Part shown: positions 1 through 54,793 of the stretch, in pieces
How positions within the stretch are numbered: position 1 is the first letter of the stretch
Layout: each line of letters opens with the position of its first letter
NCBI GenBank assembly: GCA_017618275.1
Contig: JAFZUS010000213.1
Span: 1-54,793, forward strand
Reading direction: 5' to 3'
DNA: 54,793 nucleotides
DNA from: Prevotella sp.
GTDB lineage: Bacteria > Bacteroidota > Bacteroidia > Bacteroidales > Bacteroidaceae
The notes under the pieces: generated by a model
What the model saw: only the letters and a program-made list of their open reading frames with translations
Told to the model about the DNA's origin: nothing
Database searches by the model: none
Translations under genes and position numbers: made by a program

Positions 1-220
1 CGTCGTGTTCAAGGACATGTCCAACGGCGATATGTTCCTCTCGAAGTCCACAGCAAAGACGAATGACACAGTGGAATTCGAAGGCGAAACTTACCCAGTG
101 GTAAAAGTCGAAATCTCTAGCACCTCTCACCCGTTCTATACAGGTAAGAGCAAACTCGTTGACACCGCAGGTCGTGTCGATAAGTTCATGAGCCGCTACG
201 GTAAGGCTGCGAAGAAGTGA
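1..220 (+). CDS. rpmE2: 50S ribosomal protein L31 type B (5' partial)
   Basis: The reading frame runs in from the left edge, so the start codon lies outside the window. The first visible codons give [13 protein letters not shown], which in type B L31 sits about a dozen residues from the N-terminus. The rest ([22 protein letters not shown] and the basic tail GKAAKK) matches the family to its usual end. The protein is a component of the large ribosomal subunit. No CxxC zinc pair is visible, as expected of the zinc-free type B form. A terminator hairpin follows the stop codon within 45 bp. Confidence 0.93.
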
Positions 221-261
221 GAATAAACGAAAGCCTGATTTCACACAGGAATTATAAAAAA

Positions 262-304
262 TGCGTCAAAGGTAGTTGCATATGCCTTTGGCGCACTTTT
301 TTTT
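262..304 (+). terminator. Intrinsic terminator after rpmE2
   Basis: An 11-bp stem (TGCGTCAAAGG at 262-272 with CCTTTGGCGCA at 285-295, one G-U pair) is followed by a run of eight T at 297-304. Confidence 0.85.
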
Positions 305-312
305 GTTATTTA

Positions 313-344
313 TTTGGCAGAGCCAAATAAAATTCTTATCTTTG
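313..344 (+). promoter_or_regulatory. Bacteroidetes-type promoter for gpx-trxB
   Basis: TTTG at 313-316 and TATCTTTG at 337-344 are separated by 20 bp, matching the -33 and -7 elements used by the Bacteroidetes primary sigma factor. The gpx ATG lies 34 bp downstream. Confidence 0.75.
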
Positions 345-378
345 TACCCACGAAACTACACATTTATTAAAATAGCAA

Positions 379-930
379 ATGAAAACCATTTATGATTTCT
401 CTGTCAAGGACAGAAAAGGCAAAGACGTTTCCCTGAAGGAATACGCCAATGAAGTGTTGCTCATCGTGAATACCGCCACCAAATGCGGCTTCACTCCCCA
501 GTACGACGAACTGGAGGCTCTCTACAAGAAGTATCACGCTGAGGGTTTTGAGATCCTCGACTTCCCCTGCAACCAGTTCGGACAACAGGCTCCCGGCACT
601 GACGAGAGCATCCATGAGTTCTGCAAACTGAACTTCGGCACGGAATTCCCCCGTTTCAAGAAGGTCAAAGTCAACGGCGAGGATGCCGACCCCCTGTTCA
701 AGTTCCTTCAGAACGAGAAAGGCTTTGCCGGCTGGGATATGGAGCACCCGATTGCACACATCCTCGACGATATGCTGTCGAAGGCCGATCCCGACTACAA
801 GCAGAAGCCCGATATCAAATGGAACTTCACCAAGTTCCTGATCAACAAGAAAGGTCAGGTCGTAGCCCGTTTCGAGCCCACTGAGAAAATAGAGAACATT
901 GCAAAGCAGATTGAAGAACTCTTATCATAA
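379..930 (+). CDS. Glutathione peroxidase family (thioredoxin-type GPx)
   Basis: A 183-residue cytosolic peroxidase that would reduce hydrogen or organic peroxides. Family hallmarks are present: NTATKCGFTPQY with peroxidatic Cys36 (Cys in place of Sec), DFPCNQFGQQ at 61-70 and WNFTKF at 148-153. Cys82, in FCKLNFGTEF, sits where non-animal GPx enzymes carry the resolving Cys that lets thioredoxin act as reductant. There is no signal peptide. The next gene is thioredoxin reductase and overlaps the stop codon by one base, so the pair forms a translationally coupled peroxide-detoxification unit. That pairing supports thioredoxin rather than glutathione as electron donor, which is inference. Confidence 0.92.
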   Translation: MKTIYDFSVKDRKGKDVSLKEYANEVLLIVNTATKCGFTPQYDELEALYKKYHAEGFEILDFPCNQFGQQAPGTDESIHEFCKLNFGTEFPRFKKVKVNGEDADPLFKFLQNEKGFAGWDMEHPIAHILDDMLSKADPDYKQKPDIKWNFTKFLINKKGQVVARFEPTEKIENIAKQIEELLS

Positions 931-1862
931 TGGAAAGAACCAAATGCTTGATCATCGGTAGCGGACCTGCGGGATATACTGCAGCCATCTATGCCTCAAG
1001 GGCTAACCTCAGTCCTATAGAATATAGTGGTATGCAACCAGGTGGACAGTTGACACAAACCACCGAGGTGGAGAATTTCCCTGGCTATCCGCAGGGTGTC
1101 GACGGCAACCAGATGATGATGGACCTCAGGGAACAAGCCGAGCGCTTCGGCACGGACATCCGCGATGGCGAGATCGTGAAGGTAGACTTCTCAAAGGCCC
1201 CCTATCTCTGCACGGCAGAGGACGGCACGGAGATTGCCGCCGACACCGTCATCATCGCCACTGGTGCCTCTGCCAAATACCTCGGACTTGACGATGAGCG
1301 CAAATACAACGGACAGGGTGTCAGTGCCTGTGCCACCTGCGACGGATTCTTCTACCGCAAGAAGACCGTAGCCGTCGTTGGAGGCGGTGACACCGCCTGC
1401 GAGGATGCCCTATACCTGTCTGGACTTGCCAAGAAGGTCTATCTGATTGTGCGCAAACCTTTCCTCCGTGCCTCCCAGGTGATGCAACAGCGGGTGAAGG
1501 AGGCAGAGAACATCGAGATTCTCTTCGAGCACAACACCATCGGACTCTTCGGCGAGAACGGTGTGGAAGGTGCCCACCTCGTGAAACGTAAGGGAGAACC
1601 CGACGAAGCGCTGGTAGATATCGCCATCGACGGTTTCTTCCTGGCCATCGGCCATAAGCCCAACACGGATATCTTCAAGGAATGGCTCGACACCGATGAG
1701 ACAGGTTACCTGAAGAAAATCGACGGCACACCCAAGACAAAGATTCCCGGTGTGTTCGTGGCAGGCGACTGTGCCGACCCCGTCTACCGCCAGGCGATAT
1801 CAGCAGCCGGTTCCGGTTGTCAAGCAGCCATCGAGGCAGAACGGTTCCTATTAAACAGATAG
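930..1862 (+). CDS. trxB: Thioredoxin reductase (NADPH)
   Basis: A 310-residue low-molecular-weight flavoenzyme that transfers electrons from NADPH through FAD and a redox dithiol to thioredoxin. The N-terminal FAD site GSGPAGYTAA, the active-site CATC (Cys134 and Cys137), the NADPH-binding GGGDTACEDA at 151-160 and the C-terminal FAD motif VFVAGDCADP are all visible. Length is typical. The ATG shares a base with the gpx stop codon, so both are read from one mRNA starting at the 313-344 promoter. A strong hairpin terminator follows. Confidence 0.96.
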   Translation: MERTKCLIIGSGPAGYTAAIYASRANLSPIEYSGMQPGGQLTQTTEVENFPGYPQGVDGNQMMMDLREQAERFGTDIRDGEIVKVDFSKAPYLCTAEDGTEIAADTVIIATGASAKYLGLDDERKYNGQGVSACATCDGFFYRKKTVAVVGGGDTACEDALYLSGLAKKVYLIVRKPFLRASQVMQQRVKEAENIEILFEHNTIGLFGENGVEGAHLVKRKGEPDEALVDIAIDGFFLAIGHKPNTDIFKEWLDTDETGYLKKIDGTPKTKIPGVFVAGDCADPVYRQAISAAGSGCQAAIEAERFLLNR

Positions 1863-1890
1863 CATGTTTTTGCAGAATGAATAGAATTGA

Positions 1891-1918
1891 AAAAGGCTCG
1901 TTTCACAACGAGCCTTTT
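1891..1918 (+). terminator. Intrinsic terminator after trxB
   Basis: AAAGGCTCGTT and AACGAGCCTTT form a perfect stem around a TCAC-type loop and end in a short T-rich tract. Confidence 0.85.
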
Positions 1919-2050
1919 CCTTTGTTAACTTTAAAAAACTAAATTAATCAACCATAAACCTTAACCATTAAAAATCTTTTCTGATGCAAAAGTAATATAT
2001 AAAATAGAAAAGCAGGTCGACTTATTGTTATTAAAGGTAGAAAATGCGTT

Positions 2051-2158
2051 AATTCACGGAAATTCGACCCAAATTCACGGATTTTCATCATTTTTATCGC
2101 CAAAAACGCATTTTTCGTCGGTAAAATATCGCATTTTCGAGTTTTTTTCTTATTTTTG
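2051..2158 (+). promoter_or_regulatory. Putative regulatory region of the hybrid kinase gene
   Basis: AATTCACGGA occurs at 2051-2060 and again at 2072-2081, exactly 21 bp (two helical turns) apart. About 70 bp downstream is a -7 box, TATTTTTG at 2151-2158, which is 20 bp before the ATG at 2179. No clear -33 TTTG is present, which would fit a promoter needing an activator bound to the direct repeats. The remainder of 1919-2050 is AT-rich with nothing recognised. Confidence 0.45.
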
Positions 2159-2178
2159 CACCAAGAAAACGAATCAAC

Positions 2179-3864
2179 ATGGACCTGCAGATTATACTGT
2201 CGATCATCATCTTTGCGATTGGAGTGGCTGCTTTCTTCTTAGGAAGAGAGTTGCACCGCCGCAACACCAAGGTCAGGCAACGTCTGCAGATGGGACAGAT
2301 TTTCACCAATATCACCCACGAACTGCTCACGCCGCTCACCGTCATCTCCGCATCGGTGGATCATCTGAGGGAAGAAGCCCCCGATTACGAGCACGACTAC
2401 GACGTGATGCAGATGAACATACAGCGCATGGTACACCTGTTGCAGTTGATCCTCGAGACCAGTAAGTCGCAGGCGGGAGAACTAAAGTTGAAGGTGGCAC
2501 ATGGCGACGTGATGCAGTATATCCACAACACAGCCCTGTGTCTGGAACCGCTGATGGTCAAGAAAGGCCTCACGTTCACCATCGACTGCGAGCCAAGGAG
2601 CATGATGGGATGGATCGACACCGACAAACTCGACAAGGTCATCTACAACCTCCTCTCCAACGCCGCCAAATACACCGACGCTGGCAGCGTCTCGATCAGT
2701 GTGCGCACCAGTCGTAACTACGACTATATATATATTAAGGTGAGCGACACAGGCAGCGGCATCCCGCAAGAGAAGCGGAAAGACCTCTTCAAACGGTTCT
2801 ACGACGGCGAGTACCGCCGCCACAAGACGATCGGTACAGGTCTCGGCCTCGCACTGACGCGCGACCTGGTCTTTCTGCACAACGGCACCATCGACTATGA
2901 GAGCGAGGAGGGCAAGGGTACCACCTTCACCATCCACCTGCCCATCACCAAGGAAGCCTTCCTGCCGGAACAGGTCGACGAGTCGCACCTGATTGACATC
3001 AGCGTTCCCCAACACGCCATCATCGACATCAACACCGTCACGCCCAACATCAACCAAGACACCGCGACGGCAGATACCGAAGAAGACAACTACAAGGTGC
3101 TGATTGTCGAAGACAACCCCGACCTGTTGATGCTGATGCGCCACGTGCTGATGTCCCACTACCGAGTGTTTGTGGCCCAAAACGGCCGTGAAGCCCTTGA
3201 CATCATCCACAAGACCGACCTCGACCTCATCGTTTCCGACGTGATGATGCCGGAGATGGACGGTCTTGAACTGACCCGCTCCATCAAGGAAGACGACAAC
3301 TACAAGCACCTGCCCATCATCCTCCTCACGGCGAAAACACAGGCGGAAGACCAGCAGGAAGCCCTCCGTATCGGTGCCGACGAATACCTGACGAAGCCCT
3401 TCCGCCTGAGCGACCTCAAACTGCGCATCGACAACATCATCGAGAACCGCAAGCGTGCCCAACAGGAGTTCACCCAGCGACCCAACGAGGACATCGTGGA
3501 GGAAAGCGCCCCCACCCCCGAACAGGAATTCCTGAAGAGAGCCATGAACTGCGTACACGCCCATCTGGACAATGCCGACTACGACCGCGACACCTTTGCC
3601 GCCGACATGGGAGCCAGTCCTTCAACCCTCTACAACAAACTCCGCGCCATCACCGGCATGAACGTCAGCACCTTCATCCGCGACATCCGCATGAAGGAGG
3701 CCTACCGCATGGCCAAACTCGACCCCAACCTGCGTGTGAGCGACCTCGCCTACCACGTCGGCTTCCAAGACCCGAAATATTTCTCCACCTGTTTCAAGAA
3801 GCAGTTCGGCATACAACCCAAGGAGTTTATGGAGAGTCTATTGCAAAAAAAACAAAATTCTTAA
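2179..3864 (+). CDS. Hybrid sensor kinase / response regulator / AraC-type regulator (HTCS-like, no periplasmic sensor)
   Basis: A 561-residue one-protein two-component system. Order: one membrane helix (about 4-21); HisKA domain with phosphoacceptor His47 in TNITHELLTP; ATPase with N-box NLLSNAAKY (158-165), G1 DTGSGI (190-195) and G2 GTGLGL (219-224); linker; receiver domain (about 305-420) with phosphoacceptor Asp354 and Lys406; AraC-type HTH (about 455-555). The kinase-receiver-AraC order is that of Bacteroidetes HTCS proteins. Those normally carry a large N-terminal periplasmic propeller sensor and exceed 1,300 residues. Here essentially nothing faces the periplasm, so the input must be membrane, cytosolic or from a partner. 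No sugar-utilisation genes are adjacent, so its regulon cannot be inferred. Confidence 0.88.
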   Translation: MDLQIILSIIIFAIGVAAFFLGRELHRRNTKVRQRLQMGQIFTNITHELLTPLTVISASVDHLREEAPDYEHDYDVMQMNIQRMVHLLQLILETSKSQAGELKLKVAHGDVMQYIHNTALCLEPLMVKKGLTFTIDCEPRSMMGWIDTDKLDKVIYNLLSNAAKYTDAGSVSISVRTSRNYDYIYIKVSDTGSGIPQEKRKDLFKRFYDGEYRRHKTIGTGLGLALTRDLVFLHNGTIDYESEEGKGTTFTIHLPITKEAFLPEQVDESHLIDISVPQHAIIDINTVTPNINQDTATADTEEDNYKVLIVEDNPDLLMLMRHVLMSHYRVFVAQNGREALDIIHKTDLDLIVSDVMMPEMDGLELTRSIKEDDNYKHLPIILLTAKTQAEDQQEALRIGADEYLTKPFRLSDLKLRIDNIIENRKRAQQEFTQRPNEDIVEESAPTPEQEFLKRAMNCVHAHLDNADYDRDTFAADMGASPSTLYNKLRAITGMNVSTFIRDIRMKEAYRMAKLDPNLRVSDLAYHVGFQDPKYFSTCFKKQFGIQPKEFMESLLQKKQNS

Positions 3865-3895
3865 TTTCCATTTATCATTTATCATTTATATTTCG

Positions 3896-3903
3896 TATCT
3901 TTG
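3896..3903 (+). promoter_or_regulatory. -7 promoter box of trpB2
   Basis: TATCTTTG followed by GCACC, 33 bp before the ATG. The upstream stretch is AT-rich with TTTATCATTTATCATTTAT repeats but no good TTTG. Confidence 0.6.
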
Positions 3904-3936
3904 CACCGGATATCTTAATCCCAAAAACTTAAAATC

Positions 3937-5301
3937 ATGGCTAAACAAAAGAAATTCATCCTCCAAGAGAGTGAGATCCCAACACAGTGGTACAACATTC
4001 AGGCAGACATGCCCAACAAACCGATGCCTCCCATCCATCCGGCTACGAAGCAGCCCTTAGGCGTCGACGACCTCGCACACATCTTCCCCCGTGAGTGCTG
4101 CGTGCAGGAACTCGACACAGAGCATCGTTGGATTGATATCCCTGAGGAAGTGCTCGACAAGTACAAGTTCTATCGTTCCACCCCGCTGGTGCGCGCCTAC
4201 GCCCTCGAAGAGGCCCTCGGCACACCCGCCCACATCTATTTCAAGAACGAATCCACCAATCCCCTCGGTTCACACAAGATCAACTCTGCCCTGCCCCAGT
4301 GCTACTATGCCAAGATGGAGGGCACGACCAACGTGACCACCGAGACCGGTGCTGGTCAGTGGGGTGCTGCCCTGAGTTACGCTGCCAAGATCTACGGCCT
4401 CGACTGCGCCGTCTATCAGGTGAAGATCACCATGCAACAAAAACCCTATCGCAGCAGTATCATGCGCACCTTCGGTGCCGTCGTAGAGGGCTCTCCCTCG
4501 ATGTCCACCCGTGCCGGTAAAGACATCCTCACCAAGGATCCCACGCACTCCGGTTCACTGGGTACCGCCATCTCCGAGGCTGTAGAGTTGGCTACCACCA
4601 CACCGAATTGTAAATATACCCTCGGTTCCGTGCTCAACCATGTAGGCCTGCACCAGACGATCATCGGTTTGGAGGCCGAGAAGCAGATGGCGATGGCCGG
4701 TGAATATCCCGACATGGTGATCGCCTGCTTCGGCGGCGGTTCCAACTTCGGCGGTATCGCCTTCCCCTTCATGCGTCACAACCTGAGCGGCGAGCGCCAC
4801 ACCGAGTTTATCGCTGCCGAGCCCGACAGTTGTCCGAAACTCACCCGCGGCCAGTTCCGCTACGACTTCGGCGACGAGGCTGGCTATACCCCACTGCTGC
4901 CGATGTACACCCTGGGCCATAACTTCCGTCCCAGCAACATCCACGCTGGCGGCCTGCGCTACCACGGTGCCGGCATGATCATCAGCCAACTCATCAAGGA
5001 CGGTTACATGCATGGTGTCGACATCCCGCAACTCGAGACCTTCGAGGCCGGTATGCTCTTCGCCCGCACTGAGGGCATCATCCCCGCTCCCGAGAGTTGT
5101 CACGCCATCGCCGCCACCATCCGCGAGGCCAACAAGTGCAAGGAGACAGGCGAGGAGAAAGTCATCCTCTTCAACCTCTCCGGTCACGGACTCATCGACA
5201 TGCCATCGTACGAGGCCTTCATCAAGGGTGACCTCCAGAACTACACCGTCACCGACGAGATGATCGCTGCGAACCTCGCAGAACTCGACAAACAACAATA
5301 A
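3937..5301 (+). CDS. trpB2: Tryptophan synthase beta chain-like protein, TrpB2 type
   Basis: A 454-residue cytosolic PLP enzyme. The long N-terminal extension before the catalytic core and the sequence FYRSTPLVRAYALEEALGTP are typical of the TrpB2 subgroup rather than TrpB1. PLP-binding Lys114 lies in NPLGSHKINSA; ETGAGQWGAA binds substrate carboxylate; CFGGGSNFGG binds the cofactor phosphate. TrpB2 enzymes condense indole or an indole source with serine to give tryptophan, often without a TrpA partner. No trpA or other trp gene is adjacent, and the gene has its own promoter and terminator, which fits stand-alone use such as indole salvage (inference). Confidence 0.93.
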   Translation: MAKQKKFILQESEIPTQWYNIQADMPNKPMPPIHPATKQPLGVDDLAHIFPRECCVQELDTEHRWIDIPEEVLDKYKFYRSTPLVRAYALEEALGTPAHIYFKNESTNPLGSHKINSALPQCYYAKMEGTTNVTTETGAGQWGAALSYAAKIYGLDCAVYQVKITMQQKPYRSSIMRTFGAVVEGSPSMSTRAGKDILTKDPTHSGSLGTAISEAVELATTTPNCKYTLGSVLNHVGLHQTIIGLEAEKQMAMAGEYPDMVIACFGGGSNFGGIAFPFMRHNLSGERHTEFIAAEPDSCPKLTRGQFRYDFGDEAGYTPLLPMYTLGHNFRPSNIHAGGLRYHGAGMIISQLIKDGYMHGVDIPQLETFEAGMLFARTEGIIPAPESCHAIAATIREANKCKETGEEKVILFNLSGHGLIDMPSYEAFIKGDLQNYTVTDEMIAANLAELDKQQ

Positions 5302-5306
5302 AAAAA

Positions 5307-5338
5307 TCCCCGCTCCAAAAAGGAACGGGGGTTTTTTC
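5307..5338 (+). terminator. Intrinsic terminator after trpB2
   Basis: CCCCGCTCC and GGAACGGGG pair around an AAAAA loop, followed by TTTTTTCTTT. Confidence 0.85.
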
Positions 5339-5511
5339 TTTGGCTTCCCAACACAACGTTCCTGGACCGTTGTGCATTCTCCTCTCTGGAGTGTGCGCTG
5401 CGTATGAAAGATGTACCGTTACCGTTGTTAAGACCTAGGGTAAAGGGGAAAGAGACGTTGGTTATAGGGGAAAAGTGCCTTTGCAGCAGGGATAAAACCC
5501 CTTCCCTTCGA

Positions 5512-5596
5512 ATCAGCAGCGGGCGGGGACGTAATCAGCAGCGGCCGCTGCTGATATCGGCAGCGGGCGGGGCTTATATCAGCAGCGCCCGCTGCG
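5512..5596. repeat. REP-like cluster of GCAGCGG(G/C)CG palindromes
   Basis: Four related units built on ATCAGCAGCGG lie between two convergent genes. Bases 5534-5555 are a perfect 22-bp palindrome centred on GGCC. GCAGCGGGCG at 5560-5569 is complementary to CGCCCGCTGC at 5586-5595. The block is much more GC-rich than its flanks. The rest of the 5339-5640 gap contains no convincing gene. Confidence 0.65.
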
Positions 5597-5640
5597 TACC
5601 TATACCACGCTCTATCTGAGCGCAGTCCCTAAGATCTAGA

Positions 5641-8622
5641 TTATTCTGAGAGGATGAGTTTGGCGATGGCTACGACGTCGGCGATGTTCACCTCACCGTC
5701 GCCGTTCATGTCGGCCCTGTCGGGGTACAGCCCTTCCGTGTCGCCAGCGATGATCCTAACCATGCCGACTACATCGGCTGCCGTCAACCCGTCCTTGCCA
5801 TCCACATCACCGAGAATGAACGTAAAGAAGGTGACATTGGCATTGGGGAACTTCTCCATCCATGCATCGGCATCTGAGACGAAGAACTTGGTGGCCCTCT
5901 CAGGCTTGAAGCCACTGTTGTTGCCATCCCATTTTGTAAAAGGTTCAGCCTTACAGAATACATCCGTGATATTCGTGCAGCCGTCAAAGGCATGGGAATA
6001 AACTGTGTTGACAGTCAGGGGGATGGCGAGGTTGGTCAGGCCCGTGCAGTCAGAGAACGCGTAGGAGCCAATGGACTCAACACCTTCGGGAATGGTGATG
6101 TCAGTCAGGCTGGTGCACTTCGTAAACATACACATCGGCAGGTTGGTGAGCATGTTCGGGATGTTGACTGTGGTCAAACTGGTACAACGGTTGAAGATAT
6201 AGTCTCCTAGCGACGTGATGGCGTCCGGCAGAATGACCGTCTTAAGATTGGAACACTCGTAGAAAGCCTGACCTCCAATCTCGGTGACTGACGAGGGAAC
6301 GGTGATACCCGTCAGGTTCTTGTTGTTCTTGAACGGGTCGTTGAATTTGGTGACGATGCCCTTGAAGATGAGGGTGCCCTCGCCCGTCTCGCCATTGAAG
6401 ACGTGGGAAACGATTTCCTCGGCACCCGTAAACTTTTCCAGAATGTTAAAGGCGCTTGATTCCTTGGCCATAGCGGTATAGCGGAAACGTGTCATGTCGC
6501 TGACGAGGGTGACGTTGACCCTTTGGAACACCTCTTCCCAGTCCTCGGCGAGGGGCACATGCATCAGGGTTTCCTTGTTGGGCTTGAAGCCTGTGCCGTT
6601 CCATGTCAGGGCGGTGGGGTCGGCGACACACCAGACGTCGGTGATATTTTCTAATCCGGCAAAGGCATTATCCTTGAACAGAGTGACTGTCGACGGCAGC
6701 GTCATCGTGGTCAAGCCTGTGCAACCGTTGAAGGCATTGGAGCCGATGGTGGCTATACCGTCGGGCAGGTCAATGCTGGTCAGTGTCGTCGCACCGGCAA
6801 AGGCTTGTTTGGCAACAGCGGTCACGTTGCCGCTGAAAATGGCGTAACCATTGCCCGTCTCGGTATCGAAGAAGTTGCCCAGCATGGCGGTGGCACCCGT
6901 GAACTGTTTTTTACTGAAATTAACTGCACTGGTGGCGGTATAGTTCACCTGCATCATGTCGCTGACGAAGGTGGCATTGGCATTGGGGAACTTCGACTTC
7001 CACATCTCCACGTCCAAGACGTGCATCAACGTCTCCTTACCGTCCTTGAAATTATTATCGCTTTCCGACCAACTCATAGTGACAGGGTTGGCGAGGCTAT
7101 AGACATCAGTCACCCCCGTACAACCCTGGAAGACCTTGTTTTCCATCGTAGTCAGGGTAGAAGGAAGGGTGACGGTGGTGATATTAGGCAGGCCGAGGAA
7201 GGCCTCACCGGTAATCTTCGTGACACCTTCTGGGACGACCAGATTGGTGATCTCCTCATTCTGATCCACCGTACCCAAGTAGAGTTTGCCTGCCTGCTTC
7301 TGCGGCCCATAGTAACGGGAATCGTAGTGGCGGGCGGCGCACCACGAGGCAACATCTGCCACGATGACCTTCTCCAAAGCATTACAGTTCTTGAAGGTTC
7401 CCACGTAGATGACCGTTGAAGGGACGTTTATCTGTTGCAATGCCGAGCAGTCGTTAAAGGAGATGATTTCCTGGATGCCCTCGTTGAGAGTAACGGTTTC
7501 CAACTTGCTGCTACCTTTGATGGCCACCTTCTTGATGGACGTTGGGAAATTGATGGTTTCCAAGTTCGTACAGTCATTAAAATCCACCTTCTCAGTGCCC
7601 TCGTTGAGCGTCACGGTAGTTAAGCCGGTGCAACTGGAAAAGTCACTGGAACCAACTTCCTTGATGGAACCTGGAATGTTCACCGAAGTGAGAGCCGTAC
7701 AACTGTAGAACGAACCGCCTAATGTGGTGATACCGTCGGTAAGCGTCAGCGTGGCGAGGCTTTCACAGCCATAGAACGACTGGCTCATGCTCCTGATGGT
7801 GGAGGGGAGTTTCAGAGATGTCAGGCCCGTCTTGCAGAAAGCACTTCCACCAATGGTCTCTACACCTTCGGGGATGGTGACGGAGGTGAGGTTGGCGCAA
7901 TTCATGAAAGCCCCAGAGTTGATAGTGGTTAAGCCCTTGGTGATATCAACTGACTTCAGACCTGTATTGGCAAAAGCATTGTCACCGATAGACTTTAAGG
8001 TCGATGGGAAACTGACGGAAGTGATGCCCTCGCAACGGTTGAACGCATCGCTGCCGATGCTGGTGACACCTTCTGGGATGATCAGGTTGGTAATCTCCGT
8101 GTCCTCGTCGCTATAGATGTGCTTGGCATAGTATAGCGGAGTGGAATAGGGACCGCCCCAACTGACGCTGCACCACCAGGCAAGGTCATCGACAATGAGT
8201 TTGCCATTAGCCAGGCCTGAGCAGCCATCGAACACCAAGCCTTCCGTCGTATTCAGCGACTTCGGCAGTTTGATGGTGGTGATATTCGAGCAGCCCTTAA
8301 AAGCCTGGAAGCCGAGTTTAGTGACACCCTCGGGAATGACGATGCTCGTCAGGGCTGATTGGAACATCAGGGCATTGTTGCCTAAAGCCGTCACCGTGCC
8401 CTCATAGACAACGGTACCATTGCCCGTCCCAGCATCGAAGTCGTGGGAAACGATGGCAGTGGCTCCAACAAACAACGCCTTGAAACTTTCATTCTCGAAG
8501 CGGGAAATCTTCTCCGTGGCTGTATATTTGAACGTGGTTGTCTCTTGTGCCTGAATGTCCAAACACACGATGGTGAGCAGCAGCGTCATGGCTGCCCGAG
8601 CCAAAAAGTAGTTCTTTTTCAT
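5641..8622 (-). CDS. BspA-like leucine-rich repeat surface protein with C-terminal dockerin
   Basis: A 993-residue exported protein. The N-terminal signal peptide (LARAAMTLLLTIVCLDIQAQ) is followed by many LRR_5 repeats of about 23 residues of the form IPEGVTSIGSxAFxxCxxLTSV, the BspA family seen in adhesins of oral and gut Bacteroidetes. Three copies of a divergent beta-rich unit (FKYTATEK, VNYTATSA, FRYTAMAK) divide the repeats into blocks. The last 60 residues hold two EF-hand-like segments (GDVDGKDGLTAADVVGMVR and ADMNGDGEVNIADVVAIAK), the form of a type I dockerin. No T9SS-type tail is seen. It probably faces the outside and binds host, polymer or a cohesin-like partner; the ligand cannot be read from sequence. 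Its promoter box is at 8671-8678. Confidence 0.85.
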   Translation of the reverse strand: MKKNYFLARAAMTLLLTIVCLDIQAQETTTFKYTATEKISRFENESFKALFVGATAIVSHDFDAGTGNGTVVYEGTVTALGNNALMFQSALTSIVIPEGVTKLGFQAFKGCSNITTIKLPKSLNTTEGLVFDGCSGLANGKLIVDDLAWWCSVSWGGPYSTPLYYAKHIYSDEDTEITNLIIPEGVTSIGSDAFNRCEGITSVSFPSTLKSIGDNAFANTGLKSVDITKGLTTINSGAFMNCANLTSVTIPEGVETIGGSAFCKTGLTSLKLPSTIRSMSQSFYGCESLATLTLTDGITTLGGSFYSCTALTSVNIPGSIKEVGSSDFSSCTGLTTVTLNEGTEKVDFNDCTNLETINFPTSIKKVAIKGSSKLETVTLNEGIQEIISFNDCSALQQINVPSTVIYVGTFKNCNALEKVIVADVASWCAARHYDSRYYGPQKQAGKLYLGTVDQNEEITNLVVPEGVTKITGEAFLGLPNITTVTLPSTLTTMENKVFQGCTGVTDVYSLANPVTMSWSESDNNFKDGKETLMHVLDVEMWKSKFPNANATFVSDMMQVNYTATSAVNFSKKQFTGATAMLGNFFDTETGNGYAIFSGNVTAVAKQAFAGATTLTSIDLPDGIATIGSNAFNGCTGLTTMTLPSTVTLFKDNAFAGLENITDVWCVADPTALTWNGTGFKPNKETLMHVPLAEDWEEVFQRVNVTLVSDMTRFRYTAMAKESSAFNILEKFTGAEEIVSHVFNGETGEGTLIFKGIVTKFNDPFKNNKNLTGITVPSSVTEIGGQAFYECSNLKTVILPDAITSLGDYIFNRCTSLTTVNIPNMLTNLPMCMFTKCTSLTDITIPEGVESIGSYAFSDCTGLTNLAIPLTVNTVYSHAFDGCTNITDVFCKAEPFTKWDGNNSGFKPERATKFFVSDADAWMEKFPNANVTFFTFILGDVDGKDGLTAADVVGMVRIIAGDTEGLYPDRADMNGDGEVNIADVVAIAKLILSE

Positions 8623-8670
8623 ATCTATTGAGTTATCATTAAAGTTATCAGTGTATTTGTAAAGTTGTCA

Positions 8671-8678
8671 CAAAGATA
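8671..8678 (-). promoter_or_regulatory. -7 promoter box of the LRR-dockerin gene
   Basis: Minus-strand TATCTTTG, 49 bp upstream of the start codon. No matching -33 element is seen. Confidence 0.5.
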
Positions 8679-8755
8679 GTGTTTATTTCTCAAACTATCG
8701 AGTATTAAGGGTTCATTTTATTGTTTGTTAACAGACAATTCATGGCATACATCAC

Positions 8756-8785
8756 AAAAAGAGGATGTGCCAATGACACATCCTC
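8756..8785 (-). terminator. Intrinsic terminator after hsp20
   Basis: On the minus strand GAGGATGTG and CACATCCTC form a 9-bp stem with a 7-nt loop, followed by TTTTT. It lies 36 bp beyond the hsp20 stop codon. Confidence 0.8.
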
Positions 8786-8820
8786 AACGATCTTTTTACC
8801 AATAACTAAAAACTAAAACC

Positions 8821-9246
8821 TTATGCGATATCAATCTGACGTGATACCTTTACTTTCTCTTCGACGATCTTCGGGAGTTCGACGGTGAGTACACCGTGCT
8901 CGACCTTGGCAGAGATGGCATCCTTCTTCACGTCATCCGGCAGAATCAGCGTCTGCTCGTACTTTGAGTAAGAGAACTCACGACGCAGATAGCGGGTGTT
9001 CTTGTCTTCCTCCTTCTTCTCGTTCTTCTGTTCCATCTTGATGATAAGGTTGCCCTCGTCGTTGATGTGAACATTAAAATCCTCCTTTTTCATGCCCGGT
9101 GCAGCAAGTTCTACGGTGTAGGCCTTGTCGCTTTCTTTCACATTGATAGCGGGAGCCGTGCAATTAGCCTTCGGCATAAAGTCCGTATCAAACAAATCAT
9201 TGAACACACTGGGAATCCAACTGTTACTTCTCATGACTGGCATCAT
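8821..9246 (-). CDS. Small heat shock protein, Hsp20/alpha-crystallin family
   Basis: A 141-residue ATP-independent holdase chaperone that keeps unfolding proteins soluble in the cytosol. After an N-terminal segment with SWIPSVFNDLFD, the alpha-crystallin domain runs from about residue 33 to 130, with the AAPGMKKEDFNVHINDEGNLIIK strand region and GVLTVELPK, which matches the A-x-x-x-G-V-L consensus. The start is supported by an AGGAGG ribosome-binding site 8 nt upstream, unusual in this phylum, where such sites are rare. That suggests strong translation. A hairpin terminator closes the gene, so it is monocistronic. Confidence 0.95.
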   Translation of the reverse strand: MMPVMRSNSWIPSVFNDLFDTDFMPKANCTAPAINVKESDKAYTVELAAPGMKKEDFNVHINDEGNLIIKMEQKNEKKEEDKNTRYLRREFSYSKYEQTLILPDDVKKDAISAKVEHGVLTVELPKIVEEKVKVSRQIDIA

Positions 9247-9254
9247 AATCTTTA

Positions 9255-9260
9255 CCTCCT
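9255..9260 (-). promoter_or_regulatory. Perfect Shine-Dalgarno site of hsp20
   Basis: Minus-strand AGGAGG with an 8-nt spacer to ATG. Most genes in this window have no such site. Confidence 0.75.
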
Positions 9261-9339
9261 AATTATAATTTTAAATTGTTAATACTATTCGTTGTGAGTT
9301 TAGCCCTGTTTGGAGCGTCGCTCACTAAGTATTAGGCAA

Positions 9340-9347
9340 CAAAGATG
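9340..9347 (-). promoter_or_regulatory. Candidate -7 box of hsp20
   Basis: Minus-strand CATCTTTG, one mismatch from TAnnTTTG, between the mfd stop and hsp20. It would give a leader of about 85 nt. A stress-specific promoter elsewhere in the gap is possible. Confidence 0.35.
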
Positions 9348-9365
9348 CCAGAGGGGAAAAGGATG

Positions 9366-12300
9366 TCAATCTGTCAGAATCTCACGACAAATTGTCAGCG
9401 CGTCGTTTACGGAGGTGATCTCGGAAACCACCATCGAACGCTTGCCGTTGGCCTCGCGAAGACCACAGCGGTGGACATGATGGGTCACATAATGCAAGAC
9501 ACGTCCGAAGATATCGCTCTGGTAATAAGGACTATCAAGGTTGCTGACGAAGAAGAGGAACATCTTCTGTTGCTTGAGCATGATCTTCTCGATACCCAAG
9601 CGCTTGCCAAGCACACGGAGCGGCACGACGCGGATGAGTTCCTCGGCCACCTCGGGAATCTCGCCGAACCGGTCTCTCAGACGGTTACGGTAGGCCTCGA
9701 GGGCGGCCTCAAGGTCGTTGCGGTTGGCCAGGTTATCCAGTTCGCGGTAGAGCAGCATACGCTCGGAGTCGTTGGGTACGTACTGGTCGGGGAAGAGCAT
9801 CTCGATATCGGACTCCAGGGCGCAGTCGTCGACATAACACAAGCCCCCTAAGTTAGGGGGTTGGGGGTCTGAAGAAGCAAAAGACTTTCCCTTGTTCAGA
9901 CCCCTGTCGCCCCCTGACTCAGGGGGCATAGGAATTTCGTTTCTCAGTTCCGCCATTGCCTGGTTGAGGATCTTCTGGTAGGTCTCATAGCCGAGGTCGG
10001 AGATGAAGCCGCTCTGTTCGGCGCCAAGGAGGTTGCCCGCCCCACGGATGTCAAGGTCCTGCATGGCGATGTTGATGCCAGAGCCGAGGTCGGAGAAGTT
10101 CTCGAGGGCTTCGAGCCGACGGCGCGACTCGGGATTGAGGTCGGCCAATGGCGGTGCCAGCAGATAACAGAAGGCCTTGCGGTTGCTGCGCCCCACCCTG
10201 CCTCGCATCTGGTGCAGGTCGGAAAGTCCGAAGTTCTGCGCCCCGTTGATGATGATGGTGTTGGCATTGGGGATGTCGATACCGTTCTCCACGATGGTTG
10301 TCGAGAGCAGCACGTCGTAGTCGTAGTTGGAGAAGTCGAGCACAATCTTCTCCAGTTCCTCGGGTTTCATCTGTCCGTGTCCCACCGCCACACGGGCATC
10401 AGGGATATACTTATGGATCATCTCGGCGATGTGCGTCAGGTCGCTGATGCGGTTGTTGACGAAGTAGACCTGTCCGTTGCGCGACATCTCGAAATTGATG
10501 GCATCCATGATGATCTCCGCCCCAAAGGTGTGTATCTCCGTCAGGATAGGATAACGGTTGGGCGGCGGTGTCTGTATCACGCTGAAGTCACGGGCACCCA
10601 CCAACGAGAACTGCAAGGTACGGGGAATCGGGGTGGCCGACATCGTCAACGTATCGACGTTCGACTTCATCTGACGCAGTTTTTCCTTCGTAGACACACC
10701 GAACTTCTGTTCCTCGTCGATGATGAGCAGGCCGAGGTCCTTGAACTTCACCGTCTTGCCGATGAGTTTGTGTGTGCCGATGATGATGTCTATCTTACCC
10801 TCCTCCAAGTCCTTGAGCAGGGCTGTTGTCTGCTTGGCGGAACGTGCTCGCGTCAGGTAGTCGACCCTGACGGGCATATCCTTCAGACGACTGGAGAAGG
10901 TACGGAAATGCTGATAAGCCAGTACTGTGGTAGGCACCAGCACCGCTACCTGTTTGTTGTCGCAAGCCGCCTTGAAGGCTGCCCGCACAGCCACCTCCGT
11001 CTTGCCGAAGCCCACATCGCCACAGACGAGACGATCCATCGGACGGGAGGATTCCATGTCGGCCTTCACATCCTGCGTCGCCTTCAACTGGTCGGGGGTG
11101 TCCTCATAGAGGAAACTGGCCTCCAACTCATGCTGCAGGTAACTGTCAGGGCTGAAGGCAAAGCCTTTCTCCTTGCGGCGCTTGGCATAGAGTCTGACCA
11201 AGTCGCGGGCAATATCCTTGATATGTTTCTTGGTACGCTCCTTCAGACGTTCCCACTGACCCGTGCCAAGGGTAGAGAGACGCGGCTCCTCGCCATTCTC
11301 CTGCGACTTGTATTTCGACACCTTATATAAAGAATGTATCGACACATAGATACTGTCGCCACGTTGGTAGAGAATCTTGATCATCTCCTGATACGTATCC
11401 TCGCCTGCGGCATTCTTGACCGGCATACGTACCAAACCGCCGAACTTACCCACGCCATGATCGATATGCACCACGTAGTCGCCGATCTCGAACTGCTGAA
11501 TCTCCTTCAGCGTCAGGGCCATCTTTCCACTACGGGCCTTGTCGCTCTTCAGACTGTACTTATGGAAGCGATCGAATATCTGGTGGTCGGTAAAGACGCA
11601 CACCATCAGGTCATCGTCGGCAAAGCCCTCGTGGAGGGTCTTGTCAACGGGAGTGAAACACAAGCCCCCTAAGTTAGGGGGTTGGGGGTCTGAAGAAGCA
11701 AAAGACTTTCCCTTGTTCAGACCCCTGTCGCCCCCTGACTCAGGGGGCATTAGGATATCGCGAAGACGCTCGTTTTGTTTCTGACTGTCGGCACAGATGA
11801 ATATCTGATAACCCCTCGACAAATAATCCTCGAACGACTTTGCCAACAGGTCGAAATTCTTATGGAACAGTGGCTGCACGGTGATGTTGAAGTGCAGTGA
11901 GGCTTCCGCCCGTGACGAGGAACGATGGCCGAACTCTATCCGACGGAAACGACTGGCATCACTCATCCACTGGCTACCAGACAGCAGTTGCGACTCACGC
12001 CTCAACTGTCGCTCAATCTCATGCTGTTCCAACTCCGTCGTGCCCTCCATTTCCAAACGGGCTTGACTGGAGAAGCCCTCCTGATAGATGCGCTCTACGG
12101 CATCACGCACGTAGAGATAATCCTTCACCACCAACAAAGTCTCTTTCGGCAGGAACGAGAGAAACGACACTTTCTCCTCAGCCACCGTCGACAGTTCGGG
12201 CACGATCTCAATGCGGTCACGACGGTCTTTCGACAACTGATCCTCCACCTCGAAAGTACGGATGGAGTCGATGTCATCGCCGAAGAAGTCGATACGGAAA

Positions 12301-12890
12301 GGATATTCGCAACTATAGGAATAGACATCGAGGATGGAGCCACGAAGGGCAAACTGACCCGGTTCGTAGACATAATCCACCTCGCGGAAGCCGAACTCGC
12401 GCAGCGTCTTCCCAATGGCCGACACCGCGATGGTTTGGTCTTTCTCCAAAACGAGCGTACGGGCATCGAGGTTTTTCTTCGAAACGACGAGTTCCGATAC
12501 CGCCTCCGGGTAAGTCACCACATAGCACAAAGAGGACTGTCCCCTCTGTGCAAGCCTCGCAAGAACCTCCGTGCGGAGAATCTCATTGGCACTGTCTTTC
12601 TGCGCATACTTAATCGCCCGACGGTAACTGCTGGGGAAGAACAACACGTCCCTGTTGCCCAACAACTGCGTCAGATCGTGGTAGAAATAGCCCGCCTCCT
12701 CAGCATCCTGAAGGATAAAAAGCAGGGGATTCCTGCACTTTGACACCAACCCACCGAACACCATCGGCGCACTGGAGCCCAACAAACCCTCGAGGAAAAT
12801 CGACTTTGCCGAAGATTTCCCTATCGCCTGTGCCAGTGCCTTCACCTGCGGCAACCCGGCATAGATTTTTACCAATTCCTGTATATTCAT
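9366..12890 (-). CDS. mfd: Transcription-repair coupling factor Mfd (with two in-frame repeat insertions)
   Basis: A 1174-residue DNA translocase that removes RNA polymerase stalled at DNA damage and recruits UvrA. Order: UvrB-like N-terminal module; RNA polymerase-interacting region opening with FEIGDYVVHIDHGVGKFGG; translocase with Walker A GDVGFGKTEVAVRAAF, DEEQKFGV and HQMRGRVGRSN; C-terminal module. Two identical 31-residue stretches, starting MPPESGGDRGLNKG and ending PQPPNLGGLC, occur at about 380-411 and 987-1018. Both are encoded by the same 94-bp palindromic element (9836-9929 and 11657-11750) and are absent from Mfd proteins I know. Without them the length is about 1112, normal for the phylum. 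Core motifs are intact and the frame is open, so the protein is probably functional. Its promoter is divergent from the next gene. Confidence 0.95.
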   Translation of the reverse strand: MNIQELVKIYAGLPQVKALAQAIGKSSAKSIFLEGLLGSSAPMVFGGLVSKCRNPLLFILQDAEEAGYFYHDLTQLLGNRDVLFFPSSYRRAIKYAQKDSANEILRTEVLARLAQRGQSSLCYVVTYPEAVSELVVSKKNLDARTLVLEKDQTIAVSAIGKTLREFGFREVDYVYEPGQFALRGSILDVYSYSCEYPFRIDFFGDDIDSIRTFEVEDQLSKDRRDRIEIVPELSTVAEEKVSFLSFLPKETLLVVKDYLYVRDAVERIYQEGFSSQARLEMEGTTELEQHEIERQLRRESQLLSGSQWMSDASRFRRIEFGHRSSSRAEASLHFNITVQPLFHKNFDLLAKSFEDYLSRGYQIFICADSQKQNERLRDILMPPESGGDRGLNKGKSFASSDPQPPNLGGLCFTPVDKTLHEGFADDDLMVCVFTDHQIFDRFHKYSLKSDKARSGKMALTLKEIQQFEIGDYVVHIDHGVGKFGGLVRMPVKNAAGEDTYQEMIKILYQRGDSIYVSIHSLYKVSKYKSQENGEEPRLSTLGTGQWERLKERTKKHIKDIARDLVRLYAKRRKEKGFAFSPDSYLQHELEASFLYEDTPDQLKATQDVKADMESSRPMDRLVCGDVGFGKTEVAVRAAFKAACDNKQVAVLVPTTVLAYQHFRTFSSRLKDMPVRVDYLTRARSAKQTTALLKDLEEGKIDIIIGTHKLIGKTVKFKDLGLLIIDEEQKFGVSTKEKLRQMKSNVDTLTMSATPIPRTLQFSLVGARDFSVIQTPPPNRYPILTEIHTFGAEIIMDAINFEMSRNGQVYFVNNRISDLTHIAEMIHKYIPDARVAVGHGQMKPEELEKIVLDFSNYDYDVLLSTTIVENGIDIPNANTIIINGAQNFGLSDLHQMRGRVGRSNRKAFCYLLAPPLADLNPESRRRLEALENFSDLGSGINIAMQDLDIRGAGNLLGAEQSGFISDLGYETYQKILNQAMAELRNEIPMPPESGGDRGLNKGKSFASSDPQPPNLGGLCYVDDCALESDIEMLFPDQYVPNDSERMLLYRELDNLANRNDLEAALEAYRNRLRDRFGEIPEVAEELIRVVPLRVLGKRLGIEKIMLKQQKMFLFFVSNLDSPYYQSDIFGRVLHYVTHHVHRCGLREANGKRSMVVSEITSVNDALTICREILTD
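9836..9929. repeat. 94-bp palindromic element, copy 1, inside mfd
   Basis: Identical over 94 bp to 11657-11750. It is an imperfect palindrome whose two arms each contain a hairpin (CCCCCTAAGTTAGGGGG and CCCCCTGACTCAGGGGG), with GGGGTCTG/CAGACCCC pairing inside. It is translated in frame at residues about 987-1018 of Mfd. Confidence 0.92.
11657..11750. repeat. 94-bp palindromic element, copy 2, inside mfd
   Basis: Exact second copy, 1821 bp (607 codons) away and therefore read in the same frame. It is translated at about residues 380-411 of Mfd, between NERLRDIL and FTPVDKTLHEGF, where related proteins have only a short loop. Confidence 0.92.
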
Positions 12891-12904
12891 CGCGAATTTG
12901 TGTG

Positions 12905-12912
12905 CAAAATTA
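12905..12912 (-). promoter_or_regulatory. -7 promoter box of mfd
   Basis: Minus-strand TAATTTTG, 14 bp before the start codon. Confidence 0.55.
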
Positions 12913-12955
12913 CTAAAAAAGCCTTAGACCACACCGTTTTTCCCAGATTATTTAT

Positions 12956-12963
12956 TAATTTTG
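12956..12963 (+). promoter_or_regulatory. -7 promoter box of the DPM1-like operon
   Basis: TAATTTTG followed by CAGCG, 19 bp before the ATG at 12983. It is divergent from the mfd promoter 44 bp away. Confidence 0.55.
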
Positions 12964-12982
12964 CAGCGTAATAACTCAGATT

Positions 12983-13732
12983 ATGCATTCAAGCGACAGT
13001 ATCGTTATCATCCCGACGTACAACGAAAAGGAGAACATCGAGAAGATTATCCGGGCCGTGTTCGGGTTGGATAAGTGTTTTCATATCCTCGTTATTGATG
13101 ACGGATCACCCGACGGGACGGCACAGATCGTGAAAGGTCTGATGGCCTCAGAGTTTGGCGACCGGCTCTTCATCTTGGAACGCAGCGGCAAGTTGGGCCT
13201 TGGTACCGCCTATATCATGGGGTTCAAATGGGCACTGGAACACGACTATGAGTACATCTTCGAGATGGATGCCGACTTCAGTCACGACCCCAACGACCTG
13301 CCTCGCCTCTATGCTGCCTGCCACGACGAAGGCTACGACCTGGCCATCGGATCGCGCTATGTCTCTGGTGTAAACGTGGTAAACTGGCCCATCGGACGGG
13401 TGCTGATGAGTTATTTCGCCTCGAAATATGTGCGTTTTGTAACGGGATTCAAGGTACACGACACCACAGCGGGCTTCAAGTGTTACAAGCGCCGCGTGCT
13501 GCAAACCATCGAACTGGACAAGATACGTTTCAAGGGCTATGGTTTCCAGATTGAGATGAAATACACCGCCTACAAGATCGGCTTTAAGATCAAGGAGGTG
13601 AGTGTCATCTTCATCAACCGTCGCGAAGGCACCAGCAAGATGTCTGGCGGCATCTTCGGCGAAGCGTTCTTCGGCGTGATGCGGCTGCGCTGGGACGGAT
13701 GGACGAGGAAATATCCGAAAATTAGAAATTAG
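12983..13732 (+). CDS. Polyprenol monophosphomannose synthase-like glycosyltransferase (GT2)
   Basis: A 249-residue GT2 enzyme, close to dolichol/polyprenol-phosphate mannosyltransferase (DPM1), that would load a sugar from a nucleotide donor onto a polyprenyl phosphate at the inner face of the membrane. The N-terminal IIPTYNEKENI, VIDDGSPDGTA and the metal-binding EMDADFSHDP are visible, followed by IGSRYVSGV and GFKCYKRRVL. It lacks the C-terminal membrane domain of longer homologues. The final residues KIRN and the stop codon are read from a 14-bp tandem repeat at 13721-13748, so the natural C-terminus has probably been altered by repeat growth. It heads an operon with plsC and a metallophosphatase, which suggests an envelope-lipid or glycan role. 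Confidence 0.88.
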   Translation: MHSSDSIVIIPTYNEKENIEKIIRAVFGLDKCFHILVIDDGSPDGTAQIVKGLMASEFGDRLFILERSGKLGLGTAYIMGFKWALEHDYEYIFEMDADFSHDPNDLPRLYAACHDEGYDLAIGSRYVSGVNVVNWPIGRVLMSYFASKYVRFVTGFKVHDTTAGFKCYKRRVLQTIELDKIRFKGYGFQIEMKYTAYKIGFKIKEVSVIFINRREGTSKMSGGIFGEAFFGVMRLRWDGWTRKYPKIRN

Positions 13733-13748
13733 GAATTAGAAATTAGGA
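13721..13748. repeat. Tandem repeat, 2 x ATTAGAAATTAGGA
   Basis: Two perfect 14-bp units. The first supplies the last codons and TAG stop of the upstream gene; the second ends 3 bp before the plsC ATG. Similar AT-rich minirepeats occur at 54379-54420 and about 22479-22506. Confidence 0.8.
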
Positions 13749-13751
13749 ATT

Positions 13752-14513
13752 ATGATTACTCTACTATATAGGGTTTATCAATTGATTATAGGATTGCCGA
13801 TACTGGTGATTCTGACTATTGTCACGGCACTGGAAGTAGGTATCGGTACGACAATAGGCAACGGCCACTTCTGGGGCTACTACCCAGGGCACTGGTGGGG
13901 AAAACTGATCCTGAAACTGTTTCTCCTGCCCGTCAAGGTGGAGGGTCGGGAGAATCTGGAGAAGAACCAGAGTTACGTGTTTGTGGCCAACCATCAGGGT
14001 TCGTTCGACATCTTCCTGATATACGGGCATCTGAACCGTAACTTCAAGTGGATGATGAAACAGCAGTTGCGCAAGATTCCCTGCGTGGGTTATGCCTGTG
14101 AGAAGTCGCACCAGATCTTCGTAGACAAGCGAGGACCCAGCAAGATACGCAAGACCTACGAGGATGCCCGTGAGATACTGAAGGAGGGTTACAGCGTGAC
14201 GGTGTTCCCAGAAGGGGCACGCACCTTCACTGGTCACATGGCCCATTTCAAGAAAGGGGCCTTTGCCCTGGCCGATGAACTGCAACTGCCTGTGGTGCCG
14301 CTGACCATCAACGGTTCGTTTGACGTGCTGCCCCGCATGAAAGGCTTCAATTTCATCAACTGGCACCCGCTATCGCTGACCATCCACCAGCCCATCTATC
14401 CCGTAGGACAAGGCATAGAGAATATTGAGGCCACCATGCGCCAGTCGTTCGACTCCGTGATGTCGGCCCTCAACCCGAAATACCAAGGAGTCGTAGAAAA
14501 TCCTGACCAATGA
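13752..14513 (+). CDS. plsC: 1-acyl-sn-glycerol-3-phosphate acyltransferase
   Basis: A 253-residue membrane-bound acyltransferase that converts lysophosphatidic acid to phosphatidic acid in phospholipid synthesis. An N-terminal membrane helix (LIIGLPILVILTIVTALEVG) precedes motif I NHQGSFDIF, and motif III appears as FPEGARTFTG. VPLTINGSFDVLP near the end is the usual motif IV region. The gene starts 3 bp after a small tandem repeat, and its stop overlaps the next start codon by 4 bp (ATGA), indicating translational coupling. Confidence 0.92.
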   Translation: MITLLYRVYQLIIGLPILVILTIVTALEVGIGTTIGNGHFWGYYPGHWWGKLILKLFLLPVKVEGRENLEKNQSYVFVANHQGSFDIFLIYGHLNRNFKWMMKQQLRKIPCVGYACEKSHQIFVDKRGPSKIRKTYEDAREILKEGYSVTVFPEGARTFTGHMAHFKKGAFALADELQLPVVPLTINGSFDVLPRMKGFNFINWHPLSLTIHQPIYPVGQGIENIEATMRQSFDSVMSALNPKYQGVVENPDQ

Positions 14514-15685
14514 TTGCCCGCGCCCCCTATCTGTTCCTGTTGCTCATCATCATACCCGACCTGTATCTTGATCTGCACTACTGGCGCCACCGCTTTGGGA
14601 AAGGCTGGACGGCCAAGCGCCTGCTTTACTGGATGCCGACATTAGGAATGATTGCCTACACCCTCTACCTGATGTATGAGAAGAACTTCATTCCCGACAA
14701 TTCTACCATATTATATATATACCTCTTCTTGCTGGGGTTCATCATCATTCCCAAATGGATCTTCATGCTCTGTTCCATCACAGGACTTGGTGCCTGTCGG
14801 CTGTTTCACAAGAAGAAGAATTACGGCAATCTCGTCGGCCTATTGCTGGTACCTGTGATCTGGTTCATCCTGATCTACGGCTCCACCATCGGGTTCCAGA
14901 AATTGGAGGTCAATCATCAGACCTACGCATCGCCAGAACTGCCTGCCGCCTTTGACGGATATAGGATCGTGCTGTTCTCCGATGCACATGTCGGTTCCTA
15001 TAAAGGCAGTCAACAGCGAATCTTACAGAAAGCCATTGACAGCATCAATGCACAGCACCCTGACCTGATTGTCTATGCAGGCGACCTTCAGAATATCCAA
15101 CCGCAGGAACTCTATGAACACATGGACATCCTCTCGCAACTCAAGGCGAAAGACGGTATCTATTCCGTTCTCGGCAACCATGACTATGCGAAATACATTG
15201 ACTGCAACGAGGCGAGGAAGGTGGCAAACCTCCGTGAAACCGTCAGTTTGGAAAAGCAGTTGGGATGGACGTTGCTGCGCAATGAGCACCGTACCCTCAC
15301 AAAAGGCAAGGACCACATTATCATTGCCGGTATGGAGAATGACGGCAACGGAATAACATTTCCCCAATACGGTAATATCAGCAAGACCTTAAAGAGCGTT
15401 AAAGATGATGACTTTATCCTGATGCTCGAACATGACCCCTCCTGTTGGCGACGGAAGATCATCCCTGACGGACGCGCCCAACTGACACTGAGCGGCCATA
15501 CCCACAAGATGCAGTTCACGATTTTCGGTTGGTGTCCCATGACGGTAACAGGCAAGGAGGTCAACGGCTGGTACACGGAAGGCAAGCAGTCGCTCTTCGT
15601 CACAGCAGGTCTTGGCGGCCTCATCCCCTTCCGCTTCGGTGCTACGGGAGAGATCGTCGTACTGACACTGAAGAAAAGCAAATAA
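14510..15685 (+). CDS. Membrane-anchored calcineurin-like metallophosphatase
   Basis: A 391-residue protein with about four N-terminal membrane helices (residues 5-135), then a metallophosphoesterase domain. Metal-ligand motifs in order: FSDAHVGSY, YAGDLQN, LGNHDYAKY, LEHDP and SGHTHKMQF. The arrangement matches YkuE-like phosphoesterases of Bacteroidetes. The catalytic domain follows the last helix, but its side of the membrane cannot be decided from sequence. It overlaps plsC by 4 bp, so a lipid or lipid-linked substrate is plausible but unproven. Its stop codon directly abuts the stop of the convergent gene. Confidence 0.88.
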   Translation: MIARAPYLFLLLIIIPDLYLDLHYWRHRFGKGWTAKRLLYWMPTLGMIAYTLYLMYEKNFIPDNSTILYIYLFLLGFIIIPKWIFMLCSITGLGACRLFHKKKNYGNLVGLLLVPVIWFILIYGSTIGFQKLEVNHQTYASPELPAAFDGYRIVLFSDAHVGSYKGSQQRILQKAIDSINAQHPDLIVYAGDLQNIQPQELYEHMDILSQLKAKDGIYSVLGNHDYAKYIDCNEARKVANLRETVSLEKQLGWTLLRNEHRTLTKGKDHIIIAGMENDGNGITFPQYGNISKTLKSVKDDDFILMLEHDPSCWRRKIIPDGRAQLTLSGHTHKMQFTIFGWCPMTVTGKEVNGWYTEGKQSLFVTAGLGGLIPFRFGATGEIVVLTLKKSK

Positions 15686-16474
15686 TCAAAGATTGGCAGC
15701 AAGGAATTTGCGGCAGACTTCAATGGGAAGTCCGCGACGACGGGCATAGTCACGAAGTTGGTCTTCGCCTATCTTCCCAATAGAGAAGTAACGAGCCTTG
15801 GGATGAGCCATCATCAGACCACTCACACTGGCATGGGGCTTCATCGCACCGCTTTCCGTCAGACGAATGCCAATCTGTTTCATATCCAACAGTTCATCGA
15901 GCACGAAGTTAAGACTGGTATCCGGCAAAGACGGATAACCCACAGCAGGACGGATGCCCTGGAATTTCTCAACCAGCATCTCAGGGATAGTGAGTTGTTC
16001 GTCCTTGGCATAGCCCCAATAGTGTTTCCGCACTTCCTCATGCACCCGTTCGGCAGCGGCTTCAGCCAGACGGTCGGCCAACAACTGCATCATCATCTTC
16101 TGATAGGGGTCATCGTCGAAATCGGTTTCAAGGCCGTGTGAAACGGAAGTGGCAAAGGCACCTACCCTATCCTCGCCTTGTGGAGCAATGAAGTCGGAAA
16201 GACAAAGACAGTCGCTCCCCTGTCCTTGCTGACGTAAACACGGTATCCTCTTACCTCCAGAAACAACAATATCCTCCCCATCACTATTGGCGTCGAAGAG
16301 TTCGAAAAGAGCGTATGCCTGATAGACACCTTCTATCCGTAGCAGATTCTCCTCAGCCTCCTGACGCAGTTTTGCTTTCTCCGCATCAGACTGGCCGCTC
16401 ACCCCCCAGGCATGATAGAAATAAACCCAGTTGATATAAGGTGCAACCTCTGATATCTGATAGGTGATCTTCAT
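15686..16474 (-). CDS. Stand-alone MetH activation domain (B12-dependent methionine synthase)
   Basis: A 262-residue protein homologous only to the C-terminal reactivation domain of MetH, which binds S-adenosylmethionine and reductively remethylates oxidised cob(II)alamin. EVAPYINWVYFYHAWG opens it as in MetH; the AdoMet-binding region is seen as GIRPAVGYPSLPD, and the catalytic Tyr region as MKPHASVSGLMMAHPKARYFSIG. The other MetH domains are not in this window, so the protein either assists a MetH lacking this domain or acts on another corrinoid enzyme. Its ATG overlaps the end of pyrC, placing it last in the DUF4369-pyrC operon. Confidence 0.85.
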   Translation of the reverse strand: MKITYQISEVAPYINWVYFYHAWGVSGQSDAEKAKLRQEAEENLLRIEGVYQAYALFELFDANSDGEDIVVSGGKRIPCLRQQGQGSDCLCLSDFIAPQGEDRVGAFATSVSHGLETDFDDDPYQKMMMQLLADRLAEAAAERVHEEVRKHYWGYAKDEQLTIPEMLVEKFQGIRPAVGYPSLPDTSLNFVLDELLDMKQIGIRLTESGAMKPHASVSGLMMAHPKARYFSIGKIGEDQLRDYARRRGLPIEVCRKFLAANL

Positions 16475-17792
16475 CGGAAACTGACTGGCTGACCAATATA
16501 ATCCGTATCCACGGCACCACCAGCATATACGGTATGTCCGTTGCAGAGCGTACGCTCAACCTGCCAACAGAACTCATGGCCCTCCATCGGACTCCAACCG
16601 CATTTGCTCTGTATCACATCCTTTGTACAAACCCAAGGGCTGTGAGGACGCACAATGACGATATCTGCCTGATAGCCCTCACGCAAAAACCCACGTTCTC
16701 TCACCTCGAAAAGACGGGCGGGATGATGGCACATCAGTTCCACGAGACGCTCCAAAGAAAGAACTCCTTCATCCACCAGTTCAAGCATGGTAACCAACGA
16801 GAACTGTATCATTGGCATCCCACTGGCGGCACGGGCACAGCCACCCTCTTTCTGAGAGAGCAGATGGGGCGCATGATCTGTACCGATCACAGCAATACGA
16901 CCATCATTCAGAGCCTCGCGCAAGGCAGCACGATCCCGTGATGTCTTGATGGCAGGATTACACTTGATACGGGTACCCAGGGTGGCGTAATCATCGTCGG
17001 AGAAATAGAGATGACTCACCGTCGCCTCAGCCGTAACACATTGTGCATTGAAATAAGTTCCAGTTCTTTCGCTGTTGTCAGATGGGCAATATGGAGACGG
17101 GCCTGATGCTTCTTAGCCAGTTCGACGGCCAGACGCGTACTCTCATAGCAAGCCTCCTCACTGCGTATTTCGGGATGATGCCTTACCTCCGGATCATCGC
17201 CATACTGGCGCTTCGCCTCTGTCATGTTGCGGTTGATGATATCCGTATCCTCACAATGAGCCATGATGGGCAGACGGGCAGAAGAGAAGATACGTTCCAA
17301 CGACTCACGACGGTCAACAAGCATATTGCCCGTCGAGGAGCCCATAAAGAGTTTGATACCTGGAATACGGTGCTCATCGAGTTGGTCGAAGAGTGCCACA
17401 TTGTCGTTGGTAGCCCCAAAGAAGAAACTATAGTTCACGTGGCTTTTCTGAGCCGCCAAAGCAAACTTCTCCTCAAGAGCCTCAAGTGTCGTCGTCTGCG
17501 GCACGGTATTAGGCATATCGAAATAACTGGTCACACCCCCGGCAGCAGCGGCACGACTCTCGCTGTCGATATCCGCCTTCTCCGTCAGGCCTGGCTCACG
17601 GAAATGCACATGGTCGTCGATGACACCAGGAAGAATAAAACATCCCGAAGCGTTGATGACCTCGTCAGCAACAACTTCGGGACTCGTGTTTCCTTCTACA
17701 ATCTTACTTATCTTAGTGTCTTCGACGACTATTGATCCGTCGAATATTTTGCCTTCATTGACAATCCTCCCCCCCTGAATGACTGTCCTCAT
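16471..17792 (-). pseudogene. pyrC: Dihydroorotase, class I, interrupted by a frameshift
   Basis: The third step of pyrimidine synthesis (carbamoyl aspartate to dihydroorotate) is encoded in two frames. The first frame (17016-17792) carries the metal-binding DDHVHFREPG, the carboxylated-lysine region GIKLFMGSSTG, MAHCED and IAHLTTAKELEL, then ends in unrelated MHNVLRLRRR. The second (16471 to about 17050) resumes with CVTAEATVSHLYFSDDDY and carries GTDHAPH and the C-terminal domain. Loss of one base near 17043-17056 explains the break; adding one base in ATTTCAATG restores a continuous product of about 440 residues. It could be a true mutation or a sequencing error. The flanking overlaps with operon neighbours are intact, which favours a recent change or an error. 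Confidence 0.88.
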
Positions 17793-18580
17793 TTCTGCGG
17801 TACATTGGTCAAGGGCGCATGAAGCGAGTCAGGTATGACTTCTTGTTGCGGTTGCTGGGCAGCCTGTTGAGGCATATTATCGTCCACCAATCCGTTCTCG
17901 CGAACCTGTATCTCGTTGGCTGTCTGATAGTACTCCTTCACATAGGGGTCATCCTTGAAGTTCTTTGTAGCCTTGCTCATGATATCCTCTATCTGCGGTG
18001 TCAGCACAGGATAGGGATAACTGCTCGTCATAATCATAAAGACACCAGGACCGAGCACGTTGTCGAAATTCTCCACGATGAAATTCGTCACCAGCGAATC
18101 TTCGCGCTGGGCAATCGTGGCGGCTTCTATGGAGAGTTGTCTGTCGATAACCTCTTCATCAATACCGTCGAGCAACATCTGACTCTGCTTGTGCGAGAGT
18201 TCGTTCATCTCGTTGTTCAACTGCGTATGCAGCGTAATGAACTCATACAGTTTGTCGTTCAGGGGCGATCCGCTCACCTTCTGACTGGCATTGTCTATCC
18301 TGATCTCTATCTCTCCCTTCTCCACAACGATGGGCATGATGCTCTCATCATCCATGAAGAGATTAGCCATTCGCACGGTATCGAGCAGTCCTGCAAAACG
18401 GAACTTGCCATGCACCACGTCGCAGGAATCAATATTCTTCAATTCATTGTCCTTGAATGCCTTCAGGTATAGTTTGCTTCCATCCAGCGACGAAATCGAT
18501 GATGAACCCTGAATATTATAGGACTCAGCACACGATGTCAGCGCCAAGATTGTTATCAATGCTAATAGAATTCTGCTCAT
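17789..18580 (-). CDS. DUF4369 domain lipoprotein
   Basis: A lipoprotein of about 263 residues, exported and anchored by the Cys in ILALTSCAES. The following region (SLDGSKLYLKAFKDNELKNIDSCDVVHGKFRF) is a DUF4369 domain, a beta-rich module usually fused to thioredoxin-like domains in Bacteroidetes. Here no CxxC follows; instead there is a helical region and a Gln/Pro-rich tail (PQQAAQQPQQE). An upstream in-frame start at 18628 exists, but the -7 box at 18600-18607 would lie inside it, so ATG at 18580 (or 18586) is preferred. Its stop overlaps the pyrC start by 4 bp. Function is unknown. Confidence 0.78.
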   Translation of the reverse strand: MSRILLALITILALTSCAESYNIQGSSSISSLDGSKLYLKAFKDNELKNIDSCDVVHGKFRFAGLLDTVRMANLFMDDESIMPIVVEKGEIEIRIDNASQKVSGSPLNDKLYEFITLHTQLNNEMNELSHKQSQMLLDGIDEEVIDRQLSIEAATIAQREDSLVTNFIVENFDNVLGPGVFMIMTSSYPYPVLTPQIEDIMSKATKNFKDDPYVKEYYQTANEIQVRENGLVDDNMPQQAAQQPQQEVIPDSLHAPLTNVPQK

Positions 18581-18599
18581 ATACATTTGTTTTCGTCTG

Positions 18600-18607
18600 C
18601 AAATGTA
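18600..18607 (-). promoter_or_regulatory. -7 promoter box of the DUF4369-pyrC-metH' operon
   Basis: Minus-strand TACATTTG, with a TTTG 18 bp further upstream (18626-18629 complement). It decides the start of the downstream lipoprotein. Confidence 0.6.
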
Positions 18608-18666
18608 CGATGTTCTATTGAAGTACAAAAATAAATTTGCGCATTTTAAAACAAATGCGCAAACTT

Positions 18667-19080
18667 TTATAGTTTTTTTGAAGATGTATTAGTCTCTTTC
18701 TCCAATTCGTGGCCGATTCTGTGAGTTGCGTACAGTTGCAGGATAGCGGCAACCAGCAGCACAACCACCCATTTGTTATACACATATTCCATATAGGTAA
18801 TATAACTGAGTCCTAGGAAATTCCCCTGATTGGCGAGCATCAGCAGGGCTGCCAACAGGAAGAGAACATCACTCAGCAACATGATCCTGCGCAGGCGACG
18901 GATGGTGAAATTCTGGCCTTCATAGCGTTGCAACATCTGCATCGACGCAAAGCAGATAGCCCCAACGGCAAACACATAGGGAGCCGGGCGCCACGCCAAC
19001 AGGGTGGTACCTGCCCCAATCACCATCAGCAAGCCACCGACGAGATAGATGATGCTCTGTACTTTATTCAGTTGTCTCAT
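18667..19080 (-). CDS. Small integral membrane protein, conserved hypothetical
   Basis: About 137 residues with four hydrophobic segments (near IIYLVGGLLMVIGAGTTLLAW, YVFAVGAICFASM, LLSDVLFLLAALLMLA and WVVVLLVAAILQLYATHRI) and a charged tail. I do not recognise a functional family. ATG at 19080 is preferred over the longer frame because MRQLNKVQ leads straight into the first helix, and it gives a 17-bp overlap with the upstream FtsB-like gene, so the two are coupled. A role at the cell envelope or division site is possible only by association. Confidence 0.7.
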   Translation of the reverse strand: MRQLNKVQSIIYLVGGLLMVIGAGTTLLAWRPAPYVFAVGAICFASMQMLQRYEGQNFTIRRLRRIMLLSDVLFLLAALLMLANQGNFLGLSYITYMEYVYNKWVVVLLVAAILQLYATHRIGHELEKETNTSSKKL

Positions 19081-19423
19081 TATTAACAATCCGTTGGGGG
19101 CCACGCTCATCGTCGCTCAGTACATAGATGTCCTCATCGTCGGCCTTCATGAAATAACGCTCACGGGCAATCTTCTCCATCGCCTTCGGGTCTTTGTTCA
19201 TCTGACGGATCTGCGACTGGTCACGCTCAAAGGCAGCATTGTACTTGCCTATCTCCTCTTCCAACTCACTGATGCGACGCTGGTTCTTGAAGTGATTCCA
19301 GATGCTGTTCTCATCGAGGAATCCCACGACAAGCACACCCAACAGCACGACCACCGTATATTTCAGGGCCTGCGAACGCCATACCTTCAGGACGATTACT
19401 TTGATATTATCCAATACTTTCAT
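19064..19423 (-). CDS. Septum formation initiator, FtsB/DivIC-like
   Basis: A 119-residue bitopic protein: a short cytosolic N-terminus, one membrane helix (YTVVVLLGVLVVGFL, about 22-36), then a coiled coil (RRISELEEEIGKYNAAFERDQSQIRQM) and a conserved C-terminal KIARERYFMKADDEDIYVL region. This is the layout of FtsB/DivIC, which bridges FtsQ and FtsL in the divisome. Its promoter box is 10 bp before the start codon, so the mRNA would be nearly leaderless. It is divergently transcribed from dnaX. Confidence 0.87.
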   Translation of the reverse strand: MKVLDNIKVIVLKVWRSQALKYTVVVLLGVLVVGFLDENSIWNHFKNQRRISELEEEIGKYNAAFERDQSQIRQMNKDPKAMEKIARERYFMKADDEDIYVLSDDERGPQRIVNNETTE

Positions 19424-19433
19424 AAATTCGTTG

Positions 19434-19441
19434 CAAAGTTA
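19434..19441 (-). promoter_or_regulatory. -7 promoter box of the ftsB-like gene
   Basis: Minus-strand TAACTTTG, ending 10 bp before the ATG. Confidence 0.6.
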
Positions 19442-19463
19442 CACAATTTCCAAAAAAAATATG

Positions 19464-19471
19464 TATCTTTG
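19464..19471 (+). promoter_or_regulatory. -7 promoter box of dnaX
   Basis: TATCTTTG followed by GCACC, 23 bp before the dnaX ATG. Confidence 0.65.
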
Positions 19472-19494
19472 CACCATAATTTTTCAAAAATAAT

Positions 19495-21282
19495 ATGGAA
19501 TATATCGTTTCGGCACGAAAGTACCGCCCTATCACCTTCGATACGGTTGTCGGACAGGCGGCTCTCACCACCACGCTGAAGAATGCCGTCAAGAGCGGAA
19601 AATTGGCTCATGCCTATCTCTTCTGCGGACCTCGTGGTGTGGGAAAGACCACCTGCGCCCGCATCTTCGCCAAGGCCATCAACTGCCAGAATCCCACCCC
19701 TGACGGTGAAGCCTGCAACGAGTGTGAGAGTTGTCAGTCGTTCAACGAACAGCGTTCGCTGAACATCTTCGAACTCGATGCTGCCTCGAACAACAGCGTA
19801 GAGCACATCAAGACGCTCATGGAGCAGACACGCATCCCACCGCAACTCGGCAAGTATAAGGTCTTCATCATCGACGAGGTACACATGCTCTCCACGTCGG
19901 CCTTCAACGCCTTCCTCAAGACGCTGGAGGAGCCCCCCGCACACGTCATCTTCATCCTCGCCACGACGGAGAAGCACAAGATCCTGCCCACCATCCTGAG
20001 TCGTTGTCAGATTTATGACTTCGAGCGGATGACGGTAAGGAATACAGTAGACCATCTGAAGCATGTGGCTGAGAAAGAGGGTATCACCTACGAGGAGGAG
20101 GCGCTGGCAGTCATCGCAGAGAAAGCCGATGGCGGTATGCGTGACGCACTCTCCATCTTCGATCAGGCCGCTTCTTTCTGTCAGGGAAACATCACCTACC
20201 AGAAGGTCATCGAAGACCTGAACGTGCTGGATTCGGAGAACTACTTCCAGATTATCGACCTCTCTATTAATAATAAGGTGAGCGACATCATGGTGCTGCT
20301 CAACTCGATTATCAACAAGGGGTTCGATGGCGGATTGCTGATTCAGGGGCTTGCCAAACATGTACGTAACGTGCTGATGGCCAAGGACCCACAGACGCTC
20401 CCCCTGCTCGAAGTGAGCGACCAACAGCGCCAACGCTATCAGGAACAGGCCCAAAAAGCCGAAACCCGTTTCCTCTACCAGGCCCTACGACTGATGAACC
20501 AGTGCGACATCAACTATCGCCAGTCGTCCAACAAGCGTCTGCTCGTGGAACTGACGCTCATCGAGATTGCGCAGATCACACAACCAGACGATGGTGTCAG
20601 CGCGGGGCGTCGCCCCAGAAGATTAAAATCCCTGTTTAAGAACCTGATACAGCAGCCTCAGCCCAAGACCGCGGCCCCACAGGTAGCCGTGGCTGAGCCT
20701 GCTGCATCAAAACCAAAAGCCCAAGTAGAACAAGGCAATCCTGGAAAACCTGGGGAATCGAGGACAGCCAGCGACTCTAATACCCTTGGCAATAGCAAGC
20801 CCGCCCCCAAACTCAGCAATATCGGTTTCTCATGGAGCAATCTCCGTGGCAAATCCTCGAAGATGAACATCATCCCAGGCAGTATGGGCGACGGCAAGGA
20901 ACAGCAAGCCACAGAGGACCAGCCCTTCACACAGGAGGATCTTGAACTGCAATGGCTCTCAATGTGTAACCGTATGCCCCAGCAGTACAGCGGTATCGCT
21001 GCCCGTATGAAAAACATGAACCCTGTCATCACTGAGATGCCCCAGATAGAGGTGACTGTCGACAACGAACTCATCAAACAGGAGATGGAGAATATCTTCA
21101 AGAGCATCCTGAAAACCCTGAAAATCTATCTCCATAATAACGAGATCACGTTGACCATCCTTGTCAGCGACAAGCCTGTCGGCAAGAAGATACTCACCCG
21201 TCGCGAGCAGTTCGAGGAGATGAGTCAAAAAAATCCTGCCGTAGAAGCACTACGACAGGCATTTGATCTCGAACTGGCTTGA
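19495..21282 (+). CDS. dnaX: DNA polymerase III subunit gamma/tau
   Basis: The 595-residue clamp-loader ATPase of the replisome. Walker A GPRGVGKTTCARIF, the zinc-binding cysteines in NCQNPTPDGEACNECESC, Walker B FIIDEVHML and the SRCQIYDF arginine-finger motif all lie in the first 180 residues. Residues from about 360 onward are a proline- and lysine-rich linker and a tau-type C-terminal domain. I see no obvious slippery AAAAAAG that would make a separate gamma form. The stop codon is 2 bp from the convergent asnA stop. Confidence 0.96.
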   Translation: MEYIVSARKYRPITFDTVVGQAALTTTLKNAVKSGKLAHAYLFCGPRGVGKTTCARIFAKAINCQNPTPDGEACNECESCQSFNEQRSLNIFELDAASNNSVEHIKTLMEQTRIPPQLGKYKVFIIDEVHMLSTSAFNAFLKTLEEPPAHVIFILATTEKHKILPTILSRCQIYDFERMTVRNTVDHLKHVAEKEGITYEEEALAVIAEKADGGMRDALSIFDQAASFCQGNITYQKVIEDLNVLDSENYFQIIDLSINNKVSDIMVLLNSIINKGFDGGLLIQGLAKHVRNVLMAKDPQTLPLLEVSDQQRQRYQEQAQKAETRFLYQALRLMNQCDINYRQSSNKRLLVELTLIEIAQITQPDDGVSAGRRPRRLKSLFKNLIQQPQPKTAAPQVAVAEPAASKPKAQVEQGNPGKPGESRTASDSNTLGNSKPAPKLSNIGFSWSNLRGKSSKMNIIPGSMGDGKEQQATEDQPFTQEDLELQWLSMCNRMPQQYSGIAARMKNMNPVITEMPQIEVTVDNELIKQEMENIFKSILKTLKIYLHNNEITLTILVSDKPVGKKILTRREQFEEMSQKNPAVEALRQAFDLELA

Positions 21283-21284
21283 AG

Positions 21285-22322
21285 TCAGATGAGGTTCATC
21301 CCCAGTGCCTTACACTCCTTGCGCATATCGTCCGGCCAGATACTGGCTTGAATCTCTCCGATATGTCCCTTGTGGAGCAGCACCATACACAGACGACTCT
21401 GTCCGATACCACCACCGATTGACAACGGCAACTTGTCGTTGAGCAACTGCTGGTGGAAATAGAGTTGTTCGCGCTCTTCCTTCTTTTCTATCTTCAACTG
21501 GCGCAGCAACGACTCCTTGTCGACACGGATACCCATCGATGAGAGTTCGAACGAACGTCCCAGCACAGGATACCAGATCAGGATGTCGCCATTGAGCCCC
21601 ATCTGGCCGTTTTCAGCCACCGTACTCCAGTCATCATAGTCAGGCGCACGTCCATCGTGCTTCTCGCCGTTCGACAGTTTTCCGCCTATACCTATAATAA
21701 ATACGGCACCGTAGGCCTCGCAGATAGCATCCTCACGCTCCTTCGGGGTCTTGTTGGGATACATCTTCAGCAACTCTTCCGCATGGATGAAGTGAATCTT
21801 CTCTGGCAGAAAGGGCCTGATCTGCGGATAAGTCTCGCAGGTCAGATACTCCGTACGACGGATGGCGGCATAGATACGCTCCACCACATTCTTCAGGAAT
21901 CCGAGCGTACGGTCCTCACGACGGATCACGGCCTCCCAGTCCCATTGGTCTACATAGAGCGAGTGCAGGTTGTCCAACTCTTCATCAGCACGGATGGCAT
22001 TCATATCCGTATAGATGCCATAGCCCGGTTCTATCTGATACTCCGCCAGCGAGAGTCGCTTCCACTTGGCCAGGGAATGAACCACCTCAGCCTCTGCATC
22101 ACCCAAATCCTTGATGGGGAACGATACGGCACGCTCCACACCATTCAGGTCGTCGTTGATGCCCAGGCCCTTCAACACGAACAGGGGCGCAGTGACACGA
22201 CGAAGCCTCAACTCTGTCGAGAGGTTCTGCTGGAAGAATTCCTTAATCAATTTGATGCCCTGTTCCGTCTGCTTTGTATCGAGCAAAGCCTCATACTTCA
22301 CGGGCTTGATAATTTGTCCCAT
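21285..22322 (-). CDS. asnA: Aspartate-ammonia ligase (asparagine synthetase A)
   Basis: A 345-residue cytosolic enzyme making asparagine from aspartate, ammonia and ATP. It has the class II tRNA-synthetase-like fold: LRLRRVTAPLFV, GLGINDDLNGVERAVSFPIK, the substrate-binding VDQWDWEAVI, and the terminal motif LPLSIGGGIGQSRLCMVLL. Length matches the family. It has its own promoter box at 22358-22365. Confidence 0.96.
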   Translation of the reverse strand: MGQIIKPVKYEALLDTKQTEQGIKLIKEFFQQNLSTELRLRRVTAPLFVLKGLGINDDLNGVERAVSFPIKDLGDAEAEVVHSLAKWKRLSLAEYQIEPGYGIYTDMNAIRADEELDNLHSLYVDQWDWEAVIRREDRTLGFLKNVVERIYAAIRRTEYLTCETYPQIRPFLPEKIHFIHAEELLKMYPNKTPKEREDAICEAYGAVFIIGIGGKLSNGEKHDGRAPDYDDWSTVAENGQMGLNGDILIWYPVLGRSFELSSMGIRVDKESLLRQLKIEKKEEREQLYFHQQLLNDKLPLSIGGGIGQSRLCMVLLHKGHIGEIQASIWPDDMRKECKALGMNLI

Positions 22323-22357
22323 ATCTCAGTTTATGTTTAATTTGCTTTTTTGCGCGG

Positions 22358-22365
22358 CAAAGGTA
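22358..22365 (-). promoter_or_regulatory. -7 promoter box of asnA
   Basis: Minus-strand TACCTTTG, 35 bp before the start codon. A TTTG lies 24 bp upstream, slightly further than usual. Confidence 0.55.
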
Positions 22366-22516
22366 TCATTTTTATTTCACATCCGCAAGCAAAAAGCCAA
22401 ATATTTTTGCAAAATGACACAAATCGTTGACTTCTGCTAACATTTTGCACCGACCCGCTGCCCGTTAACAAATCATAATTCTCAATTCCCAATTCTCAAT
22501 TCTCGATTAAAAGTAT

Positions 22517-22524
22517 TACTTTTG
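22517..22524 (+). promoter_or_regulatory. -7 promoter box of tRNA-Arg
   Basis: TACTTTTG, 20 bp before the tRNA 5' end, just after an AATTCTCAATTC-type minirepeat at about 22479-22506. Confidence 0.6.
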
Positions 22525-22544
22525 CATCCGCTTAGCCGCAGCAT

Positions 22545-22616
22545 GCACCCGTAGTTTAAAGGATAGAATAACGGATTCCGGTTCCGTTGGTCACGGTTCG
22601 ATTCCGTGCGGGTGTA
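22545..22616 (+). tRNA. tRNA-Arg (anticodon CCG)
   Basis: The acceptor stem GCACCCG/CGGGTGT (22545-22551 with 22609-22615), the anticodon arm ACGGA-TTCCGGT-TCCGT with CCG at positions 34-36, and the T arm CACGG-TTCGATT-CCGTG fold into a cloverleaf. The discriminator base is A and the CCA end is not encoded. It reads CGG codons. The tRNA borders the restriction-modification region, and tRNA ends are common integration sites, but no duplicated tRNA 3' end was noticed. Confidence 0.93.
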
Positions 22617-22688
22617 CATAATATCCTCGCTGAGTGGCGAATATCTTATACTCTTTGCGAATAATCGCTGCTACGACTTCTATTTGTT

Positions 22689-23309
22689 TCATATTTCTTC
22701 TTCCGCCGCCATTGGCATCTGCCTGTCCTCTTCCTCCAGTTTTGGATAGGGTACGACTCTGGCCTGATGATCTTGCAGCCAGATATGGTTTAGAGTGAAA
22801 GCGATAGAGTCCAATGTTTCTTCCCGCTTCTTTGGTGTCAGTTCACACTCCCATACCGTAATACAATGCCACCCCATTGTCGCCAACTGTTTCTGTTCCT
22901 TCTTGTCGCGCTCTTTGTTTCTGCGAATCTTCGCCACCCAGAACTCCCTGTTCGTCTTCGGAATCTTACAGCACTCTGAGCTTTCAATTATGCATTGTGC
23001 ATTATGCATTGTGAATTGAACCTGGTGTCCATGCCAGAAACACCCATTCACAAAGATACACGTCCTGTATTTCCTCAGTACCAAGTCAGGATGCCCAGGC
23101 AACCTCTTATGATTTAGTCTGTATCTAAATCCTCTTTTCCACAATCCACGCCGCACAATCATTTCTGGCTTCGTGTCTTTCGACCGAATCGCTGCCATAT
23201 TGGCTGATCGCCGAGCCTGCTCACGCTCGATAGAACTGATGCCAGCATCGCTCTGCTCTTGCTTAATCGCAGCCTTGGCATGTCGTTGCTGTTTCGAGAA
23301 CTTATCCAT
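22689..23309 (-). CDS. vsr: Very short patch repair endonuclease (Vsr), with a repeat-derived insertion
   Basis: A 206-residue nuclease that nicks DNA at T:G mismatches made by deamination of 5-methylcytosine. RRSANMAAIRSKDTKPEM, LPGHPDLVL with catalytic Asp75, and VNGCFWHGH (89-95) are family motifs, followed by IPKTNREFWVAKIRRNKERD. Between the last two, residues about 96-115 (QVQFTMHNAQCIIES...) are 12 or so longer than usual and come from an AATGCAT-type minirepeat at 22985-23018. The insertion displaces the zinc-site Cys that normally follows the WHGH motif; Cys113/Cys114 may replace it. It has its own promoter, downstream of the methyltransferase-McrBC genes whose methylation it would protect. 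Confidence 0.9.
   Translation of the reverse strand: MDKFSKQQRHAKAAIKQEQSDAGISSIEREQARRSANMAAIRSKDTKPEMIVRRGLWKRGFRYRLNHKRLPGHPDLVLRKYRTCIFVNGCFWHGHQVQFTMHNAQCIIESSECCKIPKTNREFWVAKIRRNKERDKKEQKQLATMGWHCITVWECELTPKKREETLDSIAFTLNHIWLQDHQARVVPYPKLEEEDRQMPMAAEEEI
22985..23018. repeat. Minirepeat translated inside vsr
   Basis: A 34-bp block bounded by CAATT and AATTG and made of repeated ATGCATTGTG/ATTATGCATT units, read in frame within Vsr. Confidence 0.7.
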
Positions 23310-23332
23310 TGGACGTTATTCTTTATGCGTTG

Positions 23333-23340
23333 CAAAGATA
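23333..23340 (-). promoter_or_regulatory. -7 promoter box of vsr
   Basis: Minus-strand TATCTTTG, 23 bp before the ATG. The rest of the 23341-23499 gap shows nothing further. Confidence 0.6.
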
Positions 23341-23499
23341 CAACTTTTTCGCGAAAGTAGTTTCAATTATTGACGTTTTTCTTTCTATGCCATTATTTAT
23401 GACGGGCATTTTCTCCCTGTTACCCTTAGCCCTATCCCCTGCGAGCCTTAACTCTTCACCTTTCAAAATTTAATACAGGTACATGTTGGTGGTCACAGC

Positions 23500-25842
23500 T
23501 TATATCTGATACTCTTTCATCTCTGAACAACTATGGAATATGGGAGTATACTCTTTGTAGTTCCTATTTGTCCTTGCCCATGAAATAATACGGAAAATAT
23601 CATAGTTGCCTAAGTAAACCTCTTCATCGATTAGATAGCACTCATAGCTAAATTGCGGATTACGTGGATACCCAGCCCTTATCATGTCAGAGGGTCGCAT
23701 CTCTTTCGTCCCATTTACTCTGTAGGCAATAAAACTATTTTCATGCTCTTTCCCCTCCTGATAAAGAAGGATGAAGCGGACATTATACTTGTCCAAATCT
23801 TCTCTTGGAAAAGCACCATCACGAATACTACCCAAACGTATGTTGTACATACACTGTCTTTGTATCCATTCAAGATGCTCTTGGTTATGGTAGCAGCCTA
23901 TAAGCACGTGAGCCTCTGAATAACGTTCTAAATAATAACGGGGTTTCCAATCGTTGGCGGCTGCATCTCTTTCGTAAGCAAGTCCCTTCTGAGGAATGAC
24001 TTTCTCCAACAATCCTGCTTTTCTGTCGTTCTCCTCTAACCAAGCACGAATTTGTTCATAGAGTACAAATTCACTACTTGTAGGGTCAACATATAGATTA
24101 CCTTCCTCATCTATCTTGGTTGTTCCTGGCCTTAGTGGAAAGGCACCTATGCCAACCTTTTCTATCGAACGATGATAATACGACTGTTCGTACTCTGTTT
24201 TCTCCATATTGCCTGGATAGAGCACATAGCCGCCAATGATTTCTTTCTTCAAATGTGCATCACCTTTCCCATCAGCATAATAGATGGCATCCCTATATCT
24301 ATGCATCTGATTGATGGCATCTTCTGGCGGAACGTCCTTTCCCTCAATCCTTCTATCATTCAAACGATACTTGGCATCAAAGAGATAAGTATATACAATA
24401 TCCTGTTCGCTCTTCTTCGAGAGCCTCAGCACAATATCTGGACGCTGGATCGTAGTAAATGTAAGTGTATCATCTATAGCAGATTCTATATCAGCGTCTT
24501 CTTTTTCCACTTGTGCGTTATAGCTGACGGTAGCCAGTTCCACATCACCTTTCTTGAACGTCACTTCCGACTTGGAGCCATATACCAACTGACGAATGAA
24601 ACCTGATGTCAGTTCCCTGCCTGATGAGTTCGCAGTCGTTTCTTCGCCCAAAATCTGCTGCACCATGTTCTTTACCTTGATGAAGCACCAAATCTCGTAA
24701 AGTTCCGATATGTCCTTTACCTCCAAGTGTCGCATGCTGTCTTCCAGTTCGTAGCCGCATTGTAGCAATAGCCAGTTCTTATAGATATCGCTATAGCCTC
24801 TGGCGCGTTTCATCACCAGCGAGTCCTGGGTGAAGCCCTTGAACTGTCCTATCTGTCGGAAGAAAGGATGATTGCTTAGCCTCGACAACGTATCATCCAT
24901 CTCGCTGATGCGAAGCGATATGGTTTCATCGTTTACTTTCAAACTATTTCTAATATGCACCCTTACTATCGAAAACCGTCTGTGCATCTCCTTGATGGCA
25001 TACTTTAGGAAACGGTTCTCAATAGTATCTTTTGAGAGGAACATTTCTTCCGTCCGATACAAATGGTGAGGGTCGTTCTTGAAAAGCGAATATTCATTCT
25101 CTGTATCTGCAGAGAGATTACGGAGACGCTCAGCCCTTTCGTGGCGCACCTCTGCCTTCAACCTCCGTTTGGGATTATTGATAATCGTTTTCGCAGCCTT
25201 GACAATTTCGTCAAAACACTGGCTGAATATCTGCCACCATATCAGATCTGTACTCTCGCTGTCGTTAGCCTTAAAACTCAGATAGGTCTGTTTTAGGAAC
25301 GAATAACTCAACATCGAATACTCCTGTTCGATGTCGTTGATCATCTGGCGCATGTCTGTGCGATAGTCCAACTTGTAGCTAAGCACTTCTGTACGGAAGT
25401 CCATACATTGCTGTTCTCCGCCAACGGTGTAAACCACCTTGAAATCCGTTCGTCCCACTTGGTTCTTGAAATTCAGCGTACCAAATAGCAGCGAATCTTC
25501 GTCACTTGCATCAGAAGCGGCATCCGATGAATGTCCGGCAATATAGAGTCCGACTATCTTTACCCCTTCATGTAGAGGTTTTACCCTAATAGGGTACTCT
25601 GTGTTCTCAAAGAAGGCGGCCAACTTGTGAAAGTTCTTTTCTTCAGCAGCTTCATTGTCGAAGTAAAACGTGGTATCCTCCTGTTCAGTTGCATAGACTG
25701 CATTTAGGGGTGTATCTTCCTGCTCACCTTTAGCCATCAGATTCTGTATGGCAGCACGAAGGTGCTTGCCATAGTTCTGGCAGGAGATGCGCAGACTCAC
25801 ATTTCCATCCCTCACCTCAAATGAACTGAATCCTGCGGCCAT
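23500..25842 (-). CDS. McrC-like restriction nuclease (DUF2357 / PD-(D/E)XK)
   Basis: A 780-residue protein. The N-terminal two-thirds resemble DUF2357: a beta-rich start, a helical region with ENRFLKYAI (about 275-283) and the marker LYEIWCFIK (381-389). A PD-(D/E)XK nuclease core follows, with RPDIVLRL (Asp469) and LFDAKYRLN (Asp489, Lys491). The last 150 residues form an extra domain I cannot name. McrC-type subunits cut DNA when driven by a partner GTPase, and the gene 13 bp upstream encodes a McrB-like protein. Together with the adjacent methyltransferase this fits the second restriction subunit of LlaJI-like systems, by context and motif rather than close identity. Confidence 0.8.
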   Translation of the reverse strand: MAAGFSSFEVRDGNVSLRISCQNYGKHLRAAIQNLMAKGEQEDTPLNAVYATEQEDTTFYFDNEAAEEKNFHKLAAFFENTEYPIRVKPLHEGVKIVGLYIAGHSSDAASDASDEDSLLFGTLNFKNQVGRTDFKVVYTVGGEQQCMDFRTEVLSYKLDYRTDMRQMINDIEQEYSMLSYSFLKQTYLSFKANDSESTDLIWWQIFSQCFDEIVKAAKTIINNPKRRLKAEVRHERAERLRNLSADTENEYSLFKNDPHHLYRTEEMFLSKDTIENRFLKYAIKEMHRRFSIVRVHIRNSLKVNDETISLRISEMDDTLSRLSNHPFFRQIGQFKGFTQDSLVMKRARGYSDIYKNWLLLQCGYELEDSMRHLEVKDISELYEIWCFIKVKNMVQQILGEETTANSSGRELTSGFIRQLVYGSKSEVTFKKGDVELATVSYNAQVEKEDADIESAIDDTLTFTTIQRPDIVLRLSKKSEQDIVYTYLFDAKYRLNDRRIEGKDVPPEDAINQMHRYRDAIYYADGKGDAHLKKEIIGGYVLYPGNMEKTEYEQSYYHRSIEKVGIGAFPLRPGTTKIDEEGNLYVDPTSSEFVLYEQIRAWLEENDRKAGLLEKVIPQKGLAYERDAAANDWKPRYYLERYSEAHVLIGCYHNQEHLEWIQRQCMYNIRLGSIRDGAFPREDLDKYNVRFILLYQEGKEHENSFIAYRVNGTKEMRPSDMIRAGYPRNPQFSYECYLIDEEVYLGNYDIFRIISWARTNRNYKEYTPIFHSCSEMKEYQI

Positions 25843-25855
25843 ACCATATTATATA

Positions 25856-27685
25856 CTATCCCCAGAAAGATACAAAATGGTCGCGCTTAAGCGTTGTTAT
25901 CATACTATTTAACTTCGCCAACGACTTGCTTGTTCCTTCCGTACCAAAAACGCTGCTTAAATAGATGTTCAGTTCGTCCAACAACTTTTTGCCATCCTTG
26001 GTAACTAGTTTCGAGTCATCTCCCTCTATGCGGCTAAGTATCTTCATCAGCGTGAAGTCATCAAGTGCGGCATTCAGATTACCTGCACCAACCACCTTGT
26101 CTGCTGCCACATAAAGAATGGCCTCATTGGCTGCACGATAGCCAAGCTTAAAAGGTGTACCCTCTAAGATATCGTTTACCCCCTTCAAGAAGTTCATCAC
26201 CTCTTGTGACTCTACTCCGTCCTTGACTTCTTGTGCAGAAATAGGACGATTTACGAAAAGCTCATTCTGTTCTGTTAGTTTGGGAACATTATACTCTGTC
26301 TTCCCTTCGATAAATCCATCGTAGTCAACCTCATTCATCTCTATCGACATTGCTCTGTCGAGCACCTTGCGTGAGAACGAAAAAGTGGTTTCATCCATAT
26401 TTACCGTTCCCATCACAATAAGGTTCTTGGGCAGCGTTAGACCTTTTTTCCTAAATCGATTCTCCACATTTAATGGAATTTCATATCCTAAATCCTCGAA
26501 ATGTTGCATCATTTCCCCTGCTAATTCACTTCCAAAGCTGTTAAATGGTTTGATGATAGGATCTGTCTCAAACTCACCATCTTCACCAATAGAACGAGAC
26601 TCTATGGCACTCAGGAACTCAGCAAAGTATTCCTCTACTGGGGCGAGGTTCATCTCGTCGAGACAAAGGAAAAATGGCGTGTTTTCATAACACCAAGCCT
26701 TCACCACGAAATCCACAAATGGCGTAAACTCATAATGCGGTTCAGGAATAATCGATTGGAATCCCACCACATCCATTGAGTTGTGCCAGTTTGGCTTCAC
26801 CTGTATCAACTCAAAGTTTGCAGGTCGAGGACACTTCCATCTGTCTTCCTCGTTCGCAAACACATCAATGTCATCCGTCGCCTGTGCCAGTTTCCTCACA
26901 ATACGAGATTTACCTGTACCAGAAATGCCTGCAAGCAGAATGAATGGTTTGGTACGGATGGCGGTGAGATAAGCATTAACAGATTTATTGTTATCATTTA
27001 GGGATGTAATAGTGATATTTCGACTACCTCCCATTGGATACAGTTCGTCAAAATTGGTTTGACTAACAAGAATATAATCAGCAGTATCTAGAGCCGCATA
27101 TAATGGTTGAATAAATGGGCCTCTACTTAATTCACCTGGCGAGGCTGTCACGGACTTTCCATCTGCTGTAATGTTCTTACTTAATGTAGTACCTAGTTTC
27201 CCTGATATTTTGGACAATACAACGCTATCTGATTCAAAATAATCACTATACTTGATTTCTTTTTCTTGCGTATAAAATGCATTCTTGATATCAGTAACAC
27301 TTAGATGGAAATCTTCTGAAAACATCGCAAGTAGTTTCTCATTGGTGATATCGTCGGGGAGTGGTGTAGATCGATATGCCCATATTATTATGTCATAAAT
27401 ATTGGGAATAGTTTGCCCCTGCTTGTCAAAGAAATCGTTCCATTGGGTAGAAAACTTAACATACCATTCTTTCCCATTGTCGATATAACTCTTTTTACTT
27501 CCTAAACAAAAGAGTTGTTCAATATAAGTAGACAAACTACTACAGTTAACAGCATAAGTTCGTCCAGGAACAATCATGCTATCTAATTGGTGCATAATTG
27601 CCAATACTCCCCAAGACTTGTTAGTTATTGAACCTTGAAAGCCTTTGTATGCATTAGCAACGCTTTCGGAAGAAAAGTATTTCAT
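25856..27685 (-). CDS. McrB-like AAA+ NTPase of a restriction system
   Basis: A 609-residue protein. Residues 1 to about 230 form an N-terminal region with no recognised fold that presumably binds DNA. The AAA+ domain has Walker A GISGTGKS (253-260), Walker B FFLCLDEMN (338-346) and the sensor-like TVNMDETT (427-434). The last takes the place of the MNTAD signature that gives E. coli McrB its GTP preference; Asn and Asp are kept, so nucleotide choice is uncertain. Members assemble as rings and power a McrC nuclease. The start is 2 bp from the methyltransferase stop, so the two are tightly coupled. Confidence 0.85.
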   Translation of the reverse strand: MKYFSSESVANAYKGFQGSITNKSWGVLAIMHQLDSMIVPGRTYAVNCSSLSTYIEQLFCLGSKKSYIDNGKEWYVKFSTQWNDFFDKQGQTIPNIYDIIIWAYRSTPLPDDITNEKLLAMFSEDFHLSVTDIKNAFYTQEKEIKYSDYFESDSVVLSKISGKLGTTLSKNITADGKSVTASPGELSRGPFIQPLYAALDTADYILVSQTNFDELYPMGGSRNITITSLNDNNKSVNAYLTAIRTKPFILLAGISGTGKSRIVRKLAQATDDIDVFANEEDRWKCPRPANFELIQVKPNWHNSMDVVGFQSIIPEPHYEFTPFVDFVVKAWCYENTPFFLCLDEMNLAPVEEYFAEFLSAIESRSIGEDGEFETDPIIKPFNSFGSELAGEMMQHFEDLGYEIPLNVENRFRKKGLTLPKNLIVMGTVNMDETTFSFSRKVLDRAMSIEMNEVDYDGFIEGKTEYNVPKLTEQNELFVNRPISAQEVKDGVESQEVMNFLKGVNDILEGTPFKLGYRAANEAILYVAADKVVGAGNLNAALDDFTLMKILSRIEGDDSKLVTKDGKKLLDELNIYLSSVFGTEGTSKSLAKLNSMITTLKRDHFVSFWG

Positions 27686-27687
27686 AA

Positions 27688-28716
27688 CTATTTGTTTTTA
27701 TCGTAAGTTCTAATCATTTCTTTCATTATAAGCTTGATAATGGGTACACTTACTGAATTGCCCAACTGATGATACGCTTGTGCATCAGAAACGGGAAACC
27801 TGAAATCATCAGGGAATCCCTGTAGCCTTTGAGCCTCTAAAACAGAAAGTTTTCTTCTAATATCCCAAAGCTTTGGTGTTCTATTAGCTATTATCGTTGA
27901 GGCATAGGTGTCAAGACAAGAGTAGAATGCTTCTTGAATTTGTGTCTTGGCCACATCACCGACATGAAAACGTAATGAACCATCTGGTTTCTGAAAAGAA
28001 TATATTCCATACTTACCTTTTTTTGTATGAGGCTCGTATTTGGAATTATCGTGCTTAACTCTTTCGCCAGGTTTTGCAATAGAGAAATGATAATCAATCC
28101 TATCCAACTCGAATTGAGGAAGTCTTAACGTTGGATTGTCATCATTCAAGTTCACAATATCTCTTAAAGTAGGATGACCGCCAAGAGGTTTGGGCCATAT
28201 GAAATCAACATCTTTACGGAAGGCAACGCAATACCAACGTTCTCTTTTTTGAGGCAAGCCAAAATCAAGAGAAGAAAGAATAGTCCAATGCGGAAAATAT
28301 CCTAATTCCTTTAACTTTTCAAGAATGATATTCAAAGTCTTTCCGTTCTCATGAGATTTTAATCCCTTAACGTTTTCTAAGAACACCATAGGCGGTTTGT
28401 GGTAATCGAGGATTCTACATATATCAAAGAACAATGTACCTCTTATTTCGTCGTTAAATCCTTGCTTTTCACCAGCATAGCTAAATGGCTGACAAGGGAA
28501 GCCTGCAGCAAGTATATCAAATGGAGGAATGTCTCTTGCCTCAATCTTTTTTATGTCACCTTCTGGTATCTCACCAAAATTAGCTTGATATGTTTCCTGT
28601 GCGAACTTGTCGTTATCAGAAGAAAAAACACACTCTACGTTGTTATCTTCCATCGCAAGACGGAATCCGCCAATACCACAAAACAAATCTATTCCTTTAT
28701 ATTTCTTCTTTGACAT
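27688..28716 (-). CDS. dcm: DNA (cytosine-5-)-methyltransferase
   Basis: A 342-residue C5-methyltransferase. Motif I GIDLFCGIGGFRLAM, motif IV AAGFPCQPFSYAG with the catalytic Cys, motif VI FLENVKGL, motif VIII GLPQKRERWY, motif IX LEAQRLQGFPDDF and motif X YHQLGNSVSVPII are all present. The frame stays open upstream to 28836, but those codons coincide with a hairpin-rich leader and resemble no methyltransferase. ATG at 28716 (MSKKKYKGIDLF) is the natural start. A 12-bp hairpin plus T6 ends one base before this ATG. In the operon order methyltransferase, McrB, McrC it would protect the host sites. Target specificity cannot be read from the short variable region. Confidence 0.93.
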   Translation of the reverse strand: MSKKKYKGIDLFCGIGGFRLAMEDNNVECVFSSDNDKFAQETYQANFGEIPEGDIKKIEARDIPPFDILAAGFPCQPFSYAGEKQGFNDEIRGTLFFDICRILDYHKPPMVFLENVKGLKSHENGKTLNIILEKLKELGYFPHWTILSSLDFGLPQKRERWYCVAFRKDVDFIWPKPLGGHPTLRDIVNLNDDNPTLRLPQFELDRIDYHFSIAKPGERVKHDNSKYEPHTKKGKYGIYSFQKPDGSLRFHVGDVAKTQIQEAFYSCLDTYASTIIANRTPKLWDIRRKLSVLEAQRLQGFPDDFRFPVSDAQAYHQLGNSVSVPIIKLIMKEMIRTYDKNK

Positions 28717-28869
28717 GAAAAAAGCCCTCTCTTCGTTTCGAAAAGGGGGCGTGGAAGAAGATGTGTTTAAGCAAGGCCTACCACAGCCCACATCAGACAA
28801 CAATCTAACTGTCCACGCCCGTATGAGCGTAAACATCCAATTGCTTGTCTAACTGATGTGTTCTGTAGT
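28717..28869 (-). promoter_or_regulatory. Candidate two-state RNA leader (terminator/antiterminator) of dcm
   Basis: Positions are + strand; the RNA is read leftwards. Terminator: 28739-28750 pairs with 28724-28735 (12 positions, one mismatch, loop AAA) and is followed by T6 at 28718-28723. Helix A: 28863-28869 with 28780-28786 and 28853-28860 with 28789-28796, joined by a 2x2 internal loop. Helix C: GGGCGTGGA (28812-28820) with TCCACGCCC (28747-28755), 9 perfect pairs, enclosing helix B, GATGTG (28789-28794) with CACATC (28760-28765). C overlaps the terminator arm and crosses A. So A plus terminator and B plus C are mutually exclusive, as in attenuators. No ligand or peptide is known; seen by eye, not by folding software. 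Confidence 0.5.
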
Positions 28870-28940
28870 GTGGTAATTCTGCTTAATCAGTCAACCAAGG
28901 ATGTCAAAGACGCTTTGTATTTCTTACTCTTTTCTCGTTC

Positions 28941-29004
28941 TATTTATAGTTGTCCGCAAACACCCTGTGCGAACGGGTTCAATGATTATCGCCAACTACA
29001 AATA
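28941..29004 (-). other. Inverted repeat in the dcm upstream region
   Basis: TATTTATAGTTG (28941-28952) and CAACTACAAATA (28993-29004) are complementary with one mismatch, and an inner stem GTCCGCA/TGCGAAC (28952-28958 with 28968-28974) lies inside. It would fold as a hairpin between the upstream ncRNA candidate and the dcm leader. Confidence 0.45.
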
Positions 29005-29007
29005 AAA

Positions 29008-29326
29008 AAGCGCGGGTGCTTGCATCTGCCTGTTCGACTTTCGCGGCCTACCACAACCCTAACGGTAAACAGACAGAGAAACACCCACGTTGGAGTATAT
29101 AGACACCCGTAAAGTGTGCATTGAGGATACCAGACCCTCGCAGCACACTACGGAGAGTATATACTACACCCCGTGGAGTTACCCCTGCAATGTTTTTGAC
29201 CGTTATTCGATTGTGGTAGTTTCGAAAGTCCAAAAACAAAGCGTCAGTAACGCCTTTCAATATGTAGTGCTCCACCCATCGGCTCCGTCCTCCTCAGAGG
29301 ACATCCCAGCCGCAACGAGCGGATGC
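29008..29326 (-). ncRNA. Candidate structured non-coding RNA upstream of dcm
   Basis: A -7 box (TACCTTTG at 29332-29339) would start a transcript near 29326. About 320 nt of non-coding sequence follow, with nested complementarity. One example is a long hairpin at about 29091-29168 whose arms share GTGTGC, CCGTA and AGTATATA. Another is a 9-bp stem 29068-29076 with 29026-29034. An outer stem 29080-29089 with 29011-29020 ends in T6 (29004-29009), which would act as terminator. It shares TGTGGTAGGCC (29045-29055) with the dcm leader (28775-28785). I do not recognise it as tmRNA, RNase P RNA or SRP RNA. A 75-codon frame here has no protein-like features. Confidence 0.45.
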
Positions 29327-29331
29327 AGTTG

Positions 29332-29339
29332 CAAAGGTA
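29332..29339 (-). promoter_or_regulatory. -7 promoter box of the ncRNA / dcm transcript
   Basis: Minus-strand TACCTTTG followed by CAAC. No -33 TTTG at the ideal distance. Confidence 0.5.
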
Positions 29340-29398
29340 CGAAATCTTTTTCAAACTTATACGCTTTTGCACAAATTTACACACTATTTAATACAAAG

Positions 29399-29448
29399 TG
29401 CCTCTTTGCCATACTCATGCCACCACCTTGTGGCTGCACAAAGAGCAC
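29399..29448. other. Stem-loop in the gap between ncRNA and antitoxin
   Basis: GTGCCTCTTTG near 29398-29408 faces CAAAGAGCAC at 29439-29448, with an inner GCCAC/GTGGC pairing. There is no T run on either strand, so it is not an ordinary terminator. The rest of 29340-29560 shows no gene. Confidence 0.35.
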
Positions 29449-29560
29449 GGAAAGAATCTTAATCACAAAGTCAGACACTTGGCATGAAATCTCAATTGAA
29501 TTCCCTATAACACGCTATGATTAAATTATGGAATACTAATCCAAATAAAAAACAAAATAT

Positions 29561-29592
29561 TTTGGAGAATTCAAAAATAATGTATATCTTTG
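29561..29592 (+). promoter_or_regulatory. Promoter of the toxin-antitoxin pair
   Basis: TTTG at 29561-29564, exactly 20 bp, then TATCTTTG at 29585-29592. A near-perfect Bacteroidetes promoter 23 bp before the antitoxin ATG. Confidence 0.8.
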
Positions 29593-29615
29593 CAGCGTTC
29601 AATCAACTAAACGAT

Positions 29616-29861
29616 ATGAAAGAAAAGAAATCCAAGACCCATATTGGGGAAGATACAGGTTGTATGACTGTTTGTGAACCAGCCTTGGCAACAGCAGATG
29701 TAATGGAAATGCCATTGCCTGACGATATGGATTATGCTCATATCGTAAATGGCGTATTACAAATCACTCCTGACATTGAAGATGAGATGGCTGCTGTAGA
29801 TCGTGGCGAGGTAGTATCGATGGGAGAATTCAAAACGATGTTCGCACGATGGCTCGATTGA
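29616..29861 (+). CDS. Putative antitoxin of a ParE/RelE-type pair
   Basis: An 81-residue acidic protein, MKEKKSKTHIGEDTG to FKTMFARWLD. ATG at 29616 is chosen because the promoter's -7 box lies inside the longer upstream frame. I cannot assign it to a named antitoxin family. The acidic central part (DDMDYAHIVNGVLQITPDIEDEMAAVDRGEVV) and C-terminal EFKTMF segment would suit wrapping around a basic toxin. The toxin gene starts 13 bp before its stop codon, which is the usual coupling in type II systems. Identification rests on size, charge and partner. Confidence 0.65.
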   Translation: MKEKKSKTHIGEDTGCMTVCEPALATADVMEMPLPDDMDYAHIVNGVLQITPDIEDEMAAVDRGEVVSMGEFKTMFARWLD

Positions 29862-30148
29862 TTGAATTTAGCCGCCGCTCAACAGGGCAACTTCAAAAAA
29901 TACTAACCTTCTATGATGAACGCAATGGCTCTGACAATTATAGCAGGCATTTCTTGAAATGTTTATTGGAAGATGTGCATAGAATTGCCCAAACCCCAAC
30001 GGCAAGCAGTCCCTCTACACGTTCTGATGTCCGCTTCTTTTATTTGATGGGATTCACCATCATCTTTCGTTATAACTCAAAAAGGGTCATTGTGTTAAGC
30101 ATCCGCTCTTCAGCACGAAAGCCGTTGAAAATATACCAGATAAAATAG
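29849..30148 (+). CDS. RelE/ParE-family toxin
   Basis: A 99-residue basic protein. MARLIEFSRRSTGQLQKILTFYDERNGSDNYSRHFLKCL matches the two-helix start of ParE-like toxins, and DVRFFYLMGFTIIFRYNSKRVIVLSIRSSARKP gives the following beta-sheet with its conserved Arg and the terminal R-P element. Such toxins poison gyrase (ParE) or cleave mRNA on ribosomes (RelE); sequence alone does not say which. It overlaps the antitoxin gene by 13 bp. The pair sits between a restriction-modification locus and a dyad-symmetric iteron region, consistent with a stabilisation module of a mobile or formerly mobile segment. Confidence 0.75.
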   Translation: MARLIEFSRRSTGQLQKILTFYDERNGSDNYSRHFLKCLLEDVHRIAQTPTASSPSTRSDVRFFYLMGFTIIFRYNSKRVIVLSIRSSARKPLKIYQIK

Positions 30149-30155
30149 GTTTCTG

Positions 30156-30189
30156 TTTTATCGGGTCAGACACTACTTTTATCGGGTCA
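30156..30189 (+). repeat. Direct repeat, 2 x TTTTATCGGGTCA
   Basis: Two perfect 13-bp copies at 30156-30168 and 30177-30189, 21 bp apart, just after the toxin stop codon. Function unknown. Confidence 0.6.
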
Positions 30190-30270
30190 TCGTTCTGCGA
30201 TTATTTAAATGCTTCTCTCGTTTATTCTTCTCAAATCAATTAATAAATAAATGAAAAGTTCAAAACTTAC

Positions 30271-30805
30271 TGACATCCGACATAAATTTTAGCGTAAACA
30301 TCTTATTTTCAATAATATTTTCACATTTTTTATCCGTCACTTACTGACATATTTCCGACATAATACTGACATATATCTGACATACAACCGACATATTTCC
30401 TCCAGATATTACTCAATAAGGGGGCTAGCAAATTTGATATAGAGGGTTCGCAATCTTTCAGGCCTATAGTAGTTTTGAAATTCTCTAGAGAATTTTAGTA
30501 TTAACCCTGCTTCCCGCAATCACTAACACCAGTATCCGTACTTAAATTCTCTAGAGAATTTTATAAGAGATCTTATGTTAGTGATTGCCAGACATCATCT
30601 CGAAATTTGCGACCAAAGGGTATAGCCTTCTATGGAATTCTTTACATGAAGGAATCATCATCATGCTGATATTATGTCGGCACTATGTCAGATAAATGCC
30701 GGACTTATGTCGGATTTATGTCTGTTTTATGTCGGATATATGTCAGTAATAAAACTTCTATTTTATTGGTAATCATTGAAATATACACAAATTATGTCGA
30801 ATGTC
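30271..30805. repeat. Opposed arrays of 11-bp-phased TATGTC(G/A)G iterons
   Basis: Left array: GACAT begins at 30346, 30357, 30368, 30379 and 30390, spacing exactly 11. Right array: ATGTC begins at 30674, 30685, 30707, 30718, 30729 and 30740, with ATGCC at 30696 filling the gap, again exactly 11. The arrays point in opposite directions. Outside them lies one further pair on each side with 7-bp spacing (30272 and 30279; 30794 and 30801), also inverted. The unit read on the right is about ATGTCGGATTT. An 11-bp period keeps every copy on one face of the helix, as for a cooperatively bound protein. No gene is seen in 30149-30822. Confidence 0.8.
30478..30588. repeat. Twin 18-bp palindromes and a 13-bp inverted repeat at the centre of the iteron region
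   Basis: AAATTCTCTAGAGAATTT, a perfect palindrome, occurs at 30478-30495 and 30544-30561. GCAATCACTAACA (30516-30528) is repeated inverted as TGTTAGTGATTGC (30576-30588). They lie between the two iteron arrays. Confidence 0.8.
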
Positions 30806-30822
30806 GGTTAATATTGACATTT

Positions 30823-32439
30823 TTACTTGAATAATTGCTTTCTACCATCCACGATGTAAACGCCAGAAACCATGTTTTCATGATTCATCTTGCGGCCTTG
30901 GAGGTCGTAGCCCCTACTCGTTTCGCCTGCAGATATGCTGACAGGTGAAATGGAACCGGGTATAATGTAGGGAATGATGCTGGTGGGAGTGGTATTAATG
31001 AGTTCAAACTGATAGGGCCACTGGTCATCGTTCTTGATATTCTCGTCCCATTTGTGCTGGATATAGGTTGAGGGCGCCGGGCTCACGACAAGGAACATGC
31101 GCTTTGTACCTGCAGGCACCTCTGTGGTGATATCCTCAGTCACTTCGTCAGTACCTTTGCAATGAACGATATTGTCGTTGTAGTACTCTCGCGTGTTGTC
31201 ATTCTTCAGGAACACATAGCCTATACGGAAGCCACGAGCCGAAGCCCTACTGACATAGTTGTATTTCGTCACACCTGCACGAAACAGCGTGTTAGCATTG
31301 CCATTGTTGTATTCTCCTGGATCTGCTGCATTGAGGGCACAGCCAGGCGTGAGGGCAGTAAACTTGGTGGTGATGGTGGTACCAGCCGCAGGGACAGAGA
31401 GTTCGATGACGTTGAACCCCGTGCTTTGCGGCACACTGGCATAGGCCACCTGATATTTGTTTTCAGCAAGCAGCACAGCACGGTAGTCGAATTTGCCGAT
31501 GTAATTGTTTCGATAAGAAGAAGCAGCCTCAAAGTCGTAAGTGGCACAATGCAGGGCATAGTCGAAATAGAGTTCATAGAACGCCTCAACGGAGAGTCCC
31601 TTCAGTTTCATGAGCGACTGGTTGAAGTCCACGGCTCCCGTCATGGGCTGTTTCCACACCTGTGCGATAGTAGTGATGTCGTCATAGTGTTGGCACAGGT
31701 AGTAGTGGAACCAGTAACTCTGGTAGCGCATCCACTCATGGGTGAAGGCATAGTTCGCATTGTTTCCAAAGAGCGGATAACTCTCTCTGAACATATACGA
31801 CGGATAGGTCTGGTTAGCCTGCCACTGAGCAGTTTGCTCCCAGATGGTCTGTCCGTTGCCCACGGGCAGATGGAAACCCGTACCGATGGTCGGAGAAGAG
31901 GCATGGTTGTAATTGGCAGCCTCAGCATAGCACATATAGTGGAAAGAGTGTCCCACCTCGTGTGCCAGAGCATGTCCGGCAGGCTTCACCGTAGCAGGAT
32001 TGAGCCACAGAGCGCTGCATTCGAAGTCGTAGCCAGCACCATAGCAGGTCCACGTGGTGGTGTAGTTCATCAGGATAAGGATCTTGTACTTGTCTCGCAT
32101 GTTGCTGCTCGAGAAGCCCAGTTTATTGATGTTGAGGTCGTAGCATTTCTCTGCCACCTTCAGCACAGCATCCACGTCGAACGACATCGATATTCCGTTG
32201 AGCGACGGTGCCTTACTGGGGTCGCTGCCGAATCCCTTCTGCCAGAAAATGATGCAGTTGTCCGACTCCTTACTGCGCTTAAACGACCATTGGAGTTCTT
32301 TATTGTTGTCTTCTGTGTATTCCTCTGTGCTGGCATTGTATTTCCAACTGACAGGTATATATACCGTCTTCTGGGCATAGACGCCCTGAACCGTCAGCAC
32401 GGCAAAGGCGAAAAGAATGGTTCTGATTTTCATATCCAA
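30823..32439 (-). CDS. Secreted DUF6055-type metallopeptidase-like protein with T9SS-like tail
   Basis: A 538-residue exported protein. The signal peptide is IRTILFAFAVLTVQGVYAQ. A zinc-protease motif HEVGH (160-164, in HALAHEVGHSFHY) lies in a domain matching DUF6055, with aromatic-rich segments (WEQTAQWQANQTYPSY, MRYQSYWFHYYLCQHY) around it. A beta-rich region follows. The last 45 residues (GYDLQGRKMNHENMVSGVYIVDGRK) match the tail typical of type IX secretion cargo, so it is probably delivered to the surface or outside. The substrate is unknown; mucin- or glycoprotein-type targets are common for secreted peptidases here, but nothing in the sequence proves that. The promoter box is at 32478-32485. 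Confidence 0.82.
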   Translation of the reverse strand: MDMKIRTILFAFAVLTVQGVYAQKTVYIPVSWKYNASTEEYTEDNNKELQWSFKRSKESDNCIIFWQKGFGSDPSKAPSLNGISMSFDVDAVLKVAEKCYDLNINKLGFSSSNMRDKYKILILMNYTTTWTCYGAGYDFECSALWLNPATVKPAGHALAHEVGHSFHYMCYAEAANYNHASSPTIGTGFHLPVGNGQTIWEQTAQWQANQTYPSYMFRESYPLFGNNANYAFTHEWMRYQSYWFHYYLCQHYDDITTIAQVWKQPMTGAVDFNQSLMKLKGLSVEAFYELYFDYALHCATYDFEAASSYRNNYIGKFDYRAVLLAENKYQVAYASVPQSTGFNVIELSVPAAGTTITTKFTALTPGCALNAADPGEYNNGNANTLFRAGVTKYNYVSRASARGFRIGYVFLKNDNTREYYNDNIVHCKGTDEVTEDITTEVPAGTKRMFLVVSPAPSTYIQHKWDENIKNDDQWPYQFELINTTPTSIIPYIIPGSISPVSISAGETSRGYDLQGRKMNHENMVSGVYIVDGRKQLFK

Positions 32440-32477
32440 ATATCTATTTAAACAGGCAAATGACTCTTATCATACTG

Positions 32478-32485
32478 CAAAGGTA
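32478..32485 (-). promoter_or_regulatory. -7 promoter box of the DUF6055 gene
   Basis: Minus-strand TACCTTTG, 38 bp before the start codon. Confidence 0.55.
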
Positions 32486-32524
32486 ATGCTTTTTCCCGAC
32501 CTGACAGAATTAATTCACTATTAT

Positions 32525-32556
32525 TTTGGCAGTCTCGACAAAAAAGTGTAACTTTG
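32525..32556 (+). promoter_or_regulatory. Promoter of the XRE-cupin operon
   Basis: TTTG at 32525-32528, exactly 20 bp, TAACTTTG at 32549-32556, then GCACC. The ATG follows at 32588. Confidence 0.8.
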
Positions 32557-32587
32557 CACCCCAGTAATCAACACATTATACTTTTTT

Positions 32588-33172
32588 ATGGCAAGCAACA
32601 ATACCGTCGTGGGATCCAAGATCAAGGGGATCCGCGAGTCAAAGAACCTCTCCATCGAGGAGATTGCAGAGCGTAGTGGTCTTTCCACAGACCAGATCAT
32701 TTCAATTGAGAATGACCAGAATCTGCCCTCATTAGGGCCGCTGATCAAGATAGCCCGTGCCTTAGGTGTCCGTCTGGGAACCTTCATGGACGACAACGAC
32801 GCCCTGGGGCCAGTCGTCACACGTGCCAAGGATCGCGAGGCTGAAAGCAGCATCAGTTTCTCGAACGGTGCCACCGACGCCCGCAAGCACATGGAGTATC
32901 ACCCGTTGGCGCAGCAGAAGGCCGGTCGTCACATGGAACCGTTTGTGATCGACATCAACCCCGAGGAGAGTCCCAATTTCCAACTCTCTGCCCACGAGGG
33001 TGAGGAGTTCATCTACGTGATGCAGGGCGAGGTGGAGATTGTCTATGGCAAAGAGACCTACAACCTGAAAGAGGGCGACAGCATCTTCTACGACTCCATC
33101 GTGAAGCACCACGTGCATGGCGCACCAGGCAAGAGTGCAAAAATCTTAGCAGTAGTTTACATTCCATTCTAA
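32588..33172 (+). CDS. XRE-family regulator with C-terminal cupin
   Basis: A 194-residue DNA-binding protein. The N-terminal helix-turn-helix (VGSKIKGIRESKNLSIEEIAERSGLSTDQIISIENDQNLPSLGPLIKIARAL) is of XRE type. The C-terminal cupin (residues about 110-190) has the HEGEEFIYVMQGEVEIVYG and EGDSIFYDSIVKHHVHG motifs that form a small-molecule pocket. Such regulators often control the neighbouring metabolic genes. Here the next gene is an acyl-CoA synthetase, so an acyl-CoA or fatty-acid signal is a reasonable guess. It has the best promoter of the operon and is immediately followed by a palindromic repeat element. Confidence 0.92.
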   Translation: MASNNTVVGSKIKGIRESKNLSIEEIAERSGLSTDQIISIENDQNLPSLGPLIKIARALGVRLGTFMDDNDALGPVVTRAKDREAESSISFSNGATDARKHMEYHPLAQQKAGRHMEPFVIDINPEESPNFQLSAHEGEEFIYVMQGEVEIVYGKETYNLKEGDSIFYDSIVKHHVHGAPGKSAKILAVVYIPF

Positions 33173-33323
33173 GAGACCTACCCCCATCCCCTCCCTAAAT
33201 GGAGGGGAGTAAAATGATATGTAATTGATTAAATAGGTAATTATTTCTATGGAACAAGATAATAGAAACGATTTTAAAGTATCTACTCCCCTCTCTCATA
33301 GGGAGGGGCCGGGGAAGGGTCCC
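33173..33323. repeat. 151-bp palindromic element spanning the start of the acyl-CoA synthetase gene
   Basis: The left arm (33173-33211) and the right arm (33284-33323) are imperfect inverted copies, each rich in CCCCTCCCTA/TAGGGAGGGG and itself containing a hairpin. The arrangement parallels the mfd elements. It begins directly after the regulator's stop codon and ends 75 bp inside the next open frame. Confidence 0.75.
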
Positions 33324-35039
33324 AAATTAGATATGGCGGGGAGGCCATTGCCTGACAGGACATACCCTGCCGAGACGGGAAGCAAAGGCTATCAGTTGTG
33401 GGAACGGACATTAGGCCAATGGCTCGAATACTGGGCTGAGACCACACCCGATAAGGAATACATCGTCTATTCCGACCGCGACCTCCGCTTCACTTGGAGC
33501 AAGTTCAACGAACGTGTGGACAATCTGGCCAAAGGTCTGATTGCCATCGGCGTGAAGCGCGGCTCAAACGTAGGTATCTGGGCCACCAACGTGCCCGACT
33601 GGCTCACCTTCCTCTACGCCACCGCCAAGATCGGTGCCGTATTAGTGACGGTGAACACCAACTACAAGCAGAACGAACTGGAATATCTCTGCAAGGACTC
33701 CGATATGGAAGTGCTCTGCATCACCGACGGTACATGGGACTGTAACTATGTGGACATGACCTACACAATGCTGCCAGAGTTGAAGACCTGCGAGCGCGGA
33801 CACCTGAACAGCGAACGGTTCCCCTACCTGAAGAACGTGGTGTTCATCGGTATGGAGAAATACCGTGGTATGTACAATACTGCCGAGTTGCTGCTCTTAG
33901 GTCAGAATGTCGAAGACGAGCAACTCAACGAGATGAAGAGCAAGGTGACCTGCTACGATGTCTGCAACATGCAGTACACCTCAGGTACCACAGGCTTCCC
34001 CAAGGGCGTGATGCTCACCCACTACGGCATTGCCAACGACGGCTACTTCACAGGCGAGAATATGGGCTTTACGCAGGATGACAAACTCTGCGTCTGTGTG
34101 CCCCTGTTCCACTGCTTCGGTGTGGTGCTCGCCACGATGAACTGTCTGACGCACGGTTGTACGGAGGTGATGGTGGAGAAGTTCGACCCCCTCGTGGTGC
34201 TCGCCTCCATCCATAAAGAAAGGTGTACGGCTGTCTATGGCGTGCCCACGATGTTCATCGCCGAACTCAACCACCCGATGTTCTCGATGTTCGACCTGAC
34301 CTGCCTGCGCACGGGTATCATGGCCGGCTCGCTCTGTCCGGTGGAACTGATGAAGCAGGTATCAGAGAAGATGTATATGACCATCACCAGCGTGTACGGA
34401 CTTACAGAGAGTTCTCCTGGTATGACACAGACCTGTCTGAACGACACCTTCGAACAGCGTTGTACGACGGTAGGACGCGACTTCCCCTTTGTCGACGTGA
34501 AGGTGCTCGACCCCGAGACGGGCGAGGAATGTCCCGTCGGTGTGCAGGGTGAGATGTGCTGTAAGGGCTTCAACGTGATGAAGGGCTACTACAAGAATCC
34601 TGAGGCTACGGCTGAGGTGATTGACAAGAACGGCTACCTGCACTCAGGCGACCTGGGTGTGAAGGACGAGGAGGGCTTCTACAAGATCACAGGTCGTATC
34701 AAGGATATGATCATCCGAGGCGGTGAGAATATCTATCCGCGCGAAATCGAGGAGTTCCTCTACCACATGCCTGGCATCCGTGATGTACAGGTGGCTGCCG
34801 TACCATCCAAGAAATACGGCGAGGCCGTGGGTGCATTCATCATCCTCGAGGAGGGTGTGAAGATGGAGCCAGAGGATGTGCAGGAGTTCTGTCGTGGAAA
34901 GATTGCACGCTACAAGATTCCGAAGTACGTGTTCTTCATCGACCAGTTCCCGCTGACGGGCTCTGGCAAGATACAGAAGTTCAAACTCAAGGAGATGAGT
35001 CTGGAACTCTGCAAGAAATTCGGCTATGAAGTGATTTAA
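33249..35039 (+). CDS. Acyl-CoA synthetase (AMP-forming), with repeat-derived N-terminus
   Basis: A 596-residue ANL-superfamily ligase that activates a fatty acid through acyl-AMP to acyl-CoA. Motifs: [16 protein letters not shown] (ATP-binding), [40 protein letters not shown] (hinge) and C-terminal [10 protein letters not shown] with catalytic Lys. Conserved sequence begins near [31 protein letters not shown]. The first 25 codons, including [13 protein letters not shown], come from the palindromic element, and ATG 33249 lies in its centre. ATG 33333 ([10 protein letters not shown]) may be the original start. It is followed at 16 bp by pepT. Confidence 0.9.
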
Positions 35040-35055
35040 TTCTTAACAACAAAAT

Positions 35056-36279
35056 ATGGATATTACCGAACGGTTCTTAAACTACACCAAGTTCGACACG
35101 CAGTCGGCTGAGGACAGCGAGAGCGTGCCAAGTACCCCGAAACAACTGGTCTTCGCAGCGTATCTGAAGAAAGAACTCGAGAACGAAGGACTGGAAGACG
35201 TGGAACTCGACGAGAAGGGTTATCTGTATGCCACCCTTCCCTCGAACATCAAGGAGAAGGTGCCTACCATCGGCTTCATCTCCCACTACGACACCAGCCC
35301 CGACTGTTCCGGTGCCGACATCAAACCACAGATCGTACATAACTACAACGGGGGCGAGATCCTGCTCTCGGAAGGCATCATCAGCAGTCCGAAGAAATTC
35401 CCAGAACTGCTGCACCATACGGGCGAGGATCTCATCGTGACCGACGGCCACACGCTGTTGGGGGCCGACGACAAGGCCGGTATCGCAGAGATCGTGCAGG
35501 CCATGTGCTGGTTGCGCGACCACAAGGAGATCCGTCACGGTGACATCCGTATCGCCTTCAATCCCGACGAGGAGATCGGCATGGGTGCCCACCACTTCGA
35601 TGTGGAGAAGTTCGGTTGCGAATGGGCCTACACGATGGATGGCGGTGACCTGGGCGAACTGGAGTTCGAGAATTTCAACGCCGCTTCAGCCAAGATCACC
35701 ATCAAGGGCATCAGCGTACATCCAGGCTATGCCAAAGGGAAAATGGTGAACGCCAACGCCCTGGCTGCGGAGTTTGCCAAGATGCTGCCTGCTGACGAGA
35801 CACCGGAGACAACGGAAGGCTATCAGGGATTCTACCACCTGTTGGGCATCCAGTCGAACATCGAGGAGGCCAAGATGAGTTACATCATCCGCGACCACGA
35901 CAGAGAGATCTTCGAAGACCGCAAGCGCTTTATCCAGCGCTGTGCCGACAGGATGAACGAGCAATACGGTGAGGGAACCGTCATCTGTGAGGTGAAGGAC
36001 CAATATTATAATATGAAGGAGAAGATTGACCCGCAGATGCATGTCATCGATATCGTACTGCATGCCATGCAGGCCTGCGAGGTGGCTCCGAAGGTACGAC
36101 CCATCCGAGGCGGTACCGATGGTGCGCAACTCTCGTTCAAGGGTCTCCCCTGCCCCAACATCTTCGCTGGTGGTGTCAACTTCCACGGCCCGTATGAGTT
36201 CGTTTCCATCCAGTCGATGGAGAAAGCCATGCAGGTCATCGTGAAGATATGCGAAATCGTAGCCGACTTTAACAACTAA
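35056..36279 (+). CDS. pepT: Peptidase T (tripeptide aminopeptidase)
   Basis: A 407-residue cytosolic M20 zinc aminopeptidase that releases the N-terminal residue of tripeptides. Metal and catalytic motifs: [54 protein letters not shown] and [14 protein letters not shown]. Length and order match PepT. It lies 16 bp after the acyl-CoA synthetase and 11 bp before the antiporter, so it is probably co-transcribed. Confidence 0.96.
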
Positions 36280-36290
36280 GGACTACACTT

Positions 36291-38549
36291 ATGGGAGAAA
36301 TTCCAGCATTGGTAAATGACCTGGCGCTGATACTGGTTGTTGCTGGCATCGTGACGCTGTTGTTCAAGAAACTCAAACAACCGTTGGTTTTAGGTTATGT
36401 CGTGGCTGGTTTTCTGGTGAGTCCCCACATGCCCTATACGGCATCGGTTGTCGACTTGGAGAACATCCATCTTTGGTCAGACCTCGGTGTGATGTTCCTG
36501 CTTTTCTCACTGGGACTTGACTTCTCATTCAAGAAAATCCTGAAGATGGGCGCCTCGCCGATCATCACCACGTGTACCACCATCTTCTGTATGATGATGT
36601 TGGGCATCATCGTGGGTCACCTTTTCGGATGGGCCAAGATGGACTGCATCTTTCTGGGCGGTATGCTCGCCATGTCATCGACAACCATTATATACAAAGC
36701 CTTTGACGACCTGGGACTCCGACAGCAGCAATTTGCCGGACGCGTGATGAGTGTGCTGATACTGGAAGACATCCTCGCCATCGTCATGATGGTACTGCTG
36801 AGTGCCATCGCCAGCGGTAAGGAATTGGGCGGTGGCGAGATGATCAACAGCATCTGGAGGATTGTGTTCTTCCTCGTGCTCTGGCTGGTCGTCGGAATCT
36901 TTGCCATTCCCATTTTCCTACGACGTGTCAGATACCTCATCAACAACGAGGTGTTGCTCATCGTATCGTTAGGACTCTGCTGTGCGATGGCAGTATTCTC
37001 TGCTGAGGTTGGTTTCTCCTCTGCCTTCGGTGCCTTTATCATGGGCAGTATCCTGGCAGAGACCATCGAGGCTGAAAAGATCATCAAACTGGTGGAGCCC
37101 GTGAAGAACCTCTTCGGTGCAATCTTCTTCGTGTCGGTGGGTATGCTCGTCGACCCGATGATCCTCGTGGAATACGCCTTGCCTATCTTCCTACTGGTCA
37201 TGACCATCCTCGTAGGACAGGCTATTTTCGGCACCTTCTCCTTCATGGTGGGAGGCGAGAGCCTGAAGTCAGCCATCCGATGCGGATTCTCAATGGCTCA
37301 GATCGGTGAGTTTTCATTTATCATCGCCTCACTGGGCCTCTCGCTCCACGTCATTGGCGATTTCCTCTATCCGGTAGTGGTGGCCGTATCCGTTATTACG
37401 ACATTCCTCACACCTTACATGATACGGTTTGCCACACCGGTTTATAACCATCTGGAGAAACGACTACCCAACAAACTCATCCAATCGATGAACCACCTGT
37501 CGATGAACCAGACGGGTGCACAGGAGAACAGTCTGTGGAAGCAGTTGCTGACACAGATGGCAATGAATACGTTTGTCTACTCCATCCTTTCTTCAGCCGT
37601 TATTGCACTGATGTTCACCTTCGCGCTGCCGTTCATGCAGAAACTGTTGCCCGGTGAGGATCTGCGCATCTATGCCAACACCATCACTGGTGTGCTCACT
37701 ATACTGTTCATCGCTCCATTCCTCCGTGCAATGGTCATGAAAAAGAACAAAAGCGAGGAGTGGAAGGCCCTCTGGGCAAAGAGCAACCGCAACCGTCTGC
37801 CACTGATGTTTACCATCCTCGTGCGTGTCATCTTTGCCGTCAATTTCATCTTCTATATCTGTCACTATCTGACTCATTTCGCCAATGCCCTGATCATCAC
37901 CATTGGATTCGTTGTTATAGGATTGATTGTCCTCTCGCGCTGGATCAAGAAAAGGAGTATCTCTTTGGAGCGCCTCTTCATCCTCAACCTGCGTAGTCGC
38001 GACATCGAGGCACAGGTACATGGAAAGAAACGTCCGCTCTACGAAGGCAAGTTGCTGGACCGTGATATCCACATCGCCGACTTTGAGGTTCCCAGTAACA
38101 GCGGCTGGATGGGGCAGACGCTCAAGCAACTGAACTTAGGACAGAAATATGGTGTCCACGTGAGTAGTATCCTGCGTGGCGGATGGCGTTTGAACATCCC
38201 TGACGGCGACTATGTCATCTTCCCAAACGATGTCCTGCAAGTCATCGGTAGTGACCAGCAGTTCTCTACCTTCCGCGAGGCCCTGCAGAACAGTCTTATT
38301 GGCGAGGATCCCGATTTGGAGAGCCGTGAAATGAAACTGCGCCAGATGATTATCGGCAGCGATAGTCCCTTCATCGGCAAGACTCTTATCGAGAGCAAGA
38401 TCCGCGACCTCTACAGTTGTATGGTCGTCGGTCTGGAGGAAGGCAAGGAAAGCCTGTCGCCCTTCAAACCCAACAGGAAATTCCAGGAAGGCGATATCAT
38501 CTGGATTGTCGGTGAGGAGGAATCCCTCAACGAACTCATGAAACTCTGA
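36291..38549 (+). CDS. KefB/CPA2-type cation:proton antiporter with two RCK-C domains
   Basis: A 752-residue inner-membrane transporter. Residues 1 to about 400 hold the CPA2 antiporter fold of some 12 helices, with the LLFSLGLDFSFKKIL and GFSSAFGAFIMGSILAET regions. A second group of about four or five helices (430-560) follows, not usual in KefB. Two TrkA-C (RCK_C) domains end the protein (about 595-665 and 680-750: GWMGQTLKQLNLGQKYGV and FIGKTLIESKIRDLYS). There is no NAD-binding TrkA-N domain, so control by a nucleotide bound only at RCK_C modules (for example a cyclic dinucleotide) is possible but not shown. Last gene of its operon. Confidence 0.88.
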   Translation: MGEIPALVNDLALILVVAGIVTLLFKKLKQPLVLGYVVAGFLVSPHMPYTASVVDLENIHLWSDLGVMFLLFSLGLDFSFKKILKMGASPIITTCTTIFCMMMLGIIVGHLFGWAKMDCIFLGGMLAMSSTTIIYKAFDDLGLRQQQFAGRVMSVLILEDILAIVMMVLLSAIASGKELGGGEMINSIWRIVFFLVLWLVVGIFAIPIFLRRVRYLINNEVLLIVSLGLCCAMAVFSAEVGFSSAFGAFIMGSILAETIEAEKIIKLVEPVKNLFGAIFFVSVGMLVDPMILVEYALPIFLLVMTILVGQAIFGTFSFMVGGESLKSAIRCGFSMAQIGEFSFIIASLGLSLHVIGDFLYPVVVAVSVITTFLTPYMIRFATPVYNHLEKRLPNKLIQSMNHLSMNQTGAQENSLWKQLLTQMAMNTFVYSILSSAVIALMFTFALPFMQKLLPGEDLRIYANTITGVLTILFIAPFLRAMVMKKNKSEEWKALWAKSNRNRLPLMFTILVRVIFAVNFIFYICHYLTHFANALIITIGFVVIGLIVLSRWIKKRSISLERLFILNLRSRDIEAQVHGKKRPLYEGKLLDRDIHIADFEVPSNSGWMGQTLKQLNLGQKYGVHVSSILRGGWRLNIPDGDYVIFPNDVLQVIGSDQQFSTFREALQNSLIGEDPDLESREMKLRQMIIGSDSPFIGKTLIESKIRDLYSCMVVGLEEGKESLSPFKPNRKFQEGDIIWIVGEEESLNELMKL

Positions 38550-38571
38550 CGTTATTCCTTTGACGTTCTTC

Positions 38572-41535
38572 TTAGTACCACTGCACGGCATTGGTATAGC
38601 CGCTGCGCTTGTCGTACTTAAGGGCGTCGGTAAGGGTGGCCGCGTTACAACGGAAGGAGAAGTTGTAACTGGTATAGGGGAAGAGCGTCACCTGACACGA
38701 CATGTTGAAGCAATGCAGATCGCGTGAGAGTGAGGCGACGGTCATGGAGATCTTTTTATTGTCGAAGTCGTAGCCGCTGGAGAAATTGATGTTCCAGCCC
38801 TCACTGAGGCGGAGATTACCACTGACATTCAAGTTCTGGTTGAACACATAGGGATAGCGCATCCTCTCGTAGTTGAAATTCGTGTTGCCCTCACGCATTG
38901 AGATACTGTAACCGATGGAGAGAGAGAAGGGTAGCGAGAAAGCCATATAGCCGTCCTCATCGGTATCGGCCTTTACCTTGGCTTTTGCACCATGCTTGCC
39001 TCGCTCCATCTCCTTGTCAATATTGGTTTCCACCCCATTATCCCACTCATCGTCGTCCTCTTTGTCTTTATCGTCCTTGTCATTGTCTTTATCGACCTTC
39101 TCGCCACGCAGACGCTTGAAGAGATTAGTGAGTTTTTGGTTGTCGAGGGTATAGGAGAGACTCTGCGTAATACCCTGGAAACGACCAATCTTACCTTGTC
39201 CCCAATAGGTAGTATGCTCACTGATTCGTGGTGTAGCGCCCACACTGTCGGCTTCATATACATAGGAGGCAAAGACGGCATTGAGGTTGAAAGTGTAACG
39301 CTTCGAGAGTTTCAGTCGCAGACGGGTGTTGAGATCGCTCCACGGACGAACCTTCGCTGCCATGTTATAACTCATCGAGAATCCTAATTCGTCGATGAGG
39401 GAGATCTTCTTCAGCGAGTCATCCTTGTTTCTCATCTTCATCTCGAGGTTGTTTCCTATGTCGACATTGATGCTTCCGGAAATGCCCTTTGAGGGAGCAG
39501 ATACGCCACCGACATTATAAGGTGAATACTCCACCAGCGATACGTTACCGTCGGCATCTGTCTTCTGGTAAGTCTCGTAGTAGCCATAGCGCGAGGCACC
39601 GAAGTCAGGATGGTAGGAGAAACTGACCTTCGGAGTGATGACATGACGGATCTGGTCGATCTTGTCGCCGAAGAGTTTACGGTTGGGAATCCAGTAGCCA
39701 TAGAGTTTCGTGGAGAGCGACACACTCATGTCCCAGTTGTAGACATTATAGAATCCACTAATGGTGTCGGTGATCTCCTGTTGATTAGCCTCATCCCACC
39801 GCTTCGACTGCTTGATAAACGATGTCTGGTCAGTAAGTGTAAACGAGGGGTTGATGCTCAGATAACCAAACGCCGTGAAACTGGCCTGGATAGGTATGGA
39901 GTGCCTCATGTTGTTCTGCCAGTCCTTGGTGAAACTGGAATGCAGGAGTTGACTCTCCTTGGTCTTGATACGGTTGTTGAACGTACCAGTATAACTCATA
40001 TTGATCTTCTCGTACCAGCGCTCCTTGCCTGCGGCTTTCTTGCGCTTGAAGGGGTAGAACCGCGCCAGTGAGATGCTCATGTTGGGCAGGGTCATCTCAA
40101 GGATTGAGTCGCGCATGTTCTGCGCCACGTCGGCCTGCATGCTCAGCGACAGTCCGATACTGGAGAACCTAGTGCTCCAGTTGATTGACGAGGTTCGGGT
40201 GGTCTGAGTCATAGCCTGGGGGTTGTACATTGACGTGAGGTTGTTTTGCTCGAAACTTTGCGAAGCATAGTTCACACTGGCCGTCAGGGTTTTGTAGGGG
40301 TTGGCCTTAGCATCCTGCGAGTGACGCCACTGGAGTTTGAAACTGGTCGTCTTGGAGTAGTCGGGCATGTTCTTCTCACCATTGATGGTATTCTGGTAGT
40401 TGAAGTAGAAAGAACCGTTGTACTTATAGCGCTTCCTATAGTTCGAGGCGGCTGAGAGGCCCCAAGAGCCCTTGGTATAAATCTCGCCCAGGAGTTTCAG
40501 GTCCATCTTGTCGCTCACGGCGAAGTAGTAGCCACCATCGCGCAGGTAGAATCCACGTGATGTCTCATCGCCGTATGTCGGCATGATAAATCCACTGGAA
40601 TAACTCTTGGTAAAGGGGAAGAAACCATAGGGGATAGCCAACGGCAACGGCACATCGGCCACCACCAGATAGGCAGGACCGAACACGACATCCTTGCCTG
40701 GACGAACCTTGGCACGCGACATGGCAATGTAGAAGTCGGGATGGGGGTCGTCACAAGTGGTATAGCGTCCGTGTTCGAGGAACATCTCCCCGTCAGCACC
40801 ACGCTTGGAGTGCTCACTGGTCAGATAACCGTCCTCCTGTTGGGTATAGACATCAGTAATAAAGCCTTTCTTGGTCTTGAAGTTGAACATCATCTCCGTC
40901 TGCTCATATTGGTCGCTACCCATCTTAAAGACTGGGGTACCAGTGAGTTGCTGCGTGGTGGAGTCCATCTTACCCGTAGCATAGACCACATTGCTATCGA
41001 GGTTCATGTGGATGTTCTCGCTGGCCAAATCCATATTCGTATATTTCACCTTCGAGTTACCATAGAGATGAGCGGTGGCGTTGGAGGCATCATAAGTGAG
41101 CGAGTCGTCGGCAGAATACTCAACGGGCGCATCAATACCGTTCTTACGTCTTTTGTTGATGCTATCACGTGCCAACGAGTCGTCGACGGCCTTATTGTGC
41201 TTGTAGATGGCCAGTTCGATAGAGTCCATCGTCGTGGTGTCACGCTTGATCTTGATAGCCGCCTCAGCCCCAGGAGGAACAATCGTGTCCTGCGGAACCT
41301 CAGTATCTGTAAGAGAGTCGTCACCTTTCTCCTGACTTCCACTGATACTATCAAGCAAGGCTGGAAGGGTCACAGAATCTGCCGCTATCGAGGGTGTCTT
41401 GATTTCAGGCAACGACACCACTCTACCCGACTGCACTACCTCTGGAATTTTCCCCGGAGGCAACGTAGAAGTTGTGCACGCCATCATCAGGATGAAGGCG
41501 CAGAGTATCGACAGAGTAACAGATTTCTGTTTCAC
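38572..41535 (-). CDS. lptD: LPS assembly outer-membrane protein LptD-like
   Basis: A 987-residue envelope protein. The N-terminal export signal ends near ILMMACTTST, so it could be a lipoprotein. The periplasmic OstA-like part (VEYSADDSLTYDASNATAHLYGNSKVKY) forms the jellyroll that receives LPS. The LptD core follows (YGFFPFTKSYSSGFIMPTYGDE) and runs into a long beta-barrel rich in alternating aromatic strands. The family places LPS in the outer leaflet with LptE. An acidic/basic stretch (DKDNDKDDKDKEDDDEWD) interrupts the barrel, probably as a surface loop. The predicted start is GTG 5 nt after the promoter box, so the transcript may be leaderless. It is convergent with kefB. Confidence 0.87.
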   Translation of the reverse strand: MKQKSVTLSILCAFILMMACTTSTLPPGKIPEVVQSGRVVSLPEIKTPSIAADSVTLPALLDSISGSQEKGDDSLTDTEVPQDTIVPPGAEAAIKIKRDTTTMDSIELAIYKHNKAVDDSLARDSINKRRKNGIDAPVEYSADDSLTYDASNATAHLYGNSKVKYTNMDLASENIHMNLDSNVVYATGKMDSTTQQLTGTPVFKMGSDQYEQTEMMFNFKTKKGFITDVYTQQEDGYLTSEHSKRGADGEMFLEHGRYTTCDDPHPDFYIAMSRAKVRPGKDVVFGPAYLVVADVPLPLAIPYGFFPFTKSYSSGFIMPTYGDETSRGFYLRDGGYYFAVSDKMDLKLLGEIYTKGSWGLSAASNYRKRYKYNGSFYFNYQNTINGEKNMPDYSKTTSFKLQWRHSQDAKANPYKTLTASVNYASQSFEQNNLTSMYNPQAMTQTTRTSSINWSTRFSSIGLSLSMQADVAQNMRDSILEMTLPNMSISLARFYPFKRKKAAGKERWYEKINMSYTGTFNNRIKTKESQLLHSSFTKDWQNNMRHSIPIQASFTAFGYLSINPSFTLTDQTSFIKQSKRWDEANQQEITDTISGFYNVYNWDMSVSLSTKLYGYWIPNRKLFGDKIDQIRHVITPKVSFSYHPDFGASRYGYYETYQKTDADGNVSLVEYSPYNVGGVSAPSKGISGSINVDIGNNLEMKMRNKDDSLKKISLIDELGFSMSYNMAAKVRPWSDLNTRLRLKLSKRYTFNLNAVFASYVYEADSVGATPRISEHTTYWGQGKIGRFQGITQSLSYTLDNQKLTNLFKRLRGEKVDKDNDKDDKDKEDDDEWDNGVETNIDKEMERGKHGAKAKVKADTDEDGYMAFSLPFSLSIGYSISMREGNTNFNYERMRYPYVFNQNLNVSGNLRLSEGWNINFSSGYDFDNKKISMTVASLSRDLHCFNMSCQVTLFPYTSYNFSFRCNAATLTDALKYDKRSGYTNAVQWY

Positions 41536-41540
41536 GGTTG

Positions 41541-41548
41541 CAAAGGTA
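41541..41548 (-). promoter_or_regulatory. -7 promoter box of lptD
   Basis: Minus-strand TACCTTTG followed by CAACC and then the GTG start. Confidence 0.55.
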
Positions 41549-41592
41549 CAGCAAAAAAAACGAATATCCGCTGATTTGCGGATATTTTAACG

Positions 41593-42132
41593 TTATTCAA
41601 ACATTTTTGCCCATCCAAGGAAACGGCTGACACCCTCCTGACCGAACTTCTCCAGACTCTGGGCGGCTTCGACTACCGTGCGCTCGCGCTCTGGATGCGT
41701 CTTCGAATAGAATTTATCGGCATAGCAGACCACTTGTTCCTCCAATGCCTCTGGCTCGAAACGGACATCCAAGGGCAACGGCAGTTGTTGACGCTCTATC
41801 TGTTCGCGACTCAGTCCTGTGCCAGTGTGCCGTTCACAAACCAGCGCATGGCGCTCCCATCCTTCACTACGGAGAATCTGTCCGCCGATGAATCCATGAC
41901 GGATATAGGGTTCTGTGCCGAAGCACTGGATACTGGGTGCATCGCAACGGAAGATGCCGATGTCGTGCAGCATGGCAGCCTCCTCCAAGAACTCCTCGTC
42001 GAGTCTCAATTCAGGATGCGCTATGGCAATCTTCAGGCAACGGTCAGCCACCTGACGGGAGTGTATCAGCAATATCCGTCGGAGTTCATTCTCCGACGGA
42101 TAGTACTTATCGATGATTGACTGATAGTCCAT
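41593..42132 (-). CDS. HD-domain metal-dependent phosphohydrolase
   Basis: A 179-residue HD-family protein. His24 (LLIHSRQVADRC), the His56-Asp57 pair in AAMLHDIGIF and the later CERHTGTGLSREQI form the metal site; CYADKFYSKT carries the last Asp. Small HDIG proteins of this type occur across Bacteroidetes as nucleotide or phosphate-ester hydrolases, but the substrate is not known. Its ATG shares a base with the stop of the carboxyltransferase gene, so it is translationally coupled to it. Confidence 0.85.
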   Translation of the reverse strand: MDYQSIIDKYYPSENELRRILLIHSRQVADRCLKIAIAHPELRLDEEFLEEAAMLHDIGIFRCDAPSIQCFGTEPYIRHGFIGGQILRSEGWERHALVCERHTGTGLSREQIERQQLPLPLDVRFEPEALEEQVVCYADKFYSKTHPERERTVVEAAQSLEKFGQEGVSRFLGWAKMFE

Positions 42133-43910
42133 TATGCCTCACGCTCTATCCATGCGATGGTGTCACCCTGACGGATTTTCTGTCCGGGCTTCACGCTGAT
42201 ATCCACCAATTTACCACCTAAGGCAGCGGGAATCTCAACAATCTCACCCCACTTCGTCTGTAAGTAACAGAAGATATCACCCTCCTTATATTTCTGGCCA
42301 ATGAACGGCTCGATGCAGGCAGCGGGTACGCCCTCGCCACCGAAACTCCATACGAGTTGTCCATCCAACGGACTCTTCACGGCATCGGCCTTGGCGTGCT
42401 TCAGCGCATCAATCTCTTCCTGCGAGATCTTCTTGCCACCACCCAACTTCGCATCCTTTGCCTTTTGGAGGTCGGCCAGGAACTGTTTCTTGGCCTGTCC
42501 GCTCTTAAAGGCACGGTACTGCTCGGGGTGCATACCCAGTTCGAATAGTTCCTCATCGTCCTGACCGTACTCCCAGCCGTTCTCATCCATCTCCTTGCGG
42601 AAACCGTCGAGAGCATTCTCCAACAGGGTGTGCGGGTCGACGTCGGTGAATTCGCGATTCTGCTTCTGAGCCAGTTCCACGAGCACCGGATCGATGGTGC
42701 CTGGTATCTTTCCGGACTTGCCGAGGATCATACCCCACATGGCATCGTCCATCATCACAAAGCGTCCCTTGCCCTGTTCGATGGTGAGAAGGTTCATCAG
42801 GGCGATGTTCTTCACATACTGCGAGAATGGTGTCACCAGTGGGGGATAGCCCACACGCGGCCATACATACTCCACCTCGTTGAAGAGTTTCACGAGCATG
42901 TCGTCCATCGTCAGTTCGGCCTCACCCTTCTGGACACGCAACTTGTTGATCATGGTCTGGATACCACCGAGGTCGGCCATCATCGAACCCATCATTCCGC
43001 CGGGCAATCCACAACCCAGAAGCAACGAAGACATGTGCTTGTTGGCTGGATTGATGAAATAGCCCAACCAGTCGTCAATGAACTCCTGTGTCAGCGTGCG
43101 GGCCTGCATATAGGCGTTCATGTTGAGTTCTGCCACCTCAAAACCTTCGTTCTTGAGCATCGACTGAACAGAGATGATATCAGGATGTACCTTACCCCAA
43201 GAGAGGGGTTCAATGGCGGTATCGATAATGTCGGCTCCATTGTTACAAACCTCTAAGATGCTGGCCATCGACAAGCCTGGGCCAGAGTGACCGTGATACT
43301 GGATGATAATATCGGGATGCTTGGTCTTAATGGCCTTCGTCAGCGCACCTAACATGGCGGGCTGTCCGATACCGGCCATATCCTTCAGACAAATCTCCTC
43401 GGCCCCAGCGGCAATCACCTCGTCGGCAATGGCCGCATAGTAGTCAACAGTATGCACAGGCGAGGTGGTAATACACAGGGTAGCCTGCGGTGTCATCCCA
43501 CCTTCCTTGGCCCACTTGATGCTGGGAATGATGTTACGGGTATCGTTCAGACCGCAGAAGATTCGGGTGATATCGACACCCTGGGCATGTTTCACCTTAT
43601 ACATCAGGGCGCGAACATCGTCGGGCACAGGATACATACGCAGGGCGTTCAGGCCACGGTCGAGCATGTGTGTCTTGATGCCGACCTCGTTGAATGGCTT
43701 ACAAAAGGCTCTCACAGCAGCATTGGGGTTCTCACCTGCCATCAGGTTCACCTGCTCAAAGGCACCACCATTGGTTTCCACACGGGCGAAACACCCCATG
43801 TCGATAATTACTGGCGCAATGCGCTCTAACTGGTCTTTACGGGGCTGGAACTTTCCGCTCGACTGCCACATGTCTCTGTATACGAGACTGAATTGGATCT
43901 TCTTTTTCAT
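42132..43910 (-). CDS. Oxaloacetate decarboxylase alpha / pyruvate carboxylase subunit B-like protein
   Basis: A 592-residue protein with the biotin-dependent carboxyltransferase TIM barrel: YRDMWQSSGKFQPRKDQLERIAP (R-D-x-x-Q motif), AEEICLKDMAGIGQP with the Lys that is carboxylated, and IQYHGHSGPG supplying metal His residues. The post-barrel helical region is present. The C-terminal carrier-like domain (about 510-592) ends in LQTKWGEIVEIPAALGGKLVDISVKPGQKIRQGD. The usual biotinylation motif (A/V)MKM is absent; TKW occupies its place. The partner subunits (OadB/OadG or a biotin carboxylase) are not nearby. It probably handles carboxylation balance between oxaloacetate and pyruvate. Confidence 0.85.
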   Translation of the reverse strand: MKKKIQFSLVYRDMWQSSGKFQPRKDQLERIAPVIIDMGCFARVETNGGAFEQVNLMAGENPNAAVRAFCKPFNEVGIKTHMLDRGLNALRMYPVPDDVRALMYKVKHAQGVDITRIFCGLNDTRNIIPSIKWAKEGGMTPQATLCITTSPVHTVDYYAAIADEVIAAGAEEICLKDMAGIGQPAMLGALTKAIKTKHPDIIIQYHGHSGPGLSMASILEVCNNGADIIDTAIEPLSWGKVHPDIISVQSMLKNEGFEVAELNMNAYMQARTLTQEFIDDWLGYFINPANKHMSSLLLGCGLPGGMMGSMMADLGGIQTMINKLRVQKGEAELTMDDMLVKLFNEVEYVWPRVGYPPLVTPFSQYVKNIALMNLLTIEQGKGRFVMMDDAMWGMILGKSGKIPGTIDPVLVELAQKQNREFTDVDPHTLLENALDGFRKEMDENGWEYGQDDEELFELGMHPEQYRAFKSGQAKKQFLADLQKAKDAKLGGGKKISQEEIDALKHAKADAVKSPLDGQLVWSFGGEGVPAACIEPFIGQKYKEGDIFCYLQTKWGEIVEIPAALGGKLVDISVKPGQKIRQGDTIAWIEREA

Positions 43911-43944
43911 TTCGTACTTGAGTAAGTTGTAACCTTATAAATTG

Positions 43945-43952
43945 CAAAGGTA
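43945..43952 (-). promoter_or_regulatory. -7 promoter box of the oadA-like operon
   Basis: Minus-strand TACCTTTG, 34 bp before the start codon. Confidence 0.55.
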
Positions 43953-44052
43953 ACAAAAAAAACCAATACTCTCACATCGTATGCACTTTTTTTTCAAATT
44001 TTGACGAACTTTTTCATTTCCAAAGGAAAGACCCACGCTGTGGGGAAAAACC

Positions 44053-45729
44053 TCACTGGGCCATAGACTGCTTCAACTGGTCGGTGTCGATCTGCAGTTT
44101 CTCGTCCACAATCTTCAGCGCCAGTGTGGCTTTCTTACCGTTCGTTGTCTCGGCCGTGATGGTGAACTCACCGTTGGGAGCATTGCCGATGACAGCCACG
44201 ATACCCGACTGGTTGACGGTGGCCAGGCTGGTGTCACTGCTCGTCCATGTGATACCACGACTGGTGGCGTAGTCAGGGAAGAACACAGTGAAGAGTTGCA
44301 GATACTGACCTGCTGTCACCGTCCCCATACCGAAGTAGAGTCCGTTGACGCCGATGGCGATCTTCTCGGGCTGTACGATGAGGAATGCCGGTGTATAGGT
44401 TGTCCGGTAACTGCTACCGTCGGCCTCGATGTCGAGGGCGAAGGCATAGCCGGCCTGTGCCTCAAAGCCTGCAGGTGTGACGTTGAGCGTGAGCAGTCCG
44501 TTGCCGTCGTGAGTCGCACTGTTGATGGTGAGACCGGCCTTTGTGGCACGTGTGATGGTCACGTCCTCGCCCACAAACTTCATGGCGTCGGTATGTGCAG
44601 CGAGATAGGTGGCCACTGAGGCAGGCTTCACGTTGTAGCGCAGCGTGAGGTCCGTGCCGTTGGTCACACCGATCTGTCCGTCGAAGTAGTCAGGTACATA
44701 GACCATCGACTGCAGACGGTCGCGCACTTTCTTGAAACTGTCGTAAAGCGGCAGTTCAAAGACGGTTCCGTTGGAGAGTTCGAAGGTCACCAGATCCGTG
44801 CCCACGGTGATGCTCTTGAAGAGCGGGTCGCCGGTGACGGTCGTGATGCCGGGGTCGCCTTGATCACCCTTTTCACCAGTGGCTTTCACGCCGAGCGATG
44901 TCCAGGTCGTGCCGTTGTCGTAGGAGATCTCCCATTCGTTGGAAGTGGCATTGATACGGAGTTGGGGCGTCACGCCATCTTTTCCGTCGACACCGTCTTT
45001 ACCGTCTTTACCATCGGCTCCGTCCTGACCGTCGATGCCGTCTTTACCGTCTTTACCATCGGCTCCGTCCTTACCGTCCTTGCCGTCCTTGCCGTCGACG
45101 CCATCCTTACCGTCCTGACCGTCTTTACCGTCAGCGCCAGCCCCAGAGCCGTCCTTGCCGTCGATACCGTTGGCACGCACCTTGTTGCCGTCGGCATCCT
45201 TCAGCCACTCATCATTGAGGGTCCAATACCAGTTGCCGTCGGTATCCTGTTTGACGCCAATCATCGGTACGACAGCATCCTGACCGTCCTTCCCGTCGAC
45301 ACCGTCCTTACCATCAACGCCGTCCTTACCGTCTTTACCGTCGGCACCGTCCTTGCCGTCCTTGCCGTCAGCACCGTCCTTACCATCTTTTCCATCGACG
45401 CCGTCCTTACCGTCTTTGCCATCCTTACCTTGATGGATGGCGACCGTCTTGCCGTTGCTGAATGTCAGGGTGTAACCGTCCTCGGTCTCGGCGATACCCT
45501 CCACATAACCGCCGTTGCTGATGTTATTCACAATCTGCGAGAGGGCAGTGATGTTGCTGTTCACGTTGTTCTGGACTACCTCCATGTTGTTGACACGCTT
45601 CTCGAGGTTATCGACACGCTGGTTGACTTCGTCGATATCCTTACTGTAGTCCGTGCAGGCACTGCTGATGAAGGCGCCTGCCACCATCAGTGTCAGGGCC
45701 ATGGACTTGAAAATGCTTTTGTTCTTCAT
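44053..45729 (-). CDS. Collagen-like lipoprotein with DUF4988 and Ig-like domains
   Basis: A 558-residue lipoprotein anchored at Cys25 (FISSACTDY). A coiled coil (IDEVNQRVDNLEKRVNNMEVV) leads into a DUF4988-type domain. Two collagen-like blocks of G-K-D/G-A-D/G-V-D triplets lie at about 98-153 and 188-255, separated by a small domain (VPMIGVKQDTDGNWYWTLND). A second copy of that domain follows (TPQLRINATSNEWEISYDNG), then two beta-rich modules; the last (ITWTSSDTSLATVNQSGIVAVIG) is a Big_2 Ig-like domain. The triplets are unusually charged, with Lys-Asp at the second and third positions, which can hold a triple helix together without hydroxyproline. It probably forms a trimeric stalk on the cell surface. 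It is the last gene of the surface-protein operon. Confidence 0.82.
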   Translation of the reverse strand: MKNKSIFKSMALTLMVAGAFISSACTDYSKDIDEVNQRVDNLEKRVNNMEVVQNNVNSNITALSQIVNNISNGGYVEGIAETEDGYTLTFSNGKTVAIHQGKDGKDGKDGVDGKDGKDGADGKDGKDGADGKDGKDGVDGKDGVDGKDGQDAVVPMIGVKQDTDGNWYWTLNDEWLKDADGNKVRANGIDGKDGSGAGADGKDGQDGKDGVDGKDGKDGKDGADGKDGKDGIDGQDGADGKDGKDGVDGKDGVTPQLRINATSNEWEISYDNGTTWTSLGVKATGEKGDQGDPGITTVTGDPLFKSITVGTDLVTFELSNGTVFELPLYDSFKKVRDRLQSMVYVPDYFDGQIGVTNGTDLTLRYNVKPASVATYLAAHTDAMKFVGEDVTITRATKAGLTINSATHDGNGLLTLNVTPAGFEAQAGYAFALDIEADGSSYRTTYTPAFLIVQPEKIAIGVNGLYFGMGTVTAGQYLQLFTVFFPDYATSRGITWTSSDTSLATVNQSGIVAVIGNAPNGEFTITAETTNGKKATLALKIVDEKLQIDTDQLKQSMAQ

Positions 45730-45750
45730 TTTATTGTTGTTTTTATGATT

Positions 45751-48700
45751 TTACTTGATGATTACCTTTTTGCCGTTATGGATGTAGAGTCCTTTGGCTG
45801 TGGGCTTGCCGTTGAGACGGCGACCGTCGAGGGAGTACCACTGGCCTTCCCCTACCCGACTGTCGTCATAGACAGAACGGATGCCGCTGGTCTCGTTGTG
45901 GATGCTCAGGATGCGGCCCATATTAGGACTGCTCTTGCGCAGCACGGCCTTACCAGCCGGGACGGAGGTGTCGTCACCAGGCTCCAGTTCGTGGAAGGTG
46001 TTATTATATAATATGTAGTACTCTGATGGCTCGAAGTGGGTCTCCACGATGGCGGGCACCAGCATGTTGCCTTCGTAACTTTTGGCATCTTCCGTCGTAG
46101 GCGTCATGCCGTTGGGACGGTCGGCGCTGGGCCATGCCACCAGGTCGTAGGTGCCCGGCGCACCGCCCATCATCACACCGTTGTTGGCCTTCACGATGAC
46201 ACGCTCCTTGCCGTCAACGACAGCCGTTGTACTGGTGATGGCGACGGCAGCGACGGCATCCGGTCCATCGGTCTGACAGGTATAGGCCGTCACGCCCTCA
46301 GGCACCACGACGTCGACAGCCGACGAGAAGGTCCAGTAGTGTGTAGCAGCCGTGATGGCGCCCACGCCCATCACATTGCCGGCCTCGTATTCGGCCTTCA
46401 GGCCGGCCGACAGGGCATAGTCGGCGAGCAGTGCCAGCGATGTATGTATACGGGCCGTCGTGCGCTTGTCGGCGTTGAGATGGAAGGCCTGGTTGCCCAC
46501 GTCGATAGGCTTCTCGGTGTCAGGCATATAGATATCCGTCACGGGCACGTTGGCATCGGTCTTGATGATGTCGCTGGCCACGCCACAGATAGCGCCCGTC
46601 GTACCGTCAGGTTTCTTCAGTGTGGCAGGGAGACAGATGCTCACGCCACTGGCGATGCCGATTTCAGCATCGGGGCTGATGATGTTGATCTGGTCGACGC
46701 GCAGCGTCCCGTCAGGCATCTCGGTCAGGTAGGCGTCGTTGGCCACCGGTTCGCCGGTGTCGTTCCGTATCACCTCGATACCACTTTTACGACGGTCGAT
46801 GATGGTGCCCCTGGCCTCGCTGGGAATATCGACGACCAGGTAATTGGTCGGCTTGGCTGAATCCCACACCACCTCAACGCTCAGCGCCACCCTCTTGTCG
46901 GTGCCGGGTTCCTCATTGTCGAACTTACCCGACACGATGACGGTCGCTTTCTCCCATGGTACAAGTCCATCGATAGTCCCACTCACCTCGGCATCGGGCT
47001 TGCCGTCGTAGGTCTTTGGTTTGACGGTGACGTTGACCACAGCCATCTTCGGGCGGATGGTCTGGTAGCCGTCGATCACTCTGAACAACACGCTTTCGAA
47101 GTTATTGTTGACGTTTGCAAACTGTTCGGGAGCAAGTCCCATGTTCACCGTACCGACATCGATGAGCGACGCCACGTCCGTGCCGCTGAAGGCGATGTCT
47201 GCTGCCGTACAAACCGGATTGCTGAACACGACGTTATAGCCTTCCACCACGTGCTCCGTACCGTCGTAGATCACTTCGTTTTTTTGGCCCGTGATGGTCG
47301 CGACGACACTGATGGCAATGATTTCCTGATAGCCGTCGGTCACGTTGAATCTCACATTGGTGAAATCTGGGTTCGTATTTTTGAACTGCGAGGCGTCGAG
47401 TCTCATATTGGACTTACCGACATCCTTACGGCTGGCCTCAGCCTTGCCGCTGAAGGTGAAGTCGCTCTCCTTGTAGAGCGGGTTGCTGATTTCCACGTCG
47501 TAGCCGCTCACGCTGTGATTCTTACCGTCGTAGTCGGTCGCGTTTCTATGACCGATGATGGTGACCACCACGTCGGTAACCGAAGTGATGGTCTGGTAGC
47601 CGTCGGTCACGTTGAATCTCACAATATTGAAATTCTTGTTAGTGTTCGCGAACTGGTTGGCAGCCAGTCCCATATAGGTCGTACCCACCTCCGTACGCTT
47701 CGCCTTGGCCGTACCGTTGAAGGTGAAGTAATCTTCCTTATAGACCGGAGTGCTGAACGCGACGTCGTAGCCACTCACAGTGTGCTCCTTGTTGTCGTAG
47801 ATCGACACATCATTGTGGCCGGTGATGGTCACGGTGACATTGATCGGAACGATTTCCTGGTAGCCGTCGGTATCGACGATGAAGGTCACTTCGAAGTTCT
47901 GGTTATTATTCACGAACATATCGCTTTTCAGACCCATATTGGTCGTACCGGTATCCGTACGGTTGGCCTCGGCCGTACCGTTGAAGGTGAAGTCCGTTAC
48001 GTTATAGAGCGGGTTATTGATACTCACGTCATAGCCGTTCACTCTGTGATTCTTACCGTCGTAGGGCGCCGAGTTTTTATGACCAGTGATGGTCACGCCA
48101 ACACGCGCCTTCATGATGGTCAGGTAGGCTTCTTTGTAGGTGATGGAATAGTTGCCGCCGGCGCTCAGCGAGCCTTGGGCGATGGCATAGGTGCCGACAT
48201 TCTCTCCATCCGCGCGACTCAGCGCACCATCGATCTTATCCGTGCCAACAAGTCCATCATACGTGTAAGTCAGCCTCGGGTCGCGGTCGCCATATACCTT
48301 GCTCTTCTCGTCGGCCGTGATCGTCAGTGCCTTCTGACCGATGGTCACGGTGACTTTTGTACGGGCAGGGGCAGTATGGTTTGCATCGGGCTTCACCTCG
48401 TAATATACGTCATAGGTGTCGGCATCGGTTCCCTGTGGAACGGCCGTCAGAGGCGTCGTGCTGGTGGCGTTTTCGTAGAACACCACATCGGCCGCTCTGC
48501 CGGTAGCGCCGTAAGTAATGGCTCCTATGGTGACGAGATCCTGTGCCGTGCCGTCGTACGTAAGGTCGTTGGCGGTGACGACGGCCGAGGCTGCATCAGA
48601 GACGTTGATGGTCAGGGTGCCTTTCTTATAGGTGATGTCATAGTTGGCCGTCACGTCGTTGTCACCGTTCTTGATGACGGCGGCACTGGGCGTGATGGAG

Positions 48701-50148
48701 CCCGCGGTTGTCACGATGGTAGTCGATGCTGTCAGTGTGATGTCTGTCAGCGCATCTCCTTTCACCAGTCCCTCCACAGTCACCTGGTCCGTACCCTTCG
48801 TGATGGCCGTGCCGTAGTTCACAGTCTGGTTATTGGCGGTGATGGTCAGTGCCTTCTGCGTGATGGTCACCTTCGCACTGCCGGTGACGGCGGTGTAGCC
48901 GCTCTTCGTCACCTGATAGTACACGGTCTCGTCGCAGACATCGGTGAACGTCGGGTTCTCCGTCAGGCCATAGTCGCCCGTTGCCGTCGTGCGGTATTTC
49001 ACCGTGGCTCCGGCAGGAGCGTTCACGGTGATGCCGTGGGCCGCACCGTCGTAAGTGTTGCTGTAGCCCGTTGCAGCGATGCCGCTCATGCCAGCCTCCA
49101 CAATGCTGAAGGCACAGGTGTTGGCGGCGGGCAGTTTGTAGTTGCCGGCCTTCGTACCCGTCAAAGCGGAGGCCGTAGCGGTGTAGTTGCCAACGGCGGA
49201 ATGCTCGCCGGCAACGGTCACGGTCACACCGATCTCGTCGCCGTTCACCAGGCCCGTGGCCGAGACCGTCGGGGCCAGCGCACTGCCGGTATAGACAGGA
49301 GCCGTGTTCGTCCAACTCAGACCTATCTCCTTCTGGCCGACGCTCAGTGTGCCGGCCGTATAGGTGATGGCGTAGTTCGTCGAGGTCAGGCCGCTGGGCG
49401 TAATCGTGTAGGTGTCGCCCACATCACCGTACTGCACATAACTGTACGCATAGGCGAGCGTACCGCCAAGAACGGCTGCTGTCTCCGTGCCCACGAAGCC
49501 GCTGTATGTCACACCGTCGTTGTCCGGTGCATCGCCGTAGGTGATGGTCTTCGGCTTGGCCGTAATCGTCAGCGTCTGCTGACCGATGGTGAAGGTGGAG
49601 GTGGCTGTACCGAAGTACTTGCCCTTGCCGGTCACTGTGACGGTGGCTGTGCCGACGTTCGTGTTGTCGCTGTAGCCTACGCTGTAGTCCGTGCTGACAG
49701 TCAGCGGCGCACCGCCGATCTTGACGGTGGGTGCCGGTGTCTGGGCACTGCCGTTATAGGTAAACGGTCCAGCGGGCAGCGTCACCGAGGCTTGACGGAA
49801 CACGGCGGTCACAAATACATCATAGCCCTCATCCGGCATATCGAACGTATAGGTGCCGTCGCCATTGTTCGTCACCTCGATGTCGTAGATGGGAATGGGA
49901 GCCCGACGACGACCCTCTGCGCCGCCTGCGTCGGTAAATGCCTTTACCGTCAGGTCGTCGAAGCAGAGGAAATAGCCGTCAGCAGGTTCGGCTGTCAACG
50001 TCGCCTTTGTGCCACTGACCGACGACGTGATTTTACCGTGCGCCAGATTATCGTCGATTGTTACGGTTGCGCCCCACCCTGTCAGACTTATCAGGGCAAA
50101 CAGCATGGTGGCTATATTTCTTCCGATCAAATTATTCATATATCTCAT
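45751..50148 (-). CDS. Large surface protein with MBG-type repeats and T9SS-like tail
   Basis: A 1465-residue exported protein. The signal peptide is IATMLFALISLTGWGA; a short beta domain follows, then about seven MBG/YDG modules (markers LTITAKPKTITYGD, LTITANNQTVNYG, LTITADEKSKVYGD). Residues about 683-1036 hold four tandem units of about 88 residues (VTITGH...YDGKNHxVxGYDV...FTFNGTAEA...DGYQ) with high identity. The tail WYSLDGRRLNGKPTAKGLYIHNGKKVIIK resembles a T9SS cargo signal and nearly matches the next gene upstream. ATG 50148 is preferred over an internal ATG because AGGAGG lies 8 nt before it. MBG modules occur in bacterial adhesins; the ligand is unknown. Confidence 0.83.
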   Translation of the reverse strand: MRYMNNLIGRNIATMLFALISLTGWGATVTIDDNLAHGKITSSVSGTKATLTAEPADGYFLCFDDLTVKAFTDAGGAEGRRRAPIPIYDIEVTNNGDGTYTFDMPDEGYDVFVTAVFRQASVTLPAGPFTYNGSAQTPAPTVKIGGAPLTVSTDYSVGYSDNTNVGTATVTVTGKGKYFGTATSTFTIGQQTLTITAKPKTITYGDAPDNDGVTYSGFVGTETAAVLGGTLAYAYSYVQYGDVGDTYTITPSGLTSTNYAITYTAGTLSVGQKEIGLSWTNTAPVYTGSALAPTVSATGLVNGDEIGVTVTVAGEHSAVGNYTATASALTGTKAGNYKLPAANTCAFSIVEAGMSGIAATGYSNTYDGAAHGITVNAPAGATVKYRTTATGDYGLTENPTFTDVCDETVYYQVTKSGYTAVTGSAKVTITQKALTITANNQTVNYGTAITKGTDQVTVEGLVKGDALTDITLTASTTIVTTAGSITPSAAVIKNGDNDVTANYDITYKKGTLTINVSDAASAVVTANDLTYDGTAQDLVTIGAITYGATGRAADVVFYENATSTTPLTAVPQGTDADTYDVYYEVKPDANHTAPARTKVTVTIGQKALTITADEKSKVYGDRDPRLTYTYDGLVGTDKIDGALSRADGENVGTYAIAQGSLSAGGNYSITYKEAYLTIMKARVGVTITGHKNSAPYDGKNHRVNGYDVSINNPLYNVTDFTFNGTAEANRTDTGTTNMGLKSDMFVNNNQNFEVTFIVDTDGYQEIVPINVTVTITGHNDVSIYDNKEHTVSGYDVAFSTPVYKEDYFTFNGTAKAKRTEVGTTYMGLAANQFANTNKNFNIVRFNVTDGYQTITSVTDVVVTIIGHRNATDYDGKNHSVSGYDVEISNPLYKESDFTFSGKAEASRKDVGKSNMRLDASQFKNTNPDFTNVRFNVTDGYQEIIAISVVATITGQKNEVIYDGTEHVVEGYNVVFSNPVCTAADIAFSGTDVASLIDVGTVNMGLAPEQFANVNNNFESVLFRVIDGYQTIRPKMAVVNVTVKPKTYDGKPDAEVSGTIDGLVPWEKATVIVSGKFDNEEPGTDKRVALSVEVVWDSAKPTNYLVVDIPSEARGTIIDRRKSGIEVIRNDTGEPVANDAYLTEMPDGTLRVDQINIISPDAEIGIASGVSICLPATLKKPDGTTGAICGVASDIIKTDANVPVTDIYMPDTEKPIDVGNQAFHLNADKRTTARIHTSLALLADYALSAGLKAEYEAGNVMGVGAITAATHYWTFSSAVDVVVPEGVTAYTCQTDGPDAVAAVAITSTTAVVDGKERVIVKANNGVMMGGAPGTYDLVAWPSADRPNGMTPTTEDAKSYEGNMLVPAIVETHFEPSEYYILYNNTFHELEPGDDTSVPAGKAVLRKSSPNMGRILSIHNETSGIRSVYDDSRVGEGQWYSLDGRRLNGKPTAKGLYIHNGKKVIIK

Positions 50149-50156
50149 AGTCTTGT

Positions 50157-50162
50157 CCTCCT
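50157..50162 (-). promoter_or_regulatory. Shine-Dalgarno site deciding the start of the MBG-repeat gene
   Basis: Minus-strand AGGAGG, 8 nt before ATG 50148, in the 18-bp gap between the two surface-protein genes. Confidence 0.65.
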
Positions 50163-50166
50163 TTCA

Positions 50167-53100
50167 TCATTTAATCATCACAGTCTTTCCCTTTGAGCGG
50201 TCATTGGCAGGTATCATGATGTAGAGACCCTTCACCGTGGGCTTCCCCTCCAACTTCCGTCCGTCCAGCGTGTACCAACTATCATCATCCTCGTCCGACC
50301 ACAGGAGATGGTCGATACCGTTCGTATCACCAGCGATCACGAGACTCAGGCTACGGGCACCGGCTGTACTGCCGAGCACCAGATAGCAGCGATACTGTGG
50401 GACCACGCCGGTGCGCCCCCAGACAAACTGTCCGTTCTTCAGGATATACACCTCGCCGGCGACGGTGCTGACGTCGGTGCCGGCGGCACTGGTCACACCC
50501 ACGAAGTCTGGCACGCTAATGAAGGTCTGCGCTTCGCCCTTCCTCAGTTTATAGGTTCCTGCCGCCTCAGCATGCAGTATCATCGCCACGTCCTTGCCGA
50601 TGGCCGTCTGCTCGGTCAGTTCCACACTCTTGTCGCCGACGGCGCTCACGGTGTAGGCCTTTAGCCCGTCAGGCAACTGCAGGTCGAAGGGCGAGCAGAA
50701 TGTGGCGTAGCCTGCCGCCAGCGTCATAGCATACTCGATGATGAGCGCACTGGGCTCATACTTGATCTCATAGTTGGCCGTCACGTCCGTCTCGTCATTC
50801 TTGATGACAGCATCACTGGCAGTGATGGTGCCGGTGGAGGTCATCTCAGTCGTCGAGGCTGTCAGCGTGACGCTACTCACGGCGTCGGTTCCCAGCAGTC
50901 CGTTGGCCGTCACCTGGGCCACACCAGTGGCGATTTCCGTGCCGTAGTCGATGGTCTGGTCTTTGGCTGTCACAGTCAAATCCTTTTTGGCAATGCTAAA
51001 AGTCTTCGTACCGCTGACGTTATAGTCACCGCCGGGGATATCAGTGACCGTGACAGTGGCGGTATTCTCACCTGCATTCACATTATTAGAATATGTGACG
51101 TTGTAGTCCGTTCCCTTGGTGAAAGTCTTGTTGCCGTACTTCACGGTGACGGTGGGCTCCTTGGGAGTACCGTCATAGACGTAGCCGCCCGTCGGGATGT
51201 CGAGCGTAATATTGTTCTCGTCAAGGGTTTTTGTCACATGCACGGTAATAGTCTTGCTGTCAACAGCATATACACCGTCACCGCCAACTTTAACAAGTAT
51301 TGACCCAACACCCACCCTCAAAGCAGTAACATTACCATTCACATCGACGCAATAAATTCCCGAATCGTCAGGGACATAAGTAACGGGCAAGCCTTCAGGA
51401 GTGGTGGTGGCAACTATTGTATAAGTGTCATCAATCTCCAATTCCAAAGATTCAGTATTAACAGTTATGGAAGCCGGGACCTCGCCGATGCTGAATGTCA
51501 AGTTCCTGCTGTTGGCAAAGATACTATTGGCGACAGCACCAATGGTAAAGGCATGATCCGTACCGGCATCGGTTGCTGTGCCAGATGTCGTAATGTGATC
51601 ACTGACATTGGTAAAGGTCACAATGACGTTATTACCCTTCTTCACCTCAAGTTTTTCATTAGTGATTTTCGGGCATTGGGGGGTTCCTGTACAAGTGAAA
51701 CTCACATCGTCGAGAGTGACCTCGACCGACCAGTCGGGAAGAGCCTTGAAAGTATATTTCTTCTTATCCTCACTTATTTCTGGCGCAGGTGTATCCGACA
51801 TGAGGTCGAACTTCGGCACCACATAGCCCTCGATGGTGCTCGTGGTGTAGCCGGCAGCAGGGGTGTGGTCGGCAGGTATCTGGTAGTAGTACCAGCCGGC
51901 ACCGTCCTGGCGGTCGTGGGTACCCTCTGTATCAGTATAGGTGTCGCGCTTCAGCAGTGTCGGTATCTGTCCGAGGTCTAAGCCCGGGGCCTTCGCACGG
52001 GCCAGCGAGACAGCAGCCTCCTGAGTCATCGGCAGTTGTGCGTCGGTCCAGTAGCCGGCAACAGCCTCCGAGGCCATGAGCAACTGTGCATCAGTCCAGT
52101 AGCCATCAGCAGGCACGATGTGCATCACGATCCAGTCGCCGCCGTTGGCTATATCGGCTTCGTCGCCTGGGGCATCCGCAAAGGCTTCTGTGGGTTCAGC
52201 GGCGCTCTTGTAGAAGGTCACCGTGACGTTCGCCCCGAGGTTGTTCGTCAACTTCATTGACTTATTAAACTTTCCACCCTTCCAAGTGTATTTGCCATCA
52301 GCATCAGGCCCAGTATATCCTAAATCAGTTTGCGAAATAGCAGTCACCAGTGTACCGTTGGTGAATACACCGAAGATATCCTTGGCGATGCTTGGAGCCG
52401 ATGTGCCCTTAACAATAAGTGTACCATTTTCGAGGGCTGTGCAACCAGAGAACATGTCATCGGTATCAGTTCCGCCACCAACCGTAAAGTCCTTACCAAT
52501 ACTCAGGCTCGTCAGGCTGCTGCAATCTAAGAACATATAGCTCATATCTGTCACCTGGCTGGTATTGAAACTGCTCAGGTCGAGACTCGTCAGGCTGCTG
52601 CAAACAGCGAACATACATTCCATATATGTCACCTCGCTGGTGTTGAAACTACTCACGTCGAGGCTCGTCAGGCGGCTGCAACCATAAAACAAATAGCTCA
52701 TATCTGTCACCTGGCTGGTATTGAAATGACTCACATCAAGATTCGTCAGGCTGCTGCAACCAGCGAACATAGAAGCCATTGTTGTCACCTGGCTGGTGTT
52801 CAGGTTTTCAATGCCTGTGATGGTGGTCAGATTTCGGAAAATCCAGAACCAACTGTGGCAAGTCTTGGGTCGGGCATCGGCAAAGGAGGATTCGAACACC
52901 ACTTGTGTGATGTTTTCCCTTTCACTAAACCATTCAGGAAGAGAGCCTCCCGTATTGGAAACATCCCACTCGTTGGCACCTAACGTATGCTCTTCACACT
53001 TAAAGGTCAGGGTCTTGTTAGAGCCCCCACCCGTCAGCACGGCGTAGGCCGTCATACGCTTCACGGTGGTGAACGATCCGCCCTTCCAATCGTCATCAAT

Positions 53101-53919
53101 GGTACTCTCCAGAGCTTTATCGGTAATCAGCGTACCGTCGGTAAACACACCGAAGATATCCTGAGCGATGTCTGGTTCCACCGTGCCAATCACCTTCAGC
53201 GTACCATTATCGAGATTGGAGCAACCAGAGAACATATCCTCCGTATTAATTCCGCCACGAACCGTAAACCCACTACCAATAGCGAGGCTCGTCAGGCTGC
53301 TGCAACCTTCGAACATACTGTTCATATATTCCACCTTGCTGGTATTGAAGCTACTCAGGTCGAGGTTCGTCAGGCTACTGCAGCCATTGAACATATCGCC
53401 CATATCTGTCACCTGGCTGGTATTGAAGTTGCTCACGTCGAGGCTCGTCAGGCCGCCGCAGCCATAGAACATATATCCCATGTTTGTAACCTGATTGGTG
53501 TCGAAATGGCTCAAATCAAGACTTGTCAGGCTGCTGCAATAATAGAACATAGAACGCATTCTTGTCACCTCGCTGGTGTTCAGGTTTTCAATGCCTGTGA
53601 TGGTGGTCAGATTTTGTAAACTACTGAACCAACAGTAGCAAGTCTTCGGTCGGGCATCGGCAAAGGATGGATCGAACACCACCTGTGTGATGTTTCCCCC
53701 TTCACTATTCCATTTAGGAAGAAGGGTCCCCGTATTGGTCACATCCCACGACGTCGTGTTGTCAGGTGTAAAATCCTCATACTTAAAGGTCAGGGTCTTG
53801 GTATCAGCACCGTCGGTATTGTCCGTCAGCACAGCGTATGCCGTCTTTTCTGCCCAAGCCCCTGTACTACTCATCAGAAGCATGAGCAGAGCCGTTAAAA
53901 ATTTAATGGTTTGCTTCAT
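50167..53919 (-). CDS. BspA-like (DUF285) surface protein with MBG modules and T9SS-like tail
   Basis: A 1250-residue exported protein with signal peptide FLTALLMLLMSSTGAWA. Two blocks (about 20-290 and 295-560) share the same plan: a lead-in (YAVLT...KTLTFK), a hinge (ITGIENLNTS), then DUF285/BspA repeats of about 24 residues (MFxGCSSLTSLDLSxFNTSQVTDM). They are evidently an internal duplication. The middle has an Ig-like region and the last third two MBG-type modules (KDLTVTAKDQTIDYGTE). The tail WYTLDGRKLEGKPTVKGLYI...GKTVMIK nearly repeats that of the following gene. BspA-type repeats bind fibronectin and host cells in oral Bacteroidetes; here the ligand is unknown. First gene of a three-gene surface operon. 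Confidence 0.85.
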   Translation of the reverse strand: MKQTIKFLTALLMLLMSSTGAWAEKTAYAVLTDNTDGADTKTLTFKYEDFTPDNTTSWDVTNTGTLLPKWNSEGGNITQVVFDPSFADARPKTCYCWFSSLQNLTTITGIENLNTSEVTRMRSMFYYCSSLTSLDLSHFDTNQVTNMGYMFYGCGGLTSLDVSNFNTSQVTDMGDMFNGCSSLTNLDLSSFNTSKVEYMNSMFEGCSSLTSLAIGSGFTVRGGINTEDMFSGCSNLDNGTLKVIGTVEPDIAQDIFGVFTDGTLITDKALESTIDDDWKGGSFTTVKRMTAYAVLTGGGSNKTLTFKCEEHTLGANEWDVSNTGGSLPEWFSERENITQVVFESSFADARPKTCHSWFWIFRNLTTITGIENLNTSQVTTMASMFAGCSSLTNLDVSHFNTSQVTDMSYLFYGCSRLTSLDVSSFNTSEVTYMECMFAVCSSLTSLDLSSFNTSQVTDMSYMFLDCSSLTSLSIGKDFTVGGGTDTDDMFSGCTALENGTLIVKGTSAPSIAKDIFGVFTNGTLVTAISQTDLGYTGPDADGKYTWKGGKFNKSMKLTNNLGANVTVTFYKSAAEPTEAFADAPGDEADIANGGDWIVMHIVPADGYWTDAQLLMASEAVAGYWTDAQLPMTQEAAVSLARAKAPGLDLGQIPTLLKRDTYTDTEGTHDRQDGAGWYYYQIPADHTPAAGYTTSTIEGYVVPKFDLMSDTPAPEISEDKKKYTFKALPDWSVEVTLDDVSFTCTGTPQCPKITNEKLEVKKGNNVIVTFTNVSDHITTSGTATDAGTDHAFTIGAVANSIFANSRNLTFSIGEVPASITVNTESLELEIDDTYTIVATTTPEGLPVTYVPDDSGIYCVDVNGNVTALRVGVGSILVKVGGDGVYAVDSKTITVHVTKTLDENNITLDIPTGGYVYDGTPKEPTVTVKYGNKTFTKGTDYNVTYSNNVNAGENTATVTVTDIPGGDYNVSGTKTFSIAKKDLTVTAKDQTIDYGTEIATGVAQVTANGLLGTDAVSSVTLTASTTEMTSTGTITASDAVIKNDETDVTANYEIKYEPSALIIEYAMTLAAGYATFCSPFDLQLPDGLKAYTVSAVGDKSVELTEQTAIGKDVAMILHAEAAGTYKLRKGEAQTFISVPDFVGVTSAAGTDVSTVAGEVYILKNGQFVWGRTGVVPQYRCYLVLGSTAGARSLSLVIAGDTNGIDHLLWSDEDDDSWYTLDGRKLEGKPTVKGLYIMIPANDRSKGKTVMIK

Positions 53920-53958
53920 CTCTTAAAATTTTTAGTTTTCATAATTGTTGTTTGGCTG

Positions 53959-53966
53959 CAAAGATA
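53959..53966 (-). promoter_or_regulatory. -7 promoter box of the surface-protein operon
   Basis: Minus-strand TATCTTTG, 39 bp before the start codon, with a TTTG 23 bp upstream. Confidence 0.6.
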
Positions 53967-54036
53967 CAAAAATTTCGATTAAGTAAGTACAAAAATAATA
54001 ATTTTTTTTGTCGAGCGGGAGAAATTTATCTAATAA

Positions 54037-54067
54037 GAGGGTGTGTCACAAAATAGCGCACACCCTC
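54037..54067 (-). terminator. Terminator hairpin after the M15 peptidase gene
   Basis: GAGGGTGTG and CACACCCTC form a perfect 9-bp stem 10 bp beyond the stop codon. The following minus-strand sequence is only moderately T-rich. Confidence 0.65.
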
Positions 54068-54077
54068 TTTATTATTA

Positions 54078-54608
54078 TCAGCGCATGTCGAAGAGGATCT
54101 TGCGACGATTATCCTTGGGTCGCACGGCGAAGTGCAGCCAATAGGTAGAGCCACGCTTCTCGTGGATGAGTTCGTCAAAGTCGCGACGGGTGCCGTCGGC
54201 GATATCCAGCAGGATGCTCGAATAGCGGATTAACTGCTCAGGCCCCATACAGCGGATATCTACGGCGCAGCCCGTCAGGTGATTGCTACCCTTCGCCCCT
54301 CCACAGAGCCTATTCACCTCCTCCGAGCGATACCCACTCGTAATGACCACCGGGATTTCTTCTTTATCTGCATCAGAGTAATCACAATTACTAATTACTA
54401 ATTTCTCATTACTCATTACATACAACTTGTTGTATGTCGCCCTCAGGTCTTCGAGCCAGTTCTCGCAGATATTGCGAAGGTTCTCGATGGCTACATGAGA
54501 AGGAATATTCCCATCCAACAGATGATAACTGGTCTTTGTTAACTCAGCGAGGCCAAAGTGCTCGCTGAGTTTCATGTTCTTATTGATTTCTACTTCTTTC
54601 ATATTCAA
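54078..54608 (-). CDS. Peptidase M15A-like (D-Ala-D-Ala carboxypeptidase fold), with repeat-derived insertion
   Basis: A 176-residue zinc peptidase-like protein. LSEHFGLAELTKTSYH at the N-terminus, VVITSGYRSEEVNRLCGGAKGSNHLTGCAVDIR with metal ligands His110 and Asp117, and WLHFAV with His159 are the M15A motifs found in peptidoglycan endopeptidases of prophage and chromosomal origin. There is no signal peptide, as in phage-type members. Residues about 64-83 (VMSNEKLVISNCDYSDADKE) are extra to the fold and are encoded by a TAATGAG/AATTAGT minirepeat at 54379-54420. The frame is kept and the metal ligands are intact. Confidence 0.85.
   Translation of the reverse strand: MNMKEVEINKNMKLSEHFGLAELTKTSYHLLDGNIPSHVAIENLRNICENWLEDLRATYNKLYVMSNEKLVISNCDYSDADKEEIPVVITSGYRSEEVNRLCGGAKGSNHLTGCAVDIRCMGPEQLIRYSSILLDIADGTRRDFDELIHEKRGSTYWLHFAVRPKDNRRKILFDMR
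54379..54420. repeat. AT-rich minirepeat translated inside the M15 peptidase gene
   Basis: On the coding strand it reads as repeated TAATGAG and AATTAGT units, of the same style as 13721-13748. Confidence 0.65.
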
Positions 54609-54651
54609 AATTCATTTTTACTTAATGACTAATGACTAAATGACTGTTTTA

Positions 54652-54793
54652 GTTGTCTTTTCCTGATTTCGGTTGACAGTTATTTACTCTTTTCCTGATG
54701 TGGTTGACAGTCGTTTTTCTGAACAAGTTGACACTTTACTGGAATCGTTGACACCTTTACTGAAAAGGTTGTCTTTTTCCTGAAAGAGTTGAC
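54652..54793. repeat. GTTGACA minisatellite, running off the right edge
   Basis: GTTGAC or GTTGTC begins at 54652, 54672, 54703, 54727, 54747, 54768 and 54788, with TTTTCCTGA or TTTACTGA between copies. Spacing is 20-31 bp. No coding frame is apparent in it; it may continue beyond the window. Confidence 0.75.

Follow-up and report, generated by a model that had tools for sequence, protein, structure and literature searches.

Our analysis revealed a conserved, covarying structured RNA family that stands directly upstream of restriction-modification (R-M) genes in Prevotella and related bacteria of gut and rumen. The founding member lies on the minus strand of a window of 54,793 nucleotides from Prevotella sp. 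(contig JAFZUS010000213.1), the whole stretch of DNA that was analyzed, and precedes a cytosine methyltransferase gene. By its sequence, the 5′ leader and the 3′ tail of this RNA can each pair with an internal strand of its central rod and would displace the rod partner of that strand. Comparison with relatives indicates that the RNA is probably a modular cis-regulatory transcription attenuator heading R-M operons in Prevotella-like bacteria, and suggests that an undescribed kind of RNA switch controls these defences.

Structure of the leader RNA and its operon

The RNA in the window, termed RNA-D, is a type-1 leader RNA of 186 nt upstream of the cytosine methyltransferase gene. It was matched over the full length of the R1 covariance model at 28719–28904 of the minus strand with 208.4 bits, being itself one of the 18 sequences used to build R1. 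The minimum free energy of 28717–28880 (minus strand) was −62.2 kcal/mol, whereas shuffled sequences averaged −38.8 (sd 3.4); this corresponds to a z-score of −6.86, and none of 200 shuffles was equally low. This z-score and the covariation described below argue against a chance fold. A weak R1 match of 15 bits (E 0.14) on the plus strand at 5249–5337 is probably due to chance.

The rod consists of four helices, all given here in minus-strand order. P1 joins 28879–28886 with 28767–28774 and P2 joins 28870–28876 with 28778–28784, with changes on both sides in 7/8 and 6/7 pairs, respectively. P3 joins 28853–28860 with 28789–28796, the helix showing both-side changes in six of its nine pairs in the alignment, and the hairpin P4 joins 28825–28834 with 28811–28820. 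The leader ACATCC (28899–28904) is the 5′ strand of helix D, and its partner GGATGT (28833–28838) shares its final two bases with the first two of P4. At the other end, the tail TCCACGCCC (28747–28755) is the downstream strand of helix C and pairs with 28812–28820, which is also part of the 3′ strand of P4. The tail overlaps, at 28747–28750, the 5′ arm of an intrinsic-terminator-like element (28718–28750, minus strand) composed of a hairpin at 28724–28750 (−14.0 kcal/mol) and six T residues at 28718–28723. A single C follows, and then the ATG of the methyltransferase gene (28714–28716).

The original prediction, made from the sequence alone, had described helix C as nine perfect pairs and a terminator hairpin whose T6 ends one base before the ATG; we recovered both, helix C with 9/9 pairs and −17.8 kcal/mol. 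It had also proposed a long helix A, which does pair where it was placed (−23.1 kcal/mol). The inner eight pairs of helix A are conserved and correspond to P3, but the outer half (CTACAG with CTGTGG) is not conserved and its place is taken by P2 in the comparative structure. Helix D at the 5′ end and the hairpin P4 had been missed; P4 is the direct competitor of helix C, as the two use the same strand. A coding leader was considered as well and rejected: in the window an ORF from the ATG at 28836 runs in frame into the methyltransferase, but in the relative L018 it stops after five codons, as judged by eye.

The first gene behind the RNA encodes a C5 cytosine DNA methyltransferase (27688–28716, minus strand; PF00145, E 2.1e-90; TIGR00675 dcm). 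The second and third genes (23500–27685, minus strand; PADLOC PDC-M26A and, weakly, PDC-M26B) encode an AAA ATPase and a DUF2357/PDDEXK_7 nuclease, and the run ends with a Vsr mismatch endonuclease gene (22689–23309, minus strand; PF03852, TIGR00632). Genes 2 and 3 had been labeled McrBC. This label is doubtful, since gene 2 gave AAA_5/AAA_16 matches below the cut-off only and gene 3 matched DUF2357 and PDDEXK_7; NCBIfam gave no match for either gene. A tRNA gene lies just beyond vsr (22545–22616, plus strand), so that the R-M operon may belong to a tRNA-linked island. On the other side, two overlapping small ORFs (29517–30148, plus strand) are divergent from the operon and, judged by eye, resemble an antitoxin and a toxin of the RelE/ParE type; they gave no NCBIfam or PADLOC match.

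Extent of the RNA family

Strong blastn matches to the RNA were found in 11/59 other genomes of the same genus, three of which had two matches each. At related dcm loci taken from genome records, blastn detected the RNA in six of 39, and of the 33 without such a match one gave a weak match to R1 (L036, 23.4 bits). The 18 copies aligned with a mean column identity of 81%, and RNAalifold predicted 47 pairs, 14 of them with compensated changes. The R1 model built from these copies matched 105/398 same-genus genomes at E ≤ 0.01, and 68 matches in 63 of the genomes exceeded 80 bits. Beyond the genus, within the same order and under strict filters, 7/294 other genomes had matches at E ≤ 0.001, one of them strong. 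The resulting set of 74 strong type-1 loci comprises 67 from the same-genus R1 scan, six from the related dcm loci and one from the order scan; the partial-length matches L116 and L136 stand outside this set. Alignment A5 contains 70 of the loci and leaves out L084, L092, L094, and L135, near copies of L047, L037, L033, and L134, respectively.

A known Rfam family was ruled out, as no family matched the RNA. Above the gathering score, Rfam 15 found only tRNA in the window and no match to RNA-D; a permissive scan of the window returned only unrelated matches, all below the cut-off, and the sole match on 32 relative loci was an abiF RNA elsewhere on L141. That abiF RNA (RF03085; L141:1722–1758, plus strand) scored 40.2 bits, just above the cut-off, and lies approximately 1.3 kb downstream of a type-2 RNA. 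Phage and plasmid records contained no match to the leader RNA and viral contigs, searched with one core pattern, contained no exact match; a phage or plasmid origin was therefore set aside.

Covariation and competing pairings

The rod was strongly supported by the 70 sequences of A5. Its cells were paired in 97.3% of cases, against 38.6–43.5% in slid versions, and both-side changes occurred in 29/47 pairs (0/500 shuffles) and in 271 cells (64.3, sd 6.0, in shuffles). P4 alone was paired in 98.3% of cells, and both-side changes occurred in six cells (1.3 in shuffles); the number of P4 pairs with such changes was two, which was not above shuffles (119/500).

Helices C and D were absent from the model that produced the alignment. 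Taken together they were paired in 98.1% of cells, compared with 36–57% in slid versions, and showed both-side changes in four pairs and eight cells (shuffled cells 1.3, sd 1.1). Further pair types were not above shuffles for C and D (166/500) or for P4 (467/500), and much of helix C is invariant and uninformative on its own. Helix D was paired in 98.6% of the cells of the 70 sequences, with C-G replaced by U-A in four of them. In 4/70 sequences (L119, L120, L121, and L129, which carry ATATCC) column 89 changed from G to A along with both column 2, its partner in D, and column 139, its partner in P4. This joint change is expected if column 89 alternates between the D and P4 pairings, and the four sequences may represent only one or two events. 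The type-1 permutation test gave 0/5000 for C, 8/5000 for D, and 49/5000 for P4, in support of all three; such tests leave relatedness in, and control pairings of the same relatedness are the only guard. No covariation was seen for helix E, a proposed extension of D: its own permutation gave 32/5000, and the joint D and E test was weak (510/5000, with controls at 551 and 2922 of 5000).

Mutually exclusive pairings, as the original prediction had proposed, are kept in relatives and partly covary; P4 and C share a strand and both are retained, with few independent changes in type 1. Conservation and covariation in the leaders of homologous methyltransferases, whose absence would have spoken against the prediction, were both found.

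G-U was the commonest pair at several positions, for example columns 28–179, 91–137, and 97–128, which fits RNA rather than DNA. This bears on the idea that the element is a recombination site or the end of a mobile element, read as DNA, in which the palindromic rod would allow exchange of R-M cassettes and the RNA fold would be a by-product. The leader is indeed swapped between R-M genes, as described below, and the strongly palindromic rod lets the model match the opposite strand weakly as well. However, the G-U pairs, the retention of the leader and tail pairings and the lack of matches in phage and plasmid records make a DNA site very improbable.

Genes behind the RNA

The next gene was readable at 73/74 type-1 loci, L131 having no readable downstream gene. 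A methyltransferase or restriction endonuclease gene came first at 66/73 loci, and at 49/73 it was a C5 methyltransferase gene (PF00145). Elsewhere the first gene encoded a D12 adenine methyltransferase (L128) or a nuclease of the MutH (L082), Alw26I (L113), BstXI (L120 and L121), or MjaI (L122) type, an HNH nuclease (L107) or an IceA-like nuclease just above the cut-off (L127). PADLOC type II restriction enzymes accounted for nine first genes, six scanned directly (L118, L119, L124, L129, L133, and L134), with L125 and L130 added at an identity of at least 60% and L135 as a near copy of L134. Two first genes encoded other defence proteins, namely AIPR (L105) and a DUF2971/PDC-S31 protein (L208). 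At L111, L123, and L126, a TPR protein gene came first and was followed by an ORF named MazG-like by eye, and at L108 and L132 a methyltransferase-like ORF, again by eye, was second or third. The reverse is not true: a type-1 RNA was directly upstream of only 12/105 PF00145 matches in 60 same-genus genomes.

The leader is modular. Grouping the first proteins of 68 loci (L132 excluded) at 60% identity gave 32 clusters, of which 28 are R-M; distant relationship links the C5 methyltransferase clusters but not the nuclease families. Among RNA pairs with at least 90% identity, 68 preceded proteins of different clusters and 12 proteins of the same cluster. The nearest RNA neighbor shared the protein cluster at 12/68 loci, or 12/51 where a cluster mate exists. 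RNAs as close as those of L068 and L069 (97.9% identity) or L086 and L088 (98.4%) preceded different clusters, and the RNA of L078, before a C5 methyltransferase, was 95.2% identical to that of L082, before the MutH-type nuclease. Since near-identical RNAs precede different clusters, the leader is swapped independently of the gene, and it is unlikely to be specific to one protein partner.

These observations also bear on the possibility that the RNA, like those of type III toxin-antitoxin or abiF systems, is set free at the terminator and works in trans, as a stand-alone or protein-binding molecule that targets what the next gene encodes. The order seen here, a structured RNA followed by a predicted terminator and a defence gene, agrees with that described for abiF (PMC12373285). 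The single downstream protein family that marks those systems was not seen here, as 32 clusters stand behind 68 leaders, and pairs such as L078 and L082 make one partner unlikely; we consider a trans-acting RNA improbable.

A conserved structured RNA directly in front of a restriction-system methyltransferase, as first proposed, was borne out in relatives. A device specific to dcm and McrBC was not: the same RNA precedes 28 R-M protein clusters and belongs to a larger superfamily. A dcm-specific leader was rejected, since many non-dcm genes carry the RNA and most of the related dcm loci (33/39) gave no blastn match.

A second RNA upstream

Approximately 100 nt further upstream than RNA-D lies a second rod of the same plan, RNA-U (29004–29245, minus strand), recognized from sequence and fold. 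Its P1 pairs 29223–29231 with 29036–29043 and its P2 pairs 29213–29219 with 29048–29054; its tail, 29010–29018, stands opposite 29082–29090 and is followed by a T-run to 29004. RNA-U-like DNA was found at 42/74 type-1 loci, including two short matches of 30 nt (L104) and 27 nt (L081). R1 did not find the RNA-U of the window at E ≤ 1, and found the L103 copy at 22.5 bits. The RNA-U of L109 carries the TTAGCAC/GTGCTAA core typical of RNA-D, and the tail of that of L032 has CATCC opposite GGATG where the others have CACCC opposite GGGTG. At L034, RNA-U precedes dcm, and RNA-D was not found there by R1.

At five loci, 363–381 nt separate RNA-U from RNA-D and contain a small ORF of no Pfam family. 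The ORF of L042 (2506–2775, plus strand) encodes 90 aa and matched no Pfam family; the other loci were assessed by eye. Another tandem arrangement was seen at L117, where a different R-M-linked subtype of the superfamily (925–1094, plus strand) lies approximately 400 nt upstream of the type-1 RNA.

A candidate promoter of the whole leader, TACCTTTG (29332–29339, minus strand), fits TAnnTTTG, the Bacteroidetes −7 box; no well-spaced −33 TTTG was seen for it. TAnnTTTG occurred within 100 nt upstream at 14 of the 73 type-1 loci with 100 nt available, where shuffles gave an expectation of 3.6.

A wider superfamily

Weak R1 matches were mostly full-length and followed a common plan. From 16 of these matches, none of them a type-1 sequence, we constructed a second model, R2, although it was R1 that had first picked up its members. 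R2 matched 19/40 same-genus genomes and recovered the RNA of the window at 29.5 bits (E 4.5e-4); the genome of the window contains six R2 places, the window included. Because the rod is palindromic, many R2 matches are accompanied by a weaker match on the opposite strand, and the best match per locus was kept. The superfamily RNAs mostly lie within approximately 80 nt upstream of an ORF, and 4/46 loci had no downstream ORF under the filter used.

The first genes include those of a BspA-type LRR surface protein (L191, PF13306) and HTH regulators (L212), as well as R-M genes encoding Tsp45I with an N6/N4 methyltransferase (L138), MmeI (L206), a ResIII protein (L205), and a type II methyltransferase (L142). 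Structured leaders with a GTCCACG/GCTCACG tail precede BspA-type LRR and other secreted surface proteins at L188, L190, L191, L200, and similar loci, and several are present in the genome of the window.

Over 64 superfamily loci, the tail paired with its own P4 3′ strand at −18.98 kcal/mol and with those of others at −14.89 kcal/mol (0/5000 permutations). The leader likewise paired with its own P3 5′ region at −9.75 kcal/mol and with those of others at −7.72 kcal/mol (0/5000), and two control pairings gave no signal (4887 and 3619 of 5000). These results suggest that the superfamily inherited both the leader and the tail pairing from its ancestor. The tail of superfamily relatives lies directly before a U-tract, so that helix C, or the tail paired with P2, could itself form a terminator stem, and the switch logic may be reversed in these relatives.

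We tentatively propose, as a possibility that we hold with less than even confidence, a large undescribed Bacteroidales superfamily of leader RNAs using strand exchange at two ends, in which leader and tail would each mimic a different rod strand and jointly choose between two folds. It would have branches for R-M and other phage defence, for surface proteins (BspA-type LRR proteins and lipoproteins) and for small HTH regulators, so that the cell's phage-facing genes would share one RNA-sensed signal.

Discussion

We infer that the RNA picks between two folds during transcription. In the first, the rod P1-P2-P3-P4 would form, P4 would hold the strand that helix C needs, and the tail would be left free, allowing the terminator to form and turning the operon off. 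In the second, the leader would pair with the 5′ side of P3 and P4 as helix D and the tail with the 3′ strand of P4 as helix C, which would take the lower 5′ arm of the terminator and let RNA polymerase read into the operon. Helix D uses bases at the foot of P4, so that D and C together would exclude the rod and terminator, whereas D and C, nested in succession, could coexist in one fold. The terminator extends to the start codon or its immediate vicinity, which leaves no room for an intervening promoter.

The nested fold with C and D reached −53.7 kcal/mol, compared with −71.8 kcal/mol for the rod plus terminator. The latter is far more stable, and the second fold would thus need co-transcriptional kinetics or a bound factor. 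The same stability, by far the greatest of the folds, might indicate a constitutive damper, in which a fixed terminator and a start codon pressed on the hairpin lower expression and nothing switches. Low steady expression suits R-M genes, and a damper would supply it. Competing strands at both ends would be unnecessary for such a device, yet they are kept across the superfamily, and we consider a damper rather unlikely.

By a crude filter, 57/70 type-1 RNAs have a hairpin flush against a T-run and 13/70 fail. Helix C is largely kept in these 13; the RNA may therefore have an output besides the terminator, and the output may differ between copies. Control could instead be translational, the fold opening or closing the start codon beside the hairpin and the T-run being incidental. 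At most type-1 loci 1 nt separates the RNA from the start codon, and this position, like the 13 failing RNAs, agrees with translational control; a hairpin flush against a T-run is not needed for it, yet 57/70 RNAs have one, and we regard control of this kind as unlikely. For the attenuator that we favor, the balance between the folds could be tipped by a ligand, a protein, the ribosome, or the speed of transcription. Given how varied the first genes are, the trigger is more likely to be a general signal of the cell or of infection than the gene product itself.

Most descriptions of R-M control concern C-proteins or repression by the methyltransferase, with a few antisense RNAs besides. C-protein systems likewise place a small control element ahead of the R-M genes. 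Here, in contrast, the head element is an RNA, and no HTH controller ORF was seen between RNA and methyltransferase in the window. In Bacteroides faecis, Parabacteroides goldsteinii, and some MAGs, relatives of this dcm gene follow an HTH ORF of 69–70 aa, the arrangement of C-protein systems. A small HTH ORF takes the place of the RNA upstream of dcm at L043, L044, L048, L049, and L065 (L044 and L049 by scan, the others by eye).

With riboswitch and attenuator leaders the RNA shares a structured 5′ leader, alternative pairings that share strands and a predicted terminator before the start codon; it differs in having no known ligand or Rfam match, in carrying decoy strands at both ends, and in heading R-M genes. 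Like the RNAs of abiF and type III toxin-antitoxin systems, it is a structured RNA with a predicted terminator before a phage-defence gene, but the proteins downstream come from many families, arguing against a single protein partner. RNA-based R-M control is found in EcoRI and Eco29kI, two systems controlled by antisense RNAs transcribed from reverse promoters inside the genes, according to a review of R-M control (PMC3874152); the RNA described here is, in contrast, a sense 5′ leader.

Among openly accessible full-text articles, our searches brought up no paper on a class of leader RNAs heading R-M genes. In a 2025 review (PMC12707154), a word search found no mention of riboswitch, attenuation, leader, noncoding or small RNA, or Prevotella. 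Parts of the superfamily may be listed among the thousands of motifs in the supplements of PMC8040213.

If the attenuator model is true, phage defence through dozens of different R-M systems would be governed in one bacterial genus by a common RNA switch. Such a switch would give a handle on the signal behind the R-M leader, and would explain how new R-M genes are plugged in under existing control.
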